Below are positions 1 through 64,000 of a DNA stretch of 64,000 bases, one piece after another. Source of the DNA: Sphaerisporangium siamense (GTDB taxonomy: Bacteria; Actinomycetota; Actinomycetes; Streptosporangiales; Streptosporangiaceae); NCBI RefSeq assembly GCF_014205275.1, contig NZ_JACHND010000001.1, forward strand, positions 6,262,001-6,326,000, in the 5' to 3' direction. The position numbers and the translations under genes were made by a program. The notes under the pieces are model-generated. The model was given only the letters and a program-made list of their open reading frames with translations. It had not been told where the DNA came from and did not search any database. Each line of letters starts with the position of its first letter. The stretch's first letter is position 1.

Positions 1-2189
1 CCGCCCGGCAGCGCCACGCGCAGGTACAGCTCGTTGACCAGGCCCCCGTTGCCGTTCAGCGACGGCGCGTCGGTCCACACCAGCGTGACGGCGAGCGGCA
101 GCCCCGGGTCGACGCCCTCCAGCCGGTAGAGCCTGCCCTCCCCCGTGCGCACCGCCTCGGCGGGGTCGTCGGCGAACAGCGTCCAGTTCTCGGGCCGCGG
201 CGTGACCGACCGGGCGACGTCCACCCGGCCGAACCCCGACACCATGTTGGGGCCGGAGGGCACCTCGCCGGGGAACTGGCCCGCCATCGGCACCGCCCCG
301 TTGACCAGGAACGCCTTGAGCAGGGCCGCCGACGGTTCGTGCCGGCGCTCGTGCACGAGGTGCTGGCGCACCAGGGCCGCCGCGCCCGCCACGAGCGGCG
401 TCGCCATGCTGGTGCCGCCGCTCCAGCAGTAGAACGGCCGCAGCGCCTCCCCCTGCGCCACCCGGCCCCACAGCGGTTCGGCGTCGGCGGGGAGCACCGA
501 GGACAGCAGGGACAGGATATTGGTGCCGGGGGCCACCACGTCGGGCTTGATCCGCCCGCCCGCGGCCGGGCCCCGCGAGGAGAACGCGGCCATCCCGTCG
601 GCGTTGTCGGAGACGTGCCCGGCCGCGGCGAGTCTCGGCCAGCGCAGCGCGCCGTTCCTGTCGCGTATCCGGTCCCAGGTGACGTCGCGGCCCGGCCGCG
701 GCCGCGAGCCCGCGGGACGGTCGTTCTCGCCCGCGCCCACCGCCAGGCAGTTCTTCGCCGTCGCCGGGGAGCCGACCGAGGTCTGGTCGATGACCCCGTC
801 GGCGTCGCGGTCGGCGCCCTCGTTGCCCGCCGCGAAAAGGATGAGCATGTCGGGGTTGTTCCAGATGAAGTCGTCGAGGACGCGCGCCTTGTCCGGGTAG
901 GCCCCGGCCGTGGCGGCGCCCCAGGAGTTGGTGTGGATGCGCGCCCCCGCCTCGTACGCCTGCCGGAACAGCACGCTCAGGTCGTCGGGCAGCCCGTACA
1001 GGCCGGTCGCGGGCGGCGGCCACTCCTCGTCCGGCGGGTCGCCGAGCTCGGCCGCGCTCTTCCACGCCAGCCGCTGGCCGATCGCCTGGAAGAACACCCG
1101 CGCCTCCGGCGCCACCCCGGCCGGGACGGTCGGGTCGCCGAGCGAGGCGGCGGCGCGGCCGTCGCCGAGCACGGAGCCGGTGACGTGGGTGCCGTGGCCG
1201 GAGTCCCGGTCGGCGGGCCCGTCGTCGTGGCCGGGCGCGTCGTGCGTGAACGGCGCGAGGACCGCGCGGGCCGGCCAGCTCACGATACCGGCCACCCGCC
1301 CCCGCACGTCGGGGTGCACGGTGGCCGGGTCACCGGTGTCGAGCCCGGAGTCGGCGACCGCGACGATCTGGTCGGCGCCGGTGAGCCGGTGCCCGGAGAA
1401 GACGTTGTCGGGCGGCACCCGCATCACCGTACGCGCGCGGTCGTTCAGCTCGCGCGGGAACACGTGCGGCAGGACCGCCTGCACGCCGCGCACGCCCGCG
1501 AGCGCGGCCAGGTCGCCGGCCCGCACGCTGGCCACCAGCGTGCGGTCGGTGGACCACAGGACGCTGCCGCCCGCCTCGCGGACCGCGCCGGACACCTCGC
1601 GCAGGCTCTCCCCCGGGAACACCGACACCTCCACCATGCGGCGCCGGTCGCCGTCCCCGTCCTCCCCGTCCATCGCGGCCAGCGCCGCGACGCCGAGCGT
1701 GCCGCCGTCGCGGCGCCGCACCTCGGGCGACACCTTCATCGCCGGACGGTAGGGGGTGACCCCGTCCACCCACGGCTTGTCCCGCAGCTCGGCCACGCGC
1801 GCGACGGGCATGCCGGCCAGCAGCGTGAACCCGGCCAGGCTGTCGTGGACGGCCGCGCCCAGGGCCCTCAGCTCGGCCAGCCACTCGGGGGCGGGCGGCC
1901 CGGCGAGCCGCACCAGGTAGTAGGCGGTGCGGTCCGGCGGCGGCTCCACCGGGGCCGACGCGTCGGCCAGCACCGCGTCGGTGAACGAGAACGAGTTGCC
2001 GTTCGTGAAGACCTCCTGCTCGCCGAGCGTCGTGGTCTCGACGCCGAGCCGTTCGACACCGCGCACCTGCGCGCCGGAGCCGCGGACGAGCATGGAGTTC
2101 GGGTACCGCGCGAGCACCTCGACGCCGGTCGCGCGGACCGCGCCGTCCTCATCGTTGGACCTCAGGGTCACGAGCACAGTGGTGGACAT
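1..2189 (-). CDS. S8 family serine peptidase (subtilase), C-terminus beyond the window
   Basis: The 729 visible codons encode a subtilisin-type endopeptidase. The catalytic triad is clear: Asp280 in VADSGLDTG, His332 in GHGTHVTG and Ser594 in GGTSMATPLVAG, with oxyanion Asn456 in AAGNEG. About 250 residues precede the catalytic domain and may act as propeptide or recognition region. The sequence after Ser594 continues into a beta-rich segment like KP-43-type subtilases and runs off the window. The ATG is chosen because GGGAGG lies five bases before it (2194-2199). The N-terminus (MSTTVLVTLRSNDEDG) has no hydrophobic signal segment, so the enzyme may be cytosolic or exported by an unusual route. 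It lies downstream of an NB-ARC regulator on the same strand and has a 26-base element at 2240-2265 upstream. The family is certain, the substrate is unknown. Confidence 0.93.
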   Translation of the reverse strand, partial: MSTTVLVTLRSNDEDGAVRATGVEVLARYPNSMLVRGSGAQVRGVERLGVETTTLGEQEVFTNGNSFSFTDAVLADASAPVEPPPDRTAYYLVRLAGPPAPEWLAELRALGAAVHDSLAGFTLLAGMPVARVAELRDKPWVDGVTPYRPAMKVSPEVRRRDGGTLGVAALAAMDGEDGDGDRRRMVEVSVFPGESLREVSGAVREAGGSVLWSTDRTLVASVRAGDLAALAGVRGVQAVLPHVFPRELNDRARTVMRVPPDNVFSGHRLTGADQIVAVADSGLDTGDPATVHPDVRGRVAGIVSWPARAVLAPFTHDAPGHDDGPADRDSGHGTHVTGSVLGDGRAAASLGDPTVPAGVAPEARVFFQAIGQRLAWKSAAELGDPPDEEWPPPATGLYGLPDDLSVLFRQAYEAGARIHTNSWGAATAGAYPDKARVLDDFIWNNPDMLILFAAGNEGADRDADGVIDQTSVGSPATAKNCLAVGAGENDRPAGSRPRPGRDVTWDRIRDRNGALRWPRLAAAGHVSDNADGMAAFSSRGPAAGGRIKPDVVAPGTNILSLLSSVLPADAEPLWGRVAQGEALRPFYCWSGGTSMATPLVAGAAALVRQHLVHERRHEPSAALLKAFLVNGAVPMAGQFPGEVPSGPNMVSGFGRVDVARSVTPRPENWTLFADDPAEAVRTGEGRLYRLEGVDPGLPLAVTLVWTDAPSLNGNGGLVNELYLRVALPG

Positions 2190-2239
2190 TCCAACCTCCC
2201 GAAGACGCTGCTCCGAGTGTGGGAGCGGGCGCCGGCGGG

Positions 2240-2265
2240 TTGACGGATCCGTACGCAACTGGCCG
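2240..2265 (-). promoter_or_regulatory. Shared 26-base upstream element, copy A (before the subtilase)
   Basis: Read toward the subtilase, this begins CGGCCAGTT and ends GGATCCGTCAA. It matches 23 of 26 bases of the element at 5003-5028. It ends 50 bases before the subtilase start. Same orientation and similar distance to the downstream gene in both places suggest a shared promoter or activator site. The binding factor is unknown. Confidence 0.55.
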
Positions 2266-2297
2266 GAAGCACGCGGAACCCGGCGATTAGGGGCCGC

Positions 2298-4925
2298 TCA
2301 GGCCAGGGAGGCGAGGAGGGCGCGGACCTCGGCGGCGGCCGGGACGCCGAGGGACTCGTAGATCTCCGCGCAGGCCTGCCATGACCGCCGCGCCTCGCCC
2401 GTCCGCCCCGCCGCGCGATCCAGGTGCGCCAGCCCGGACAGCGCGCGAGCCTCCTCCAGGCGGTCGCCGGTGCGGCCGGTGAGGGTGACCGCGGATCCGT
2501 AGGCGTGCGCGGCCTCCTCGTCCCGCCCGAGCGCGCGCAGCGCCTCGCCCAGGTCGACCAGGGCGCCCGCCTCGACCTCCACGTCCCCGATCTCGTGGGC
2601 CAGGGCGACGGCCCGCCGCAGGCAGGGGACGGCCTCCTCCCCTCGGCCCGCCCACAGGTGCAGCGCGCCGATGCCGTGCAGCCCGTCGGCCTCGCCGACG
2701 CGGTAGCCGCAGCGCCGGTAGAGGGGCAGGGCCTCCTCGTGGCGGGCCATGGCCTCGGCGAACCGGCCGAGCCGCGCCGAGGACCAGCCGAGGTTCGTGA
2801 GCGCCACCGCCTCCCCCACCTGGTTGCCGATCTCACGGTTGCGGGTGAGCGCCTGCCGGTAGTGGTCGAAGGCCCGCTCGTACTCGCCCATGCGCTCCAG
2901 GGTCGTGCCGAGGTTGTTCAGCACGCGGCTCTCGCCGATCCTGTCGCCGCACTCGCGGTAGATCTCCAGGGCGCCGCGCTGGTGGGCCAGCGCGCGCGGG
3001 TAGTCGCCGAGCTGCCGGAACACCGTGCCGAGGTTGTAGAGCGAGGCGCCCTCGCCGGGCCGGTCGCCGAGCCCGCGCCGGATCGCCAGGGCGGCCTCCA
3101 GGTGCCCGCGCGCCTCGCCGGTGTCGCCGAGCCGCCAGGCCATCGTGCCGAGGCCGTGCAGGGCGGCGGCCTGCCCCGCCAGGTCGCCGGTCTCGCGGTG
3201 GGCGGCGAGCGCGCGGCGGTAGTGGTCGATGGCCTCGGGGTAGGCGCCGGTCCGCATGTGGGCGGTGCCGAGCCTGACCAGGGCTCCGGCCTCGCCCGCG
3301 CGGTCGCCCGCGGCGCGGGCCGCGCGTGCCGCCAGGCCGTGCAGGGTGAGCCCGTCGCGGTAGTGCGCCCGGGTGTCCAGCCACTCGGCCAGGCGCCCGG
3401 ACAGCTCCCAGGTGTGCCGGGGCGACACCTCGGCGGCGGCCGCCGCGACGGCCAGCAGGTTCGGCCGCTCGGCGGTGAGCCACCCGTCGTCCCACCGGGC
3501 GCCCTCGGCGGCGCGCCCGGCCGTCTCCAGGTAGTGGTCGAAGAGCCGGGCCAGCGCGGCGCCGCGGCCGGGGTGCCCGGTGGACCGTTCCTGGGCGTAG
3601 GCGCGCAGCAGGTCGTGCATGCCGTACCGGCCGGGGGCGCTCTCTTCGAGCAGGTGGACGCGCAGCAGCGCCTCCAGCAGGCGGTAGGTCTCCGAGCGGC
3701 CGGCGCCGAACAGGGCGGCGGCGGCGTCGACGTCGATGTCCCGCCCCGGGTGCGCGCCGAGCGACTGGAAGGCGGCGAGGACGTCGGCGGGCAGGTGGCG
3801 GCACGACCAGGAGAACACCGCGCGCACCGCCGTGTAGTCGTCCTCGCCCGCGGCCAGCAGGTCGAGCCTGCGCGACTCGTCGCCGAGCTCGGCCACCAGC
3901 CCGGCCAGTGGCACCGACCGGCGTGCGGCGGCCAGTTCGGCGGCGATCCGCAGCGCGAGCGGCAGCCGGGCGCACCGCGCGGCGAGCTCCGCCGCCTGGC
4001 CGGGCTCGGCGTCCAGGCGGGGGCCGACGAGCCGGCGCAGCAGCGCGACCGCCTCGGCGGCGGACAGGACGTCCAGGTCGATGCGGATCGCGCCGTCCCT
4101 GGCGACCAGGCCGGGCAGCGTGCTGCGGCTGGTCACCAGCACCAGGCAGCGGGGTGTGCCGGGCAGCAGGTCGCGGACCTGGCCGGCCGAGTGGGCGTTG
4201 TCCAGCAGGACGAGCACGCGCCGGTCGGCCAGCAGCGTGCGGTAGCGCGCGGCGCGCGCGTCCAGGCCCGGGGGCACGGCCGCGTCGGGGACGCCGAGGG
4301 CGCGCAGGAACGTCTCCAGCGCCTCGGACGCGCGCACGGGGCTGTCGCGGTCGTAGCCGCGCAGGTTGATGTAGAGCTGGCCGTCGGGGAACGCGGCGGC
4401 GACGCGGTGCGCCCAGTGGACGGCGAGCGCCGTCTTGCCCACGCCCGCGGTGCCGGACAGGGCGAGGATGGGGACGGCGGTCGTGCCGGCGGCGGCCTCG
4501 GCGTGCAGGCGGTCCAGGTCGGCGAGCTGGGCCTCCCTGCCGGTGAACGCCGAGACGTCCCCGGGGAGCTGGCGTGGCCGCGCCGCCCTGTCGCCGGTGG
4601 GAGCCACGGGCACGAGGGAGGCGGTCACCGGCCCCGCGGGCGGCGTGTCCGGCGGGGCGGGCACGATCGTGCGTCCCGCCGCCAGCCACAGGTCGTGGAA
4701 GCGGGCGACGTCGCCGCCCAGCATCTCGGCGATCAGCTCGACCAGGCCCCAGCGCGGCAGGTTCGGCCCGGAGAACGCGGCCGAGATCGTGGTGTGGCTG
4801 CACCCGACCTCCCTGGCCATGGCGCGCAGGCTCGGCCACCCCGCCCGGTGGTGCTGCTCGTGCAGGACGTCGAAGAAGGCGCGGACGGGACCGTCGGGCA
4901 CCGCCGGCCTGGGTAGAGCTCCCAT
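2298..4925 (-). CDS. HTH/NB-ARC/TPR regulator (STAND NTPase, AfsR-like without a SARP domain)
   Basis: This is an 875-residue signal-transduction ATPase. Residues about 30-60 form a helix-turn-helix (VGCSHTTISAAFSGP). An NB-ARC domain follows, with Walker A GTAGVGKTA near 158-166 and Walker B LVLLDNAHS. The C-terminal half (about 500-870) is a run of TPR repeats, as in NLR-like switches where ligand or partner binding to the TPRs triggers nucleotide exchange. Unlike AfsR it has no BTAD/SARP activator region. It is read toward the subtilase and divergently from the small gene at 5086, and the two copies of a conserved 26-base element flank it. That makes it the natural candidate regulator of both neighbours, which is an inference. 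The start at 4925 gives the complete N-terminal HTH. Confidence 0.9.
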   Translation of the reverse strand: MGALPRPAVPDGPVRAFFDVLHEQHHRAGWPSLRAMAREVGCSHTTISAAFSGPNLPRWGLVELIAEMLGGDVARFHDLWLAAGRTIVPAPPDTPPAGPVTASLVPVAPTGDRAARPRQLPGDVSAFTGREAQLADLDRLHAEAAAGTTAVPILALSGTAGVGKTALAVHWAHRVAAAFPDGQLYINLRGYDRDSPVRASEALETFLRALGVPDAAVPPGLDARAARYRTLLADRRVLVLLDNAHSAGQVRDLLPGTPRCLVLVTSRSTLPGLVARDGAIRIDLDVLSAAEAVALLRRLVGPRLDAEPGQAAELAARCARLPLALRIAAELAAARRSVPLAGLVAELGDESRRLDLLAAGEDDYTAVRAVFSWSCRHLPADVLAAFQSLGAHPGRDIDVDAAAALFGAGRSETYRLLEALLRVHLLEESAPGRYGMHDLLRAYAQERSTGHPGRGAALARLFDHYLETAGRAAEGARWDDGWLTAERPNLLAVAAAAAEVSPRHTWELSGRLAEWLDTRAHYRDGLTLHGLAARAARAAGDRAGEAGALVRLGTAHMRTGAYPEAIDHYRRALAAHRETGDLAGQAAALHGLGTMAWRLGDTGEARGHLEAALAIRRGLGDRPGEGASLYNLGTVFRQLGDYPRALAHQRGALEIYRECGDRIGESRVLNNLGTTLERMGEYERAFDHYRQALTRNREIGNQVGEAVALTNLGWSSARLGRFAEAMARHEEALPLYRRCGYRVGEADGLHGIGALHLWAGRGEEAVPCLRRAVALAHEIGDVEVEAGALVDLGEALRALGRDEEAAHAYGSAVTLTGRTGDRLEEARALSGLAHLDRAAGRTGEARRSWQACAEIYESLGVPAAAEVRALLASLA

Positions 4926-5002
4926 TTCTGGCCTCCCCCGGGGATTGTCCCTCAGGAAAGCGGCCCATGGGGGGCCGTACCGGGAATGGGCCCGTGACGT
5001 GA

Positions 5003-5028
5003 CGGCCAGTTCTGTAAGGATCCGTCAA
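5003..5028 (+). promoter_or_regulatory. Shared 26-base upstream element, copy B (before the small gene)
   Basis: It starts CGGCCAGTT and ends GGATCCGTCAA, differing from copy A (2240-2265, minus strand) at three positions. It ends 57 bases before the start at 5086 and lies in the divergent interval with the NB-ARC regulator, so it could serve either gene. The GGATCC core is palindromic. Confidence 0.55.
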
Positions 5029-5085
5029 TTCAAGGCCGGAGCGCGGAACGCTGGAAGCGTCACCGACGAGAAGGAGCGACCCGAA

Positions 5086-5565
5086 ATGGCCGCGATCGAG
5101 GACGCCACCCTGCTGGGGCTCGCCGTGCGGGGTTTTCTCGCGCATCCGCCCCTGGACCTGATGGCGCGTGAGCCGCTGCCCGCATCGGCACTCAAGGAGA
5201 GAATCGAGGATTCCCTGGCCTATCTGGAGGCCAGCGGAATCCTGTCCGTGAACGACCACAATTCCTTACTGAATTTCGTCACCAAGGACGTCGTCCCCGG
5301 CGAACGGCCGGCCGAGCACCCGCCGGCCGTCGGCGCGGTGCTGGCGACCGTGGCGCGGCGCCTGCACGGCGACCCGGGCGCGGCGGCCGCGCTGGCGCAC
5401 GTGGCGGACGCGGCGGTGTCCGGTGCGGCCCACGGGGGCCCGCACGGCGCGCTGGCCTGCGCCTCGATCGCCGGCGTCCGCGTGCTGTCGGGCACCAAGA
5501 GCGACGACGACCTCGCCCTCCTGCGGGACAAGGCACTCGGCACCAAGAGCGCCTTCCGGCTCTGA
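5086..5565 (+). CDS. Small protein of unknown family (159 aa)
   Basis: The ATG at 5086 follows AAGGAGCG (5071-5078) at good spacing. The product is soluble-looking, with an N-terminal helical part (LAVRGFLAHPPLDLMARE, then ALKERIEDSLAYLEASG) and an alanine-rich middle, ending near GTKSDDDLALLRDKALGTKS. It has no signal peptide or membrane span, and I recognise no catalytic motif or family. It is divergent from the NB-ARC regulator and shares a 26-base upstream element with the subtilase. That context suggests a joint stimulus or function, possibly as substrate, inhibitor or effector. Just after the stop the DNA holds three copies of TGATCTGG (5568-5602) with no obvious role. Confidence 0.75.
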   Translation: MAAIEDATLLGLAVRGFLAHPPLDLMAREPLPASALKERIEDSLAYLEASGILSVNDHNSLLNFVTKDVVPGERPAEHPPAVGAVLATVARRLHGDPGAAAALAHVADAAVSGAAHGGPHGALACASIAGVRVLSGTKSDDDLALLRDKALGTKSAFRL

Positions 5566-5737
5566 CCTGATCTGGCCTGACTTGATCTGGCTTGATCTGG
5601 GGGAGGTTCCGCGCCGGGCGGGTGTCGCGGGGGTCTTGTCGGTCACCCGCCCGGCGCCGCTGGGCGGCCGGGGCCTGTGCTGTGCCCCCACCCTCCAGCC
5701 GCACGGCGGGCACAGGACGGCCCTCGCGGCCGGGGCG

Positions 5738-6283
5738 TCAGCCCATGCTGATGACGATGTCGAAGCGGGGCGTGGAGTAGGAGCTCAGGGGGCTGCGCAG
5801 CTTCTCCACGCCGAGCCGGTAGGTGCCGGAGGACAGGCCGCGCAGCGGCAGCCAGCGGCCGGTGAAGTTGGGCGAGTCACCGGTCCAGAACCCGTGGCTG
5901 CTGGAGGTCCGCACGGTCCAGGCGCCGGAGGCGAGGCGCGGGTGCACCGCCGCGTTCTGGGAGCCGGTCAGGCGGAACCGGGCGCCGGCGACGGCGTTGG
6001 CGCCGGGGGTGCCCATGGCGAAGATGAAGTAGCGGCGGTTGTAGGGCGTGCCGGAGGTCAGCGGCGCGCAGCCGGTGACGATCAAGGTGCCGCGCACGGT
6101 GCCGAGGCGCAGCGGGTCGCTGTAGGAGCCCGATCCGTACAGCGCGCCACAGCCGACGACGATCGCCGACGACGCGTGCGCGGGCTGGGCGCCCGTCGCG
6201 GCCAGGGACCCCGCGGCCAGCGCCAGCGAGCCGAGGACCGTTCCAAACGCCCGCCTGGCGCGAGCGATTCCCATCTTCCCCAT
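5738..6283 (-). CDS. Secreted protein of unknown function (181 aa)
   Basis: The start at 6283 (MGKMGIARARRAFG) is preceded by GGAAGG at suitable spacing. An in-frame ATG three codons later (6274) is possible. The N-terminus is a classic Sec signal: a basic stretch, a hydrophobic core (TVLGSLALAAGSLAATGA) and a cleavage site near QPAHA. The mature part has a Cys pair (VVGCGALYGS ... VTGCAPLTSG) and is rich in Ser, Gly, Thr and Arg, suggesting a small extracellular beta-domain. A longer reading frame upstream to 6487 is rejected because it lacks coding character and would bury the signal peptide. No family is recognised. Confidence 0.75.
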   Translation of the reverse strand: MGKMGIARARRAFGTVLGSLALAAGSLAATGAQPAHASSAIVVGCGALYGSGSYSDPLRLGTVRGTLIVTGCAPLTSGTPYNRRYFIFAMGTPGANAVAGARFRLTGSQNAAVHPRLASGAWTVRTSSSHGFWTGDSPNFTGRWLPLRGLSSGTYRLGVEKLRSPLSSYSTPRFDIVISMG

Positions 6284-6394
6284 CGGTGCCTTCCAGGTCG
6301 CTGTGAGATGAGCGGGCGAATGCGGCCGACGGCCCCGGAAACGCGGATTCACGTGCGACGATCCGGTACTCACGTGTTTCCGCGCCTTCTTTTC

Positions 6395-6412
6395 CGATAC
6401 CGGTCGGTATCG
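6395..6412. promoter_or_regulatory. Inverted repeat in the divergent 6284-6634 interval
   Basis: CGATACC-GGTC-GGTATCG has perfect 7-base arms and lies 112 bases before the secreted-protein start. It is a possible operator. The rest of this 351-base interval contains a tandem 12-base repeat at 6538-6561 and no gene. Confidence 0.35.
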
Positions 6413-6537
6413 CCCGGCCGTGTTCTTCCGTGGTTCCTGCGTGCCCCGCCCGACGCGGCGCCCGCCGGTTCCTCCCCCGGCGATCACCGCTCTGGCGCAG
6501 AACTTATCGCGCTTCTCCGCCCACGGCCATGTGAGTG

Positions 6538-6561
6538 ACCCACAGGTTCACCCACAGGTCT
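6538..6561 (+). repeat. Two tandem 12-base repeats before the NB-ARC gene
   Basis: ACCCACAGGTTC is followed directly by ACCCACAGGTCT, 74 bases before the TTG start at 6635. GTTCAC (6546) and GTGAAC (6568) also form an inverted pair here. It could be a direct-repeat binding site, but nothing shows which protein binds. Confidence 0.35.
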
Positions 6562-6634
6562 TTTCGTGTGAACGATGGCGCGCGGGCGGCACCGGGCTTA
6601 TCGTTACCGTCGGGTGCGATGGAGGGGGATTCCT

Positions 6635-8953
6635 TTGTCCGGCGAATCTTTCGCCCACCTGCTCAAACGGCTCCGTCGTTCGGCCGGCCTGACGCAGGAG
6701 GAACTGGCGAACAAAGCCGGGATCAGCGCCAGGGCGGTGAGCGACCTGGAAAGGGGAATCAACCGCTCCGCCCGCAAGGACACCGCCCGCCTCCTCGCCG
6801 ACGCCCTCGGCCTCACCGGACAGATCCACGAGGAGTTCACGAGCGGCCGCAGGAAGCCGCCCTCGGTCGGCGGCGCGCGCCTGCCCGTGCCGCTGACGCC
6901 CCTCGTCGGCAGGGAGCGCGAAGTGCGGGCGGGGTGCGAGCGGCTGCGCGGGCCGAGCCGCCTGCTCACCCTCACCGGTCTCGGCGGCGTCGGCAAGACC
7001 CGCACGGCCCTGGCCATCGTCCACGAGCTGGCCCCCGACCTGCCCGACGGCGCCTACCTCGCCGACTTCTCCGAGGTGCGCGACGAGCAGACGATGCTGC
7101 ACACGCTCGCCCGCGCCCTGGACGTCCGCGACAGCGGCACCCGCCCCCCGGCCGAGTCGCTGGCCACGGCCCTGGAGGGCCGCGGGCCGCTGCTCGTGCT
7201 GGACAACTTCGAGCACCTGGTCGACAGCGCGCACGCCCTGTCCACGCTGCTCACGCGGTGCCCGGGGGTGAGGTTCCTGGTCACCAGCAGGCGTCCCCTG
7301 CGGGTGTACGGGGAGGACGAGTTCGTCGTCGGGCCGCTGCCGCCGCCCCCGCCGGGCGCGTCCCTGGAGGAGATTCGCGCCAACCCGGCCGTCACCCTGT
7401 TCACCCAGCGGGCGCGGGCCGTCCACGCCGGGTGGGAGGTGCACGAGGGCAACGCGGCCGTCGTCACCGGCATCTGCGCGCGCCTCGACGGCCTGCCCTT
7501 GGCGCTGGAGCTGGCCGCCGCCCGCATGAACGTCCTGTCCGCGGAGGCGCTGCACGAACGGCTCGGCGGCGCGCCGGGCGTGCTGGCGGCGGGGCCGCGC
7601 GACGCCACCCCGCGGCACCGCAGCCTGAACGCCACGCTGGACTGGAGCTACGAGCTGCTCGACGGCGACGCCCAGCGCCTGCTGCGCGAGCTGACCGTCT
7701 TCGCGGGCGGGTGGTCGCTGGAGGCGATGGAGCGGGTCTGCGGCGCCGGGCTGGACACGCTCGCCACCCTCATCGAGAACAACCTGGTGTGGCGGACCGA
7801 CCACCCGGGCGGCCCGCGCTACACCCTGCCGCACACCGTCCGCGAGTACGCCACCGCGCTCCCGCCCGCGGAGGGCGCCGCCGCCGCACCCGGCGGTGCC
7901 GCCGCGACCGCGCCGGGCGGGAACCCGGCGACGGCGGACGCGCATCTGCGCTGGATGTGCGGCTTCGCCGAGACGGCCGCGCACGAACTGACCGGCGCGG
8001 GCCAGCGGGCGTGGATCGACAACCTGGACCGCGAGTACGAGAACGCCCGCCAGGCGCTGCGCCACGCGGTCGCCGTCCGCGACGCCGAGAGCGCGCAACG
8101 CCTCGCCGGCGCGCTGTGGCGGTACTGGGAGATGCGGGGGCTGCTCATCGAGGGACGCCAATGGCTGGACCGGGCGCTCGCGCTCCCCGGGCCGACGCCG
8201 CCGTCGCTCGGCGCGCAGGCCCGCAAGGGCGCGGGCAACCTGGCCCGCGACCAGGGCGACCTGAAGGCCGCCGAGGCGTTCTACCGCTCCGCGCTGCTGC
8301 TGTTCGAGGCGGCCTCCGACAAGGCGGGCGTGGCCAGCGTCATCAACAACCTCGGCAACCTCTGGCTGGACGAGGGCGACCACGAGGCGGCGGCCCACTT
8401 CTACCAGGACGGGCTGGCGCGGTTCCAGGCCATCGGCGACGAGTGGAACGTGGCACTGCTGCTCAACAACCTCGCGCTGGCCCTGCGGCTCACCTCGGAC
8501 CTGGCGCGCGCGGGCGAGCTGGCCGAGCGCAGCGCGGCGCTGTTCCGCCGGCTCGGCGACCAGCGGGGCGAGGGCCGCGCGCTGGAGACCGTGGCCCGCG
8601 TCCTCGACCTGCGCGGCGAGCACGCCCGGGCGCTGCCGGTGCACCGGCGCGCGCTGCTGCTGCGGCACCGGGTGGGCGACCTGGCCGGGGTCGCCCGTTC
8701 CCTCGAAGGGCTGGCCCGCTCGCACAGCGAGGTGGGCGACCTGAACCTGGCGGCCCGGCTGCTCGGCCAGGCCGAGTGCCTGCGCCAGACCACCGGCGAG
8801 GCGTTCACCCACGACGACGGCGTCGAGTACGCCAGAACCCTCAACGCCCTGCGCGACGGTCTGACCCCCGCCGTCCTCACCGCCACCATGGACGCCGGCC
8901 GCGCCGCGGACCTGGCGGAGGTGATCACCTCACTGGACCTGGAACGGATGTAG
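6635..8953 (+). CDS. XRE-HTH/ATPase/TPR transcriptional regulator
   Basis: This is a 772-residue regulator. Residues 1-60 are a textbook XRE helix-turn-helix (LKRLRRSAGLTQEELANKAGISARAVSDLERG). A spacer leads to an NB-ARC-type ATPase with Walker A GLGGVGKTRTA (about 115-125) and Walker B LLVLDNFEHL, typical of the actinobacterial AfsR/MalT-like ATPases. The C-terminal half (about 480-750) is helical with TPR motifs. The TTG at 6635 is chosen because GGAGGGGG (6621-6628) stands at correct spacing and the XRE domain then begins at once. The frame remains open upstream but adds only Arg-rich sequence. The target is unknown. It is the second such regulator in 10 kb and the large membrane protein follows in the same direction. 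Confidence 0.9.
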   Translation: MSGESFAHLLKRLRRSAGLTQEELANKAGISARAVSDLERGINRSARKDTARLLADALGLTGQIHEEFTSGRRKPPSVGGARLPVPLTPLVGREREVRAGCERLRGPSRLLTLTGLGGVGKTRTALAIVHELAPDLPDGAYLADFSEVRDEQTMLHTLARALDVRDSGTRPPAESLATALEGRGPLLVLDNFEHLVDSAHALSTLLTRCPGVRFLVTSRRPLRVYGEDEFVVGPLPPPPPGASLEEIRANPAVTLFTQRARAVHAGWEVHEGNAAVVTGICARLDGLPLALELAAARMNVLSAEALHERLGGAPGVLAAGPRDATPRHRSLNATLDWSYELLDGDAQRLLRELTVFAGGWSLEAMERVCGAGLDTLATLIENNLVWRTDHPGGPRYTLPHTVREYATALPPAEGAAAAPGGAAATAPGGNPATADAHLRWMCGFAETAAHELTGAGQRAWIDNLDREYENARQALRHAVAVRDAESAQRLAGALWRYWEMRGLLIEGRQWLDRALALPGPTPPSLGAQARKGAGNLARDQGDLKAAEAFYRSALLLFEAASDKAGVASVINNLGNLWLDEGDHEAAAHFYQDGLARFQAIGDEWNVALLLNNLALALRLTSDLARAGELAERSAALFRRLGDQRGEGRALETVARVLDLRGEHARALPVHRRALLLRHRVGDLAGVARSLEGLARSHSEVGDLNLAARLLGQAECLRQTTGEAFTHDDGVEYARTLNALRDGLTPAVLTATMDAGRAADLAEVITSLDLERM

Positions 8954-9036
8954 CGGCCGTCCCGCCGGCCCGAGGCGCTCGCGGAACCCGCTCACCGCGG
9001 CGGCTGGCCAGGCCCTGGGTGATCGATGATGGAGAC

Positions 9037-11046
9037 GTGACAATCTTCGAAAGCCTCACTCCGGTGGAGGAAAGGCTCAGGGGGGCCTTCACTCGGGGGG
9101 AATGGCTGGACCTGCGGCAGGCGAAGGACCGGGTGGTCCGGGCCGCGGTCGTGCAAGGGCTGCTGCTCGGCGCGGTCGCGGCCGGGGAGGGGTACGCGCC
9201 GGCGATCCGGCTGCGCGGGGCGCGGGTCACCGGACGCCTGGACCTGATGGGCGCGGTCACCGAGTACCCGCTCATCCTGGAGCACTGCCGTCTGGAGGAG
9301 GAGGTGCGCCTGGTCGAGGCGGCCACCCGGACGGTGCGGATCGTGCACAGCAGGCTGACCGCGCTGAACGGCGCCCGGCTGCGCCTGGAGGGCCTGCTCA
9401 ACCTGTACGGCAGCACGGTCGCGAAGGGGGTGCGGCTGGACCGGGCGAAGGTGACCGGGGAGATCTACCTGCGCGACGCCGTCCTCGGCGCCGACGCCGA
9501 GGGTGTCGCCCTGTCGGCCGACGGGCTCGCGGTGGACGGCCGGTTCGCCGCCGCCGGGCTGACCGCGCGGGGCATGCTGCGGCTGCGCGCCCTGCGCGTC
9601 TCCGGATCGCTCGACCTGTCGGAGGCGCGCGTGACCGGGACGGGGACGATGGCCGTCGACGCCGAGGCGAGCGTCGTCGACGGGCAGTTCCACGCCGAGC
9701 GGCTGCGCACCGACGGCGAGCTGCGGCTGCGGCACGCCCGGATCGGGGCGAGCCTGCAACTCGTGGGCGCGCGGCTGATCAACCCCACCGGCTGCGCGCT
9801 GTCGGCGGGCGGCATGGCGGTGACGGGAGGCACGTGGTGCGTGGCGCCGTTCACGGCGTCCGGCGAGGTGCGCCTCATCGGCGCGCGCCTCGGCGCGAAC
9901 TTCTCCTTCAAGGGCGCCGCGCTCGGCAACGACGACGGCGCGGCGCTGACCCTGGACCACGCCGTCGTCGAAGGCGGCGTGATCGGGGACGACGCCACGC
10001 TGTCCGGCGGGCACCTCAGCATGCGGCACGCGGCGCTGAACGGCGGCATCACCCTGCGCCGCGCCCGCCTTTCCGCGGCCAAGGACGGGGAGCCGCTGCG
10101 CATGGAAGGCGCCGCCATCGAAGGGCTGGCCGGGTTCGACGACGTCCACGCCGAAGGCGGCCTGTACATCCGCGACTGCCGCTTCGGCGGCCCGGTCAGC
10201 TTCGCCGGCGCCCGGCTGGAGGCCCCCGACGGTGCGGCGCTGCGCTTCGTGCGCAACGAGACCGCCGGGCGGGTCGGCTGCGAGCGGATGACCGCGCGCG
10301 GCGAGGTCCGGTTCGAACACACCCGCGTCGGCCGCGACCTCGACTTACGGGAGGCCGTGCTGTCCGCGCAGGACGGGACCGCGCTGGACGCGACGGGGCT
10401 GCACGCGGCCGAGCTGGCGCTGCTGGCCCGTGGGACGCGTGGCCGGATCGTCCTCGACCACGCGCGGATCGGCCTCCTGCGCGACGACCCCGAACGGTGG
10501 CCCCGGGCGCTGCACGTCAACGGCCTGGCCTACGAGGCGCTGGAGCCCCGCCTTCCGGCCGAGAGCCGGCTGGGCTGGCTGCGGCGCGACGCCCGCGGGT
10601 ACCAGCCGCAGCCGTACGAGCAGCTCGCCGCGCACTACACGGCGAGCGGCCACCTGGCCGACGCGCGCGCGGTCATGTTCGCCAAGGAGCGGGCGCAGCG
10701 CGCGGGCAAGACCGTGCTCGGCCGGCTGTGGAGCGGGTTGCAGGAGGTCACGGTCGGGTTCGGGTACAAGCCGGGACGCGCCGCGCTGTGGCTGGCGGTC
10801 CTGGTGGCGGCGGGCGCCGTCGTGTACGGGGCCGCGCACCCCGCTCCGCTGAAGAAGGGCGAGGCCCCCGACTTCAACCCCATCGTGTACACCCTCGACC
10901 TGCTCCTGCCGTTCGTCGACCTCGGCCAGCAGAACGCCTACAACCCCTCGGGCGGCGCCCAGTGGTTCTCCTACTGCCTGGTCGCGGCCGGCTGGATCCT
11001 CGCCACCACCATCGCCCGGGGCGTCGCCCGCGTCGTCGGCCGCTGA
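9037..11046 (+). CDS. Large membrane-anchored protein with beta-helix-like repeats
   Basis: This 669-residue protein consists mostly of repeats of about 20 residues, such as GARVTGRLDLMGA, AKVTGEIYLRDAVL and ARIGASLQLVGARL, resembling a right-handed beta-helix with a pentapeptide-like rhythm. Near the C-terminus, after a basic linker (AKERAQRAGKTVLG), come two hydrophobic spans: ALWLAVLVAAGAVVYGAA and WFSYCLVAAGWILATTIA. Between them is a polar loop containing NPIVYTLDLLLPFVDLGQ. Similar actinobacterial proteins are often labelled membrane-associated oxidoreductase, but I see no redox-cofactor motif. The repeats may form a cytosolic scaffold attached to a pore-like C-terminal pair of helices. 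GTG 9037 is assumed. GTG 9019 is in frame and possible, and neither has a strong ribosome site. Confidence 0.8.
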   Translation: MTIFESLTPVEERLRGAFTRGEWLDLRQAKDRVVRAAVVQGLLLGAVAAGEGYAPAIRLRGARVTGRLDLMGAVTEYPLILEHCRLEEEVRLVEAATRTVRIVHSRLTALNGARLRLEGLLNLYGSTVAKGVRLDRAKVTGEIYLRDAVLGADAEGVALSADGLAVDGRFAAAGLTARGMLRLRALRVSGSLDLSEARVTGTGTMAVDAEASVVDGQFHAERLRTDGELRLRHARIGASLQLVGARLINPTGCALSAGGMAVTGGTWCVAPFTASGEVRLIGARLGANFSFKGAALGNDDGAALTLDHAVVEGGVIGDDATLSGGHLSMRHAALNGGITLRRARLSAAKDGEPLRMEGAAIEGLAGFDDVHAEGGLYIRDCRFGGPVSFAGARLEAPDGAALRFVRNETAGRVGCERMTARGEVRFEHTRVGRDLDLREAVLSAQDGTALDATGLHAAELALLARGTRGRIVLDHARIGLLRDDPERWPRALHVNGLAYEALEPRLPAESRLGWLRRDARGYQPQPYEQLAAHYTASGHLADARAVMFAKERAQRAGKTVLGRLWSGLQEVTVGFGYKPGRAALWLAVLVAAGAVVYGAAHPAPLKKGEAPDFNPIVYTLDLLLPFVDLGQQNAYNPSGGAQWFSYCLVAAGWILATTIARGVARVVGR

Positions 11047-11057
11047 ACGCCGGCGTC

Positions 11058-11990
11058 TCAGGCCAGTTGCACGAGCGCCGAGCCCGCGACGAGCAGGGCG
11101 AGGCCGGCGAGCCGGGCGGCCGTGAGGGGGCGCCGGGGCAGGCGGAACAGGCCGGCGCCGTCGATGAGCGCCGACGCCGCCTGCTGGCCGGTCACGGTCA
11201 GGGCCACGGTGGCGGCGGCGCCGATCTCGGGGATGAGCGTGAACGTCGCGGTCACGTACGCGGCGGCGCAGGCCCCGCCGAGCCAGCCCCACCATGGCAT
11301 GCCCCCGAGTGGGCGGAGCCGGGGCCGGGGGGTGCGGCCGAGGGCGAGCAGGGTCAGCAGCACCGCGACGATGGTCACGGCCGCGACGGCGAAGCTGATC
11401 ACGGCGACGGCGAGCGGCTCGTGCAGGTCGGCGCGCAACCGGGCGTTGACCGCCCCCTGCACGGGCAGCACGCCCCCGGCGACCAGGCCGAGCAGGATCC
11501 ATCCCACCCGTCCCGTCCCGCCTGACGCTGTGACGGCGGGGGTGGCGCGCTGGCCGCGGATGACGACGACGATGCCGGCCAGGACGGCGAGCGCGCCGAG
11601 CGCGACGCCGGCGCCCAGGGGTGTGCGCGGCAGGCCGAACAGGCCGAACAGGTCGAGGCCGAGCGAGGCGAACACTTGCCCGGTGACGAACAGCCCCACC
11701 GAGGCCAGCGCCCCGAGGCGGGGGAACAGCAGGATGCCGCTGGTGATGTAGAGCGGGCTGGCGAGCCCGCCGAGCAGGTGCCAGAGCGGCACCTGCGGCA
11801 CGAGGCGGACCGCGCCGATCGCGCCCGCGGCCACGGCCAGGACGGCGAGGAGCAGCACGGCCACGCCCAACTGGACCGACGAGGCGCCGTACGGCGTGCC
11901 GACGGCCTTGTTGAGCTGCAGGTTCACCGACGTCTGCACGGCCAGGAGGCAGCCGATCAGCAGCGCGGCCGCGAGAAGGAGGGCATGCAT
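11058..11990 (-). CDS. DMT-superfamily transporter (duplicated YdcZ/DUF606 type)
   Basis: This is a 310-residue inner-membrane protein with about ten hydrophobic segments arranged as two homologous halves of five. Each half opens alike (LLLAAALLIGCLLAVQTSVNLQLNKAVG; GWILLGLVAGGVLPVQGAVNARLRADL) and contains a GP/GQ-type GLFVTGQ or LTVTGQQAASALIDGAGL segment, as in fused DUF606 proteins. It probably exports a small metabolite or drug. The ATG at 11990 is preferred over a GTG at 12029 because the latter lies inside the inverted repeat 12020-12040. A divergent TetR gene at 12111 and two related operators suggest TetR control. Substrate unknown. Confidence 0.87.
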   Translation of the reverse strand: MHALLLAAALLIGCLLAVQTSVNLQLNKAVGTPYGASSVQLGVAVLLLAVLAVAAGAIGAVRLVPQVPLWHLLGGLASPLYITSGILLFPRLGALASVGLFVTGQVFASLGLDLFGLFGLPRTPLGAGVALGALAVLAGIVVVIRGQRATPAVTASGGTGRVGWILLGLVAGGVLPVQGAVNARLRADLHEPLAVAVISFAVAAVTIVAVLLTLLALGRTPRPRLRPLGGMPWWGWLGGACAAAYVTATFTLIPEIGAAATVALTVTGQQAASALIDGAGLFRLPRRPLTAARLAGLALLVAGSALVQLA

Positions 11991-12019
11991 GAGGGGTCCC
12001 AACGCCAAAGGGGAAGCAG

Positions 12020-12040
12020 AACTGGACACACTGTCCGGTT
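12020..12040. promoter_or_regulatory. TetR-type operator 1 (before the DMT transporter)
   Basis: AACTGGACA-CAC-TGTCCGGTT is a 9-base inverted repeat with one mismatch. It lies 30 bases before the transporter start and shares the TGGAC/GTCC core with the second site at 12067-12081. Confidence 0.6.
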
Positions 12041-12066
12041 AAGCGAGCCCCAGCGTACGCCAGAAC

Positions 12067-12081
12067 TGGACGGGTCGTCCA
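12067..12081. promoter_or_regulatory. TetR-type operator 2 (before the TetR gene)
   Basis: TGGAC-GGGTC-GTCCA is a perfect inverted repeat. A TACGAT -10-like hexamer at 12099-12104 lies seven bases before the ATG at 12111, implying leaderless mRNA. The repeat then falls over the -35 region, a good place for autorepression. Confidence 0.6.
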
Positions 12082-12110
12082 CTTCGCTCCGAGGCCCCTA
12101 CGATGGCCCT

Positions 12111-12740
12111 ATGACCGAGCGGCTCCCGGCGGGCGACACCAGCCCCCTCGACAGGGACACCCCCGCGCCCGAGACCCCACCGGCGCGGGAGCGGTCCGAC
12201 GCGGCGCGGAACCGGGCGCGGGTGCTCGCCGCGGCGGAGCGGCTCTTCGCCACGACGGACGCCCGGCAGGTGACGATGGAGGACATCGCACGCGCCGCCG
12301 GAGTCGGCCGCGCGACGCTGTACCGCCGCTACCCCGACCCCGCCTCGATCGCCGTCGCCCTGCTCGACGAGCACGAGCGCCGCCTGCAGGAGCACATCCT
12401 GCGCGGCGAGCCGCCCCTCGGCCCCGGCGCCTCCCCCGCCGACCGGCTCGCCGCCTTCTACGCGGCGTCGGTGACCCTGCTGGAGGACCACCTCCACCTG
12501 GCGCTCGGCGCCGAGGTGGGGCAGGCGAGGTTCGCCGCGGGAGCGTACGGCTTCTGGCGGGCCCACGTGCGCGTGCTGCTCGCCGAGGCCGGCGTCCCCG
12601 ACCCCGACGCGGCCGCCGACACCGCCCTGGCCCCCCTCGCCCCGGATCTGTACCGCTTCCAGCGCCACACCGCCGGCCTGTCCAAGGAGCGCCTCGTCAC
12701 GTCGCTGACGTGGCTGGCCCGCCGCCTGACGACCACCTGA
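12111..12740 (+). CDS. TetR/AcrR family transcriptional repressor
   Basis: This is a 209-residue regulator. After a Pro-rich 25-residue leader, residues about 27-75 form the TetR DNA-binding domain (ARNRARVLAAAERLFATTDARQ, then EDIARAAGVGRATLYRRYPD). The remainder is the variable all-helical ligand and dimerisation domain. The ATG has no Shine-Dalgarno sequence but sits seven bases after TACGAT, consistent with a leaderless transcript. It is divergent from the DMT exporter, with one inverted-repeat operator near each start. It probably represses both genes until a transported compound binds, a standard arrangement but inferred here. Confidence 0.92.
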   Translation: MTERLPAGDTSPLDRDTPAPETPPARERSDAARNRARVLAAAERLFATTDARQVTMEDIARAAGVGRATLYRRYPDPASIAVALLDEHERRLQEHILRGEPPLGPGASPADRLAAFYAASVTLLEDHLHLALGAEVGQARFAAGAYGFWRAHVRVLLAEAGVPDPDAAADTALAPLAPDLYRFQRHTAGLSKERLVTSLTWLARRLTTT

Positions 12741-12875
12741 CCCGGCCTCACGGGGCCCTGCCCCGTGTGCCACGACCCGTGCCGGTAGCGCGGCGTACGG
12801 CGGCACGGCCGGGGTAGCGTGCGGGGGCGGGGCCGCGCGGGTGCGCGGTCCGGGTGACGAGACGCGGGAGGCGAC

Positions 12876-13250
12876 GTGGCGGAGGGGCCGAGGCTCACGG
12901 TGTCAGGGACCAACATCGGCGCGCCGGACGCGCGCGAGCTGGCCGACTTCTACCGGCGGCTGCTCGGCTGGACGGTCACGGCGTCGGAGCCGGACTGGGT
13001 GAAGCTGACGCCGCCCGGCGGCGGGCCGAGCCTGTCGTTCCAGACCGAGGAGGGGTACGCCAGGCCGGTGTGGCCGGCGGGTTCCGGCGACCAGCAGATG
13101 ATGATGCACCTGGAGATTCAGGTGGACGACCTGGCCGCCGCCACGGCGCACGCCCTGGCGGCCGGGGCGACGCTCGCCGGGCACCAGCCGCAGGACGACG
13201 TGCGCGTCTGCCTCGACCCGGCGGGCCATCCGTTCTGCCTGTGGATCTGA
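12876..13250 (+). CDS. VOC-superfamily (glyoxalase-fold) protein
   Basis: This 124-residue protein has the beta-alpha-beta-beta-beta halves of the vicinal oxygen chelate fold: TVSGTNIGAPDARELADFYRRLLGW, a middle HLEIQVDDLAAATAHALAAGATL and the closing DPAGHPFCLWI. A bulky Met-rich strand (QQMMMHLEIQV) is typical of the actinomycete subgroup often annotated as glyoxalase or bleomycin-resistance-like. GTG 12876 follows GGGAGG (12866-12871). The function could be an isomerase, lyase or drug-binding protein, and nothing nearby tells which. It is monocistronic and ends before a strong hairpin. Confidence 0.88.
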   Translation: MAEGPRLTVSGTNIGAPDARELADFYRRLLGWTVTASEPDWVKLTPPGGGPSLSFQTEEGYARPVWPAGSGDQQMMMHLEIQVDDLAAATAHALAAGATLAGHQPQDDVRVCLDPAGHPFCLWI

Positions 13251-13284
13251 CGGCGGACGTCGCCCCGGGCACGCCGGAACACGG

Positions 13285-13317
13285 GAACGCGGGCCCGGAA
13301 CATCCGGGCCCGCGTTC
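13285..13317. terminator. Bidirectional hairpin terminator
   Basis: A perfect 14-base stem (GAACGCGGGCCCGG paired with 13304-13317) encloses a five-base loop, between the convergent VOC and LVIVD genes. There is a short TTCTTG after the stem on the plus side but no long U tract, as is usual in high-GC actinomycetes. Confidence 0.75.
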
Positions 13318-13347
13318 TTGTGGGTCACTCGCCGGGACGGCGGGGCG

Positions 13348-14769
13348 TCAGTCGTCCTCGTCGCCCCAGAACCAGTCGCCGTGGTGGCCGCGTTCGCGGT
13401 AGGAGCCCTGGTCCTGGACGTTCAGGCGGTCCACCCTGACCCGCTTGGCGGAGTCGGTGAGCCGGTCGTCGATCCTGAGGACGTCGAGGCCCTTGTTGAA
13501 GTCGCTCGCGTAGATGTGGCCGTTGTAGTAGTACGCGGACCAGAACCCGCCGAAGCCCTCGGACGCCGGGCCGCGCTCGAAGTACCCGATCTCCCTGGGG
13601 TGCGCGGAGTCGGTGAAGTCCCAGATCGAGGCGCCGCCCTGGTACCACGCCTGCACCATGATGTCGCGGCCCCTCACCGGGATGAGCGAGCCGTTGTGCG
13701 CGACGCAGTTCTCCGAGTCGGCCTGGTAGCGCGGGATCTTGAAGTAGCTCTTGAACACGAGCCGGCCGCGCACGATGTCGAAGATGGCGTCGGCGCCGTG
13801 CGTGGGGCCGACGGCCTCGTTGCAGGTCGCCTGGCCGCCGCCGCCGAGCTCGTCGGTGAAGACGACCTTGGTGCCCTCGTTGTTGAACGTCGCCGAGTGC
13901 CAGAAGGCGAAGTTCGGGTCGGTCACGCGGGCCGTGACCCTCGGGTTCTCGGGGTTCCTGATGTCGAACAGCACGCCGTCGCCCATGCAGGCCCCGGCCG
14001 CGATGCCCTTCTCGGGGTACACGGTGATGTCGTGGCAGCCGGTGGTCGGCAGCAGCAGGTTCGGCTGGGTCTCGTTGCCGCCGTCCGGGAACACCACCGG
14101 GGTGGCGACCACGGCCGCCGACGCGGGGTCGCGCAGCGGGATCTTGATGATGGAGATCTTGTCGTGCGGCGGGAGGCAGTCGGGGTAGGTCGCGTTGGGC
14201 AGGTAGGAGGAGACGTACAGGTAGACGTTCCCGCGTCGCCTGTCCGGGAGCAGCGTCTGGGTGTGGGAGCCGCAGTTGGTCTCGACGGACTTGATGTACT
14301 TGGGGTTCGCCTTGTCGCTCACGTCGAAGATGCGGATGCCCTCCCAGGACTCCTTGACCGTCGCCGGCTGCGGCGTGCTGGCGCAGGAGTCGTTGCTCCG
14401 CGACTGGTCCACGGAGGCGAAGAGCAGGTTGCCGTACACCGACACGTCCATCTGCGACCCGGGACAGACGACCGAACTCACCACGGTCGGCTTCTTGGGG
14501 TTCCGAATGTCGTAGATGGAGAAACCGCCATAGTTACCTACATAGGCGTAACCATCCTGGAAGGCGAGGTCGGTGTTGATGGTGGTGGCGATGTTCGCCG
14601 GTTTCGGGATGTTCGCCACGTGCTTGACGTTCGCGCTCATCACGATCTGATCGGTGCCTGGGATGTCCGACGCCTGGGCGGGCAAGGCCGACAGCACCAG
14701 GGCCGCGGCGCCGCCCACCAGGGCGAGGATCCGGCCTAAGCGGCCGGCTCTGGGGGGAATCGACAACAC
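13348..14769 (-). CDS. Secreted LVIVD-repeat beta-propeller protein
   Basis: The 473-residue product starts with a Sec signal (LGRILALVGGAAALVLSALPAQA, cleavage after QASD or nearby). Repeated blade motifs then follow (YAYVGNYGGFSIYDIRNPKKP; GIRIFDVSDKANPKYIKSVE; GVLFDIRNPENPRVTARV; GASIWDFTDSAHPREIGYFE), which are LVIVD-type beta-propeller repeats. Conserved His, Asp and Cys residues (SHTQTLLPD, CHDITVYPE, NCVAHNGSLIP) may bind metal. GTG 14769 follows GGAGGG at proper spacing. The C-terminal tail is acidic (WFWGDEDD). Such proteins are common extracellular or surface proteins in actinomycetes with unknown role. It is divergent from the DUF305 lipoprotein. Confidence 0.88.
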   Translation of the reverse strand: MLSIPPRAGRLGRILALVGGAAALVLSALPAQASDIPGTDQIVMSANVKHVANIPKPANIATTINTDLAFQDGYAYVGNYGGFSIYDIRNPKKPTVVSSVVCPGSQMDVSVYGNLLFASVDQSRSNDSCASTPQPATVKESWEGIRIFDVSDKANPKYIKSVETNCGSHTQTLLPDRRRGNVYLYVSSYLPNATYPDCLPPHDKISIIKIPLRDPASAAVVATPVVFPDGGNETQPNLLLPTTGCHDITVYPEKGIAAGACMGDGVLFDIRNPENPRVTARVTDPNFAFWHSATFNNEGTKVVFTDELGGGGQATCNEAVGPTHGADAIFDIVRGRLVFKSYFKIPRYQADSENCVAHNGSLIPVRGRDIMVQAWYQGGASIWDFTDSAHPREIGYFERGPASEGFGGFWSAYYYNGHIYASDFNKGLDVLRIDDRLTDSAKRVRVDRLNVQDQGSYRERGHHGDWFWGDEDD

Positions 14770-14953
14770 GCAGGGACCCTCCTTGGTAACTTATGCCGCA
14801 GGAGATCATAGATGGGCAGATTTTCTCCCAAACAGGACCTGTAAGCCATAGGTCACCTTGTCAGAAAGAGCTTCCGACCTGACGACTTACTCGCATGTCG
14901 GCGACGAGTTAAGGTGCACGCGCACAACGAAAGAGATCTTTCTAGGAGGCCGG

Positions 14954-15589
14954 GTGCGCGCCGTGTCCCTCATCGCCGTCGCGGCCGTCGCGTTCGCCGT
15001 CGCGGGCTGCACCGGTGGACCGGCCCCCGCGCCCACCTCCACCGCCCCCGTCATCGCGCCGGGCAGGCCGGGCGAGCCCGCGAGGACGCTCGCCCCGTCC
15101 GAGGCGCTGACCGCCGTCCCCTCTCCCACGGCCGGCGCGGCGGACGTGCTGTTCATGCAGAACATGATCGTCCACCATCGGCAGGCCCTGGACATGAGCA
15201 CAGGCGCCGCCACGCGGGCCGGATCCGACCAGGTCAAACGCCTCGCCGCCCGCATCACCGCCGCCCAGGGACCGGAGATCAGGGCCATGACGCGCTGGCT
15301 GCTCGAACAGGGCCGGAGCGTCCCCGACGCCCGCGCCGCGCACCCGGGCATGCCGGGCATGGCCACCCCCGAGCAGCTCGCCGAACTGCGGGCCGCGAGC
15401 GGTGGGGACTTCGACCGCCTCTACCTACGGCTCATGATCGCCCACCACATGGGCGCCCTCACGATGGTCTCGGAGGTGCTGGCGAAGGGCTCGCATGTCT
15501 TCGTCCAGGAGATGGCCGAGGACATCTCGGTGTCCCAGACGGCCGAGGTGAATCGCATGCGCCGGCTTCAGGCCACCGAAGGCGGCTGA
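14954..15589 (+). CDS. DUF305 lipoprotein
   Basis: GTG 14954 follows AGGAGG (14944-14949). The 211-residue product has a lipoprotein signal with lipobox VAGC (hydrophobic VSLIAVAAVAFAVAGC), so it is anchored outside the membrane. A Pro/Thr-rich linker leads to the DUF305 four-helix domain, with its two hallmark His pairs: NMIVHHRQALDMS and MIAHHMGALTMV. These ferritin-like His/Met sites are associated in related proteins with copper or silver binding, but the role here is unproven. Methionine-rich HPGMPGMATPEQ sits between them. It precedes the copper-dependent AA10 enzyme by 107 bases in the same direction. Confidence 0.92.
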   Translation: MRAVSLIAVAAVAFAVAGCTGGPAPAPTSTAPVIAPGRPGEPARTLAPSEALTAVPSPTAGAADVLFMQNMIVHHRQALDMSTGAATRAGSDQVKRLAARITAAQGPEIRAMTRWLLEQGRSVPDARAAHPGMPGMATPEQLAELRAASGGDFDRLYLRLMIAHHMGALTMVSEVLAKGSHVFVQEMAEDISVSQTAEVNRMRRLQATEGG

Positions 15590-15696
15590 CGGCCGCCATA
15601 TCACGCAGGCGCGGAATTCTGGGCCGGTCACAGACTTCTCTGTTAAGAAAGTTTCCTTTACATTGAGTTTACCCCCTCAGCAAAGGAAGCAGGAAG

Positions 15697-16461
15697 ATGC
15701 GAAGAGCCATCACGTACGCCATGGCGATGGTGATCGCCGCGGCGACGGTCGTGTTCGTCGCCACCCCGGCCTCGGCACACGGCTACGTCGCCTCGCCGCC
15801 GAGCCGGCAGGCCAACTGCGCCCAGGGCAAGGTCTCCAACTGCGGCGAGATCATCTACGAGCCGCAGAGCGTGGAAGGGCCCAAGGGCCTGCGCAACTGC
15901 AGCGGCGGCGACTCCCGGTGGGCGCCGCTGGACAACGACAGCAAGGCATGGCCCGCGGCGAGCGTCGGCGACACCGTCAGCTTCCGCTGGACCCTCCCGG
16001 TCGCGCACGCCACCAGGGACTGGGAGTACTACGTCGGCAACACGCGTCTCGCGGTGTTCAGCGGCGGCGGCAGGCAGCCCGGCTCCAGCGTGACGCACTC
16101 GGTGAGCCTCGGCGGCAGGACGGGCCGGATCAAGCTGCTGGCCATCTGGAACATCGCCGACACGGCGATGGCGTTCTACAGCTGCGTCGACCTGCAGGTG
16201 GGCCCCGGCGGTCCCGACCCGACGCCCACGCCCACGCCCACCGTGACGCCCACCGTGACGCCCACGCCGACCGTCACCCCGACCCGCACGCCCACGCCCT
16301 CCGTGACGCCGACCCCGGGCGGCACCTGGACCGCGGGCACCGCCTACACGAGCGGCACGGTCGTCACCTACAACGGTGCCGGCTACAGGTGCCTCCAGCC
16401 GCACACCGCCCTGCCGGGCTGGGAGCCGCCGAACGTGCCCGCCCTGTGGGCCCGCGTCTGA
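15697..16461 (+). CDS. AA10 lytic polysaccharide monooxygenase with CBM5/12 (chitin-active type)
   Basis: This 254-residue secreted enzyme oxidatively cleaves crystalline polysaccharide, most likely chitin. A signal peptide ending TPASA exposes His28 as the mature N-terminus, required for the copper histidine brace. The second brace His is His104 in PVAHATRDWEYY, and the axial Phe is in TAMAFYSCVDL. A long TPTPTPTVTPT linker (about 175-210) connects to a C-terminal CBM5/12 module (WTAGTAYTSGTVVTYNGAGYR ... WEPPNVPALWARV). This is the standard secreted two-module form. The preceding AT-rich segment (15630-15665) may hold its promoter, but I see no chitinase-type operator. The nearby DUF305 lipoprotein could supply or handle copper, an inference. 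Confidence 0.95.
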   Translation: MRRAITYAMAMVIAAATVVFVATPASAHGYVASPPSRQANCAQGKVSNCGEIIYEPQSVEGPKGLRNCSGGDSRWAPLDNDSKAWPAASVGDTVSFRWTLPVAHATRDWEYYVGNTRLAVFSGGGRQPGSSVTHSVSLGGRTGRIKLLAIWNIADTAMAFYSCVDLQVGPGGPDPTPTPTPTVTPTVTPTPTVTPTRTPTPSVTPTPGGTWTAGTAYTSGTVVTYNGAGYRCLQPHTALPGWEPPNVPALWARV

Positions 16462-16590
16462 GCCCGCGCTCCCGCACCGCGGTCGCCCTCTGACCGCACC
16501 CGATCCACACCGCCGCCCGCGCGCGTCCGGCGTCCCCTCCGCCCAAGACGCCGGACGCGCCCCGGGCGGCGGTGTCATGCGTGGACGCTG

Positions 16591-16697
16591 TCACATCAGG
16601 GCCGCGTCACATCAGGGCCGCGTCACATCAGGGCCGCGTCCGGGGTCATATCCGTATTCGGAACCAGGTCCACATTCGGGGCCATGTCACATCAGGG
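16591..16697 (+). repeat. Tandem 16-base repeat, three perfect copies plus degenerate copies
   Basis: TCACATCAGGGCCGCG occurs three times head to tail at 16591-16638. Imperfect relatives follow (around 16670, and TCACATCAGGG at 16687-16697). It lies in the 286-base convergent interval between the AA10 gene and the FAD monooxygenase, which contains no gene. The unit is too short and lacks spacers, so it is not a CRISPR array. Confidence 0.8.
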
Positions 16698-16747
16698 GGC
16701 CCCACATCCGGGGCGAGAGGGCACGTTCCCGCTCCCGGACCGGCGTC

Positions 16748-18256
16748 TCAGGGGCCGAACCAGTGCGACAACGCGGCCCGCAGTCCCGCCCGCGCGGTCT
16801 CGTCCACCGGGCCGGAATGCGCGAAGGCCACGTAGCCGTCGGGGCGGACCAGCAGCGCCCGCGCGGGCGGCGCCGACGCGCGTGCGGCGACGACGGTTAC
16901 GCGGTCCTCCCAAGGGCCGGCGGCATCACGCAGCCCCGCTTCCCCGGTCAGGTCCACCAGGACGGCCCGGGCCGGCCGCATGAGCGCGGCGACGCCGGCC
17001 GTACCCTCCCCCACCGTGGTCAGCGCGAGATCGGGGACGAACCGGCCGAGCAGCGGGTGGTCCGGCACGGAGCCCGGCATGTCGTAGCGGACATCCGAGC
17101 CCTCCAGCACGCCCGCGAGATGCCGTAGCGGCGCCTCGTAGGCGAACAGCTCGGCGAGCAGCTCGCGCAGCGCGGCGCCGTTCTCGCCCTCGGCATGCTC
17201 CAGGGCCGCCTGCGCGCGGGTCTGCAGAAGGTTGTGCTCCCCCACGGGGTGGCGCTCGGAGTGGTAGCTGTCCAGCAGGCCCTCCGGCGCACCGCCGCGC
17301 AGGACGGCGGCCAGTTTCCAGCCGAGGTTGACGGCGTCGGTCATGCCGACGTTGAGCGCCGCCCCGCCCGCGGGGAACAGGTGCGCCGCGTCGCCGGCCA
17401 GGAACACGCGCCCCGCCCGGTACCGCTCGGCCAGCCGCGCCTGGCTCACCGTCTCCGACAGCCAGATCGGCTCGCCGAGCGGCGGCGGGTCGCCGCCGAG
17501 CACCCTGCGGAGGCTCGCCCGGAACTCCTCCAGCGTCAGCGCGCCGCGCGCCCGGGGCGGCCCGGCGGCCTCGCGGACGCCGACGATGTCGACGCCCGGC
17601 TGGAGCGAGGTGACGATCACCCGGCCGCGTGGCGTGCGGTTCCAGCCCGGCCGCAGCGGGCCGGCGCCGGGCGTGTCGAAGAAGCCGGTGGTGACGTTCC
17701 CTTGGAAGTGCCCGATCCGCAGCACCTCGGTGTCGGTCGTGCCCGGGAAGGCGACCCCGGCCAGCTCGCGGACGGTGCTGTGCCCGCCGTCGCAGCCGAC
17801 GACGTACCGGGCGGCCATGGTGTGACGGGTGCCGTCCGGGTCGAGCGTCTCCAGCGTGACCCCGGCGTCGTCCTGGCGCAGCGCGACGACTTCGTGGCCG
17901 CGCCGGATCTCGGCGCCCAGCTCGCCGGCCCGCGCGTCGAGCAGGCGCTCCAGGCGGGGCTGCGGGAGCAGCAGGACGTTCATCGCCGTGTCGGTGAGCG
18001 TCGCGAGCCGCAGCGGAACCGAGCCGAACGGGAAACCGGGAACAGGGCCGGCGTAGCCGCTCTCGGCGGCGAACCGCTCCAGCAGGCCGCGATGGTCGAG
18101 CACGCGGACGATCTGACCGCCGAGCCCGTTGGCCTTCGGCGCGTCGCCGATCTCGGCACGGCGCTCCAACACGAGCGCGCGCACCCCGGCCAGACGCAGC
18201 TCGCACGCGAGCATGAGCCCGACGGGACCGGCGCCCACGATGATGACTTCCGCCAT
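16748..18256 (-). CDS. FAD-dependent aromatic monooxygenase (RIF-MO/polyketide hydroxylase group)
   Basis: This is a 502-residue class A flavoprotein hydroxylase. The N-terminal Rossmann GAGPVGLMLACEL binds FAD, with VGCDGGHSTVR (the DG motif) near 160 and GDAAHLFPAGGAALNVGMTD (the GD motif) near 280. A C-terminal thioredoxin-like domain (about 400-502) is typical of rifampicin monooxygenases and aromatic polyketide hydroxylases. It uses NAD(P)H and O2 to hydroxylate an aromatic ring. The GDAAHLFPAGG stretch resembles Rox-type enzymes, so antibiotic inactivation is possible, but no rifamycin-associated element was noticed upstream. It is divergent from the HTH/Clp-N pair, whose inverted repeat at 18315-18346 lies 59 bases upstream. 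Confidence 0.88.
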   Translation of the reverse strand: MAEVIIVGAGPVGLMLACELRLAGVRALVLERRAEIGDAPKANGLGGQIVRVLDHRGLLERFAAESGYAGPVPGFPFGSVPLRLATLTDTAMNVLLLPQPRLERLLDARAGELGAEIRRGHEVVALRQDDAGVTLETLDPDGTRHTMAARYVVGCDGGHSTVRELAGVAFPGTTDTEVLRIGHFQGNVTTGFFDTPGAGPLRPGWNRTPRGRVIVTSLQPGVDIVGVREAAGPPRARGALTLEEFRASLRRVLGGDPPPLGEPIWLSETVSQARLAERYRAGRVFLAGDAAHLFPAGGAALNVGMTDAVNLGWKLAAVLRGGAPEGLLDSYHSERHPVGEHNLLQTRAQAALEHAEGENGAALRELLAELFAYEAPLRHLAGVLEGSDVRYDMPGSVPDHPLLGRFVPDLALTTVGEGTAGVAALMRPARAVLVDLTGEAGLRDAAGPWEDRVTVVAARASAPPARALLVRPDGYVAFAHSGPVDETARAGLRAALSHWFGP

Positions 18257-18314
18257 GAAATGGCCTCCTCACGCAGGTGAACATGCATGCAGGTGTCGGC
18301 CGACGGCTGTCAGG

Positions 18315-18346
18315 CTAGATTGACAAACGGATCGCTGTCAACCTAG
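18315..18346. promoter_or_regulatory. Promoter with overlapping inverted repeat before the HTH/Clp-N operon
   Basis: CTAGATTGACA and TGTCAACCTAG are 11-base arms with one mismatch, separated by ten bases. The left arm holds a consensus -35 TTGACA (18320-18325), and TAGACT (18344-18349) is a -10 at 18-base spacing. The ATG at 18356 would be about the transcription start, so the mRNA is probably leaderless. The repeat would block this promoter if bound. Confidence 0.65.
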
Positions 18347-18355
18347 ACTGACGAC

Positions 18356-18559
18356 ATGGAGACGGAGGAGCTCGTGCGACGCGTCAGGTCCGGCGACCCC
18401 GCGCTGGGGCTGCGGGCGGTCGGCGCGCTGCACCGGCTGGCCGAACAGATCGAGGCCGTGTCGGTCGCGCTCGCCCGCGAGCAAGGGTGGACGTGGGAGC
18501 AGATCGGCGACGCCCTCGGCATGTCCCGCCAGTCCGTGCACGCCCGGTACGGAAAGTGA
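18356..18559 (+). CDS. Small helix-turn-helix protein (67 aa)
   Basis: The 67-residue product is almost wholly a sigma-like or RNA polymerase-region-4-like HTH: ALHRLAEQIEAVSVALAREQG followed by WTWEQIGDALGMSRQSVHARYGK, ending immediately after the recognition helix. No other domain is present. It begins at a probable leaderless start six bases after the -10 (TAGACT), next to an inverted repeat that it may itself bind. The next gene, a Clp-N protein, starts seven bases after the stop, so the two form an operon. The pairing recurs in actinomycetes as far as I recall, but its function is not established. Confidence 0.85.
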   Translation: METEELVRRVRSGDPALGLRAVGALHRLAEQIEAVSVALAREQGWTWEQIGDALGMSRQSVHARYGK

Positions 18560-18566
18560 GACGCGA

Positions 18567-19046
18567 ATGGCAGAGAAGGCGAGAAGCCCGTTCCCCGCGG
18601 TCGTCAAGGCGGCCCTGGCGGAGGCGCGGCGGCGCGGCGACCGGCGGCTCGGCACCGAGCACCTGTTCCTCGGGCTGCTCCACGACCCGGCGTCGGCGAC
18701 CGCGCGTGCCGTCGGCGTGAGCCTCGCCGACGCCCGCGCGGCCATGGACGCGCTCGACCGCGCCGCCCTGCTGGCGATCGGCATCGACGTCGGCGCCTTC
18801 CCCGACGACGTCCCCGTGCCACGCCGGCACCCGCCGGTCACGATGAGCGCGGTCACCTCCAGTGCCCGGGCGACTCTCGACCAAGCCGTCAGGTCGACCA
18901 CCCGGCGTACCCGCGCCACGGCCCCCGCCCACCTCCTGCGCGCCCTACTCGACCGCCGCCCCCCGGACCCCGTGGCCGCCCTGATCAGCTACCTCCACAT
19001 CGACCCCGCGACCGTCCACACCCACATCGCCCCACCCACCACCTGA
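18567..19046 (+). CDS. Clp N-terminal (Clp-R) domain protein without ATPase
   Basis: This 159-residue protein contains two Clp-N repeats, the four-helix modules that bind substrates or adaptors in ClpA and ClpC. The first is near residues 8-60 (PAVVKAALAEARRRGDRRLGTEHLFLGLLHD), the second near 95-145 (SSARATLDQAVRSTTRRTRATAPAHLLRALLD). There is no AAA+ module, so it is not an unfoldase. It probably acts as an adaptor or ligand sensor for the HTH protein encoded seven bases upstream. The Pro/His/Thr-rich tail (IAPPTT) and the following noncoding bases include an imperfect duplication. ATG 18567 has only a weak AAGTGAG upstream, suggesting translational coupling. Confidence 0.85.
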   Translation: MAEKARSPFPAVVKAALAEARRRGDRRLGTEHLFLGLLHDPASATARAVGVSLADARAAMDALDRAALLAIGIDVGAFPDDVPVPRRHPPVTMSAVTSSARATLDQAVRSTTRRTRATAPAHLLRALLDRRPPDPVAALISYLHIDPATVHTHIAPPTT

Positions 19047-19221
19047 CCCGCCAGCCGACCCCACCGAACCCGGCATCGACCCGCGCACCACCTGACTCAA
19101 TAGCCGACCCCATCAAGCACCCCGGGATCGCCCCCGCGACCGCCCATCCCCGGCATGAACCCGCCCGCCGCCTGACCATCGGGGCGGCGGTGTGTTTCAA
19201 CGGCCGCGCTAGTGTGGCCGG

Positions 19222-20334
19222 GTGGAGTTGAGCGCGTTGCCGCATCCGATCGTTCAGGCACCGCTGGCCGGGGGGCCTTCCACGCCCGAGCTGGCGGTCG
19301 CGGTGTCCGGTGCGGGCGGGCTCGGCTTTCTCGCGGCCGGGTACCGGGCGCCCGGCGACCTCGACGCCGAGATCGCCTTCGTGCGGGAGCGCACCGACGC
19401 GCCGTTCGGCGTCAACCTCTTCGTGCCCTCCCCGGGCGAGCCGGACCGTGCCGCGGTCGAGGCGTACGCGGCCCGGTTGCGCCCCGAGGCGGACAGGTCA
19501 GGCGTCACGCTCGGCGTGCCCGCCTACGACGACGACGGGTGGGAGGACAAGCTCGCGATCGTCGTCGCGCGGCGCGTGCCCGTGGTGTCGTTCACCTTCG
19601 GGCTGCCCTCGCGGGAGGTCATCGCGCGGGTCCGCGCCGCCGGTACCTCCGTGCTGGTCACGGTGACCACGCCGGAGGAGGCCGTCGCCGCGGCCGAGGC
19701 CGGGGCGGACGGACTGGTCGCGCAGGGCATCGAGGCGGGCGGCCACCGGGGCGGGTTCCGCGACGACGCCGGAGACCTCGGCCTGCTCGCGCTGCTCCGG
19801 CTCGTCCTGCGCGCCACGCCTCTGCCCGTGGTCGCCTCGGGCGGCATCGCGGACGGCGAGGGCGTCGCCGCGGTCCTGGCGGCGGGCGCGGTGGCCGCCC
19901 AGCTCGGCACCGCCTTCCTCCGCACCCCGGAGGCCGGAACGAACCCCGCCCACCGCGCGGCCCTCACCGCCCACGACCGCCCCACCCCGGAGACCGGGAC
20001 GCCCGCCGCTCACCGCGAGGCGCTCACCGCCTACGACCGCACGGAGATCACCCGCGCGTTCACCGGACGCCGTGCCCGCGGCCTGGTCAACCGCTTCCTC
20101 CGCGAACACTCCGCCGCCGCCCCGCCCGCATACCCGCACATCCACCACCTGACCGCTCCCCTGCGCGCGGCGGCCAGAAAGTCCGGCGACCCCGACATGC
20201 TCAACCTCTGGGCCGGCCAGACCTACCCCCTCACCGAAGAGCTCCCCGCCGCCGACCTCGTCCACCGCCTCTCCACCGACGCACGAGCGGCCCTCGCCCG
20301 CGCCGCCCGCCGCTACCCGACCGGAAATCCGTAG
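19222..20334 (+). CDS. Nitronate monooxygenase family flavoprotein
   Basis: This 370-residue FMN-dependent TIM-barrel enzyme oxidises nitronates or related carbon acids. Hallmarks are the N-terminal [26 protein letters not shown], the catalytic-region [12 protein letters not shown] with its conserved His, and the FMN phosphate site [21 protein letters not shown]. The C-terminal region contains an insert made by a perfect-period 60-base tandem duplication (19921-20040): the peptides [16 protein letters not shown] and [16 protein letters not shown] follow one another, where relatives have one copy. GTG 19222 gives the conserved N-terminus. A role in nitroalkane or 3-nitropropionate detoxification is possible. 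No operon partner. Confidence 0.92.
19921..20040 (+). repeat. In-frame 60-base tandem duplication inside the nitronate monooxygenase gene
   Basis: Bases 19921-19980 and 19981-20040 align without gaps and are mostly identical, both ending ACGACCGC. Each encodes a 20-residue unit before the conserved [18 protein letters not shown]. Confidence 0.85.
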
Positions 20335-20425
20335 CCGCCCGACCGAAAACGATCATGGTTGGCGTGCGGACGCCGTTGCCGCTTGGATGATCACGTTCGA
20401 TTGTCCGTCGCGGAAGGAGCCGTTC

Positions 20426-21130
20426 GTGAACATGAGGATCGATAGGCGCGTGACCACCCTCGCGTCGTCAGGCGCGCTGGCAGTGGCCCTGCTGTCAGTA
20501 GGCGGAGTGGCCACCGCCTCGTCGGTCTCACCGGAAGTCCATGCTTGTGTGGGCAAGGTGACCCGTCTCGTCCGCATCGTCGACTCGGCAGCCTTATGTC
20601 TCGCCACCGAGGCCCACGTCGCATGGGCCGCCGAAGGCCCCGCAGGACCTGCCGGACCTGCGGGCGAGCCCGGTCCCCAAGGAGAGCAGGGCCCCAAGGG
20701 GGACGCCGGACCCACCGGACCCAAGGGAGACACGGGTCCCGCCGGATCTCAAGGCGACACCGGTCCCGCCGGGCCCGCAGGGGACACCGGCCCTGCCGGC
20801 CCGAAGGGCGAGACAGGAGAGACCGGCCCGCAGGGACCGCAGGGCCCTCAAGGACCGCAGGGTGTGCCGGGCCCCAAGGGCGACGCGGGCGGCATCCGGG
20901 GCGTCCAGGTCAAGACCGCGCCCTTCAGCGGTTCCAGTGGCGGCGTGATGTGCGACCCCGGCCGTATCGCCACAGGCGGCGGCTACAAGGTCAACAACGG
21001 CAACGGAACGGTCTACCAGAGCCTCCCCGTCTTCGGGACGGACAACCTGCCGGACGGCTGGGAGATCGCGGTCGCGACCGGCGGCAGCGCCTCGGGAACC
21101 ATCTACGTCATCTGCGCCCCATGGGGCTGA
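20426..21130 (+). CDS. Secreted collagen-like protein
   Basis: The 234-residue product has a signal peptide ([23 protein letters not shown]), a short N-terminal domain with two Cys ([24 protein letters not shown]), then 28 uninterrupted Gly-X-Y triplets, such as [16 protein letters not shown]. It ends in a globular beta-domain ([20 protein letters not shown] ... [23 protein letters not shown]). Proline, Lys-Gly-Asp and Gln-rich triplets indicate a stable trimeric triple helix. GTG 20426 is chosen for AAGGAG at six-base spacing. Bacterial collagens are usually surface-exposed or secreted structural or adhesive proteins. It is monocistronic and ends 90 bases before a hairpin. Confidence 0.9.
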
Positions 21131-21218
21131 CCCCAACGAACTCCAAGACGAGACACCGAGACCAGGACCCCGCATGACCGCAACCGACCTCACGTCGGCA
21201 CGCTGGGCCTGACCAGCC

Positions 21219-21254
21219 GGAAGGCCCTCACCAACTAGCCGGCGAGGGCCTTCC
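21219..21254. terminator. Hairpin terminator near the collagen-like gene
   Basis: GGAAGGCCCTC pairs perfectly with 21244-21254 across a 14-base loop. In the minus direction the preceding frame (to 21237) encodes about 31 codons ending GYVAPDIGKALAG, perhaps a gene remnant that this hairpin once terminated. Otherwise 21131-21395 holds no gene. Confidence 0.5.
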
Positions 21255-21395
21255 CGATGTCAGGAGCGACGTAGCCGACCGTCGCCTCGGACGCAGACCG
21301 GCTGTGCACACGCTCGACAAGGTCACCACTTCATCGACCATAGAGGTGGACTCCGCTCAGTCCACAAGGTCGCCTACCCTCCCAGTGCGCACTGG

Positions 21396-21632
21396 TCACT
21401 CCATGTGAGACACCCGCCGGGCGTGCTGGGTGTGCAGGAGCCGGTCGACGTGGGACTTCCCCCACGGCGCCCGGCCCATGGGCGTCGGCACACCCTCCGC
21501 GTTCAGCACCTCACTGATCGCCTTGAGGCTGAGCCCCTGGCCGTGCAGCTCACGAACGCGAACCACGACCGCAGGCGGGCAGACAGGCGGCCGGCCGGGC
21601 TCCTTGCGAGGCGGCCGGGCAGCGGAGCTCAC
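21396..21632 (-). CDS. Recombinase-type HTH fragment (78 aa)
   Basis: The short protein contains GRPPVCPPAVVVRVRELHGQGLSLKAISEVLNAEGVPTPMG, the characteristic segment of the recombinase domain of large serine recombinases or Hin-like HTH proteins, ending with SHVDRLLHTQHARRVSHME. It has no resolvase catalytic domain, so it is a stand-alone DNA-binding protein or a remnant. GTG 21632 follows GGAGCG and overlaps the stop of the small membrane gene upstream by four bases, indicating translational coupling. That favours a maintained gene rather than debris. Confidence 0.7.
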   Translation of the reverse strand: MSSAARPPRKEPGRPPVCPPAVVVRVRELHGQGLSLKAISEVLNAEGVPTPMGRAPWGKSHVDRLLHTQHARRVSHME

Positions 21633-21838
21633 CGCTCCTGCCTGCGGAACAACCGCAGCAGGTCACGGAAGATTCGGTACCGAACCTTCGCCTGCCGCTC
21701 ATCCGTAGCGCGTAAGGCCGCCACCATGGCGATCCCTACGTACAGCGTGAACGCGGCGACGATCGCCGCGGCGAACACGGCAACCCATGCGGCCGCCGGT
21801 CCCATCTCCGCCAGCATTCGGCGAAGCAAACCCACCAT
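21629..21838 (-). CDS. Small single-pass membrane protein (69 aa)
   Basis: The sequence MVGLLRRMLAEMG leads into one membrane helix (PAAAWVAVFAAAIVAAFTLYVGIAMVA) followed by a basic amphipathic tail (RQAKVRYRIFRDLLRLFRRQER), predicting Nout/Cin topology. ATG 21838 follows GGGGAGAC. It overlaps the next gene by GTGA. No family is recognised. Its position in a run of minus-strand genes behind the WhiJ-like locus suggests an accessory role. Confidence 0.65.
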   Translation of the reverse strand: MVGLLRRMLAEMGPAAAWVAVFAAAIVAAFTLYVGIAMVAALRATDERQAKVRYRIFRDLLRLFRRQER

Positions 21839-21872
21839 TCATGTCTCCCCGGTCGGGGCGGGGAGCGTTGTC

Positions 21873-22097
21873 CTAGCCAGGTGCCAGGGCGCTCCTCCAC
21901 CATCGCCCGAGACGGAGGTCGAACAGCGACACCGGAGCAACGACGCTGATCTCGGATCCGTCTGGGAGCCGAGATGAGGGCGAGAGGCTCGTCATCGCCT
22001 GAACAGCCGCTCCTGCGAATGTGAACAAGCAGCACGACAGCAACATCAGCAGAGTCGCAGCAGCGGAAGGCAAACCCATCGGCACCATTTCGCGCAT
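21873..22097 (-). CDS. Small exported or membrane protein (74 aa)
   Basis: ATG 22097 is preceded by CAGGAGGACGAC, a good ribosome site. The product has one hydrophobic segment (AAATLLMLLSCCLFTFAGAAVQA) with two Cys, then a short polar part ending LGRWWRSALAPG. It could be a signal peptide with a tiny mature domain or a membrane anchor. The frame stays open to 22328 but the upstream part lacks coding character. No family recognised. 35 bases separate it from the next small gene. Confidence 0.5.
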   Translation of the reverse strand: MREMVPMGLPSAAATLLMLLSCCLFTFAGAAVQAMTSLSPSSRLPDGSEISVVAPVSLFDLRLGRWWRSALAPG

Positions 22098-22279
22098 GTC
22101 GTCCTCCTGGACCACCGAACCAGACCAAGGCTGTTGTCCCTGGGTCTCCGACGGTAACTCTTCAGGGAAGCCGTACCGGTAATTCGCGGATCCGATACAC
22201 GTACCATCTCCCATTACCAGCAGGTGGGTCGCTCCCCGGGTCCTTCGCCGACACTGAAGACGCTTGAGCCCGAGAACTG

Positions 22280-22498
22280 CTAGAAGTCGAACTCCGCGGC
22301 CCGGACGCCGGCCAAGAAGGCATCCCACTCGGCCCGCGTGTAGATGATCACAGCCCCGTGCGGATCCTTACTGTGCCGCACGGCGACCCGCCCCGACCCG
22401 TCCAGAAGAGGTCCCGCCTCGACACAATTCGGCCCGACATCAGGACTAAAGCTACTGACCTGCCACGCCACCACCGGATGATCCCGAGAGTCACTCAC
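22280..22498 (-). CDS. DUF397 protein
   Basis: The 72-residue protein has the DUF397 pattern: VVAWQVSSFSPDVGPNCVEAG, VAVRHSKDPHGAVIIYTRAEWDAFLAGVRAAEFDF. In Streptomyces such proteins are encoded next to WhiJ-like XRE regulators and act as small partners or antitoxin-like modulators in development and antibiotic control. Its start overlaps the XRE stop by four bases (ATGA), so the two are translationally coupled. Confidence 0.92.
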   Translation of the reverse strand: MSDSRDHPVVAWQVSSFSPDVGPNCVEAGPLLDGSGRVAVRHSKDPHGAVIIYTRAEWDAFLAGVRAAEFDF

Positions 22499-23370
22499 GT
22501 TCTGGCCTCCGTTTTGGACGAGCGCAACCTTCTAATGGCTGCGTCAATCATTCCAACGGACTCCATGGAACCATGACACTCACGCATAAGTCGATCGAAC
22601 CTCAACATAAGTGGGCGAACCTGGTCGCCTTCGACGTAGAGTCCGCCTGCCGCGGTCTCCACATACGCAATCTCGGGATATGGGTCAGGTAGTTCGAAGA
22701 TTCTGAAGGGACCCTCGTGACTGGCGTGGCCCCCTGACGCGAAGGGGAGCACACGAATGTCGATATGGGAGTACTCGGAAAGGGCGAGGAGGTGATCCAG
22801 TTGCTCGGCATGGATATGCGCATCGCCGATGACCCGATGAAGGATGCTCTCGTCGAGCACGGCGACGATGGACGGCGGCTCATGCTCCGCTAGCACCTTC
22901 TGACGCTCTAGCCGAAACTCCACACCCCTATCGACTTGGGAAGAGCAACCGTTTCCCGCACAACTCATGATCACTTCCATATAGCCACGCGTCTGCAGGA
23001 TTCCCGGAATGACGAGAGCGTCGAACGAACTGATCCCGCTGGCACGCGACTCCACCCAGGCGTAGTCGACCACGATCCTGGAGAGATCTTCGGAGTACGC
23101 ATCCCACCAGCCGCTTTGCCAGACCTCACCGGCTAGCCGCATAAGGCCCCTTCTGCGTAGCGGCGCAACGACGCCGTACAAGTCCAACAGGGCGCTGACG
23201 TCCGGCGTACGCGCGGGATAGATCCCTGCCTCGAACCGACTGATGGTGCCACTGTCACGCTGAATGAAGGCTCCCGCCTCTTTCAGGGTCAGCCCCGCAG
23301 CCTCACGAAGTTCTCGCAACTGCCGCCCCAGCCATTGAGCTCGGAGCGTCATCGCGAACTTGGCACTCAT
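22495..23370 (-). CDS. XRE regulator with DUF5753 (WhiJ-like)
   Basis: This is a 291-residue DNA-binding protein. Residues 10-65 are an XRE HTH (LRELREAAGLTLKEAGAFIQRDSGTISRFEAG). The rest is DUF5753, a helical and beta domain containing QTRGYMEVIM, LDESILHRVIG and the closing LRFDRLMRECHGSMESVGMI. The start at 23370 (MSAKFAMTLRAQWLG) is chosen because the HTH follows; a longer start at 23436 is possible. Together with DUF397 downstream and the divergent HATPase gene it forms the classic actinomycete WhiJ/AbaA-type trio. Codon use is visibly less GC-biased than neighbours, suggesting acquisition or weak selection. Confidence 0.92.
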   Translation of the reverse strand: MSAKFAMTLRAQWLGRQLRELREAAGLTLKEAGAFIQRDSGTISRFEAGIYPARTPDVSALLDLYGVVAPLRRRGLMRLAGEVWQSGWWDAYSEDLSRIVVDYAWVESRASGISSFDALVIPGILQTRGYMEVIMSCAGNGCSSQVDRGVEFRLERQKVLAEHEPPSIVAVLDESILHRVIGDAHIHAEQLDHLLALSEYSHIDIRVLPFASGGHASHEGPFRIFELPDPYPEIAYVETAAGGLYVEGDQVRPLMLRFDRLMRECHGSMESVGMIDAAIRRLRSSKTEART

Positions 23371-23562
23371 ACAGCCCCTTTTCTCCCACTCTTGCAGTAT
23401 TTGCTCAGCAACCCGCACGGCCTCGGAGGTTTTCACTCATGTGCCACACAAAATTGTGGGGCACATGCGATGCTCTGCGTGAGCGATCGTACACGCTATG
23501 CATCCAAGCGGGACGAGCGGCGGAGAACCGTCCCCGTCCCTCGGCGCGGGAGGTTCGGGGTC

Positions 23563-24045
23563 GTGGAGTTCAGGCGGACGGTGTTGTTCGGGATGGATCC
23601 TCGGTGGAGGGTGGCTCAGGGGGCGGAGGCCGGTGCGGCGGTGGTGTCGCCGGTGTGTTCTCGGCGGTTCGGGAATGCGGCGTGTCAGGTCAGGTCGGCG
23701 CGGGCGTTCGTGGCGGGGCTGCTGGGCGAGGAGCATCCGTATCGGGACGACGCCGTGCTGCTCACCAGCGAACTCGCGGGCAACGCGGTCCGGCACGCCG
23801 CCGGCCATGACTTCCTTGTCTCAGTGGCCTTCGCGGCCGGCCGGGTGCTGGTGGCCGTGGAGGACGGCGGCTCGGCGAAGATCCCGACGCTGAGGCGGCC
23901 GGACGTGGAGGCGACCGAGGGGCGCGGGCTGATGCTGGTGAACGACATCGCCGGAAAGTGGGGCTTCCAGCGCGACACGGGCGGGACGGTGGTGTGGTTC
24001 GAGCTCGGCGAGCCGACGGGTTCGTCACCCGCCGAACCGGTCTAG
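23563..24045 (+). CDS. Anti-sigma-factor-type HATPase (RsbW/AbaA-like)
   Basis: This 160-residue GHKL ATPase of the serine-protein-kinase anti-sigma group has N box DDAVLLTSELAGNAVRHAAG, G1 VEDGGSAKIP, and EGRGLMLVNDIAGKWGF as the G2 region. Such proteins bind ATP and regulate a sigma factor or partner by kinase or partner switching. GTG 23563 follows GGGAGG by nine bases. The reading frame is open from 23335 but the extra N-terminal stretch is not like the family. It is divergent from the WhiJ-like XRE/DUF397 pair and probably belongs to that locus. Confidence 0.85.
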   Translation: MEFRRTVLFGMDPRWRVAQGAEAGAAVVSPVCSRRFGNAACQVRSARAFVAGLLGEEHPYRDDAVLLTSELAGNAVRHAAGHDFLVSVAFAAGRVLVAVEDGGSAKIPTLRRPDVEATEGRGLMLVNDIAGKWGFQRDTGGTVVWFELGEPTGSSPAEPV

Positions 24046-24080
24046 GGCTGTTGCGGAGCAGGGCACCGAGCAGCGGATCG

Positions 24081-24884
24081 CTACTGGGGTCGCTGCCGGT
24101 GCCAGCGGGCGGCCAGTTCGGTGCGGGTGGTGGAGGCGGTTTCGGCGAGGACGCGGGTCAGGTGCTTTTTGACGGTGTCCACGCCGATGAACAGGCGGGC
24201 GGCGATCTGCTGGTTGGTCAGGCCCTGCGCGGCGAGGGCGGCCACGTCCCACTCGCGGGGGGTCAGCCGCCAGTCGGCGCGGGCGGCGAGGCGCTCGCGG
24301 TGCCGGGTGAGCCGGTCGATCGCCAGGGGGGCGAGGTGGCGCCGTAACACCCGCAGCACGGCCAGGTCGCGTGCTGGGACGCGCGGGGTGTCCCTGATCG
24401 CGATGCCCACGTAGATCACGCCGGCGGGGCCGCCGTCCACGACCATGCCCGCCTTGTCGGTGATGCCGTGCGGCCTCAGGAACCGTTCGGCGTAGTCCCC
24501 GGACGGGTCCAGCTCCTCCAAGGTGACCACGCCGTCGGCCAGAAGTCTTTGGTAGGCCCGTTCGGTGCGGAACGGGTCCAGGTCCCGCCAGCGGGCGGCG
24601 TACTCGGCGATGAACGCGGGCGCGTAGCCGCCCTGGATGCCGCAGCCCTCCTCGATCGCCGCCGCCAGGGTGTCCCCGTGCAGGACGGCGACCCCCGCGT
24701 ACCCGAACCAGCTCCGCAGGGCCAGCAGCAGCCGCTCGCGGAACTCCGGCAGGTCGGCCGCGGTGTCCACGGACTCCAGGACGCCGACCAGGCGGCGGTA
24801 GTCCGCGGCCGTCATCGGCTCGCCGTCGGGCAGCGGACGGGGCCCGCGAGGGGACCCGGTGATCGCGTCGGGCACGCTTCCCAT
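24081..24884 (-). CDS. LuxR family transcriptional regulator
   Basis: The 267-residue product has an unassigned N-terminal sensing part (about 25-180, with LRSWFGYAGVAVLHGDTLAAAI, a GAF-like pattern) and a C-terminal LuxR HTH (RLTPREWDVAALAAQGLTNQQIAARLFIGVDTVKKHLTRVLAETASTTR, split across residues 210-255). ATG 24884 has AAGGTGG eight bases upstream. It is convergent with the HATPase gene (35-base gap) and divergent from the SDR gene at 24990, so it may regulate that. Ligand unknown. Confidence 0.88.
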   Translation of the reverse strand: MGSVPDAITGSPRGPRPLPDGEPMTAADYRRLVGVLESVDTAADLPEFRERLLLALRSWFGYAGVAVLHGDTLAAAIEEGCGIQGGYAPAFIAEYAARWRDLDPFRTERAYQRLLADGVVTLEELDPSGDYAERFLRPHGITDKAGMVVDGGPAGVIYVGIAIRDTPRVPARDLAVLRVLRRHLAPLAIDRLTRHRERLAARADWRLTPREWDVAALAAQGLTNQQIAARLFIGVDTVKKHLTRVLAETASTTRTELAARWHRQRPQ

Positions 24885-24989
24885 CTTCCACCTTCGGGCC
24901 ATACCGGCGCTGAAGATCGTTGGGCATCGTGGGGGCGGCCTCCGGGCATCCGCGCCCGGGGCGCGTACATCGTCGAAGGGATTTTCCTG

Positions 24990-25817
24990 GTGAGCAACGA
25001 TCCGGCGCCGCGCCGCTGGCTGATCACGGGTGCGAACAGCGGGTTCGGGGACTCGTTCGCGCGCGCCGCGCTCGCGGCGGGGGACGTGGTCGTCGCGGCG
25101 GTGCGCCGCCCGGAGACCGTGGCCGCGCTGGCGGCGGCGCATCCGGGCCGGGTGACCGTCGTCGAGCTGGACGTCCGCGACGCCGCCGCCTGCGCGCGTG
25201 CGGTCGAGGCCGCGGGACGGGTGGACGTGCTGGTCAACAACGCCGGGTACGGCATCGTCGGCGCTGTCGAGGAGACGAGCGAGGAGGAGTTCCGCGACGC
25301 GCTGGAGGTGATGTTCCACGGGCCGCTGCGGCTGACCCGGCTGGTGCTGCCGCAGATGCGCGCGCGGCGCGGCGGCACGATCGTCCAGGTCACGAGCATG
25401 GGCGGGCTGCTGGCCTTCGCGGGCACCGGCGCGTACTGCGCGGCCAAGGGCGCGCTCGAACAGGCCAGCGAGGCGCTGGCCGTGGAGGTGCGCCCGCTCG
25501 GGATCGGGATCCTCATCGTCGAGCCCGGCGCCTTCCGCACGAGCTTCGCCGGGCCGGCCCTGCGGCGCAGCGCCCCGCTCGACGACTACGCCGCCACCGC
25601 GGGCGCGACCGCCGCCACGCTGTCCGCCTCGGACGGCACGCAGCCCGGCGACCCGGACAAGGCCGCCGCCGCCGTACTCGCCGCCCTCGACCTGCCGGAG
25701 CCGCCGCTGCGGCTGGCGCTCGGCGATGACGCGATCGCGGCCATCCGTGCCAAGCTCGCCGCCGTGGCCGAGGACCTGGACGCGACCGCGCACCTCGGCC
25801 AGTACACCTCCGTCTGA
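24990..25817 (+). CDS. SDR family oxidoreductase
   Basis: This is a classical short-chain dehydrogenase, 275 residues. The cofactor motif is TGANSGFG (about 14-21). NNAG appears as VNNAGYG, and the catalytic Ser-Tyr-Lys triad is visible in VTSMGG, AYCAAKGALE. The VRRPET segment after strand 2 suggests NADP(H) preference. GTG 24990 has GAAGGG at nine-base spacing. The divergent LuxR gene starts 105 bases away. Substrate cannot be predicted. The family with an SGFG motif often acts on aldehydes or ketones. Confidence 0.93.
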   Translation: MSNDPAPRRWLITGANSGFGDSFARAALAAGDVVVAAVRRPETVAALAAAHPGRVTVVELDVRDAAACARAVEAAGRVDVLVNNAGYGIVGAVEETSEEEFRDALEVMFHGPLRLTRLVLPQMRARRGGTIVQVTSMGGLLAFAGTGAYCAAKGALEQASEALAVEVRPLGIGILIVEPGAFRTSFAGPALRRSAPLDDYAATAGATAATLSASDGTQPGDPDKAAAAVLAALDLPEPPLRLALGDDAIAAIRAKLAAVAEDLDATAHLGQYTSV

Positions 25818-25839
25818 CAGGCCACACTGTCCGGCAGCC

Positions 25840-25874
25840 CGGCGGGGCCCCAGGCGCATGCCGAGGCCCCGCCG
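25840..25874. terminator. Hairpin terminator after the SDR gene
   Basis: CGGCGGGGCC pairs with GGCCCCGCCG (25865-25874) around a 15-base loop, in the convergent interval with the CBM48 gene. Confidence 0.5.
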
Positions 25875-25957
25875 CGAAGCGGCCCCAGCCGTGCGGTCAG
25901 AGCCGTGCGCGGCCTGCGCCGCGAGGGGCGCACTGCCGGATTGTCGCAGGTGGGGGG

Positions 25958-26233
25958 TCAGAGGCGGATCAGGCTGCCTTGCTGGTCGATGCGGTCCGCG
26001 TTGTCGTCGTCGAACCAGAGGCCGCCGGTGGCCAGGTAGCGGAAGCGGTGTACGCCCTCGGGGAGGATGACCGAGACCGTGCGGGTGCCGTTGGGGCGGC
26101 GGCGTAGCTCGTGCCGGCCCGGTATCCAGTCGTTGAAGTCGCCCACGACGCTGACCACGCCGTTCGGCTGGTCCATGGGCAGCAGGAAGGTGACGCGGGT
26201 CTTACGGCCGAAGAGCCGGTTGCGCTTGAGCAT
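25958..26233 (-). CDS. Stand-alone CBM48 / glycogen-binding domain protein
   Basis: This 91-residue protein is just the isoamylase N-terminal or AMPK-beta-like CBM48 fold: VTFLLPMDQPNGVVSVVGDFNDW, then TRTVSVILPEGVHRFRYLATGGLWFDDDNADR. It lacks any catalytic domain. ATG 26233 follows GGAGG with a short spacer. The aromatic Trp of FNDW and the GLWFDDDNA edge are retained, so carbohydrate binding is plausible. Its targets, glycogen or a glucan-modifying partner, are not nearby. Confidence 0.85.
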   Translation of the reverse strand: MLKRNRLFGRKTRVTFLLPMDQPNGVVSVVGDFNDWIPGRHELRRRPNGTRTVSVILPEGVHRFRYLATGGLWFDDDNADRIDQQGSLIRL

Positions 26234-26538
26234 GAGGAGCCTCCGGGGATCGTGGCAGCCATAGCCTGGCGTGCGCCCCCTTTGCCGTGTATGCGGACAC
26301 GCCATCCGTTACACGGAGTTCACCATCGTTTCTGGGCCGTCCCATGGCGGAACCCCGAACACCGCACGACCAGGCTTTCGCCGGAACCTGCCCCCAAGTG
26401 GGGGTGAATCAGCGGACAATGACAGGAACCGGTCACCGGCCGGTGACTTTCTGCCGCCATCCTCCCTGGCGGCCGGGCCCGCGCCCGCGCACAGTGGAAG
26501 TGCGGGGACCGTCCGGGGACCGAGCAGAGGATCCAGCC

Positions 26539-26853
26539 ATGTTGGTCGTGTTGACCATGCGGCGCGCCAGGCCGTCGTGCGCCTCGCCCGTCGAGGGCAT
26601 CCGGATCCTGGCGCTGCTGCCCCGGCAGTGGCGCAAGGACCTGACCCAGGCCGTCGGATACATCGCCCTCCGCATCCAGACCGACGAGGAGGTCACCGCG
26701 GCGCAGATCCGCGCCCAGGTGGCCGCGATCCTCGCCAACCCCGAGATCGGGCACTGGGAACTGCTCACCTGCGAGACCCTCGCCCACCACGACGGCGAGC
26801 ACCGGTCGGCCGCCGCGACCCGCCACGCCCACCAGCACGCCGCCTGGAACTGA
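26539..26853 (+). CDS. Hypothetical protein (104 aa)
   Basis: The frame from ATG 26539 has strong third-position GC and encodes a soluble protein with SPVEGIRILALLPRQWRKDLTQAVGYIALRIQTDEEVTAAQIRAQVAAILANP followed by EIGHWELLTCETLAHHDGEHR and a His/Ala-rich tail. A weak AGAGGA precedes it. An upstream extension to 26287 has no coding character. No family recognised. It lies in an otherwise empty interval with 305 bases before it and 315 after. The second gap carries the operator at 27040. Confidence 0.6.
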   Translation: MLVVLTMRRARPSCASPVEGIRILALLPRQWRKDLTQAVGYIALRIQTDEEVTAAQIRAQVAAILANPEIGHWELLTCETLAHHDGEHRSAAATRHAHQHAAWN

Positions 26854-27039
26854 CCCCGATCCGGCACGCGAAAGACCCCGCGCCTTCCCCCACGCCCGCG
26901 CCGGCGGTCCGGCGGAACTTTTCTCCCGCGTCTCGTCCGCGGGCGGAGAAAGCGCAGGCGGGCGGGGGTGTGGCCGCCGGAAATCGACCTCCGCGCGTTC
27001 ACCGGCCCCGTAGAGGTTCTGGCTGGTCAGGGGCGTATA

Positions 27040-27054
27040 TGAACGCGGCGTTCA
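27040..27054. promoter_or_regulatory. Operator-like inverted repeat before the DrrA-type gene
   Basis: TGAACGC-G-GCGTTCA is a perfect inverted repeat, 114 bases before the ABC ATPase start at 27169. The half-sites TGAACG and CGTTCA are the same as in the palindrome before the methyltransferase (29449-29478). The rest of 26854-27168 has no gene. Confidence 0.6.
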
Positions 27055-27168
27055 CGTTTGCCAGATCGCCGGGGACTGGCGGAAGATGAGCCGATCCCGC
27101 CGAGCCCCCGAAGGGGTTTTCTTCGGCGTGCCCATACACCGTCCGCCCGTACTCCCCAGGAGGCGACG

Positions 27169-28341
27169 ATGATCCATGCCCGAGCCCTGACCCGGCGGTT
27201 CAAGGTCAAGGGAGGCGCCGAGGTCGAGGCCGTGCGCGGGCTCGACCTCGACGTCGAGCCCGGCACGCTGGTGGCCTTCCTCGGCCCCAACGGCGCCGGG
27301 AAGTCCACCAGCCTGCGCATGCTGACCTCGCTGCTGCGGCCCACGTCGGGGACAGCCGTCGTGGCCGGTCACGACGTCGTGTCCGACCCGGCGGGGGTGC
27401 GCGGGCGCATCGGGTACGTCGGGCAGAAGAGCGGCGCCGGCGACAACTTCCGGGTGCGCGACGAACTGGTCACCCAGGGCCGCTGCTACGGCGTCACCTG
27501 GGCGGAGGCCCGGCGCAGGGCCGACGAGATCATGGACGCGCTGGAGCTCACGCCGCTGGCCGAGCGCGGGCCAGGGACGCTCTCGGGCGGGCAGCGGCGG
27601 CGCCTCGACATCGCCCTCGGCCTGGTGCACCGGCCGGACCTGCTGTTCCTGGACGAGCCGACGACCGGCCTCGACCCGCAGAGCCGCGCCGACGTCTGGC
27701 GGCACATCCTGCGGCTGCGTGAACGGCACGGCACGACCCTGTTCCTGACCACCCACTACCTGGAGGAGGCCGACACGATGGCCGAACGGGTGGTCATCAT
27801 CGACCACGGACGGATCATCGCCGACGGCACCGCCGCCGAGCTCAAAACCGCCCTCGCCGGCGACCACATCACCGTGACCCTGCACACCGAGGAGATCCTC
27901 CCCGACGCAGAGAACCATAGGAGCACCACAACCCCGAACCACAGCGAGAACCCCCGGGTCCGGCACGCGGACCCCGACGAGAACGCCCATGCCCGGCAGG
28001 CGGAGCACACGGAGAACGCACAGGTCCGGCAGACGGAGCACACGGAAAAGACGCAGGTCCGGCGCGTGGCACAGTCCGGAAGGTCCGGATACGCGGCGGG
28101 CGTCGGCAAGGCGGCCGAGATCGCCGCGCGCCTGGGCACGCCGGAGGACGTGACCGTCGAGGGCGCGACCGTCCGGGTACGCGTCCCCCGGGCGGACCTC
28201 GCCATGCCGAGGCTGCTGCGCGCGCTGGAGGCCGCGGGCCTGGAGGTCGCCACCGCCGAGACCACCCGCCCGACCTTGGACGACGTCTTCCTGGCCTTGA
28301 CCGGCCGCAGCCTCCGCGAATCCCACCAAGACGACGCCTGA
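27169..28341 (+). CDS. DrrA-type ABC exporter ATP-binding subunit with inserted repeats
   Basis: This 390-residue nucleotide-binding subunit belongs to a daunorubicin-resistance-type exporter. Walker A is GPNGAGKST (about 39-47), signature LSGGQRRR, Walker B LLFLDEPTTG and the His switch TTHYLEEADTM. The C-terminal DrrA domain (DUF4162) is interrupted after LHTEEILPDAE by a hydrophilic insert made of four 33-base tandem units (27946-28077), after which VGKAAEIAARLGTPEDVTV continues the domain. ATG 27169 follows AGGAGG. A permease gene follows but, unusually, after 332 bases. A TGAACG/CGTTCA operator stands upstream. Confidence 0.93.
   Translation: MIHARALTRRFKVKGGAEVEAVRGLDLDVEPGTLVAFLGPNGAGKSTSLRMLTSLLRPTSGTAVVAGHDVVSDPAGVRGRIGYVGQKSGAGDNFRVRDELVTQGRCYGVTWAEARRRADEIMDALELTPLAERGPGTLSGGQRRRLDIALGLVHRPDLLFLDEPTTGLDPQSRADVWRHILRLRERHGTTLFLTTHYLEEADTMAERVVIIDHGRIIADGTAAELKTALAGDHITVTLHTEEILPDAENHRSTTTPNHSENPRVRHADPDENAHARQAEHTENAQVRQTEHTEKTQVRRVAQSGRSGYAAGVGKAAEIAARLGTPEDVTVEGATVRVRVPRADLAMPRLLRALEAAGLEVATAETTRPTLDDVFLALTGRSLRESHQDDA
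27946..28077 (+). repeat. Four 33-base in-frame tandem repeats in the ABC ATPase gene
   Basis: Units begin at 27946, 27979, 28012 and 28045, each starting GAGAAC or GAAAAG. They encode 11-residue units such as ENAQVRQTEHT. Units 2 and 3 are closest to each other; 1 and 4 are diverged. The unit lengths are exact, so the frame is kept. Confidence 0.85.
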
Positions 28342-28673
28342 GCCGTACAAAAGGGATTCAACTGCCCCGGACACCCGCCCGCACCGCCGAAGCTCCCAAC
28401 CCACCGCCGCACCCCGAACTCTCGCGGCTCGCCCTGCCTCGCCGCGCTCGGGGCCCACGTGAGTCCACGTCACCGTGGCGGGCCGAGTCGCCGTACTCTT
28501 GCACGTTTGCGGCTTCCCCCTGGTAACACCGCAGCTCTCCGCCTCCCCTCCCCCGCTCGTACGCCGGCGCCCGTCGGGCAGGCCCCTCCAATGCTCTGCG
28601 ACCCGCTCGTCCCGCATGCCCACGTGCCCGCGAGGGCTGCGCTTCCCCTGCCCCTTGTACGAAAGGACCCCGG

Positions 28674-29432
28674 ATGACCAGGCAGTTTCTTCGTGATGTC
28701 GCGACCGTGTTCGTGCGGGAGGTGGCGCCGGTGTCGCGTGCGCCGGTGTTGTTGTTCCTCGCGATGGTGCAGCCGCTGCTGTTGTTGTTCCTCTTCGGCC
28801 CGATGCTGGCGGGCGCGCAGGGCTTCGGCGGCGGCGCGCCGTGGCAGTGGTTCGTGCCGGGCATCCTGATCATGATGTGCCTGACCGGGCCGATGATGGC
28901 GGGCTACTCGATGCTGATCGAGCTGATGGGCGGCTCGCTGGAGCGCATGCTGGTCACGCCGCTCAACCGCACGGCGATGCTGGTCGGCCGGGTCCTCAAG
29001 GAGTTCGTGATCCTCCTGGTGCAGGCCGTGCTGATCATCGGCCTGGCGCTGCCGCTGGGGTTCCGGCCCTCGCCGGCCGGGGTGCTCGCCGGGCTGGCCC
29101 TGCTGATCGTGTTCGGCACCGGGCTGGGCGCGCTGTCGTTCGTGCTGGCGATCGCCTCGCGCCCGGACGGCAACCTCTTCTGGGGCGTGACGCAGATGCT
29201 GCTGTTCCCGCTCATGCTGCTGTCGGGGGTGCTGCTGCCGACCGATTACGGCCCCGCCTGGCTTCGGACGGCCGCAGCCTTCAATCCCGTCTCCTACATC
29301 GTCGAGGCCGAACGCGCGCTGTTCGCCGGGCGGGCCGTGGACCTCGCCGTGCTGTACGGGGCGCTCTCGGCGTGCGCGGTCGGCGCGGTCGGGCTGGCCC
29401 TCGGCACGCGGGCGGTCCGGCGGGGCATCTGA
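28674..29432 (+). CDS. DrrB-type ABC exporter permease
   Basis: This 252-residue integral-membrane subunit of the ABC-2 family has six hydrophobic spans (VLLFLAMVQPLLLLFLFGPML, FVPGILIMMCLTGPMMAGYS, FVILLVQAVLIIGLALPLG, AGLALLIVFGTGLGALSFVLA, MLLFPLMLLSGVLLP, AVLYGALSACAVGAVGLALG) and the DrrB-like pattern NPVSYIVEAERALF. It pairs with the ATPase at 27169 to export a hydrophobic compound. ATG 28674 follows GAAAGGA. The 332 bases before it contain no gene and are flanked by GTACAAAAGG and GTACGAAAGG. The product may be transcribed with the ATPase or from its own promoter. Confidence 0.93.
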   Translation: MTRQFLRDVATVFVREVAPVSRAPVLLFLAMVQPLLLLFLFGPMLAGAQGFGGGAPWQWFVPGILIMMCLTGPMMAGYSMLIELMGGSLERMLVTPLNRTAMLVGRVLKEFVILLVQAVLIIGLALPLGFRPSPAGVLAGLALLIVFGTGLGALSFVLAIASRPDGNLFWGVTQMLLFPLMLLSGVLLPTDYGPAWLRTAAAFNPVSYIVEAERALFAGRAVDLAVLYGALSACAVGAVGLALGTRAVRRGI

Positions 29433-29448
29433 CCGCGGTGCTATCGTG

Positions 29449-29478
29449 GTGAACGTACGTTCATGAACGTACGTTCAC
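29449..29478. promoter_or_regulatory. Perfect 30-base palindrome (double TGAACGTACGTTCA operator)
   Basis: The 30 bases equal their own reverse complement and contain two adjacent copies of the palindrome TGAACGTACGTTCA (29450-29463 and 29464-29477). It lies 24 bases before the methyltransferase start. The same TGAACG/CGTTCA halves occur at 27040-27054. The double site suggests two dimers of a TetR-like repressor, probably the product of 30472. Confidence 0.75.
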
Positions 29479-29501
29479 CGTGAGCACGAGGGGATGGACG
29501 C

Positions 29502-30362
29502 GTGAGCATCGTCAACGTCGAGCAGGCCGAGGCGTGGAACGGCTACGAGGGCGGCCACTGGGCCGGCAACCACGCCCGCTACGACGCCGTGAACAGCGGC
29601 TTCAACGCCCCGCTCCTGGAGGCCGCCGCGATCGGCCCCGCTGACCGGGTGCTGGACGTCGGCTGCGGCACCGGCCAGGTCACCCGCCTGGCGGCGCGCA
29701 CGGCCCGGCACGGGCACGCGACGGGCGTCGACCTCTCCGGGCCGATGCTGCGGCGCGCCCGCGCCCTCGCCGCCGAGGAGGGCGTGGCGAACGCGACCTT
29801 CGAGCAGGGCGACGCGCAGGTCCATCCCTTCCCCGATGGTGCCTACGACGTCGCGGTCAGCAGGTTCGCGATCATGTTCTTCTCCGACCCGGTCGCGGCG
29901 TTCGCCAACATCCGCCGCGCCCTCCGCCCCGGCGGACGGGTGGCGTTCCTGAGCATGCGCGGTGTCGCCGAGGGCGACCTCGGCCGGGTCTTCGCCGCGA
30001 TCGCGCCGCACGTGCCCGCCCTCGCCGCTCCCCGGGAGCAGGGCGCCGCGGGCCCGGAGTCGCTGGCCGACCCCGGCCGCGTCCGGCAGGTGCTGACCGC
30101 CGCGGGCTTCACCGAGGTGACCGTGACCCCGGTGGACGCGCCGCAGGTGTGGGGCGCGGACGCCGAGGACGCCGCCGCGTTCCTCGGCGCCTGGGGCCCG
30201 ATCCGCCACCTGCTCTCGCGCACGTCTCCGGGGACGGACGCCCTGGTCCACGAGGCCCTGGTGGAGGCCATGCGCCCGTTCGCCGAAGAGGGGGCGGTCC
30301 GGTTGCGCGGCGCCGCCTGGCTGATCAGGGCCGCCCGTCCCGGCGGCCTGGCGCGGGGGTGA
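29502..30362 (+). CDS. SAM-dependent class I methyltransferase
   Basis: This 286-residue methyltransferase of the UbiE/Methyltransf_11 type has motif I VLDVGCGTGQVTRLAAR (about 50), acidic post-I residue in ATGVDLSGPM, and motif III LRPGGRVAFLSM. The C-terminal half is a variable substrate region. GTG 29502 follows GAGGGGATGG. It sits immediately after a strong palindromic operator and between the DrrAB-type exporter and a TetR gene, so it may modify the exported compound or its target as part of a resistance unit, which is inferred from position only. Confidence 0.93.
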   Translation: MSIVNVEQAEAWNGYEGGHWAGNHARYDAVNSGFNAPLLEAAAIGPADRVLDVGCGTGQVTRLAARTARHGHATGVDLSGPMLRRARALAAEEGVANATFEQGDAQVHPFPDGAYDVAVSRFAIMFFSDPVAAFANIRRALRPGGRVAFLSMRGVAEGDLGRVFAAIAPHVPALAAPREQGAAGPESLADPGRVRQVLTAAGFTEVTVTPVDAPQVWGADAEDAAAFLGAWGPIRHLLSRTSPGTDALVHEALVEAMRPFAEEGAVRLRGAAWLIRAARPGGLARG

Positions 30363-30471
30363 GACGCCCCAGCTCATCCGCGTTTACGAAGGCCGGCTCG
30401 GGGCGCGCGCGAAGGCCGCGCCGTCCCCCGGGGCCGGGGGTACCGTTCATGGTCAAATACGATGGGCCGTG

Positions 30472-31128
30472 ATGTCTCCGAGGAAAGCGGCCGCGCTCAG
30501 GGAGGGCGGTGGCGAGGTGAGCCTGCGTGACCACCTGATCGCCACCGCCGTACGGCTCATCGCCACGCATGGCACGGCCGGGCTCACCGTGCGGGCCATC
30601 GCCCGGGAGGCGCGGGTGGCCGACGGCGTGCTCTACAACCACTTCGCCGACAAGGAGGAGTTGCTCGCCCTCGCCCTGCACGCGCACGTGCGCGCCGCGG
30701 AGGCCGGGCTGGGCGAACCGCTCTGGCGGGCGGGCGAGGGCACGGTCGAGGGGAATCTGCGGGCCTATATCCGGTACGGGCTGGCCCTGCACATCGCGAT
30801 CCTGCCCGCCTTCGCGGGCCTGGGGAACCAGCCGAAGGTGCTCGCGCGGTTCCAGGAGCTGCCCAATCCGCTGGCGGGCGGGCTCGGGCTGCGCGCGGGC
30901 CTGGCGGCCTACCTGGGCGAGGAGCAGCGGCTCGGCCGGGTCGCAGCGGGGGCGAGCCCCGACGCCGCCGCCACCATGATCGTCGGCGCCTGCCACGAGC
31001 TGATCCTGCCGCGCCTGCTGTTCGGCGGCACCGCGCTCACCGCCGACCAGGTGCCCGCCGGCTTCGCCGACGACCTCGTCACGGTCGCGCTCACCGGCAT
31101 CGGTCCCCGCACGACCGGCGACGACTGA
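30472..31128 (+). CDS. TetR family transcriptional repressor
   Basis: This 218-residue regulator has an HTH at about 18-65 (HLIATAVRLIATHGTAGLTVRAIAREARVADGVLYNHFADKEEL) and a helical ligand domain. TACGAT at 30458-30463 is a likely -10 eight bases before the GTG/ATG, implying a leaderless start at 30469 or 30472. GTG 30517 (MSLRDHL) with GGAGGG upstream is an alternative. It is the last gene of the cluster with the exporter and methyltransferase and is the best candidate to bind the TGAACG/CGTTCA operators at 27040 and 29449. Confidence 0.9.
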   Translation: MSPRKAAALREGGGEVSLRDHLIATAVRLIATHGTAGLTVRAIAREARVADGVLYNHFADKEELLALALHAHVRAAEAGLGEPLWRAGEGTVEGNLRAYIRYGLALHIAILPAFAGLGNQPKVLARFQELPNPLAGGLGLRAGLAAYLGEEQRLGRVAAGASPDAAATMIVGACHELILPRLLFGGTALTADQVPAGFADDLVTVALTGIGPRTTGDD

Positions 31129-31142
31129 CGGGGCATCCCCAT

Positions 31143-32135
31143 TCAGAGGGTCGGCTGGGTTTCGGGGTTCGGGGTGGACCGGTGGTGGCCGGGATAGTCC
31201 GGGACGTCGCGCATGGGGGGGCGCTCGCCTATCGAGATGTCCCTGGCCACCGGGAGGTGGCCCACCTCACCGCGGGCGAACTGCGTCAGCTCGGCGGCGG
31301 GGGTGTGCAGCGGGACCATCTTGCACTGGCGGTCCAGCCGGGCCCAGGCGGTGTGCATGATCTGCCCGGCCATGACGCCGAGGTCCTCGGTGGACTGGTG
31401 GGAGTGGACGCGCCGGCCGAGGTCCACCTGCGCGAGCGCGCCGAGCCCTTCGGCTTCCAGCAGGTCGATCAGCAGGCCGAGCTCGACGCCGTATCCGGTG
31501 GCGAACGGCAGGCGTTCGAGCACGGCGCGGCGCCCGGCGTACTCGCCGGCCAGCGGCTGGACGAAGCCGGCCAGCAGCGGCCAGTGCATGTTCAGCAGCG
31601 GCCGGGCCACCAGCTCGGTGACGCGGCCGCCCGCCTCCTGGGCGTCGCGCAGGGGACGGTCGTAGGAGCCTTTGACGAAGACCACCGAGGGGTCGGCGAG
31701 CAGCGGCCCGAGGAGCCCGGTGACGTAGGAGGTGCGGAACTCGCGCAGGTCGGCGTCGACGAAGACGAGCAGGTCGCCCGAGGTGACCGCGAGGGACTTC
31801 CACAGCACGTCGCCCTTGCCGTCCAGGCGGCCGAGGGCGGGCAGGATCTCGTCCTGGGCGAAGACCTTGGCGCCCGCGCGCAGGGCGACCTCGGCGGTGC
31901 CGTCGGTGGAGCGGGAGTCGACGACGACGAGCTCGTCGACGAGCGGGACCTCCTCGCGCAGGTCGCGGCGGATGGCCGCGACGATGTCGCCGACCGTCTC
32001 GGCCTCGTTCCTCGCCGGGAGCACGACGCTGATCGTCGCCGCGTGGGCCCGCTTGGCGGCGAGCAGCGCGCCCACCGGCCAGTCCGCCGAGGCGGTCGTA
32101 CGCTCGCGCAGCCACACCTCGACCTCAGGCAGCAC
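31143..32135 (-). CDS. gpgS: Glucosyl-3-phosphoglycerate synthase
   Basis: This is a 330-residue GT81 glycosyltransferase, the usual length for GpgS (mycobacterial enzyme about 324). It transfers glucose from NDP-glucose to 3-phosphoglycerate, the first step toward glucosylglycerate and polymethylated (lipo)polysaccharides. Visible are the GT-A start TISVVLPARNEAETVGDI, VDSRSTDGTAEVA, the DXD-like VFVDADLREF, and the acceptor-binding GEYAGRRAVLERLPFATGYGVELGLLID. GTG 32135 follows GGAGGGG; the longer frame to 32282 lacks coding character. No GpgP phosphatase lies beside it. A distinctive HSHQSTEDLGVMA and HTAWARLDRQ near the C-terminus supports the call. Confidence 0.92.
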   Translation of the reverse strand: MLPEVEVWLRERTTASADWPVGALLAAKRAHAATISVVLPARNEAETVGDIVAAIRRDLREEVPLVDELVVVDSRSTDGTAEVALRAGAKVFAQDEILPALGRLDGKGDVLWKSLAVTSGDLLVFVDADLREFRTSYVTGLLGPLLADPSVVFVKGSYDRPLRDAQEAGGRVTELVARPLLNMHWPLLAGFVQPLAGEYAGRRAVLERLPFATGYGVELGLLIDLLEAEGLGALAQVDLGRRVHSHQSTEDLGVMAGQIMHTAWARLDRQCKMVPLHTPAAELTQFARGEVGHLPVARDISIGERPPMRDVPDYPGHHRSTPNPETQPTL

Positions 32136-32278
32136 GACCCCTCCGTCGCCTCGTCCACCGCTCGACACTCTATGCGCCGCCGGAAGCGTACGACGCCCGG
32201 CGGGTGGCTTTTGTACCGGCACCGCGCTAACCGGCATTTCGCGATATTTCTGGTTACGTCCCGGGGCGGCCGCGGGCG

Positions 32279-33805
32279 TCACGATCCGCCGGTGACGGGA
32301 ATGCGGGCGGACAGCGTCGTCCCGGCCCCGGCCGGGCTGTGGAGGTCCAGCGTGCCGCCGAGCGCCTCGACGCGGTCCTTGAGCCCGATCAGCCCCGACC
32401 CCTCGCCCGGGTCGCTCCCGCCGACGCCGTCGTCGCGGATCGACAGCTCGGCCGCGCCGTCCGCCACCCGCAGCCGGACCTCGGCGACCGACGCGCGCGC
32501 GTGCTTGGCCACGTTGGTCAGCGCCTCGGACACGACGTAGTAGATCGCGACCTCGACCCGCTCCTGCAGGGGCGGCACGCCGCCGACGTCCAGCTCGACG
32601 GGGACGGCCGAGCGGCGCGCGAGAGTCCTGAGCGCGGGCTCGACGCCGCCCATGGACAGGATCGCCGGGTGCAGGCCCCGGGAGATCTCCCGCAGGTCGT
32701 CCACGACGTCGTTGATGCGCGTGACGGCGTGGTCCAGCCGCCGCCGCAGGTCACCGTGGCCGGGCGGGACGGCCAGCGCCGCGGTGCGCAGTTCCAGGGC
32801 GAGCGAGACCAGGTGCTGCTGGGTGCCGTCGTGCAGGTCGCGTTCGATGCGTCGGCGGGTGGCGTCGGTGGCGGCGACCACGCGGGCGCGCGAGGCTGCC
32901 AGCTCGGCGAGGCTCTCGGCGTTGGCGACGGCGGTGGCGACCAGCTCGGTGAACTCCAGCATGTGCTCCTCGGCGTCGCCGGGGTAGGGGTGGTCGGCGG
33001 ACGACCAGGCGATCACCGTGCCCCACAGGGCGCCGCGGACCACGACGGGGCATCCGATCGCGCCGGCGGCGCCACGGGCCCGGGCCCAGTCGACGAACCC
33101 GCCCCGCAGCTCGCCGATCATGGCCCGCGCGGGCCGTCCGGTGCGCCGCACGATGTCGGCCGCGCCGTTCTCGACGATCTCCCAGCGCGATCCGACGCGC
33201 GGCGCCGCCGCGTCGCCGTCGCGGCTCCACGAACCGACGACGCCCACCCGGGCGCCGGGTTCGTACCGGGTGATGGCGATGTGGTCGGCGTGGACCACAC
33301 GCCCGATCTCGCAGGCGACCGCCTGGAAGATCTCCTGGGCGGAGATGCCCTGCGCGACCAGCGTCGCGACCCGGCGCAGGGCGCTCTGCTCCTCGGCGAT
33401 GCGGCGGGCCCGCCGGGCGGCCAGGTCGGCCTCGGCCTGGCGTGCGCGCGCCTCGGCGGCCGAGGTGCGGGCCAGGCCGGTGATCGAGCTGGCCAGGATG
33501 CCGACGATGAGGAACATCGGCAGTTCGAGCAGGTCGGTCGGGTCGCCGGACCTGGAGAGGTAGAAGAACTGGAAGGCGGCGGTGCTGAGCAGCGCGGTGA
33601 CCAGCGCGAGCGCCAGGCCCCACACGGTGGAGACCAGCAGGACACCGAGCAGGTACACCATGCCGAGCGCGGTGACGGGGACGAAGCCCTTGATCAGATA
33701 GACCAGGCCCGACTCGACCGCCACGCAGACCGCGCTGACTCCCAGGCCGAGGATGAACGAGGGGCGCGGTGCGCGCAACAGGGACGCCAGAACGCCCTCG
33801 GGCAC
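32279..33805 (-). CDS. NarL-type sensor histidine kinase (DUF4118-GAF-HisKA_3)
   Basis: This is a 508-residue membrane kinase. Residues about 15-115 contain four hydrophobic spans (LGLGVSAVCVAVESGLVYLI to LIVGILASSITGLA), a DUF4118-like membrane module. A coiled linker leads to a GAF domain (about 150-290), then HisKA_3 with the phospho-acceptor in RRRIERDLHDGTQQHLVSLALE, and HATPase_c (VVSEALTNVAKHARAS; DDGVGGSDPGEGSGLIGLKDRVEALGG). It is divergent from the NarL-type response regulator at 33976 (170-base interval), the probable partner. Stimulus unknown. Confidence 0.93.
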   Translation of the reverse strand: MPEGVLASLLRAPRPSFILGLGVSAVCVAVESGLVYLIKGFVPVTALGMVYLLGVLLVSTVWGLALALVTALLSTAAFQFFYLSRSGDPTDLLELPMFLIVGILASSITGLARTSAAEARARQAEADLAARRARRIAEEQSALRRVATLVAQGISAQEIFQAVACEIGRVVHADHIAITRYEPGARVGVVGSWSRDGDAAAPRVGSRWEIVENGAADIVRRTGRPARAMIGELRGGFVDWARARGAAGAIGCPVVVRGALWGTVIAWSSADHPYPGDAEEHMLEFTELVATAVANAESLAELAASRARVVAATDATRRRIERDLHDGTQQHLVSLALELRTAALAVPPGHGDLRRRLDHAVTRINDVVDDLREISRGLHPAILSMGGVEPALRTLARRSAVPVELDVGGVPPLQERVEVAIYYVVSEALTNVAKHARASVAEVRLRVADGAAELSIRDDGVGGSDPGEGSGLIGLKDRVEALGGTLDLHSPAGAGTTLSARIPVTGGS

Positions 33806-33975
33806 GTCGCAAGTCTACGCGAGGCCGTCGGGCACGCCGCCGTGCGGCCTTTTCCATGCCTCTTGGTAGCCGATTCTTGCCCATTACCGGGGGTTCACCG
33901 GCTTTCCGCCCGTCATACGCTTGGCGAAGGTACGCATTCCAACCCGTCGACCGGGTCACTCTACGGCGTGAGTAA

Positions 33976-34635
33976 ATGGGCGGACAGGTGAAGCGGATAG
34001 CTCTCGCGGAGGACGACGTCCTGCTCCGCGAGGGCATGGCCACCCTGCTGGAGAGCGCGGGATACGACGTCGTCTGCCGCGCGGGCGACGCGGCCGAGCT
34101 GCTGGACTTCCTGCGCGGCGCCGAGCCTGAGATGATCGTCGTGGACATCCGCATGCCGCCCACCTGCACCACCGAGGGCCTGGACGCCGCCCGCGCGATC
34201 CGCGAGGACCACCCGAAGGCCGGCATCCTGGTGTTGTCGGCGCACGTCGAGGTCGACCAGGCCATGGAGCTGCTGGCCACGGGCCGGCGGATCGGCTACC
34301 TGCTCAAGCAGCGGGTGGCGAGCGTGGACGGGTTCATCGAGGCCATCGAGCGCGTCCGCGGCGGCGACTCGGTGGTGGACCCGGTGCTGGTGAGCGAGCT
34401 GTTCGCGGCCCGGCGCCGCGAGGACCCGCTGGCGCTGCTCAGCCCGCGCGAGCGCGAGGTGCTCGCCCTGATGGCCGAGGGCCGTTCGAACGCCGGGATC
34501 GCCCACCGGCTGTGGATCAGCGAGGGGACCGTCGAGAAGCACGTCCGCAGCATCATGGCCCGGCTGCGGCTGCCCGACACCGGGGACGACCACCGGCGCG
34601 TGCTGGCCGTGATCGCCTTCCTGGAGAGTCGCTGA
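33976..34635 (+). CDS. NarL/LuxR family response regulator
   Basis: The 219-residue product has a receiver domain (RIALAEDDVLLREGMATLL; phosphorylated Asp in VVDIRMPP; SAHVEVDQAMELL; conserved Lys in YLLKQRV) and a C-terminal LuxR HTH (LLSPREREVLALMAEGRSNAGIAHRLWISEGTVEKHVRSIM). The double-Asp AEDD acidic pocket is intact. ATG 33976 or GTG 33988 may be used. It should be phosphorylated by the divergent kinase at 32279-33805. Targets unknown. A receiver-only protein is encoded convergently 28 bases downstream. Confidence 0.93.
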   Translation: MGGQVKRIALAEDDVLLREGMATLLESAGYDVVCRAGDAAELLDFLRGAEPEMIVVDIRMPPTCTTEGLDAARAIREDHPKAGILVLSAHVEVDQAMELLATGRRIGYLLKQRVASVDGFIEAIERVRGGDSVVDPVLVSELFAARRREDPLALLSPREREVLALMAEGRSNAGIAHRLWISEGTVEKHVRSIMARLRLPDTGDDHRRVLAVIAFLESR

Positions 34636-34663
34636 GCGACGCGCTCTCACCCGGGACCGTTCC

Positions 34664-35047
34664 TTACGCGTGCCGGTGCCGCGCGTGCCCGCCGAGGATG
34701 GCGCGGATCACGTTGCCCGAGAGGCGGGACTTGGACAGGAACGCGACGGCCGGGCACGTGGCGATCATGTCGGAGAAGTCGTGCTCGGCGTAGGTCGAGA
34801 TCAGGATCACGATGGGACGCCCGCCGGGCCGGGCGTCGACGAGGCGCCGGGCGAGCTCGAACCCGGGCTCACCGCCCAGGTTGATGTCGACGAGCGTCAC
34901 GTCGGGACGCAGCTCGTCGAACCGCCGAAGTGCCTCGTCGATCGTCGACGCCACGCCCACCACGGTGATCTGTTCGTGTTCGAGGAGTTCGCGAGCCGCG
35001 GCGAGGAACCCCGGGTTGTCGTCGACGATCAAGCACCGGACTGCCAC
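34664..35047 (-). CDS. Stand-alone receiver-domain protein
   Basis: The 127-residue protein is a complete CheY-like receiver: acidic pocket LIVDDNPGFL, phosphorylation Asp in VTLVDINLGGEPGFEL, and the conserved Thr/Ser and Lys (LISTYAEHDFSD; FLSKSRLSG). It has no output domain, so it acts by protein interaction, as a phosphate sink or as a truncated regulator. It lies convergent with the NarL-type regulator and divergent from the shortened kinase at 35309, which may be its partner. Confidence 0.88.
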   Translation of the reverse strand: MAVRCLIVDDNPGFLAAARELLEHEQITVVGVASTIDEALRRFDELRPDVTLVDINLGGEPGFELARRLVDARPGGRPIVILISTYAEHDFSDMIATCPAVAFLSKSRLSGNVIRAILGGHARHRHA

Positions 35048-35212
35048 CCTTCAAGGATTCCAGCAGCCTCCCGGCCGGGCATTGCGGCCAGCCCCCATCT
35101 CACGGGTCCCGCTGGCATGGAAGCCCGAGTGGGTGCTGCCCGCGATGACAGCCGCATACCGGACAAGGCACCCTAGAGATAACCAAGGGCGTCTATATCA
35201 ACACAAAACTGC

Positions 35213-35238
35213 GTATACCGTAGATGTATACCGTAGAC
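35213..35238 (+). repeat. Two 13-base direct repeats in the divergent interval
   Basis: GTATACCGTAGAT is followed directly by GTATACCGTAGAC. The interval 35048-35308 lies between the receiver gene and the kinase gene. It is AT-richer than its surroundings, so this may be a regulator-binding site. Confidence 0.45.
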
Positions 35239-35308
35239 GGGAGAAGGCATACAGCCTGCCACGGAGACGCCAGGACCGCAGCAGCTTCAGGGGGATCACG
35301 GTACGGCC

Positions 35309-36073
35309 ATGACGGAGCACCACGGATGTGAGCACGCCGGCGGCGTCGCCGACCGGCCGCGCGAGGATGCCGTGGACCTGCCGGCGTACCGGCGGGAGCC
35401 GCTGCTGCACCAGCAGCGGCGGTTCATCGCCGACGCCTCGCACGAGCTGTGCACCCCCGTGGCGGGCCTGCGGGCCCAGCTCGAAGAGGCGCAGATGCAC
35501 CCCGAGCAGACCGACCTGCCGACCCTGCTCGCCAGCGCCCTGCGGGACGTGGACCGGCTGCAGGCCATCGTCACCGACCTGCTCCTGCTCGCCCGCCTGA
35601 AGGGCCAGGTCTCCGAGCGGGAGACGGTGGACCTCGCCGAGCTGGCCGGCTGGCAGCTCTCCGCCCGCGCCGACGGCGACGCCGCGCGGCTGCGCGCCGA
35701 GCCCGGGGTGCTCGTCTCCTGCGTCCCGCACCAGGTCGCCCGGCTGATCAACGTCCTGCTCGACAACGCCCACCGGCACACCAGCGGCACGGTGTGGGTC
35801 GAGGTGCGCCGCAACGGCCGGTGGGCCGAGCTGACCGTGAGCGACGACGGCGCCGGGATCACCGACGCCGACCGCGAGCGGGTCTTCGAGCCCTTCGCCC
35901 GGCTCGACACCGCCCGCAGCCGCGACCGGGGCGGCACGGGCCTCGGCCTGGCCATCGCCCGCGACATCGCCCACGCCCACCAGGGCACCCTCGACGTCGA
36001 GGACGCCCCCGCGGGCGGCGCCCGCTTCGTCCTGCGGCTCCCTCTCTGGGAGGACGCTCAGCCGCCCGCGTGA
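35309..36073 (+). CDS. Histidine kinase core lacking sensor, membrane and HAMP parts
   Basis: This 254-residue protein consists of HisKA plus HATPase_c only. The phospho-acceptor is His45 in RRFIADASHELCTPVAGLRAQ, where the usual Arg after HEL is Cys. N box LINVLLDNAHRH, G1 SDDGAGITDADR and G2 RDRGGTGLGLAIARD are intact. It starts directly at LHQQRRF, the sequence that normally follows HAMP, with only 33 residues before it, so a transmembrane sensor is absent. It may be a soluble kinase or a truncated relic. Its 3' end overlaps the RamB-like gene by 16 bases (convergent). The nearby receiver-only protein could be its partner. Confidence 0.85.
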   Translation: MTEHHGCEHAGGVADRPREDAVDLPAYRREPLLHQQRRFIADASHELCTPVAGLRAQLEEAQMHPEQTDLPTLLASALRDVDRLQAIVTDLLLLARLKGQVSERETVDLAELAGWQLSARADGDAARLRAEPGVLVSCVPHQVARLINVLLDNAHRHTSGTVWVEVRRNGRWAELTVSDDGAGITDADRERVFEPFARLDTARSRDRGGTGLGLAIARDIAHAHQGTLDVEDAPAGGARFVLRLPLWEDAQPPA

Positions 36074-37533
36074 CGTTCGAGGAAGGCGTAGACGTCGGCC
36101 TCGTCCACGCCGGGGAACGAGCCGGGGGGCAGGGCGGCCAGCACGTGCGAGTTCGCGCGGGCCGACGGCCAGGCGTACCCCTCCCAGCGCTGGGTCAGCT
36201 CGGCGGGCGGGCGGCGGCAGCACTCCCCTGACGGGCAGTTCGAGCGGGTCCTGGTCGTGGTCTCCCGCCCGCGGAACCAGCGCGACTCGCGGTACGGCAC
36301 GCCGAGCGTGATCGCGAAGTCCCGCTCCCCCTCGCGCGAGGGGTCGACGTGGGCGACGCAGAAGTAGGTGCCGGTGGGCGAGTCGGAGTACTGGTAGAAG
36401 ATCGAGAACCGGTCGGGGGTGGCGAACACCTGGCGGCCCGCCCAGCGCAGGCACATCCGCTGCCCCTCGATCGCGCCCTGGGCGTCGGCGGGGAACACGA
36501 TGCCGTCGTTCTCGTAGGCCTTGTAGATGATCCCCTGGGCGTCGTTGCGCACGAAGTGGCAGGTCAGCTCCAGGTGGTGGGTGGCCAGGTTGGTGAAGCG
36601 GTGGGCGGCCATCTCGTAGGAGACCGCGAACACGTCGCGCAGGTCCTCCACCGACAGGGCGCGGTCCTGCTTGGCCTCGCGCAGGAACGTCACGGCGGCC
36701 GCCTCGGGGACCAGCACGGCGGCGGCGAAGTAGTTGGCCTCGGTGCGCTGGCGCAGGAAGTCGGCGAAGTCGCGCGGCTTGTGGTGGCCGAGCGCCAGGT
36801 GGCCGATGGTCTGGAGCAGGATCGTGCGCGGGGAGTGCATGCCGAGCTGCTCGTGCTTGACGTAGATGCGCCGGTTGCGCAGGTCGGTGATCGACCGGAC
36901 CGTCCTCGGCAGGTCCTGGACGGTCTGCACGGTGTAGCCGAAGTGGGTGACCAGGGCCTGGACGGTGCCGGCCGACAGCGCGCCGGCGCGGTACCCGACG
37001 GCGGCCAGGGCCTCGGCGGCGGCCTTCTCGATCTCGGGGAAGTAGTTGTCCTGCTCGCGCTGCTTGCGGCGCAGCTCGGCGTTGGCGGCCCTGGCCTCCT
37101 CGGGCGTGGCGGTGCCCTTGGCCTCCCGGGCGCGCAGCTCCTCGTACAGCCCGAGGATGTGCTCCAGCACGTCGTTCGGGACCCGCGCGGACACCTTCAG
37201 CCGGGGCAGGCCGATCGAGGCGTAGATGGGGTCGCGCTGGGCCTCCTCCAGGGCGATCTCCAGCTGGGCCCTGCGATTCGGGGCCTGGCGCCGCAGCAGC
37301 TCCTCGACGGGCACGGCCAGGGCCACGGCCAGCGCCTTCAGCAGGGAGAGCTTGGGCTCGCGCTTGCCGTTCTCCAGCAGTGAGAGCTGGCTCGGGGCGC
37401 GGCCGACCCGCTCGCCGAGCTCCGACAAGGTGAGCCCGCGCTGCTTGCGCAGGTGCCTCAAACGCTGGCCGAACGCGAGGAGGTCGAGCTCCTGCGTCAA
37501 AGACAGCGGTTCTTCTCCCACCAAAGAGGCCAT
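36058..37533 (-). CDS. ramB: XRE regulator with IrrE-like and ScfR domains (RamB-like)
   Basis: This 491-residue regulator has an N-terminal XRE HTH (FGQRLRHLRKQRGLTLSELGERVGRAPSQLSLLENGKREP), a coiled segment, an IrrE/ImmA peptidase-like domain where the zinc motif appears as QTIGHLALGHHKPRD, and a C-terminal short-chain-fatty-acid-type regulator domain (CHFVRNDAQGIIYKAYENDG; CPSGECCRR). This order matches corynebacterial RamB, which represses acetate and glyoxylate genes, and Rv0465c next to icl1. It is divergent from the isocitrate lyase gene 367 bases away, the expected context. The motif HLALGHH lacks the full HEXXH, so proteolysis is doubtful. Confidence 0.88.
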   Translation of the reverse strand: MASLVGEEPLSLTQELDLLAFGQRLRHLRKQRGLTLSELGERVGRAPSQLSLLENGKREPKLSLLKALAVALAVPVEELLRRQAPNRRAQLEIALEEAQRDPIYASIGLPRLKVSARVPNDVLEHILGLYEELRAREAKGTATPEEARAANAELRRKQREQDNYFPEIEKAAAEALAAVGYRAGALSAGTVQALVTHFGYTVQTVQDLPRTVRSITDLRNRRIYVKHEQLGMHSPRTILLQTIGHLALGHHKPRDFADFLRQRTEANYFAAAVLVPEAAAVTFLREAKQDRALSVEDLRDVFAVSYEMAAHRFTNLATHHLELTCHFVRNDAQGIIYKAYENDGIVFPADAQGAIEGQRMCLRWAGRQVFATPDRFSIFYQYSDSPTGTYFCVAHVDPSREGERDFAITLGVPYRESRWFRGRETTTRTRSNCPSGECCRRPPAELTQRWEGYAWPSARANSHVLAALPPGSFPGVDEADVYAFLERHAGG

Positions 37534-37751
37534 AGCACGATCCTAGGCGTAATTTCCACAGATCTTCCACCTGCCGCGCGGGGGCGGGCCCGGGAGGCCG
37601 TCCCGGGAGTGCTCCGCACTCGGTCATGTAGATCTTGACACTCCGACGAAGAGCCCAAACCAACCGAAACCACCCTGCATATCGGGACAAACAGGGATAT
37701 AACCGGCATGCCGGTCGAGATGTGGATCCTGAGATTGGTCTAGTCCATAGC

Positions 37752-37766
37752 GAAAAGTTTGCGTTT
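37752..37766. promoter_or_regulatory. Possible RamB-type site in the ramB-aceA interval
   Basis: GAAAAGTTTGCGTTTC (37752-37767) contains AAAGTTTGC and an imperfect inverted GAAA/TTTC frame. I recall the corynebacterial RamB motif as AAACTTTGCAAA-like, to which this is only partly similar. The 367-base interval 37534-37900 is otherwise noncoding and unusually AT-rich near 37740-37860. Confidence 0.25.
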
Positions 37767-37900
37767 CTTGCCATGGGAATACCGTCCAGTATTCGCGTAT
37801 GGCGAAAGTTCTGGCCATTTTCTCTCGATCACTATTGAGCCGGATCGCCCAACCGTCGCAGACTCGAACCAAGCGCCCAGAGGACGCAAAGGGAGACGAA

Positions 37901-39190
<1,290 letters not shown>

Positions 39191-39216
39191 TCCCGCCCCC
39201 GCGGCGCCCATGAACC

Positions 39217-39275
39217 CGCGGGCCCGTCCGGTAAAGATCCGCTTTGGGCGGCGGCCCCCTCCGGACGGGCCCGCG
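39217..39275. terminator. Long-loop hairpin after aceA
   Basis: CGCGGGCCCGTCCGG pairs perfectly with 39261-39275, a 15-base stem around a 29-base loop that itself can form AAAG-ATCCG-CTTT. It begins 27 bases after the aceA stop and is the likely terminator. Confidence 0.65.
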
Positions 39276-39376
39276 CGGCACGCGCGGGCCCCATGGCACC
39301 ACGACTCATGTACGGCCGGATACGGACAGCGCCGGGCCATCGGCGGGCGTCGGTCGCCCGTCTAGACTGGGCATCG

Positions 39377-40648
39377 ATGGATGAACAGTCGGAAAACCGG
39401 CAAGTCCAGTACCGCTCACCCGTCGCCTCTGCCGCCGGCGCGCACCACCCCCCGGCCGAGGACCCGCGACCACCCGGCGACGGGGCGACGCTCGGCGTCG
39501 AAGAGGAGTTCCTGCTCGTCGACCCCTGCGACGGCGTCCCCACCCTCGCCAACGCCCGCGTCCTGGCCGACCTCGCCGAACCCGTCGACCCGGCCGGCGA
39601 ACGGCGGGCCGGGGCGTCCGGCGCCGGGAACGCCGACGTCGAATCCGCCGGGCACACGGAGGACGCCGAGTACAAGGCCGAGCTGCTGGCCTCCATGATG
39701 GAATCCATCTCCCCCGTCTGCACGAGCCTCCACCAGCTCCGCGCCCGCCTGATCTCCGGCAGGCGCCGCCTGGCGGACGCCGCGACCCGGGCGGGCGTGC
39801 GCGCGGTCGCCACCGGCACCCCCGTCGTCCCGGGCCGTGCCCCGCGCGAGGTGTCGGCCAAGAGCCGGTACCGCGAGATGCGCGAGCTGTACGGCCTGCT
39901 GGTCACCCAGCAGGAGACGTGCGGCTGCCACGTCCACGTGGGAGTGGCCGACCGGGAGACGGCCGTCGCGGTGGCCAACCGGATCAGGCCGTGGCTGCCC
40001 ACCCTGCTGGCGCTGTCGGTCAACTCGCCGTTCTGCGAGGGCGTGGACACCGGGTACGCGAGCTGGCGCACCGTCGCCCTGTCCCGCTGGCCCGCCACCG
40101 ACATCCCGCCCCGGTTCTCCTCGGCCGCGCACTACGACCGCGTCACGGCCATGCTGCACGCCGGCGGCGCCCTGGTCGCCGCCGCCCACCCGTACTGGCT
40201 CGTCCGGCCGTCGGGCCGCTTCCCCACCGTGGAGATCCGCGCCGCCGACGTGGCCGCCACCGTGGACGAGGCCGTCCTGCAGGCGGCGCTCAGCCGGGCC
40301 CTGGTCCGCACCGCGCTCGCCGACCCCGAGGACCCTCCGGTGCCGGACGAGGACCAGATCCTCAAGGCCGCCCTGTGGGCCGCGGCCCGCTACGGCCTGG
40401 CCGGTGGCGGCGTCCACCCCAGGACCGGGAAGCGGGTGCCCGCCATGGCCCTGCTGGAGGAGATGCTGGCCTGGATCGGCCCCGCCCTGCGCGACCTCGG
40501 CGACGAGGAGGAGACCGTCAGGCTCCTGGCGGACCTGACCCGCACCGGGACCGGCGCCGACCGGCAGCGCGCCCTGGCCGCGCCGGGCCTGGACCAGGCG
40601 GCCCTTCAGGTGATCGACGCCTTCGATCTCGCCAAGACCACCCCCTGA
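39377..40648 (+). CDS. YbdK-type carboxylate-amine ligase (GCS2 family)
   Basis: This 423-residue ATP-dependent carboxylate-amine ligase is related to glutamate-cysteine ligase 2. It has TLGVEEEFLLVD, EAEYKAELLASMMESISPVC-type residues, CGCHVHVGVADRETAVAVANRIRPWLPTLLALSVNSPF, and the C-terminal VEIRAADVAATVDEAV. It could make a gamma-glutamyl bond with an unspecified amine. Actinomycetes use mycothiol, and such homologues are not generally thiol synthases. ATG 39377 follows TAGACT at about ten bases, suggesting a leaderless transcript. The N-terminal 50 residues are low complexity. Confidence 0.9.
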   Translation: MDEQSENRQVQYRSPVASAAGAHHPPAEDPRPPGDGATLGVEEEFLLVDPCDGVPTLANARVLADLAEPVDPAGERRAGASGAGNADVESAGHTEDAEYKAELLASMMESISPVCTSLHQLRARLISGRRRLADAATRAGVRAVATGTPVVPGRAPREVSAKSRYREMRELYGLLVTQQETCGCHVHVGVADRETAVAVANRIRPWLPTLLALSVNSPFCEGVDTGYASWRTVALSRWPATDIPPRFSSAAHYDRVTAMLHAGGALVAAAHPYWLVRPSGRFPTVEIRAADVAATVDEAVLQAALSRALVRTALADPEDPPVPDEDQILKAALWAAARYGLAGGGVHPRTGKRVPAMALLEEMLAWIGPALRDLGDEEETVRLLADLTRTGTGADRQRALAAPGLDQAALQVIDAFDLAKTTP

Positions 40649-41071
40649 CGACCCTCCGACTCGACGGAGCGCGGGCGGGCTCGGGGAGATCCTTGTACAC
40701 GCGGGGCGCGGGCAGCGTACCCAGGAAGGTATGCACGCCGCACCGCGACGGGCGCGCCTTGGCCGACGGGGACCCGGCAAGGCCATGAACCACCGGCAGC
40801 CCGAACAGCACCGGCCCGAACACCGCGCCCTCCCCCGCGTCTCACACCGACTCCGCTGTGTCCCACACCGGCTCCTCTCCCGGCTCTCACACCAGGTCCC
40901 ACACCGCGTCCGCCCTTTCTCACACCGGTTCCTCTCCCGGCTCCCACAGCGGGTCCTCGGCCGGTTTCTCGCCGCGTCCCGGGTCCCCCTAAGTCGTCAA
41001 ATCGTGGGCGGATGCCATACCGCCCAGTGGCACGGCCGTTCGCCGGGCGGCCGGGCGGACAGGAGCGTGCG
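40649..41071. repeat. 423-base gene-free region with degenerate short repeats
   Basis: Between 40840 and 40980 the plus strand repeats TCCCACACCGG, TCTCACACCGG and CTCTCCCGGCTC in irregular order, several times each. Frames across it are open but low complexity (Arg/His/Leu-rich) and lack a ribosome site, so I do not call a gene. The AGGAG just before 41072 belongs to the antiporter. Confidence 0.55.
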
Positions 41072-42553
41072 ATGAGCAGGCCCGCCACCGAGGACTCCAA
41101 GGCCATCGGGCCGGGCGAGGCCGGCGAGGCTCGGCCGCGACACCAGACCGCCGTCTGGGGCGGGCCGCGGCTCCGGGCGGCCGTCCCCACCTATCTGCTC
41201 GTCGTCGCCGTGCCCGCCCTGATCGCGGTCGCGCTGCTGCTCACGGCCGGCGAGTCGTCCCAAGCCCGGACGGCGGGTGGGGCCATGGCCGGCGACCACG
41301 GGGTTCAGCTGTTCATCTCGGTCGCCCTGGTGATCCTCGCCGCCGAGCTGTTCGGCCGGGTCGCCGTGCGGCTGGGGCAGCCCATGGTCGTCGGGGAAAT
41401 CTTCGCGGGCATCTGCCTGGGCCCGTCGGTGCTCGGCGGGTTGGCTCCCGGGATGGTCTCGTGGCTGTTCCCGGCCGAGTTGCGGCCCGTTCTTCAGGGC
41501 CTCGCCGACCTGGGGCTGGTCGCGCTGATGTTCTGCGTGGGCCAGGAGACCCGCCACGCCCCCCTCAAGGGCCAGAAGCGGACCGCCATGGCCGTCGCGC
41601 ACGCGGGCATCGCGGGCCCGTTCCTGGGCGGTGTGCTGCTGGCGACGTTCCTGTACCGCGACTGGGCGGGGCCGCAGGCCAATCCGGTGATCTTCGCGAT
41701 GTTCCTCGGCTCGGCGCTGTCCATCACGGCCTTCCCCGTGCTGGCCCGCATCCTCGTCGAGCGGGACATGCTGCGCACCATGGCCGGCAGGATGAGCATG
41801 CTGTGCGCCGCGATCGCCGACGTGGTCGCCTGGTGCCTGATCGCCGCCATGACAGCGGTCGCGGGCCGCGACACCCCCACCCACGCCGTGATCACCGTGG
41901 TGCTCGTGGTCGTCTACGGCGCCGCCATGGCGACGCTCGGACGCCGCCTGCTGGCGCGGCTGTTCGCGGCGCTGGAGGGCCGGGGCGACGAGCTGCGGCT
42001 GCTGGTGCTGCTGGCCGGGCTCCTGCTGTCCGCGGCGGCGACGTCGGCGATCGGCATCCACGCGATCTTCGGCGCGTTCCTGTACGGCCTCTGCTGCCCC
42101 ACCGGGGCCCTCAGCAAGCTGACCGAGCAGATCAACGTCGTCTCGGCCACGCTGCTGCTGCCGTTCTTCTTCGTCGGCACCGGCCTGCGGACCGACCTCT
42201 GGCGCAGCGGCTTCGACCTCGCCCTCGCGGGCGTGACCGCGCTCATCGTCGTGGTCGCGATGGCGGGCAAGGTGGCCGGCCCCGTCCTGATGGCCCGCGC
42301 CTCAGGGCTGGAACGGCATGACGCGATCACCGTCGGCGTGCTGCTCAACACGCGCGGCCTCACCGAGCTGGTGGTGCTCAACCTCGGGCTCGCGCTCGGC
42401 CTGCTCAGCGACCGGCTGTTCGTCGCCCTGGTGCTCATGGCCCTGATCACCACCGCGATGACGGCCCCCCTGCTCGACCTGCTGAAGCGGAGCCTGCCGG
42501 TGACCGGTCCGGCCGGGAAATCCGGTCGACAGGCGAGCGCGCGGCGCATTTGA
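41072..42553 (+). CDS. Cation/proton antiporter (CPA2-type)
   Basis: This 493-residue membrane protein has about twelve hydrophobic helices and the Na+/H+ exchanger domain: QPMVVGEIFAGICLGPSVLGG, LADLGLVALMFCVGQETR, ALSITAFPVLARIL and LNTRGLTELVVLNLG are the diagnostic segments. The paired Asp-containing helix appears as CAAIADVVAWCLIAAMT. It exchanges Na+ or K+ for H+. ATG 41072 follows AGGAG. A C-terminal regulatory TrkA domain is absent. The next gene (APH family) starts 49 bases on in the same direction and may share its transcript. Confidence 0.92.
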   Translation: MSRPATEDSKAIGPGEAGEARPRHQTAVWGGPRLRAAVPTYLLVVAVPALIAVALLLTAGESSQARTAGGAMAGDHGVQLFISVALVILAAELFGRVAVRLGQPMVVGEIFAGICLGPSVLGGLAPGMVSWLFPAELRPVLQGLADLGLVALMFCVGQETRHAPLKGQKRTAMAVAHAGIAGPFLGGVLLATFLYRDWAGPQANPVIFAMFLGSALSITAFPVLARILVERDMLRTMAGRMSMLCAAIADVVAWCLIAAMTAVAGRDTPTHAVITVVLVVVYGAAMATLGRRLLARLFAALEGRGDELRLLVLLAGLLLSAAATSAIGIHAIFGAFLYGLCCPTGALSKLTEQINVVSATLLLPFFFVGTGLRTDLWRSGFDLALAGVTALIVVVAMAGKVAGPVLMARASGLERHDAITVGVLLNTRGLTELVVLNLGLALGLLSDRLFVALVLMALITTAMTAPLLDLLKRSLPVTGPAGKSGRQASARRI

Positions 42554-42601
42554 TGGTGGCCACCGTCCGCCGTCCGGAGCGGGCCGGCCACAGGAGCCTC
42601 C

Positions 42602-43501
42602 TTGGCAGACGCGAGTACCGCGGAAACCCGTCCCGTCATCACCGACGCGCTGGTCAGGCGCCTGGTCGGCGCGCAGTACCCGCGCTGGGCCGGCCTGCCT
42701 CTCGAACCGCTCGGCCCCGCCGGCTCCGACCATGTGATCTACCGGCTCGGCGACGAGCTGTCGGTCCGTCTGCCCCGCCACGCCGGCGCCATCAGGCAGG
42801 CCGAGAAGGAGGCCGAATGGCTGCCCCGGCTGGCCCCGCACCTGCCCCTGGCCATCCCGGTGCCGGTGGCGGTCGGCGAGCCCGCCTTCGGCTACCCCTG
42901 GCCGTGGGCGGTGTCCCGATGGCTGGAAGGCGAGGCGGCGACCGTCGAGGCGCTGGCCGATTCGACCCGGGCCGCCGTCGAGCTGGCGGAGTTCCTGACC
43001 GCCCTCCAGCGGTTCGCGCCCGAGGACGTCCCGGCCGCGGGTACGCGCGCCGAACTCACGGCCCGGCCGCTGGCCGACCGGGACCACGCGACCCGAGCCG
43101 CCATCGCGGCGGCCGGCGGCGTGTTCGACACCGCCGCCATGACCGCCTTGTGGGATGCCGCCCTCAGTGCCCGCCCATGGGATCGCCCGCCGGTCTGGTT
43201 CCACGGCGACTTCCACACCGGCAACCTGCTGACCGTCGATGGCCGTCTCAGCGCGGTCATCGACTTCGGCGAGCTCGGCGTCGGTGATCCGGCGTGCGAC
43301 ATGACCATCGCCTTCACCCTGATGTCGGCCGGGAGCCGCGCCGCCTTCCGCGACGCGCTCGGCGTGGACGAGGCCACCTGGACCCGGGGCCGCGGCTGGG
43401 CGCTGGCCACCGGCCTGAACGCCTACACCGCCTACGCCGCCGTCGACCCGCGGGTCGCCGCGCAGACCACCCGCCAGATCACCGAGGCCCTGATCGGCTG
43501 A
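42602..43501 (+). CDS. APH-family phosphotransferase
   Basis: This 299-residue kinase-fold enzyme of the aminoglycoside phosphotransferase family has the Brenner loop HGDFHTGNLLTVDG (catalytic Asp in WFHGDFHTGN) and the metal-binding DFGELGVGDPACDMTIAF. The N-lobe Lys/Glu region (SDHVIYRLGDELSVRLPRHAGAIRQAEKEAEWL) is complete. TTG 42602 is used, with AGGAG five bases upstream. Substrates in this broad family include aminoglycosides, macrolides and other small molecules. It resembles the macrolide-phosphotransferase-like group, but resistance is not shown. Followed by a terminator. Confidence 0.9.
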   Translation: MADASTAETRPVITDALVRRLVGAQYPRWAGLPLEPLGPAGSDHVIYRLGDELSVRLPRHAGAIRQAEKEAEWLPRLAPHLPLAIPVPVAVGEPAFGYPWPWAVSRWLEGEAATVEALADSTRAAVELAEFLTALQRFAPEDVPAAGTRAELTARPLADRDHATRAAIAAAGGVFDTAAMTALWDAALSARPWDRPPVWFHGDFHTGNLLTVDGRLSAVIDFGELGVGDPACDMTIAFTLMSAGSRAAFRDALGVDEATWTRGRGWALATGLNAYTAYAAVDPRVAAQTTRQITEALIG

Positions 43502-43524
43502 AGGTGCCCTACCCCAGGGCCTTT
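43501..43524 (+). terminator. Rho-independent-like terminator after the APH gene
   Basis: AAGGTGCCCT and AGGGCCTTT form a bulged stem around ACCCC, followed by AT-rich TTTACATTGTAGATTTATAAAA, an unusually AT-rich tract for this genome and consistent with a terminator. Confidence 0.55.
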
Positions 43525-43560
43525 ACATTGTAGATTTATAAAATCACCGTTCGGGCGGGG

Positions 43561-44400
43561 TCAGCGCGGCCGGCGGGCCGCGCGCACGTACCAGCGGCCG
43601 TCGGCGCGGTCCAGGTGCAGAGGACGCCCGTAGCACCGGGAGAGGTTCTCGCCGGTCAGGACCTCCTGGACCGGGCCCGCGGCCAGGACGCGGGCGTCGC
43701 GGACCAGCAGGGCGTGGGTCGTGGTGGCGGGCACCTCCTCCAGGTGGTGGGTCACCAGCACCGTGGTCAGCGCGGGACGGCTGTTCGCCAGGTCCTCGAT
43801 CGCGGTGATCAGGTCCTCGCGGGCGGGCAGGTCCAGGCCGGTGAAGGGCTCGTCGAGCATCAGGATCGCGGGGTCGGCCATCAGCGCGCGGGCGATGCGC
43901 ACCCGTCCCCGCTCGCCCTGGGAGCACACGGCGAACGGCCGGTCGGCCAGGTCCTTGCAGCCGAGGTCGGCGAGCAGGGAGTGCGCCTTCTCGTGTTCCC
44001 GGGGCCCGTAGCGGTCCCACAGGGGGACGCTGCTGCCGGTGTACCCGGTGAGCACGACCGTGTGGGCCGTCAGGGACTCCTCCTCCATCAGGGCCTCGTC
44101 GACGAGCCGCCCGCCCGCCGCGACCAGGCCGATGTGGCGGCGCAGCTCGCGCAGGTCCACCCGCCCGAGCCGGTGTCCGAGCACCGCCGCCGTGCCGGAG
44201 CTGGGGAAACGCACGGCCGAGGCCACCGACAGCAGCGTGGTCTTTCCCGCGCCGTTCGGGCCGAGGATGACCCAGTGCTCGCCGTACTCCACCTGCCAGT
44301 CCACCTCGGCGAGAAGCGTGCGCCCGACGACCTTCACGGTCATCCCGGCGATCTCCACCGCCGCGCCCGACCCGCCGTCCCGGCCGTTTTCCCGATTCAT
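43561..44400 (-). CDS. ABC transporter ATP-binding protein (solitary)
   Basis: This is a 279-residue ABC ATPase: Walker A LGPNGAGKTTLL (about 40-51), signature CSQGERGRVRIARAL, Walker B ILMLDEPFTGLDL and switch LVTHHLEE. It resembles the PhnC/ModF-like solitary ATPases (YlmA type), where SQGE replaces SGGQ. No permease or binding protein is adjacent. ATG 44400 follows AAAGGGG; an upstream open frame to 44529 is not family-like. A role in transport or in a non-transport function (such as DNA- or ribosome-associated ABC) cannot be separated. Confidence 0.88.
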   Translation of the reverse strand: MNRENGRDGGSGAAVEIAGMTVKVVGRTLLAEVDWQVEYGEHWVILGPNGAGKTTLLSVASAVRFPSSGTAAVLGHRLGRVDLRELRRHIGLVAAGGRLVDEALMEEESLTAHTVVLTGYTGSSVPLWDRYGPREHEKAHSLLADLGCKDLADRPFAVCSQGERGRVRIARALMADPAILMLDEPFTGLDLPAREDLITAIEDLANSRPALTTVLVTHHLEEVPATTTHALLVRDARVLAAGPVQEVLTGENLSRCYGRPLHLDRADGRWYVRAARRPR

Positions 44401-44584
44401 GGACACCCCTTTCCCGAAGCAGGATAGGGGCAGGCCCGCGAGAGAGGTCACGCGAGGCCGGACGACACGGCGCCCACGGTGCGGCACCCCCGGCCCCGTG
44501 AGCCTCGCACGAGCAGGCGAACGGGCCATAGAGGACTTCGTGGTCGCACGAATCGACGACGGATTTCTCCGGACGCGCGGGCGG

Positions 44585-46201
44585 TCAGGCCGTGGAGGAC
44601 TCCGTGCTCGTGGGGATCGGGGACGGCTGCGGGGACTCGCCGTCGCCCCACTCGGGGATCTGGCTGATGCTGACCGTGGGCTTCGGGGTCTTGGTGGGGG
44701 TCTTGGTGGCCGTGCGGGTCGGCGTCGGGCGGGGTTCCTTGGTGGGCTTGCACGGACGTTCCTTGCCGCGCTTGTTCGTGCAGGGCGGGTCCCCGGCGGG
44801 CGGCGGCGGGGGTGGAGTGGTGCGCTCGGGCTCGGGCCGCGGCGAGGGCGCCCCGGTCTCCCACGGGTCCCCTCCGTCCACCGGGCCGCCGGTGGGGCCG
44901 GACCGCCGCGTCGCCGCCGGGGAGGGCACGTAGGTGAGCTGCGGCGGCCGGGACCCGGGGGCCTCGGTGCCGTGCGAGGCCGTCCCGGAGACGGCCACGC
45001 GCACCGAGGGGTCCGGCACCTCCACCGGCACGCGGCTGCCCTGGATGGGGACGACCGCGGGGGCCGTGCCGGGGCGGTCCGCCCGGGGTTCGACGGTGGT
45101 CCGGCCGGCCCCGGCCGCGACGACGGTCAGCGCCGCGATCGACACGGTGGCCAGGGCCGCGAACCCGGCGTGCGAGGCGTGCCCGCGCCGCGCGGCCGAA
45201 CGGCGGGCCGCCCGCGCGCCGGTGGTGGTGCCCGGGTCGCCGTCCCCGGGGCCGTTGGCCCGGCCGCGCCGTACGGCCGGGTACGGCACGGGGGCCCAGA
45301 TCTCCTCCATGACGGCGTCCACGGCGTCCCTGCGGTCCCAGGCCCGCTCCACTCCCCCGGCCTCCAGCAGCCATGCCAGCAGCGCGGCGGCGCCGGGCCG
45401 CTGTCCGGGCTCCTTGGCCAGCGCGGCCGCCACCGGGTCGGCCAGGAGCTTGGGGACCGCCGACAGGCGTGGGCGCTCGACCAGGATGCGCCGGGTGACC
45501 ACGTCGGCCTCGCCCGTGCCGAAGGGGTGGTGGCCGGTGGCGGCGTAGGCGACCAGGCACCCCCAGGCGAAGATGTCGGAGGCGGGGATGGCCGGGCCGC
45601 CGGTCAGCCGCTCGGGGGCGACCCAGCCGGGGCTGCCCATCACCTGGCCGGCCTGGGTGTGGGCCACGGCGGCGTCCAGGTCCCGTGCGATGCCGAAGTC
45701 GATGACCCGCGGCCCCCGCGGGGACAGCAGGATGTTGCCCGGCTTCAGGTCGCGGTGGACGAACCCGGCCTCGTGGATGGCGGACAGCGCCGCCGCCGCG
45801 CCGAGCGCGACGCCGTAGGCGAGGTCGGGGGTCAGCGGGCCGCGCGCGGCGACGACCTGCGACAGGGACGGGCCGGGGATGTACTCGGTGACGAGGAAGG
45901 GGCGGTCGCGGTCCACACCGTGCTCCAGCACCGCCGCCGTGCAGAAAGGGACGACGCGGCGGGAGAACTCGACCTCCTCGGTGAACCGGGCGCGCAGCGT
46001 GGGGTCGGCGAGGTGGACGGCGTGCGGGGTCTTGAGCGCGACCAGGCCGCCCTCGGGGTGCTCGGCGAGGTACACCACGCCCATTCCGCCGGCGCCGAGA
46101 CGGCCGAGCAGAAGGCAGCGCCCGATGATCACCGGGTCGCCCACCGTCAACGGCCGGACGCCTGGAGGCACCCCGTCGGGGACGCCCGCTGCACGTGCCA
46201 T
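44585..46201 (-). CDS. Membrane-anchored serine/threonine protein kinase
   Basis: This is a 538-residue Hanks-type kinase. G-loop LGRLGAGGMGVVYLA, catalytic Lys in VALKTPH, HRDLKPGNILL, DFG in VIDFGIARDLD and APE in WVAPERL are all present in residues 20-275. A basic juxtamembrane segment precedes one transmembrane helix (FAALATVSIAALTVVAAGAG, about 345-365). The extracytoplasmic part is Pro/Thr/Lys-rich without PASTA repeats, containing one Cys pair (DPPCTNKRGKERPCKPTKE), and ends in a low-complexity tail. ATG 46201. The ligand and substrate are unknown. It lies alone, preceded by 284 noncoding bases. Confidence 0.93.
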   Translation of the reverse strand: MARAAGVPDGVPPGVRPLTVGDPVIIGRCLLLGRLGAGGMGVVYLAEHPEGGLVALKTPHAVHLADPTLRARFTEEVEFSRRVVPFCTAAVLEHGVDRDRPFLVTEYIPGPSLSQVVAARGPLTPDLAYGVALGAAAALSAIHEAGFVHRDLKPGNILLSPRGPRVIDFGIARDLDAAVAHTQAGQVMGSPGWVAPERLTGGPAIPASDIFAWGCLVAYAATGHHPFGTGEADVVTRRILVERPRLSAVPKLLADPVAAALAKEPGQRPGAAALLAWLLEAGGVERAWDRRDAVDAVMEEIWAPVPYPAVRRGRANGPGDGDPGTTTGARAARRSAARRGHASHAGFAALATVSIAALTVVAAGAGRTTVEPRADRPGTAPAVVPIQGSRVPVEVPDPSVRVAVSGTASHGTEAPGSRPPQLTYVPSPAATRRSGPTGGPVDGGDPWETGAPSPRPEPERTTPPPPPPAGDPPCTNKRGKERPCKPTKEPRPTPTRTATKTPTKTPKPTVSISQIPEWGDGESPQPSPIPTSTESSTA

Positions 46202-46485
46202 CCGCAGATGACCTCTCTTCGAGAACTTTTTCGAGCACTACGGCACAGGCCACTGTGTCGCTCCCGAAGCCCGTTCGGCATCAACTAGCGCGAAGCGGCA
46301 TGGAAGGTAAGGCGAATCATCCCTCCAGGTAAGGCACTGCTGTGCCTTCTGTGACGATTGAGCCCAGAGGGACCATGACGCGACCGGGCACGGCGGGTCG
46401 TACGACGAGGGTCCGGCGAGCGCCGGCCATGCGCGATCACACGGCGAACGGGCAGGTGGCGATCGTCAGGAGGCAGGGGCCGAGG

Positions 46486-47907
46486 TCACGCGGCGGCGGA
46501 ATCGGGCTCCGGTTCCGGTGGGGGGACGACGTCCAACGCGGACAGCGTGGCGGGATCAGCCGGGGAGTCGGCGTGCGCGGCGCAGGTGACCTCGGTGGCG
46601 GAGGCGGCCGACCAGGATGCGGAGGAGGACTCGGCGGGGGTGGTGCCGGAGACGGCGAGGAGGAAGCGTTCGATGTGGCGGAAGATGAGACGGGCCTCGG
46701 GGAGGACGTCGGCGAGGATCGGGAAGGCGTGTGGCATGCGGTGCCACTCCTCGTAGGTGACCTTCACGCCGGCTCGCCGCGCCTGGAGGGCCACGCGCCG
46801 TCCCTCGTCGCGCAGGACCTCGGTGGAACCGGTGACGACCATGAGCGGCGGCAGGCCGGAGTAGTCGCCGTACACCGGGGAGACCAGGGGGTCGCGGCGG
46901 TCCAGCCCGGCCGTCCACCTGCGGGCCAGCCAGTCGACCCGCCCGGCGGGCAGGATGGGGTCGGCCCACCGGTTGGCGCTGCGCCGCGCGCCGGACAGGT
47001 CGGCCCACGGCGACAGGCAGATGGCCGCCGCGGGCAGGGGCGCGCCACGGTCGCGCAGGGCGAGCAGCGCGGCCAGGGTCAGGTGGCCGCCCGCCGAGTC
47101 GCCGGCGAGCACGACGTCGCGGGCGTCGTACCCGCGGTCGAGCAGCTCGTCATAGGCGCCGAGGGCGTCGGACAGGGACTCGGCGAGCGAGTGCTCCGGG
47201 CCCTGGCGGTAGTCGAAGGCGAAGACGGGACGGCGGGCGACGGCGGACAGCCGCCAGGTGATCGGGCGGTGCGTCGCCGGCGAGCAGAGGAAGTACGCCC
47301 CGCCGTGGAAGTAGAGCACCACCTTGTGCTCGTCCAGATCATGCCCGGCCCGCACCCACTCCGACCCACACGCGCTCCCGCGCCGCTGCCGGGCCCGCGC
47401 GACCGCTTCCCCGGCCTGCCCCGTGTCCCGGCCGCCATCCCCGGACCCGCCACCGCATCCGAATCTCTCGGCGCACCGCTTCCCGCTCCCGTCGGCGGAC
47501 TCCGGCGGGTCTTCCGCGGCGTCGGCGTCCCAGATGGTGGGAGGGCCGGCCTCTCCGGCGGGGCGTACCGCGCCGGACCGGGCGGCTTCGGAGGTGGCTT
47601 CGCTGGGCGCCCGTTCTGGGGCGTGGTCCGTCGTGGGGACGAGGGGCGGTTCGGAGGGGTTTCGGGTGGTGATGTGGGTGGGGCGGAGGAGGTCGGAGTC
47701 TTTGATGATCTCTACTTCGGGGGGCGCCATGAGGGGGAGGCGCTCGCCGAGGGCGGCGAGGCGGGCGAGGACGGTCATCCCGACGCTGTGGCGCAGGAGG
47801 ATCGCCGAGATGGGCTTGGTGGTGCCGCGCAGCAGGCCGTTGAAGGCGCCGGCGCGCCAGCTCACCGGGTACACCGGATGGACGTCCACGTCGATCTCTT
47901 GCTCCAC
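46486..47907 (-). CDS. HSL-type alpha/beta-hydrolase (esterase) with low-complexity insert
   Basis: This 473-residue hydrolase has the oxyanion motif HGGAYFLCSPATHR and the nucleophile GDSAGGHLTLAAL, with catalytic Asp/His candidates in VTGSTEVLRDEGRRVAL and EEWHRMPHAFPI. This is the hormone-sensitive-lipase family. Residues about 75-185 are a long Ser/Gly/Glu/Ala-rich disordered stretch, placed before the HGGA domain, that makes it longer than typical 300-350 residue relatives. The first 75 residues (VHPVYPVSWRAGAFNGLLRG...) look native. Substrates are likely short-chain esters. It ends with a Pro/Glu-rich tail. Isolated gene. Confidence 0.88.
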   Translation of the reverse strand: MEQEIDVDVHPVYPVSWRAGAFNGLLRGTTKPISAILLRHSVGMTVLARLAALGERLPLMAPPEVEIIKDSDLLRPTHITTRNPSEPPLVPTTDHAPERAPSEATSEAARSGAVRPAGEAGPPTIWDADAAEDPPESADGSGKRCAERFGCGGGSGDGGRDTGQAGEAVARARQRRGSACGSEWVRAGHDLDEHKVVLYFHGGAYFLCSPATHRPITWRLSAVARRPVFAFDYRQGPEHSLAESLSDALGAYDELLDRGYDARDVVLAGDSAGGHLTLAALLALRDRGAPLPAAAICLSPWADLSGARRSANRWADPILPAGRVDWLARRWTAGLDRRDPLVSPVYGDYSGLPPLMVVTGSTEVLRDEGRRVALQARRAGVKVTYEEWHRMPHAFPILADVLPEARLIFRHIERFLLAVSGTTPAESSSASWSAASATEVTCAAHADSPADPATLSALDVVPPPEPEPDSAAA

Positions 47908-48032
47908 GGGTCCCTCCTCGCGCCGTCGCGTGGCTGTTTACCAGCGGTAATATCCCGGTTTACACGGACGTTACGCGTTTTGTCGAGACCGTTCACGCAC
48001 ATTTGACCCGACCGAATACCCGCCGGACGCCC

Positions 48033-48446
48033 TCAGGAGACGTTCCTGCGGATCTCCCCCAGGAAGCGGACCAACTGGTCCCGCTCGGCGGCGTTCAGCG
48101 TGCGCAGCGCGCGCTCGCTGAGCCGGAGCATCTCGTCCGCGATGACGTTCTCCAGCTCCCGGCCGCGGTCGGTCAGCCGCAGGCGGACGAGCCGGGCGTC
48201 GGTGGGGTGCGGCTCGCGGCGCAGCAGCCCCGCCGCCTCCATGCGGGTGGTCGCGCGGGTGACGGTGGGCGTGGCCAGTTCCAGGCGCCGCGCGATCTCG
48301 CCGGGCGCGAGGCCGTCGGTCTCCCACAGGCACTGCAGGATGAACTGCTGCCCCGCGCGCACGCCGTGACGGTTGTAGGCCGCCTCTGCGGCGATCGCCA
48401 TCGCCCGCTTGGCCGTCCAGAAAGCGGTCTGGAACTCGTCGGCCAC
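48033..48446 (-). CDS. MarR family regulator
   Basis: This 137-residue winged-helix protein has AYNRHGVRAGQQFILQCLWETDGLAPGEIARRLELATPTVTRATTRMEAAGLLRREPHPTDARLVRLRLTDRGREL, the MarR core with the DAR wing motif, flanked by dimerisation helices. GTG 48446 follows GGGGGAGCG. An in-frame longer reading to 49334 is spurious and runs antisense into the serine hydrolase. Downstream on the same strand is the esterase gene, so it may control that or itself. Confidence 0.9.
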   Translation of the reverse strand: MADEFQTAFWTAKRAMAIAAEAAYNRHGVRAGQQFILQCLWETDGLAPGEIARRLELATPTVTRATTRMEAAGLLRREPHPTDARLVRLRLTDRGRELENVIADEMLRLSERALRTLNAAERDQLVRFLGEIRRNVS

Positions 48447-48640
48447 CGCTCCCCCTCTCCGCGCCGCGTCCCCGGATGAGCGCAACGTACCAGGAAAGAG
48501 CCCGGCACCCCTTTGCCCGCCGGCCTCACCCGCCCAATGCGAGGATGGGAGGCCGGGGGCCGGTGGGCGGCCGCGTGTCCCGTCAGCTCGCCTACCGGCA
48601 GGTACGTCCCCCGGGGTGGTTCCGGTGCTTCGAGCCCCGG

Positions 48641-50179
48641 TTATTGGGCCGGTCCGGCCTGGCCGCTGCCGAACACCTCGGCGACGAGACGCGGCGTCGC
48701 CCGCTGGAACGCCGCACCCACGGACATGGCGGCGTCGTCCACGTAGTTCAGCGCGGCGGTCAGCGTCCTGCCTCCGTCGGGCGTGCTGTACATCAGCGCC
48801 GCGTGGCCCGCCATGCCGCCGTTGTGCGTGATGACCGTGCCGCCGGCCGGCGTCGGCTGCACGAACACGCCCAGCCCATAGCCGGCCTTGGACTCCGGCG
48901 TGCACATCTCTGCCAGCAGCTCGGCCGGCAGCAGCTTGCCGCCCAGCAGCGCGGTGATGAACGTCTGCAGGTCCCGGGGGGTGGAGATCATGTCGCCGCC
49001 GCTGGAGATCCAGGAGGGGTTGTGCCGGGTGACGTCGACCGTCCGGGTCTGGCCGTCCTCCTCGTAGCGGTAGTAGGCGTGGGCGTACGGTGCGGGGATG
49101 TCCTGCTCGGTGGTCGGCTGGACGGTGCCCGTCAGGCCGAGCGGCCCGAGGATGAGGCGCCGCATCTCCTCGGCGACCGGGCGGCCGGTGACCTTCTCGA
49201 TCAGCAGCCGGGCCAGCACATAGTTGGTGTTGGAGTAGCTCCAGTCGGTGCCCGGCTCGAACCTCGCCGGCTTGGACAGCGCCAGCCGCACCAGCTCCTG
49301 CGGCCGGTAGGTGTGGAACCGGTTGTCCACCCACTCCTTGCCCGCGGGGGTGGCGGGGATCCCCGGCACGAACGTGCCGTCCTCGAAGTACTCGCCGGTG
49401 AAGTTGAACACCCCGCTGGTGTGCTGCAGCAGCATCCGCACCGTGATCCGCCGGTCCATCCCGAACTCGGGCAGGTAGTCATCCACCGGGCTGTCCAGGC
49501 CGATCCGGCCCTCGGCCACCAACTGCAGCACCACGGTGGCGGTGAACGTCTTGGTGTTGCTGCCGATCCGAACATGCCCGTTCGCCGGCGGGGCTTCGGT
49601 TTCTCCGAGCTCGCCCGCCCCGGCGCTGCCGACCCACTCGCCTTGCTCGTCATGCACGCGCAGCGTCACCCCGACGAAACCGGACTCGACCATCTCCTGA
49701 ATGATCTTCCGCAACTCCGGGCGATCCGGTCCGGCGACGGCCCGCGGCGCGCCCCCGCCGTCCGCGCTGCCGGACGGGGCGGCATCGAGGGCCTCAGTGA
49801 TCTTTCGCGCCATCTCCGCCAGGGTGGGGCCAGGCGCGCCCAGCTGGGGCCGGGTGCTTGCTTCGATGGCAACAAGGACGGTACGACGGAAGTTACCGGC
49901 CTCGGCCGGATCCTGCTGATTGAGCAGGCTCATGGATGCCGTCAAGGCCGGCAGCACCTGGTCGGCCAGTTCGGCCACCGTCTTGCCGTACTTCACCCCC
50001 TTGGGCGCCTTGGCGAGCACGTGCCCCACCAGGCCGGTCGCTGAGGTCAAAGCGATGGAGCCCTCGGTGGCGACCTTGTGGGCCGAACCGGCGGCACCGG
50101 CGGCCGACATCAGCGATACTGCGCCCCACTCGGCCGTTCGAAGGGTGAATTCGTCCTGCTCGGACAGAGTGATGGACAT
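48641..50179 (-). CDS. Serine hydrolase (beta-lactamase/DD-peptidase fold) with unknown N-terminal domain
   Basis: This 512-residue protein has a C-terminal serine beta-lactamase-like domain (about 160-512): SxxK in IGSNTKTFTATVVLQLVAEG, YxN in DWSYSNTNYVLARLL, and the third motif in VITHNGGMAGHAALM. About 130 residues precede it without a signal peptide, rich in short helices (EFTLRTAEWGAVSLMSAAG, GSIALTSATGLVGHVLAKAPK, ADQVLPALTASMSLL). I think this resembles a stand-alone actinobacterial unknown family, which would make this a fusion. ATG 50179 follows AAGGAG. The hydrolase is probably an esterase, peptidase or beta-lactamase. The cytosolic location is unusual. Confidence 0.88.
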   Translation of the reverse strand: MSITLSEQDEFTLRTAEWGAVSLMSAAGAAGSAHKVATEGSIALTSATGLVGHVLAKAPKGVKYGKTVAELADQVLPALTASMSLLNQQDPAEAGNFRRTVLVAIEASTRPQLGAPGPTLAEMARKITEALDAAPSGSADGGGAPRAVAGPDRPELRKIIQEMVESGFVGVTLRVHDEQGEWVGSAGAGELGETEAPPANGHVRIGSNTKTFTATVVLQLVAEGRIGLDSPVDDYLPEFGMDRRITVRMLLQHTSGVFNFTGEYFEDGTFVPGIPATPAGKEWVDNRFHTYRPQELVRLALSKPARFEPGTDWSYSNTNYVLARLLIEKVTGRPVAEEMRRLILGPLGLTGTVQPTTEQDIPAPYAHAYYRYEEDGQTRTVDVTRHNPSWISSGGDMISTPRDLQTFITALLGGKLLPAELLAEMCTPESKAGYGLGVFVQPTPAGGTVITHNGGMAGHAALMYSTPDGGRTLTAALNYVDDAAMSVGAAFQRATPRLVAEVFGSGQAGPAQ

Positions 50180-50363
50180 GCTGCATGCTCCTTGCACCGA
50201 ATCGGAAATCGCTTGAACGGACCGATCATGGATTCGCGGTCCGCTGGTGCCCGAGGTGTCTGGATGCGCTCGGGCCGGGGCGGGCGGGCAGACCGCCGGC
50301 GTCGAGGCCGCGATCACCGATGCCCGTGATGGCGGCTGACATGACGCGTCGGCCGGGTCGGCG

Positions 50364-50744
50364 TCAGCTCGTAGGCGGCGGGATCCACTCGGTGAGCTGG
50401 ATCGCCACGCCGTTGGGGTCGCTGAGCCGCATCGTCAGCTCCCCCCATGGCTCCCGCCGGAGCGGGACGGTGATGGCGGCGCCTTCGCGACGCAGCCGTT
50501 CGCACTCTGCGGCCAGGCCGGTGACGGCGAACACCACGACCGCGTCCGTGTGTTCCTGCCTTGGGCGCCAGTGCTCGGCGTCGCGCTCCACCAGGAGCAG
50601 ATCGACGGCCGCGTCGTCACGGCCGAGCGCGATGAATCCGTCGCCGGCCAGGGTTTCGCGGAAGCCGAGGTGACTGGTGAAGAACCGGCTGGAAGCGGCC
50701 GGATCGTCAACGGTCAAGGAAACCGCGGAAGAGACGATGTTCAT
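50364..50744 (-). CDS. VOC-superfamily protein (glyoxalase/bleomycin-resistance type)
   Basis: The 126-residue protein has the VOC pattern: AVSLTVDDPAASSRFFTSHLGFRETLAGDGFIALGRDDAAVDLLL, then HTDAVVVFAVTGLAAECERLRREGAAI and MRLSDPNGVAIQLTEW. It lacks a clear three-residue metal site (no obvious His/Glu pairing), so a binding rather than catalytic role is as likely. It lies between the serine hydrolase and the LysR gene, all on the minus strand but separated by more than 100 bases. Confidence 0.87.
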   Translation of the reverse strand: MNIVSSAVSLTVDDPAASSRFFTSHLGFRETLAGDGFIALGRDDAAVDLLLVERDAEHWRPRQEHTDAVVVFAVTGLAAECERLRREGAAITVPLRREPWGELTMRLSDPNGVAIQLTEWIPPPTS

Positions 50745-50871
50745 GCCTTAGCACCAGAAAAGGACACGTTCCCATTCACCTCCCGACAGGCGTGTTCTTC
50801 AGACGGAACAAGCATCACGTCGGCCGGTGCCGGGATCAACGGCGACCATCGCAACGATCATCAACCTGGGG

Positions 50872-51765
50872 TCAATGGTCCCAGCCGGGCAGCGGTCCCA
50901 CCTCGCGCACCACCTGGGCGAGGGCGCGGATCATGTCGTTCTCCGCGTCGCTGCGCCACACCAGCACGTATGGCAGCGGCTCCATGTCGGTGACCGGCCG
51001 GTAGACGATGCCGGGGCGCGGGAAGTAGCGGGTCACGTGGGCCGGGAACAGGGAGACCGTTTCCCCCATGGTCGTGTACAGGAGGATGTCCTCGATGTTG
51101 CGCACGACGGCGGTGCGTTCGATCGGCCGGCCCTTGGGCGTGAACCTGGGTACGTAGCGGTCCATCCAGTCACCGGGCACCGACTCGACGATCACGTGCC
51201 GGTGGTCGCCGATCGCCTCGATGGAGGCCGTGGACCACTTGGCCAGGTCGTTGTCGTCGGCCATGGCCAGCACCCTGGGCTCGGCGAACAGCCGTGGCCC
51301 CACGGTCAGGTCGGGCTCTTCCGGCGGCCAGGTGACCAGGACATCGACCTCCCCGTCGCGCAGCTGGGCGAACGGATCCGGATAGGCCGACACCCGCAGC
51401 CGCAGCTCCCACTGCGGGTGTCGGGAACGGAAGGTCTCCCAGTACCGGCGCATCTCCTGGACGTTGACGGGAAACAGGCTGACCCGCAGCGTGCCGGTCT
51501 TGCCCCGGGCCGCCAACCGAGCCCGCTCCAAACTGTTCGTCAACCCCTGATGCAGCTCACGTAGGTCGTCGCGAAGCTGCTCCCCCACCGGCGTCAGCCG
51601 TACATTGCGGCTGTTCCGGGCGAACAGCTCGACCCCGATGGCCCGTTCCTGCTTCTTGAGCGCCTTGCTCACCGCCGCCACCGACACGTGCAGCCGCTCA
51701 GCGGTACGGCCGAAGTGCAACTCCTCGGCCAGGGTCAGGAAGATCTCGATGTCACGCAGCTCCAC
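50872..51765 (-). CDS. LysR family regulator
   Basis: This is a 297-residue LTTR. The HTH is ELRDIEIFLTLAEELHFGRTAERLHVSVAAVSKALKKQERAIGVELFARNSRNVRLTPVG; the effector-binding domain follows from about 90 (TLRVSLFPVNVQEMRRYW, VDVLVTWPPEEPDL). GTG 51765 follows GGGAGAGGG. The C-terminal VYRPVTDMEPLPYVLVWRSDAENDMIRALAQ is the usual DR-type ending. It is read away from the ABC exporter region, so its target is not evident from context. Confidence 0.92.
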   Translation of the reverse strand: MELRDIEIFLTLAEELHFGRTAERLHVSVAAVSKALKKQERAIGVELFARNSRNVRLTPVGEQLRDDLRELHQGLTNSLERARLAARGKTGTLRVSLFPVNVQEMRRYWETFRSRHPQWELRLRVSAYPDPFAQLRDGEVDVLVTWPPEEPDLTVGPRLFAEPRVLAMADDNDLAKWSTASIEAIGDHRHVIVESVPGDWMDRYVPRFTPKGRPIERTAVVRNIEDILLYTTMGETVSLFPAHVTRYFPRPGIVYRPVTDMEPLPYVLVWRSDAENDMIRALAQVVREVGPLPGWDH

Positions 51766-51940
51766 CTGTACCCTCTCCCTCGTCCCACCTGCCAAAACTG
51801 TTCATTCCGTGCGAAGTATGACATGTCGAAAGTGCGAATCCGAGACGGTTGACACCGCTCTTGTAGGCCTGTAACTCGGCGTCCAGTCGCGAGGGTCACA
51901 GACCGCATCAGAGACAGGACGGAGTTCTTCGCCGACCACC

Positions 51941-52112
51941 TCACCGAGTACAGCCTGCGCGTGCGACGACCTGTTCCTCTGCGGTGAACTTGCTGAGCAG
52001 GGTCTCCCGGTAGCGCGCCCCGGCGACGCGCCCGGTCAGCTCGCGAGCAAGCTCGGACCTGGCCGTTCCTGGCGGGCCGAGCAGCAGGCCGTGCTGACGG
52101 GCCGGCACCGTG
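51941..52112 (-). pseudogene. Remnant of a MoxR/RavA-type AAA ATPase
   Basis: This frame encodes GLLLGPPGTARSELARELTGRVAGARYRETLLSKFTAEEQ, the Walker A and following segment of a MoxR/RavA-like AAA ATPase, ending abruptly after ARAGCTR. No Walker B or sensor regions follow, and no start or upstream domain is evident, so only about 55 codons remain. It is a gene relic in the 526-base interval 51766-52291, which holds no other clear gene. A plus-strand stretch TDRIRDRTEFFADHLTEYS near 51900-51955 may be another fragment, but this is weak. Confidence 0.6.
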
Positions 52113-52291
52113 ACCGTGCCTGTGCACCTATGCCCGCCGATCCGGTTCGGTGGCGTCGTTCGACCGGACGGCGGCGACGGGTGTGACGGCCGAGTGGCGG
52201 CGCGCAGGGGCGCGGAAAATGCCGGGATCCGCGCGGCGCCTCCGCCTACAATGCCTCCGGGCCCGTTTCCTGGAGGTGTGCGACCTTCTCG

Positions 52292-53071
52292 CTCTACCTG
52301 ACGATCTTCGTCTTCGGTTTCCGCCGCCACGCGGCGTACCGGACCGCCGCACTCGCCGGGGCGTTCACCAACACCGTCTTCGGCGTCCTGCGCGCGTACG
52401 TCCTGATCGCCCTGTGGCAGGCGAGGCCGGGCCTGGCCGGGTACGACGTCACCGACGCGGTCACGTTCTGCTTCCTCAGCCAGGCGTTCATCGGCCCCAT
52501 GCAGGTCTTCGGCGGCGGCCTGGAGCTCGGCCAGCGGGTCCGCACCGGGGACATCGCGCTCGACCTGGTGCGCCCGGCGTCGCTGCAGATGTGGAGCCTC
52601 GCCGACGACCTCGGCAGGGCCGGGTACCTGATCCTGCTCAGGAGCGTCCCGCCCACGGTGGCCGGGGCCGTGCTGTTCGGCATCCGGTTCCCTCCGGACG
52701 CGGCGATGTGGGCGTGGTCGCTGGCCTCGATGCTGCTCGGCATCGTGGTCAGCTTCGGGCTGCGCTACCTGGTGGCCATCGCCACCTGCTGGATCGTGGA
52801 CGACCGCGGCCTGCAGTCCCTGTCCCTGGTGATGACGACCTTCTTCAGCGGCATGGTGCTGCCGCTGGTGCTGTTCCCGGGCCTGCTCGGCACGCTGGCG
52901 CAGGCGCTCCCGTGGGCGGCGATGGTCCAGGTGCCCGCCGACGTGTTCCTCGGCAAGCGCGACCCGCTCGGCGCGCTCGCGCTGCAGGCCGCGTGGGTGG
53001 CCGTCCTGCTCGGCCTGGGCGCCCTGCTGACCCGGTCGGCGCGCCGCCGGGTGGTGATCCAGGGTGGGTGA
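52292..53071 (+). CDS. ABC-2 permease, 5' end disrupted or non-canonical
   Basis: The frame from about 52292 reads LYLTIFVFGFRRHAAYRTAALAGAFTNTVFGVLRAYVLIALW, the normal N-terminal part of the permease. It continues through six hydrophobic segments to RRRVVIQGG at 53071, about 260 residues as in COG4587-type ABC-2 permeases. There is no ATG, GTG or TTG in frame before that part; the first in-frame start is ATG 52499, which would lose the first membrane region. A nearby GTG at 52278 with GGAGG upstream is out of frame, as if 8 bases had been inserted. It overlaps the next permease by 8 bases. It may be nonfunctional or use an unusual start. Confidence 0.75.
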   Translation, partial: LYLTIFVFGFRRHAAYRTAALAGAFTNTVFGVLRAYVLIALWQARPGLAGYDVTDAVTFCFLSQAFIGPMQVFGGGLELGQRVRTGDIALDLVRPASLQMWSLADDLGRAGYLILLRSVPPTVAGAVLFGIRFPPDAAMWAWSLASMLLGIVVSFGLRYLVAIATCWIVDDRGLQSLSLVMTTFFSGMVLPLVLFPGLLGTLAQALPWAAMVQVPADVFLGKRDPLGALALQAAWVAVLLGLGALLTRSARRRVVIQGG

Positions 53072-53870
53072 GGCGGCCGGCCTCGTCAGGACCTACGTCC
53101 TGCTCGCGGTGACGTGGCTGCGCGCCGCCGCGCAGTACCCGCTGTCGATGACGATGCTCATGGCCGGGTCCTTCGTGGTCAGCGGCCTGGACATGGCCGC
53201 GATCGCGATGATCTTCGCGCACACCGGCTCCCTCGGCGGGTTCACCCTGAACGAGGTGATGTTCCTCTACGGCACCTCGGGCGTCTCCTTCGCGCTGGCC
53301 GACATCCTCTTCGGCAACGTGGAGCGGCTCAGCCGCCACGTGCGGACCGGCTCCTTCGACACGATGCTGATCCGGCCGGTCAGCCCGTTCGTGCAGATGG
53401 CGGTGGACCAGTTCAGCTTCCAGCGTCTCGGCCGCGTGCTGCAGTCGGTCGTCGTGCTCGCCATCGCGCTGCCCGCGCTGGACGTGCCGTGGCGGCGCCT
53501 GTGGATGCTGCCGGTCATGCTGCTGTGCGGCATCGTGCTGTTCACGGCGATCTGGACCCTCGGCGGCGCGCTGCAGTTCCTGCTGACCGACGCCCCCGAG
53601 GTCGCCAACGCCTTCACCTACGGCGGCGGCCAGCTCACCCAGTACCCGTTCAGCGTCTACGGCGGGGAGCTGGTGCGAGCGGTCACCTTCATCGTGCCGC
53701 TGGCGTTCGTCAACTGGCAGCCCGCCCTGTACGTCCTCGGCCGCCCCGACCCGCTCGGGCTGCCGCACTGGCTGCGCTTCGCCGCGCCCGCGGCGGCGCT
53801 CGCGCTGGCGTGCGTGGCGGCGTGGGCGTGGCGGGCCGGGCTGCGCCGCTACCGATCGACGGGGAGTTGA
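53064..53870 (+). CDS. ABC-2 family permease (second subunit)
   Basis: This 268-residue membrane protein is of the COG3694 type, with the pattern LDMAAIAMIFAHTGSLGGFTLNEVMFLYGTSGVSFALADILFGNVERLSRHVRTGSFDTMLIRPVSPFVQ and YPFSVYGGELVRAVTFIVPLAFVNWQPALYVLG. It has about six hydrophobic segments. GTG 53064 overlaps the preceding permease stop by eight bases and the ATPase starts seven bases downstream, so these three genes form one exporter operon. Substrate unknown. Confidence 0.93.
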   Translation: MGEAAGLVRTYVLLAVTWLRAAAQYPLSMTMLMAGSFVVSGLDMAAIAMIFAHTGSLGGFTLNEVMFLYGTSGVSFALADILFGNVERLSRHVRTGSFDTMLIRPVSPFVQMAVDQFSFQRLGRVLQSVVVLAIALPALDVPWRRLWMLPVMLLCGIVLFTAIWTLGGALQFLLTDAPEVANAFTYGGGQLTQYPFSVYGGELVRAVTFIVPLAFVNWQPALYVLGRPDPLGLPHWLRFAAPAAALALACVAAWAWRAGLRRYRSTGS

Positions 53871-53876
53871 GGCCGC

Positions 53877-54674
53877 GTGAGCCAGGTGATCCAGGTCCAG
53901 GACGTCGCCAGGACGTTCACGGTCCGCCGCAAGAAGGGGCTGCTGCGCGCCGACCGGCTGGTGGTGGAGGCCGTGCGCGACCTGTCCTTCGATGTGACGG
54001 CCGGGGAGTTCGTCGGCTACCTCGGGCCGAACGGCGCGGGCAAGTCGACGACGATCAAGATGCTGACCGGCATCCTCGCGCCCTCGGCCGGGCGCGTCCG
54101 CGTGGCCGGCCTGGACCCGTCCCGCCGGCGTACGGCGCTGGCCCGGCGCGTCGGGGTGGTGTTCGGGCAGCGGACGACGCTGTGGTGGGACCTGCCGCTC
54201 AAGGACAGCTTCACCCTGGTCCGCCACCTTTACAAGGTAGATCGGGAGCGGCACCGCGCGCGGCTCGCCGAGCTGTGCGACGTCCTGGACCTGGGGCCGT
54301 TCCTGCACAAACCGGTCCGCCAGCTCAGCCTGGGCCAGCGGATGCGCGGCGACATCGCCGCCGCGCTGCTGCACGACCCCCCGGTGCTGATCCTGGACGA
54401 GCCCACCATCGGCCTCGACGTGGTGACCAAGGCGGCCGTGCGCGGCTTCCTGCGCGGCCTCAACGCCGAACGGGGCACCACCGTGCTCCTCACCACGCAC
54501 GACCTCGGCGACATCGAACGCCTGTGCCGCCGGGTGATGCTCATCGACCACGGCCGGCTCGCCTTCGACGGCACCGTGGACCAGCTCATGGCCACCGCCC
54601 CGGAGGAGAGCTCCATCGAGGACGTCGTCACCCGCCTCTACACGGGCGCGGCCCCCGAGACGCCGCGCGCCTGA
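53877..54674 (+). CDS. ABC transporter ATP-binding protein (exporter, COG4586 type)
   Basis: This is a 265-residue ATPase with Walker A LGPNGAGKSTTIKML, signature QLSLGQRMRGDIAAAL, Walker B VLILDEPTIGLDVV and switch LTTHDLGDIERLC. The LSLGQRM variation and the RTTLWWDLPLKDSFTLVRHLYKV loop are typical of the COG4586 family that partners COG4587 and COG3694 permeases. GTG 53877. It energises the two permeases upstream. Substrate unknown. Confidence 0.94.
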   Translation: MSQVIQVQDVARTFTVRRKKGLLRADRLVVEAVRDLSFDVTAGEFVGYLGPNGAGKSTTIKMLTGILAPSAGRVRVAGLDPSRRRTALARRVGVVFGQRTTLWWDLPLKDSFTLVRHLYKVDRERHRARLAELCDVLDLGPFLHKPVRQLSLGQRMRGDIAAALLHDPPVLILDEPTIGLDVVTKAAVRGFLRGLNAERGTTVLLTTHDLGDIERLCRRVMLIDHGRLAFDGTVDQLMATAPEESSIEDVVTRLYTGAAPETPRA

Positions 54675-54731
54675 GAACACTCCCGTGCCCGCCCGGCCGG
54701 CCTCCCGGCGAAGCGGGCCCGTGGCCGCCGG

Positions 54732-55238
54732 TCAGTAGTAGCCGTGGGGTGATTCCGCGCCCTCCTCGTAGTCGTCGTCGAGGTCGTCGCGGCGGCCCAC
54801 CCAGCGGGAGGGCATGAGGACGGGGATGAACAGGGCGATCCCGGCCAGGGCGAAGACGCCGCGGGCCAGCAGGTCCTGCATGCCCTTGCCCGCCTGGACG
54901 ATCAGCGGGTCCAGCGCGGGGTCGGTGGGGGCCAGCGACAGCGCGCGGTTGACGTCGAGGGCGTAGATGACGGTCCAGGCCAGCAGCGCCATGGACGGCA
55001 CGAACGTCGCCAGCGGCGACACCCGGCCCGCGAGGACCAGGCCGAGCACCAGCCCGGCCGCCAGCATCGCGGCGAGGCCCACCAGCGCCTTGGTGTCGCG
55101 CACGGGATCGACCGCGCCGGCGGCGCCCGCCGCCACGCTCGCCATGCCCCGGGCCGCGTCCTGGGACGCCCAGCCCGTCCCCGCCAGGAGGACCGCCGTC
55201 ACCACCACACCGAGAAGCAGGCCGAGAAAGTGCCGCAT
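54732..55238 (-). CDS. Small multi-pass membrane protein of unknown function
   Basis: The 168-residue protein has a signal-like first helix (FLGLLLGVVVTAVLLAGTGWA), two to three further hydrophobic spans (TKALVGLAAMLAAGLVLGLVLAG, FVPSMALLAWTVIYALDV, GVFALAGIALFIPVLMP) and an acidic cytoplasmic tail (GRRDDLDDDYEEGAESPHGYY). No family is recognised. The ATG at 55238 is preceded by GTGAGACACC on the minus strand. It is read away from the ABC operon's end and may stand alone. Confidence 0.75.
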   Translation of the reverse strand: MRHFLGLLLGVVVTAVLLAGTGWASQDAARGMASVAAGAAGAVDPVRDTKALVGLAAMLAAGLVLGLVLAGRVSPLATFVPSMALLAWTVIYALDVNRALSLAPTDPALDPLIVQAGKGMQDLLARGVFALAGIALFIPVLMPSRWVGRRDDLDDDYEEGAESPHGYY

Positions 55239-55428
55239 GGTGTCTCACCTCGCGCTTCACGCATGTTGCGAACGCGGGCAACAGTAGCGACAAAATTCGT
55301 ATAGCGGCAGACGTTCCACCGGGTGGGGCGAAACATCCACCATCACCGACCGCCCCTCCCCTAACCCCCGATATGGGGCGGGCCTCCGCGGGACAGGCGG
55401 CCCCGTCCCATGGCACGATGTGGGCGTC

Positions 55429-56004
55429 ATGCGTGCCCGCCTCCCCCTGCGCCTCGCGCGGTCGGCCGCCTTCACGGTCGTCTGCGTCGCGCTCGCCGTG
55501 CTCGGCCACCGTGCCGCCGGCGGGCAGGGGCCCGCGTCGTGGGCGGTGGCGGCGGGGGCCGCGGCGGTCGCCGCGCTGGCGACGCTCGTCGCCGGGCGCG
55601 AGCGCTCGCCCCAGACGGTGGTCGGCTTCCTCGTCGGCACCCAGGTGTTCCTGCACCTGCTGTTCGGCGCCTCGGGCGACGACGGGGCCGCCCTGCACGT
55701 CCACCTCGGGCACGGGCAGACCCTCGGCGCCGACCTCGGCATGGTCATCGCCCACCTCACCGCGACGCTCATCACCGGCTGGTGGCTCGCCCGGGGCGAG
55801 TCCGCGCTGTGGTCGGTGCTGCGCCGCCTCGGCACGCTCGCCGTGCGCCGGGCGCGCCGGCTGCTGGCCGTGCTGCACCACGGCGCGCACGTCCCCCGGC
55901 GGCCCCGCGCGCGAGCGGCCGTCCACCTGGGGCCCGCGCCGGCACGGCGCGCGCTCCGCCACTCCGTCCGCAGGCGCGGTCCTCCGCTTCCCGCCGCCTT
56001 CTGA
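55429..56004 (+). CDS. Integral membrane protein next to YcnI
   Basis: This 191-residue protein has four hydrophobic segments (AFTVVCVALAVLGHRAAGG, WAVAAGAAAVAALATLVAG, VVGFLVGTQVFLHLLFGA, LGMVIAHLTATLITGWWLA) and His-rich loops (LHVHLGHGQ, LLAVLHHGAHV), fitting a metal-related role. The C-terminal part is very basic. The ATG at 55429 lies ten bases after CACGAT, perhaps leaderless; an in-frame GTG at 55420 is possible. It precedes the YcnI-like gene on the same strand, an arrangement seen in other actinomycetes with copper-handling proteins. Confidence 0.72.
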   Translation: MRARLPLRLARSAAFTVVCVALAVLGHRAAGGQGPASWAVAAGAAAVAALATLVAGRERSPQTVVGFLVGTQVFLHLLFGASGDDGAALHVHLGHGQTLGADLGMVIAHLTATLITGWWLARGESALWSVLRRLGTLAVRRARRLLAVLHHGAHVPRRPRARAAVHLGPAPARRALRHSVRRRGPPLPAAF

Positions 56005-56159
56005 CGTCCTTCCGCGAGCCTTCCGGTCCGCGCGCGCCCTCCCGCGCCCATCGCGCGGGCCCGGTCGCGTGCCGGTAACGGGCGCCTTCCCGCGTGTTCC
56101 CGCCCGGGGAGCCGCCGCTCGCGTTCCCGACCGCTTTTCCCACCGAAGTGGAGACATCC

Positions 56160-56930
56160 ATGTCGTCGAGCATTTCCATGCGCACCGCCGTGCGCCGCGC
56201 CGCCGCCGTCACCGCGGGCGCGCTGGCCCTCACCGTGGGCCTGGCCCTCCCGGCCCTCGCCCACGTGTCCATCCAGCCGGGCAGCGCCGAGAAGGGCGGC
56301 TTCTCCAAGGTCGCCTTCCGCGTCCCCAACGAGCGGGACGACGCCTCGACCACCAAGCTGGAGGTGCGATTCCCGACCGACCACCCGCTGCCGTTCGTCT
56401 CGGTGCGCCCGCTTCCCGGCTGGAAGGCCGAGGTGACCCGGGGCAAGCTGCCCACGCCGGTCAAGTCGAAGTACGGCGAGATCACCGAGGCCGTCACGAA
56501 GATCACCTGGACCGGCGGCAAGGTGGAGCCGGGCCAGTTCCAGGAGTTCGAGGTGTCGCTGGGCGGCCTGCCCGAGGACACCGACCAGTTGTTCTTCCCC
56601 ACGACCCAGACCTACTCCGGCGGCGAGGTCGTGAAGTGGGCCGACGAGCCGAAGGCCGACGGGTCCGAGGCCGAGCACCCCGTGCCCACGCTGAAGCTCG
56701 TCGACCCGGCGCCCGGCGGCGGCGAGCACGGCGCCGCCGCCTCCCCGAGCGCGGCGGCCTCGACGGCGCCCGCGGTGTCGGTCCAGGCGAAGAACGCCTC
56801 CGGTGACGAGGAGGCCGGCTCGGACGGCACGGCCCGCCTGCTGGCGGGCATCGGCATCGTCGCCGGTGTCGTGGGCGTCGCGGTCGGCGTCGCCGGCCTG
56901 CGCCGGGGCCGGGGCGTCTCGGGCGGCTGA
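56160..56930 (+). CDS. YcnI-like copper-type protein (DUF1775), membrane-anchored
   Basis: This 256-residue exported protein has signal peptide VTAGALALTVGLALPALA, so that His35 becomes the mature N-terminus (HVSIQPGSAEKGGFSKVAFRVPNERDD), as in YcnI proteins that bind Cu(II) through an N-terminal His brace. The DUF1775 domain runs to about 170 (WTGGKVEPGQFQEFEVSLGGLP). A Ser/Ala linker and one C-terminal membrane helix (LLAGIGIVAGVVGVAVGVAGL) follow. ATG 56160 has GGAG seven bases upstream. It is probably involved in copper acquisition or storage, with the membrane protein upstream. Confidence 0.92.
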   Translation: MSSSISMRTAVRRAAAVTAGALALTVGLALPALAHVSIQPGSAEKGGFSKVAFRVPNERDDASTTKLEVRFPTDHPLPFVSVRPLPGWKAEVTRGKLPTPVKSKYGEITEAVTKITWTGGKVEPGQFQEFEVSLGGLPEDTDQLFFPTTQTYSGGEVVKWADEPKADGSEAEHPVPTLKLVDPAPGGGEHGAAASPSAAASTAPAVSVQAKNASGDEEAGSDGTARLLAGIGIVAGVVGVAVGVAGLRRGRGVSGG

Positions 56931-56936
56931 GGTGAC

Positions 56937-56968
56937 ACGCCGGGTCCGGCCCCCGCCGGACCCGGCGT
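56937..56968. terminator. Bidirectional hairpin between convergent genes
   Basis: ACGCCGGGTCCGGC pairs perfectly with 56955-56968 around a CCCC loop. It sits exactly between the YcnI stop (56930) and the permease stop (56969). Confidence 0.8.
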
Positions 56969-57991
56969 TCAGCTCGTGATGTCCCGGCCGGAGAAGCGGC
57001 CCCACGCGATCGCGCCGAAGACGAACGCGTAGGCGGCGAACACCAGCAACCCCTGGCCCATCACGTCGGTCGCGACGGGATCGCGCAGCGCCCCGTCGAA
57101 GGAGGACCACCACGAGGTCAGCAGGTAGGGGCGCACGGGGTCGAGCTGCGGGATGGCCCCGGCGACCTGGGAGAACACCACGGTCACCACGGTGGCGGCG
57201 ACCGCGCCGATCGGCACCTCGGTGAACGTGGACAGCGCCAGGCCGACGATGCCGAACGCGGCCATGCCGGCGGCGGCGTACCCGGTGACGATGAGCAGGC
57301 GCAGCAGGCCGTCGGCGAGCGGCACGGTGGTGCCCGACAGCAGCGTGACCGGGCCCACCGGGAACAGCACGAGGCCGATGACCAGGCCGGACACGGCGAC
57401 CACAGTGCAGGCGGCCAGCGCGAATACGACCACGTTGGCGGCCTTGACGCCCAGCAGCCGGGCACGCCCGGCGGGCGCGGTGAGCAGGTAGCGCAGCGTG
57501 CCCGCGCCGGCCTCCCCGGCGACGGACTCGCCCGCGACCACGCCGACGGCCACGGGCAGCAGCAGCGCGGTCAGCAGCGACATCGACACGAACGTCAGCA
57601 TCAGCCCGTTGCCCGCCACCTGGGTGACCAGCGACGGCGCGTCGTCGTCCGCGCCGACCAGCCGCAGCACGACGCCGATCACCACGGGGACGACCGCGAG
57701 GGCGCCCAGCATCGCGATGTTGCGCGGCCTGCGGAAGGTGAGCCGCACCTCCGAGCCGAGCAGCCGCAGCCCGGACCGTCCCGCCCACGACGCCCCGGCC
57801 CCCGGCCCCGCCGCACGACCGGCCACGGAACCGGCCGCCTCCCCCTCGGGGGAACTCGCCCCGGACGGCGCCCCGGAACCGGTCGCGTCCCCCTCCGGGG
57901 AACTCGCCCGGGACGGCGCCACGGGGCCGGAGTCCGGGTCGCCCGCGGCGGGCGCGGCGGCCGTGCCGCGCGCGGTGTCAACCGTCGACAT
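56969..57991 (-). CDS. ABC-2 permease of a LolA-like/ABC operon
   Basis: This 340-residue permease has a Ser/Pro/Ala/Gly-rich 70-residue N-terminal tail that contains a 48-base duplication (57827-57922), then LLGSEVRLTFRRPRNIAMLGALAVVPVVIGVVLRL and five further hydrophobic spans (LMLTFVSMSLLTALLLPVAVGVVAG, VVVFALAACTVVAVSGLVIGLVL, AFGIVGLALSTFTEVPIGAVAATVVTVVFSQVAG, GLLVFAAYAFVFGAIAWG). ABC-2 family. Its start overlaps the preceding ATPase by 14 bases. Together they form a LolA-like/ATPase/permease operon. Function unknown; export of a small molecule or lipid is possible. Confidence 0.9.
   Translation of the reverse strand: MSTVDTARGTAAAPAAGDPDSGPVAPSRASSPEGDATGSGAPSGASSPEGEAAGSVAGRAAGPGAGASWAGRSGLRLLGSEVRLTFRRPRNIAMLGALAVVPVVIGVVLRLVGADDDAPSLVTQVAGNGLMLTFVSMSLLTALLLPVAVGVVAGESVAGEAGAGTLRYLLTAPAGRARLLGVKAANVVVFALAACTVVAVSGLVIGLVLFPVGPVTLLSGTTVPLADGLLRLLIVTGYAAAGMAAFGIVGLALSTFTEVPIGAVAATVVTVVFSQVAGAIPQLDPVRPYLLTSWWSSFDGALRDPVATDVMGQGLLVFAAYAFVFGAIAWGRFSGRDITS
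57827..57922 (-). repeat. 48-base in-frame duplication in the permease N-terminus
   Basis: Bases 57827-57874 and 57875-57922 align without gaps. They give two 16-residue Ser/Pro/Gly-rich units (containing ASSPEGEAAGS and ASSPEGDATGS) outside the membrane domain. Confidence 0.8.
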
Positions 57992-59042
57992 CGAAACCCT
58001 CTCCCGTCAGTCCCACGAACAGCTCCTCAAGGCTCGGCCGCACGACCGCGAAGCCGCGCACCGCCACCCCGTCCCCGACCAGCTCCGCGCACACGGCCTC
58101 GGGCGCGCGGTCGCCGAGGTCGGCGGTGACCTCGTCGTCCCCGGTACGCACGCCCGTGAGCCCGAGCCGGTCGAGCACGGCCGCCGCCTGCCCCGGGTGC
58201 GGGGTCTCGACGCGGACGCGGGGCGGGTGCCCGGCCCGCAGCCCGGTGATGGTCCCCTGCGCCACCAGGCGGCCGGCGCGCATCACGCCGATGTCGGTGC
58301 ACATCTGCTCCACCTCGGCCAGCAGGTGGGAGGAGACGAAGACGGTGGTGCCGTCGGCCGCGACCTCCTTGATCAGCGCGCGGACCTCGCGGGTGCCCTG
58401 CGGGTCCAGCCCGTTGGTGGGCTCGTCCAGCACCAGCAGCTCGCGCGGGCCGAGCAGCGCCCCGGCGATGGCCAGGCGCTGGCGCATGCCGAGCGAGTAC
58501 GCCCGGAACCGTTTGCCCGCGGCGGCGCCGAGACCGACGCGGTCCAGCGCGGCGCCCACGCGACGCTTGGCCGTGCGCGGGTCGGCCATGGGGTCGGCGG
58601 CGTCGAAGCGCAGCAGGTTGTCCCGGCCGGAGAGGTAGGGGTAGAAGGCGGGCCCCTCGACGAGGGCGCCGACCTTCGGCAGCGCGGCGGCGAGCCCCGC
58701 GGGCATCGGCCGCCCGAGCACCTCGCAGGAGCCGCCGGTCGGCGCGACCAGGCCGAGCAGCATGCGGATGGTGGTGGTCTTGCCCGACCCGTTGGGGCCG
58801 AGGAAGCCGAACACCGAACCGCGCGGCACGTCCAGGTGGAGGTCGTCCACGGCGACCTGGCCGCCGCGGAACCGCTTGGTCAGCCCGAGCGCGACGATCG
58901 CGGACCCTTCGCCGGAGGCTCGGCCGGGGTTCACGCGAACGCCGGAGTCTCGGCCGGGGTTCACGTGAGCGCCGGAGGCTCGGCCCGGGGTCACGCGAGG
59001 GGGCGCCGCCTCGTGCGCCCCCTCCCCCGTCATCGTCGTCAC
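57978..59042 (-). CDS. ABC transporter ATP-binding protein with repeated N-terminal extension
   Basis: This 354-residue ATPase has a 45-residue N-terminal extension with three 10-residue repeats (58911-59000). Walker A is LGPNGSGKTTTIRML, the signature region YSLGMRQRLAIAGAL, Walker B LLVLDEPTNGLDP and switch VSSHLLAEVEQMC. It resembles the bacitracin/lantibiotic-export type (CcmA-like) ATPases. GTG 59042 overlaps the upstream LolA-like gene stop (GTGA); ATG 59033 is an alternative. It is coupled to the permease downstream by a 14-base overlap. Confidence 0.92.
   Translation of the reverse strand: MTTMTGEGAHEAAPPRVTPGRASGAHVNPGRDSGVRVNPGRASGEGSAIVALGLTKRFRGGQVAVDDLHLDVPRGSVFGFLGPNGSGKTTTIRMLLGLVAPTGGSCEVLGRPMPAGLAAALPKVGALVEGPAFYPYLSGRDNLLRFDAADPMADPRTAKRRVGAALDRVGLGAAAGKRFRAYSLGMRQRLAIAGALLGPRELLVLDEPTNGLDPQGTREVRALIKEVAADGTTVFVSSHLLAEVEQMCTDIGVMRAGRLVAQGTITGLRAGHPPRVRVETPHPGQAAAVLDRLGLTGVRTGDDEVTADLGDRAPEAVCAELVGDGVAVRGFAVVRPSLEELFVGLTGEGFDVDG
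58911..59000 (-). repeat. Three 30-base in-frame tandem repeats before the ABC domain
   Basis: Units 58911-58940, 58941-58970 and 58971-59000 each begin GCCGGAG on the plus strand. They encode RASGAHVNPG-type 10-residue peptides ahead of the ATPase domain. Confidence 0.85.
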
Positions 59043-60175
59043 CGGCGCCCGGCGGCCTTCACCAGTGCCTCGGGCGTGACCGCGCCCGCGAACAGCCGGC
59101 CGTCGTCGGTCACCAGCACCGACAGCAGCTTGGTCTTGACGACCTTGCCGCCGCCCCACGGCCCGGAGACCGGCGTGGCGGACTTCAGCACCGACTCCAG
59201 CAGCCGGGACGGGTCGCCGCCCTTGGCCGGGCCGTCGCCGTCCGCCTTCAGGCTCACGGCCGAGAGCGGCACCTCGGCGACGGTGCCCCAGCCGCTGCCG
59301 AGGATGCGCAGCGCCGCCCCCGCGACGTCCGCGGCCCTGTCGCCGGGCCCGTCCGTCCCGCCGAACGTCTGCTGCTTGACCGTGGCCCCGGCGGGCGGGG
59401 TGAAGGCGAAGTTCTCCGGCGCGGGCGCCGAGAACGACACCTGCGTGAAGCCGACCTCGAACGCGGGCTCGGCCGCGCCCTTGGCGAAGACCCGCACGCG
59501 CAGCGGCACGTAGGTCTCCCCGTCCAGCGCCAGCGTCACCTTGTCGACCAGGGACGCCGGGTCCTTGGGGGTGAGCACGAGCTGGTAGGCGGCGCGGCCG
59601 GCGACGTGCTCGCCGTTCTCGACGCGCACCGCGGTGTTCTCCTCGGCGGCCTTCAGCGCCTGGGCCGCGAAGTCGCGCGGGGTGACGGCCGTGGGCGCGG
59701 GCGTGGGGTCGGGCCCAGCCGCGGCGTCGCCGGGCACGGTCAGGCGGGTGGCGGTGTTGCCGGCGCTCTCCCACAGCCACGCCGTGCCCTTGCCGTCCGA
59801 GATGACGTCGGTCTCGCTCATCTGGCCGGGCAGGGCCAGCCGGAGCCGTCCCTCGCCGCCGTACCAGACCTTGACGGTGTGCGAGCCGGACAGCAGGGAC
59901 AGCGGCGAGCTGCTCGCGCCCTGCGGCAGCGGCAGCGCGGGCAGGCCCAGCGACGCGGTCTCCACGACGGTGCCGGACATGGCGGGCGGCGCGTGGTCCC
60001 GCGCGGTCCTGGCGGCCTCGGCGAGCAGCTGCTCGGCGGTGCGGTCGGGCAGGGAGGGCTCTCCCTGGACGGCGGCGATGACGGGGCCCGCACTGATCGC
60101 GGCGCCCACCACGGCGATGGCCGCGACGGGGACGCCCCACCTCACGGCGCGCTTCCTTGTCCACGTGGACTGCAT
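59039..60175 (-). CDS. LolA-like exported protein (outer-membrane-lipoprotein-sorting fold)
   Basis: This 378-residue protein begins with an N-terminal membrane/signal segment (WGVPVAAIAVVGAAISAGPVIA) followed by the LolA/VioE-like fold pattern: YGGEGRLRLALPGQMSETDVISDGKGTAWLW and LTPKDPASLVDKVTLALDGETYVPLRVRVFAKG. In actinomycetes such proteins lie next to ABC transporters or sigma-factor systems and may carry lipids or sense the envelope. ATG 60175 has GAGGAG five bases upstream. It is the first gene of the operon with the ATPase (four-base overlap) and permease, and is divergent from the OmpR-type two-component genes at 60389. Confidence 0.87.
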   Translation of the reverse strand: MQSTWTRKRAVRWGVPVAAIAVVGAAISAGPVIAAVQGEPSLPDRTAEQLLAEAARTARDHAPPAMSGTVVETASLGLPALPLPQGASSSPLSLLSGSHTVKVWYGGEGRLRLALPGQMSETDVISDGKGTAWLWESAGNTATRLTVPGDAAAGPDPTPAPTAVTPRDFAAQALKAAEENTAVRVENGEHVAGRAAYQLVLTPKDPASLVDKVTLALDGETYVPLRVRVFAKGAAEPAFEVGFTQVSFSAPAPENFAFTPPAGATVKQQTFGGTDGPGDRAADVAGAALRILGSGWGTVAEVPLSAVSLKADGDGPAKGGDPSRLLESVLKSATPVSGPWGGGKVVKTKLLSVLVTDDGRLFAGAVTPEALVKAAGRR

Positions 60176-60388
60176 GTCACTCCTCAACGGTATGCCGGAT
60201 GATCCGTCACCACGCAGACTGCGCCGAATGCCCTGAGCCGACGCTGAGACGGGCTGAGAAGGCTCTCAGCCCGGCCGCCGCGCGCCGGCCTTCGCGCTGG
60301 TGGCGGGCGGGAGGGGCCGCGCCGGGATTCTCAGCCGCGTCTCAGGGCGGACGCGCCAAGATTGGAGGGACACATCAGGAGGTACCGG

Positions 60389-61063
60389 ATGCGCGTGCTC
60401 GTCGTCGAGGACGAGAGGCGGATGGCCGCGGCGCTCAGGCGCGGGCTGGTCGCCGAGGGGTTCGCCGTGGACCTGGCGCACGACGGCGAGGAGGGGCTGC
60501 ACCTGGCGCGGGCCGGCGACTACGACGTCGTCGTGCTGGACATCATGCTGCCCCGGCTGTCGGGCTACAACGTGTGCAAGCGGCTGCGGGCCGAGGAGAA
60601 CTGGGTGCCGATCCTGATGCTGTCGGCCAAGGACGGCGAGTACGACATGGCCGACGGCCTCGACCTCGGCGCCGACGACTACCTGACCAAGCCGTTCTCC
60701 TACGTGGTGCTGGTCGCGCGGCTGCGGGCGCTCATGCGGCGCGGCGCCCGCCGCCGTCCCGCCGTGCTGCGGGCCGGGGACCTGGCCCTGGACCCGGCCG
60801 GGCGGACGGTGACGCGCGGCGGCGCGCCGATCGAGCTCACCCCGCGCGAGTTCGGGCTGCTGGAGTTCCTCATGCGCAGGCCCGGCGAGGTGGTGGCCAA
60901 GTCGGAGATCCTGGAGCACGTCTGGGACACCTACGACACCGACCCCAACGTGGTCGAGGTGTACGTCGGCTACCTGCGCAGGAAGATCGACGCCCCGTTC
61001 GGGCGCAACGCGTTGCAGACCGTGCGGGGCGCGGGCTACCGGCTGGTGGGCGATGGCGGCTGA
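60389..61063 (+). CDS. OmpR/PhoB family response regulator
   Basis: This is a 224-residue regulator. The receiver is RVLVVEDERRMAAALRRGL with the phosphorylated Asp in VVVLDIMLPRLSGYNV, the conserved Thr or Ser in MLSAKDGEYDMADG and Lys in YLTKPF. The winged-helix output follows (LTPREFGLLEFLMRRPGEVVAKSEILEHVWDTYD...NVVEVYVGYLRRKI). ATG 60389 follows AGGAGGT. It overlaps the kinase by 11 bases. It is divergent from the LolA-like operon, which may be its target. Confidence 0.94.
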   Translation: MRVLVVEDERRMAAALRRGLVAEGFAVDLAHDGEEGLHLARAGDYDVVVLDIMLPRLSGYNVCKRLRAEENWVPILMLSAKDGEYDMADGLDLGADDYLTKPFSYVVLVARLRALMRRGARRRPAVLRAGDLALDPAGRTVTRGGAPIELTPREFGLLEFLMRRPGEVVAKSEILEHVWDTYDTDPNVVEVYVGYLRRKIDAPFGRNALQTVRGAGYRLVGDGG

Positions 61064-62573
61064 CACCGCACCCGCCGGAACGCCCGACAGGACGCCCCGC
61101 GGAACACCCGACAAGACGCCCACGGGAACGCGCGACAGGACGCCCGCCGAGACGCGCGGCGGTGCGGGGGCGGGGCGCGAGACCGCAGAGGCCGTGCCCG
61201 CCGGGGCGGCCGGTCCCGTGCGGCGGTCGCCGCTGGCCTGGTGGCGACGCCAGAGCCTGCGGTTCCGGCTCACCGCGACCGCCTCCGCCGCCCTCGCGGT
61301 GGCGCTGGCCGTGGCGGCGTACCTGCTGGTCGGCGTGCTGGGCCGGGCGCTGACGGCCTCCACCGAGGCGATCGCCTACCAGCGGGCCAGGGAGGTGGTC
61401 GCGCTCGCCGACGACGAGCGCCTGCCGGACCCGATCGCCGTCACCGACGGCACGATCGTCCAGGTCGTGGACGCCCGGAGGCGCATCACCCACGTCACGG
61501 CGGGCGCCGACCGGCTGGTGCCGCTGGCCGACCCGCGCGTGCCGTCCGGCGACCGGGGGCGGATGGTCGACGGCGGCCCGTTCGGCATCCCGGGCCCGCT
61601 GCTGGTGGTGGTGCTGCGCGCCGACGACGGCCGTACGGTGATCGCCGCCCGGCCGTTCAAGGACGTCGCCGACAGCCTCACCACGACCGTCCACATGCTG
61701 GCCCTGGCCACGCCGGTGCTGCTCGTGCTGCTCGGCGCGGCGACCTGGCTGATCGTCGGCAGGACGCTGCGGCCGATCGCGGCGCTGCGCCGGGGCGCCG
61801 CCGAGATCAGCGGGACGGCGCGGGCGCGGCGCCTTCCGGTGCCCGAGGCCCGGGACGAGGTGCACGAGCTCGCCACGACGCTGAACGACATGCTGGCCCG
61901 GCTGGAGGCCACCGAGGCGTCCCAGCGCGCGCTGGTGTCGGACGCCGCGCACGAGCTGCGCAGCCCGCTGGCCAGCATCCGCCTGCAACTGGAGGTGGCG
62001 CTCGGCCACCCCGACGGGCAGGACTGGCCCGAGACCGCCGAGGGCGTGCTGGAGGACACCCTGCGGCTCAGCAGGCTCGCCGAGGGCCTGCTCACCCTGG
62101 CCCGGCTGGACGAGCGGCGCCGCCCGGCGCGGTGGGAGCCGGTGGAGCTCGCCGACCTGGCCCGCGCCATGGCCGGGCGGTACGACGAGGCGGTGGTGAC
62201 GGTGGAGCGCGCCGAGCGCGCGGTCGTGCGCGGCGACGCCCTCGACCTCGGGCGGGTGCTGGTCAACCTGCTCGACAACGCCGTGCGGCACGCGAGCGCG
62301 CGGGTGAGCCTGGATCTGCGGGCGTCGCCGGAGGACGCGGTGATCACGGTGACCGACGACGGTCCGGGGATCCCGGAGCAGGACAGGGAGCGGGTGTTCA
62401 ACAGGTTCACCCGTCTCGACGGGGCGCGCAGCCGCGACGACGGCGGGGCGGGCCTCGGCCTCGCCATCGTCCGCGAGACCGTCCGCGCCCACGGCGGCGC
62501 CGTCCACCTGGAGGACGCCGCCCCCGGCCTGCGCGCGGTCGTCCGCCTGCCGCTCAGCCCCTCCCCGGAGTGA
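61053..62573 (+). CDS. Sensor histidine kinase (OmpR-type partner)
   Basis: This is a 506-residue kinase. A Thr/Pro/Gly/Arg-rich N-terminal 55 residues holds three 8-residue repeats. TM1 (RLTATASAALAVALAVAAYLLVG), an extracytoplasmic domain, TM2 (VHMLALATPVLLVLLGAATWLIVG), HAMP (RTLRPIAALRRGAAEISGTARARRLPVPEARDEVHELATTLNDML), HisKA with ALVSDAAHELRSPLASIRLQ, and HATPase (NLLDNAVRHASARV; DDGPGIPEQDRERVFNRF; GGAGLGLAIV) follow. GTG or ATG 61053 overlaps the regulator stop. It probably senses envelope stress related to the neighbouring LolA/ABC operon. Confidence 0.93.
   Translation: MAADTAPAGTPDRTPRGTPDKTPTGTRDRTPAETRGGAGAGRETAEAVPAGAAGPVRRSPLAWWRRQSLRFRLTATASAALAVALAVAAYLLVGVLGRALTASTEAIAYQRAREVVALADDERLPDPIAVTDGTIVQVVDARRRITHVTAGADRLVPLADPRVPSGDRGRMVDGGPFGIPGPLLVVVLRADDGRTVIAARPFKDVADSLTTTVHMLALATPVLLVLLGAATWLIVGRTLRPIAALRRGAAEISGTARARRLPVPEARDEVHELATTLNDMLARLEATEASQRALVSDAAHELRSPLASIRLQLEVALGHPDGQDWPETAEGVLEDTLRLSRLAEGLLTLARLDERRRPARWEPVELADLARAMAGRYDEAVVTVERAERAVVRGDALDLGRVLVNLLDNAVRHASARVSLDLRASPEDAVITVTDDGPGIPEQDRERVFNRFTRLDGARSRDDGGAGLGLAIVRETVRAHGGAVHLEDAAPGLRAVVRLPLSPSPE
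61077..61148 (+). repeat. Three 24-base in-frame tandem repeats near the kinase start
   Basis: Units at 61077, 61101 and 61125 (24 bases each) start GGAAC and encode GTPDRTPR, GTPDKTPT and GTRDRTPA, before the first membrane helix. Confidence 0.85.
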
Positions 62574-62644
62574 CGCGCCTCCACCGTCCACCCCGGCACC
62601 CCCGGCCGGCTCGTCCGCCTGTCACTCGGCCCCTCCCGGAGTGA
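62541..62644 (+). repeat. Duplicated 3' end of the kinase gene
   Basis: The kinase gene's last codons (GTCCGCCTG...CCCGGAGTGA, 62541-62573) recur with small changes at 62613-62644. The rest of the 62574-62842 gap holds no gene; the end has the ribosome site (GAGGGGGAA) of the next gene. Confidence 0.65.
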
Positions 62645-62842
62645 CCCTGCGCTCTCTCCGCGGAACGCCCGCGCGGGGCGAGGACCGCGCGTCGACGCGG
62701 CCGGGGGCCGTGCGGGGACACCGAGGCCCCCACGTGTGCCCGGTTTGCCGGGACCGGCGTGGTAATGTCCCTCGCCGATCGTGCGGCGGGCCCGTGCCGT
62801 CCGGCAGGGCATCCCGCGCCGACCAGTTGAGGGGGAATCGCG

Positions 62843-64000
62843 TTGCTTCCCGAGAACGGCCGTTCCGCGCAGGACATCCTCACCGAGCTCGCGCGGCTCA
62901 GAGGGGACGATCTGGCGGTGCGGGGCGGCACGGTGACCGCCTACGTGTACGACACCGGCCGGCCCGAGGTGCACGACGTGGCGGCGCGGGCCTACCTGGA
63001 GATGCTGGAGGTCAACACCCTCGACCCGACCGCGTTCCCGAGCATCGTCGCCCTGGAGCGGCAGGTGGTCGGGTGGGTGGCCGGGACGCTCGGCGGCGGG
63101 CCGCACACCCCGGGCATCTTCACCAGCGGCGGCACCGAGTCGATCATGCTGGCGGTGAAGGCGGCCAGGGACACCCGCCCGGTCGCGGGACGGCCGGGCG
63201 TCGTGGCCCCGGTGACCGCCCACCCGGCGTTCCACAAGGCCGCGCACTACCTGGGCGCGCGGGTCGTGCCCGTGGACGTGGACCCCGTGACCTTCCGCGC
63301 CGACCCCGCCGCCGTCGCCGCCGCGATCGACGCCGACACCGTCCTCGTGGTCGCCTCCGCGCCCTCCTACCCGCAAGGGGTCGTCGACCCGGTGCCGGAG
63401 ATCGCCGCCCTGGCCGCCGAGCGCGGGGTGCCGTGCCACGTCGACGCGTGCGTGGGCGGCTGGCTGCTGCCGTGGCTGGCCGAGGCCGGGGCCGAGGTGC
63501 CGCCCTTCGACCTGTCGGTGCCCGGGGTGACGTCCCTGTCGTGCGACCTGCACAAGTTCGGGTACGCCCCCAAGGGCGCCTCGGTGGTGCTGTTCGCCGA
63601 CCCGGCGCTGCGCCGCGCCGCGTACTTCGCCTCGGCCGCCTGGCCCGGCTACACGGTGATCAACACGGGCGTGCAGAGCTCGAAGTCGGCCGGGCCGCTG
63701 GCCGGGGCCTGGGCCACGCTCAACGCGCTCGGCCGCGAGGGGTACCTGGCGCTGGCGCGGGACGCGCTGGCCGCGGCGCGCCGGCTCGTCGAGGGCATCG
63801 GCGCGATCCCCGGCCTGCGGGTGCTGGGCGCGCCGGACGCCTCGCTGGTGGCGTTCACCGGCGAGAACGATGGCGGGGACGGCGTGGACGTGTTCGTGCT
63901 CGCCGACGAGGCGCGCCGGCGCGGCTGGTTCCTGCAGCCGCAGCTCTCCTACGCGGGCATCCCGGCCAACCTGCACATCACCGTCACCGGGGTCACGCTC
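62843..64000 (+). CDS. PLP-dependent decarboxylase/lyase-type enzyme, C-terminus beyond the window
   Basis: The 386 codons encode a group II-like pyridoxal-phosphate enzyme, closest in pattern to the sphingosine-phosphate-lyase/glutamate-decarboxylase clade. The aldimine Lys is in SCDLHKFGYAPKG (His-Lys), preceded by CHVDACVGGWLLPW (metal/PLP Asp) and FTSGGTESIMLAVKAARD (the phosphate-binding GGTES). TTG 62843 follows GAGGGGGAAT. The N-terminal ENGRSAQDILTELARLRGDD is similar to this clade. The open frame runs past the window end. Substrate unknown; a decarboxylase of an aromatic or aliphatic amino acid or a long-chain-base phosphate lyase would both fit. Confidence 0.9.
   Translation, partial: MLPENGRSAQDILTELARLRGDDLAVRGGTVTAYVYDTGRPEVHDVAARAYLEMLEVNTLDPTAFPSIVALERQVVGWVAGTLGGGPHTPGIFTSGGTESIMLAVKAARDTRPVAGRPGVVAPVTAHPAFHKAAHYLGARVVPVDVDPVTFRADPAAVAAAIDADTVLVVASAPSYPQGVVDPVPEIAALAAERGVPCHVDACVGGWLLPWLAEAGAEVPPFDLSVPGVTSLSCDLHKFGYAPKGASVVLFADPALRRAAYFASAAWPGYTVINTGVQSSKSAGPLAGAWATLNALGREGYLALARDALAAARRLVEGIGAIPGLRVLGAPDASLVAFTGENDGGDGVDVFVLADEARRRGWFLQPQLSYAGIPANLHITVTGVTL

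What the first reader, a model, noticed from the sequence alone, without database searches (positions are those of the whole stretch)
1..5565. Signal-less subtilase, NB-ARC/TPR switch and a small unknown protein linked by a 26-base element
The element upstream of the subtilase (2240-2265) and upstream of the small gene (5003-5028) is identical at 23 of 26 positions, same orientation and similar distance (50 and 57 bases) to the start. Between them lies an NLR-like HTH/NB-ARC/TPR protein. A protease that appears not to be secreted, an ATPase switch and an unknown small protein co-regulated this way would be a compact stress, defence or cell-fate module. The identity is seen; the common regulation and function are inferred.
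Basis: partly seen in the sequence, partly recalled or inferred. Interest (0 to 1): 0.78.

Follow-up and report, generated by a model that had tools for sequence, protein, structure and literature searches.

The report
NLR-like switch controlling protease via operators
Three neighbouring genes in an actinobacterium (a protease that seems not to be exported, an immune-receptor-like ATPase switch and a small unknown protein) travel as one cassette and share a repeated DNA control site that recurs beside the same kind of switch in other actinobacteria, in some of which a cell-wall enzyme stands in place of the protease.

Summary
The 26-base match is real (23/26; 2,000 shuffles reached at most 21) and these are the only close copies in the 8.5 Mb genome. 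They form an operator: three GTCAAC-like hexamers 10 bases apart, followed after exactly 17 bases by a weak -10 box (12-13 of 13 promoters). The site goes with the N-terminal HTH of the NB-ARC/TPR protein: all 10 genomes with a close HTH have one at that locus (one marginal), against none in 29 loci of NB-ARC relatives. In another genus (L154) subtilase, HTH-NB-ARC-TPR and small gene recur in the same order with both operators. A congener lacks exactly these genes (5 bases instead of 5,839). Elsewhere the effector slot holds a transglycosylase-like protein or a possible M15 peptidase, also without obvious signal peptides. Best explanation: a mobile module in which an NLR-like STAND protein acts as local transcription activator of a small helical protein and an exchangeable hydrolase. 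Control is strongly supported by comparison but untested at the bench; activation rather than repression is inferred from geometry; defence or lysis is hypothesis. Eight literature searches listed no description.

The parts
1..2189 (-). KP-43-type subtilase, effector gene; 800 aa in all, the last 71 codons lie left of the window (stop near -213)
   Evidence: Pfam Peptidase_S8 E 1.3e-38; PDB 1wmd E 1.7e-62; motifs DSGL 280, HGTHV 332, GTSMA 592; full length from L002
2216..2221 (-). predicted -10 box CACACT of the subtilase promoter, 17 bases after the operator
   Evidence: fixed-position A..T pair in 13 aligned promoters
2239..2264 (-). operator 1: GGCCAG-TTGC-GTACGG-ATCC-GTCAAC
   Evidence: second hit of the leave-one-out matrix in 64 kb
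2298..4925 (-). HTH-NB-ARC-TPR (STAND/NLR-like) regulator, 875 aa; HTH in about residues 13-82, Walker A GTAGVGKT
   Evidence: Pfam NB-ARC 2.4e-08, TPR_12 2.4e-50; HTH alignment A1; low-confidence five-helix model
5004..5029 (+). operator 2: GGCCAG-TTCT-GTAAGG-ATCC-GTCAAT, between the divergent regulator and small gene
   Evidence: top hit of the leave-one-out matrix in 64 kb
5047..5052 (+). predicted -10 box AACGCT of the small gene
5086..5565 (+). small protein, 159 aa, all-helical in a low-confidence model (pLDDT 47.5); relatives found only in L154 and L155
   Evidence: 38% identity E 1.1e-21 in L154, E 2.4e-06 in L155; alignment A3; model; no family
1..5600 (.). part inside the window of the 5,839-base segment (-238 to 5600) that the congener G007 lacks; G007 has 5 bases there

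Best explanation
A mobile, self-contained STAND (NLR-like) transcription-switch module. The TPR part senses an unknown signal and the NB-ARC part switches; the N-terminal HTH binds two copies of an operator made of three GTCAAC-like hexamers one helical turn (10 bp) apart, so protomers would sit side by side on one face of the DNA. The third hexamer lies where a -35 box would be, exactly 17 bp from a -10 box that keeps its A2 and T6; the bound regulator would supply the missing -35 contact and switch on (a) the small helical protein and (b) the effector, here a KP-43-type subtilase without an obvious export signal. Shown by sequence: operator, fixed -10 spacing, association with the HTH, linkage of the three genes, different effectors in the slot. 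Inferred: binding, activation rather than repression, oligomerisation, signal, effector action inside the cell or after its lysis.
For: A degenerate 25-mer at up to 2 mismatches has two hits in each of G000, G320 and G206, all at the module, and one each in G791 and G183, at the regulator locus. Same gene order with both sites in L154. Empty site in G007. A leave-one-group-out matrix ranks the window's two sites first (29.8, 24.9; next 11.7); none at 16 or more in 35 control loci (244,933 bases); reversed matrix none. A at +19 in 12 of 13 and T at +23 in 13 of 13 promoters; 25 of 26 against a null maximum of 16 in 20,000 circular shifts. The same operator beside HTH-AAA_16 and HTH-WD40 regulators points to the HTH as its reader. 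AfsR, with a related NB-ARC/TPR part, is an activator whose direct repeats overlap the -35 element and whose -10 (CACTGT) is suboptimal (PMC10936776, passages).
Against: No binding, expression or mutation data. The window's middle hexamers (GTACGG, GTAAGG) are degenerate. With a more distant HTH the site is usually missing: 2 of 9 long loci have a strong one, and 3 of 44 loci of about 3 kb (41 different genes). Matrix scores of 16-25 are also reached by unrelated places: in 44 further loci (496,881 bases) there were 7 hits at 16 or more, 6 at places for which the loci had been picked by pattern (best L047, 25.1) and one not (L086, 19.1); so the G814 site (16.1) may be chance and the G847 site (22.7) is not beyond doubt. 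The triad with both sites was seen in two genomes only (G000, G320). The subtilase lives without regulator and site in Glycomyces. The HTH model is of low confidence (pLDDT 68) and no fold match reaches E 0.001.
Confidence: 0.74

Rival explanations
1. The HTH-NB-ARC-TPR protein uses the same operators as a repressor, released by a signal, and also controls itself from operator 2, which begins 78 bases before its own start.
For: Operator 2 sits in the divergent region; the best (non-significant) fold matches of the HTH model are lambda repressor and other Cro/CI-type proteins; a protein bound over the -35 could block RNA polymerase.
Against: No sigma-70 consensus promoter was found there and the -10 boxes lack the first T, as expected for activator-dependent promoters; AfsR, with a related NB-ARC/TPR part, activates.
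Confidence: 0.18
2. The shared element is a promoter type of an alternative sigma factor or a binding site of some unrelated regulator; the NB-ARC protein is a bystander.
For: The element is followed by a -10-like box at fixed distance, and binding was not tested.
Against: Only two copies in the genome; it is found with close versions of this HTH in four families (f1, f19, f21, f28) and with different ATPase parts, and is absent from 29 loci of NB-ARC relatives, although those loci reach only about 1.5 kb to each side of the match.
Confidence: 0.05
3. The two inverted copies are ends of a mobile element or of an invertible DNA segment around the NB-ARC gene.
For: They are inverted repeats of 26 bases flanking one gene.
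Against: No recombinase among the genes recognised in the segment; no target duplication seen by eye; the real insertion ends lie at -238 and 5600, outside the copies; copies lie at promoter distance in the relatives and flank other gene arrangements.
Confidence: 0.02
4. Ordinary coincidence: three unrelated genes with a chance match.
For: The subtilase occurs alone elsewhere; the small gene is very rare.
Against: Shuffles, conserved module in L154, joint presence/absence.
Confidence: 0.01

Closest known systems
AfsR and other large SARP regulators of Streptomyces
   Same: NB-ARC/NOD plus TPR part (NCBIfam AfsR model 412 bits, best stretch residues 111-471); direct-repeat operator, weak -10 box
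   Different: No SARP domain match but another HTH; three hexamers at 10 bp, last one 17 bp from -10, instead of repeats 11 or 22 bp apart with the last 8 bp from -10 (PMC10936776, passages); sites only beside its own gene
MalT, a STAND transcription activator with a TPR sensor
   Same: ATPase switch plus TPR sensor used as transcription factor (PMC6468293, PMC4381067: title and start of abstract)
   Different: MalT's DNA-binding domain is C-terminal LuxR-type (recalled)
KP-43 / SubHal subtilases (PDB 1wmd, 5fax)
   Same: Catalytic domain and C-terminal part align, E 1.7e-62
   Different: About 250 residues precede the part aligned to the solved enzyme, no obvious signal; tied to a STAND regulator
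IetAS (ATPase plus subtilase anti-phage system)
   Same: ATPase gene beside a subtilase gene (system description recalled)
   Different: NCBIfam model NF042956 34.6 bits against a cut-off of 900; the ATPase here is an HTH-NB-ARC-TPR regulator
NTP-dependent conflict systems of multicellular bacteria (PMC7159879)
   Same: STAND/AP-ATPases with TPR, exchangeable effectors including peptidase and peptidoglycan-acting domains; the passages also mention HTH domains in the effector module and linked CRP-like transcription factors (passages)
   Different: The passages seen describe fused or EAD-coupled effectors and 'promoter' occurs 0 times in the main text; here the coupling is through DNA operators

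Membership tests
AfsR / SARP family | N-terminal SARP DNA-binding domain | tested here: not met
   No such Pfam match at E up to 0.1; the AfsR model stays below cut-off (412 of 1430 bits)
AfsR / SARP family | Direct repeats 11 or 22 bp apart with the last 8 bp from -10 | tested here: not met
   10-bp period, 17 bp to the predicted -10 in 13 promoters
STAND ATPase (NLR-like) | NB-ARC-type NTPase with Walker A and a repeat sensor | tested here: met
   NB-ARC 2.4e-08, TPR_12 2.4e-50; GTAGVGKT in the translation
STAND ATPase (NLR-like) | Signal-dependent nucleotide exchange and oligomerisation | not testable with these tools
   needs biochemistry
KP-43 subtilases | S8 catalytic domain with D/H/S triad and C-terminal domain | tested here: met
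   1wmd aligned over 249-493 and 524-769; motifs
KP-43 subtilases | Secreted (signal peptide) | tested here: inconclusive
   Hydropathy only: 12-residue maximum 1.03 near the N-terminus here and 0.83-1.48 in three orthologues; no trained signal-peptide predictor was at hand
IetAS | IetS equivalog score | tested here: not met
   34.6 bits against 900; weak partial PADLOC IetS hits
Known anti-phage systems in PADLOC | Match of the three proteins to models of one system | tested here: not met
   Only generic subtilase, partial IetS, TPR and TRIP13 models at E up to 0.1; none for the small protein

The most novel reading that the evidence does not exclude
An undescribed class of bacterial NLR-like modules that work through DNA instead of protein contact: a STAND sensor with a dedicated HTH reads a triple-GTCAAC operator code and turns on a two-part suicide or lysis cassette, a small membrane-active or helical partner plus an exchangeable hydrolase without export signal (subtilase, lytic transglycosylase, M15 peptidase), in mycelial actinobacteria.
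Probability: 0.3. Interest if true: 0.82.

Novelty: new variant of a known kind. Interest (0 to 1): 0.67.

Why it matters
NLR-like ATPases are abundant in actinobacteria and for most of them no target genes are known (recalled). Here the DNA site that goes with one HTH can be read from sequence, down to the -10 spacing, so targets of close relatives of this regulator can be predicted in other genomes and tested with simple reporters. Protease in some and cell-wall enzymes in others behind the same operator suggest an inducible effector slot.

Tried and rejected
Single-protein searches with the small protein missed its relatives: 198 relatives gave only a weak G069 hit, which lies inside a substrate-binding/VWA-like gene (by eye) and is spurious; the genome-contig scan found none; 396 phylum genomes at E up to 0.05 gave 52 matching genomes, own included, best other 9e-4, taken as noise without inspection; PDB, plasmids and phages gave none. 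The L154 small protein gave two weak plasmid hits (E 0.9, S53 peptidases). The window's HTH has relatives on 16 plasmid records, all under 60% identity, not followed up. A weak subtilase N-terminus hit in G100 is antisense to an NB-ARC gene.

The order-wide scan of the 21-mer (218 of 297 genomes at up to 3 mismatches) is mostly chance; its reversed control is biased because CTAG is rare (recalled). Of 17 loci fetched for such hits, genes were read in 9 (none were called near the site in L046), and the three proteins were sought in all 17 without a match. A pair of hits 2.7 kb apart in G314/G047 precedes unrelated genes; L049 and L050 are TetR/MFS loci. G320 was in that list but was recognised only after the HTH search.

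Considered and rejected: terminal inverted repeats; sigma-70 consensus promoter (none found). A holin-like reading of the small protein is weak: 19-residue hydropathy 2.1 in L154 and 2.8-2.9 in the 133/138-aa proteins of G791/G990, but about 1.3 in the window's and G206's. AlphaFold of the small protein alone gave pLDDT 47.5, so no fold search was made. Homology of the 184/179-aa (and 133/138-aa) proteins of G791/G990 to the small protein is not established.
Full report
OBSERVATION. The 26-base element occurs as described: 23 of 26 bases, 50 and 57 bases before two start codons. On the chromosome the copies are inverted and flank the HTH-NB-ARC-TPR gene; copy 1 lies between that gene and the co-directional subtilase, copy 2 in the divergent region between the regulator and the small gene. 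Shuffled intergenic sequences reached at most 21 (2,000 shuffles). The genome has no other copy of the 25-mer with up to 3 mismatches; the 21-mer core has two more places with 3 mismatches. Outside the 26 bases the two regions show no clear similarity, which speaks against a recent duplication.

THE GENES. The subtilase is 800 aa and of KP-43 type (1wmd, E 1.7e-62), with triad motifs and no signal-like hydrophobic start. Two Glycomyces species carry full-length orthologues (57-59% identity) with similar starts but no match to regulator or small gene and no element (up to 5 mismatches) in the loci held. The regulator has NB-ARC and TPR parts. Its N-terminal 90 residues carry a separate HTH: a single-sequence model of low confidence has five helices and its best, non-significant fold matches are lambda repressor and other Cro/CI-type proteins. 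The small protein has no family match.

ONE UNIT. Congener G007 has 13 flanking genes of this region at 84-99% protein identity, 8 of the 13 at 93% or more, yet its HD-domain gene and secreted-protein gene are adjacent: 5 bases stand where the window's genome has 5,839 (from -238 to 5600), which hold subtilase, regulator and small gene and no other gene that I recognised. The subtilase N-terminus and the small gene have no match in the ten other genomes of the genus. The three genes therefore come or go together, without a recognised recombinase.

RELATIVES FOUND THROUGH THE HTH. Searching with the 90-residue HTH gave 66 of 297 genomes at E up to 1e-5, five of them (own included) at 60% identity or more; a five-sequence profile gave 27 of 394 genomes at E up to 1e-10, nine of them (own included) at 1.2e-37 or better, the next at 1.3e-18 (the two sets overlap). 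Together: ten genomes with a close HTH. L154 (G320, another genus of the family) has subtilase (65%), regulator (69% over most of its length) and small gene (38%, E 1.1e-21) in the same order and orientation with an element at both positions; its neighbours look like ribosomal-protein and ssb genes (by eye), so the module sits at a different genomic place. L155 (G206) has regulator (54%) and small gene (38%, E 2.4e-06) with two elements, no subtilase within the 19.5 kb held, and in the effector slot a protein with SLT-like and PG_binding_1 matches and no obvious signal. L156 and L196 (G791, G990; another family of the class) have element, a small protein with a hydrophobic segment, a subtilase, and the regulator (44-45%); the G791 subtilase is of KP-43 type (1wmd E 2.5e-34) with D, H and S in place in the alignment. 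L199 (G847) has regulator (49%) and an element before a protein with a weak M15-peptidase match (E 0.0011, below cut-off; no PDB or PHROGs match) and no obvious signal. In four genomes of family f28 the same HTH belongs to longer proteins, with an AAA_16 match where Pfam was run (L157, L197); in L157, L197 and L198 the element precedes a small, probably secreted peptide with a shared PCF...W...GPxPTCP pattern; in L200 the site is marginal (16.1).

THE OPERATOR. Eight sites from five groups give a matrix. Left out in turn, every group's sites are recovered as top hits of its own loci; in the 64 kb window the two elements score 29.8 and 24.9, the next best 11.7. Loci not used for the matrix: L197 25.3, L199 22.7, L200 16.1 (close HTH). 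Of nine long loci with a more distant HTH, L202 has 27.2 and L203 29.7, L159 16.5, and six have nothing at 12 or more; L202's regulator is a WD40 protein by Pfam, L203's looks alike. In 44 short loci (about 3 kb, 41 different genes) with a more distant HTH, three have a site above 20, namely the two just named and L186 (G977, 28.3). So the rule holds for close HTHs and thins out quickly.

CONTROLS. 35 loci (244,933 bases) have none at 16 or more; 29 of them are NB-ARC relatives collected with the whole regulator, in 25 of which the match began at residue 61 or later; they reach about 1.5 kb to each side. The reversed matrix has none at 14 or more in 12 positive loci. A further 44 loci (496,881 bases) gave 7 hits at 16 or more: six at places for which loci had been picked by pattern (17.8-25.1) and one other, L086 (19.1). 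With a degenerate 25-mer built from the sites, at up to 2 mismatches, whole genomes G000, G320 and G206 have two hits each and G791 and G183 one each, all at the regulator locus; G007, without the module, has one hit elsewhere that I did not examine. The site reads as three hexamers, GKCCAG-TTYC-GTCARC-NTYC-GTCAAC, exactly 10 bases apart.

THE PROMOTER. I aligned 17 sites and dropped four before counting: G990 and G938 (same operator sequence as G791 and G183) and the partial second sites of G791 and G990. In the remaining 13, base 19 after the operator is A in 12 and base 23 is T in 13; the best A/T pair count is 25 of 26, against at most 16 in 20,000 random circular shifts, with mean pairwise identity of the downstream regions 0.37. 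Of the dropped four, G938 has both bases, G990 only the T, the two partial sites neither. A and T are the second and sixth bases of a -10 box, its best-kept positions (recalled), here 17 bases after the third hexamer, which thus occupies the -35 place. Predicted starts lie near 2209 (-) and 5059 (+).

MECHANISM. AfsR, which shares the NB-ARC/TPR part, activates a promoter with a poor -35 and a -10 of CACTGT through direct repeats overlapping the -35 (PMC10936776, passages). The present system would do the same with another DNA-binding domain and another geometry. Activation is inferred; repression is the main rival. What the effectors do is open. Protease and cell-wall enzymes without obvious export signals, beside a small helical or membrane-anchored protein, fit controlled self-damage, lysis or defence, but nothing here shows it; among PADLOC models only generic or partial ones matched the proteins tested.

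LITERATURE. Eight searches listed no paper whose title or shown abstract describes this HTH, operator or module. Of PMC7159879 and PMC10936776 I saw passages; of the others only listings with the start of the abstract.

Noticed in passing
L157 6036-6533, L198 about 12420-12780, L197 13663-14056: In family-f28 genomes the same operator precedes a small, probably secreted peptide with the pattern PCF...W...GPxPTCP next to HTH-ATPase regulators; G842 has three such regulators in tandem.
   Followed up: partly
L202 4866-7418 and L203 2751-5203: A more distant version of the HTH is fused to WD40 repeats in L202 (similar in L203) and has a strong operator upstream; in L202 it points to a putative secreted protein.
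   Followed up: partly
L186 2077 (minus strand): A strong operator-like site (28.3) beside a more distant HTH gene in G977 (family f20).
   Followed up: no
L122 9132-13472: Congener G007 has five genes (methyltransferase-like, glycosyltransferase-like, epimerase-like, two others) between the neighbouring NB-ARC gene and the next gene; the window's genome has none at that place.
   Followed up: no
window 6635-8953: A second HTH (HTH_31), AAA and TPR regulator lies close by; no operator of this type near it; it is present in G007 (93%).
   Followed up: partly
L154 about 9100-9230: The linker between HTH and NB-ARC in G320 is coded by a 15-base tandem repeat (seen by eye).
   Followed up: no
window 5566-5600: Short repeats of TGATCTGG end the inserted segment; the left flank also has TGATC, which may hint at microhomology-driven insertion.
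   Followed up: no
L155 6466-9032 and L199 5318-7501: Uncharacterised 448-, 365- and 727-aa proteins follow the cell-wall enzymes in G206 and G847; no family match above Pfam cut-off.
   Followed up: partly
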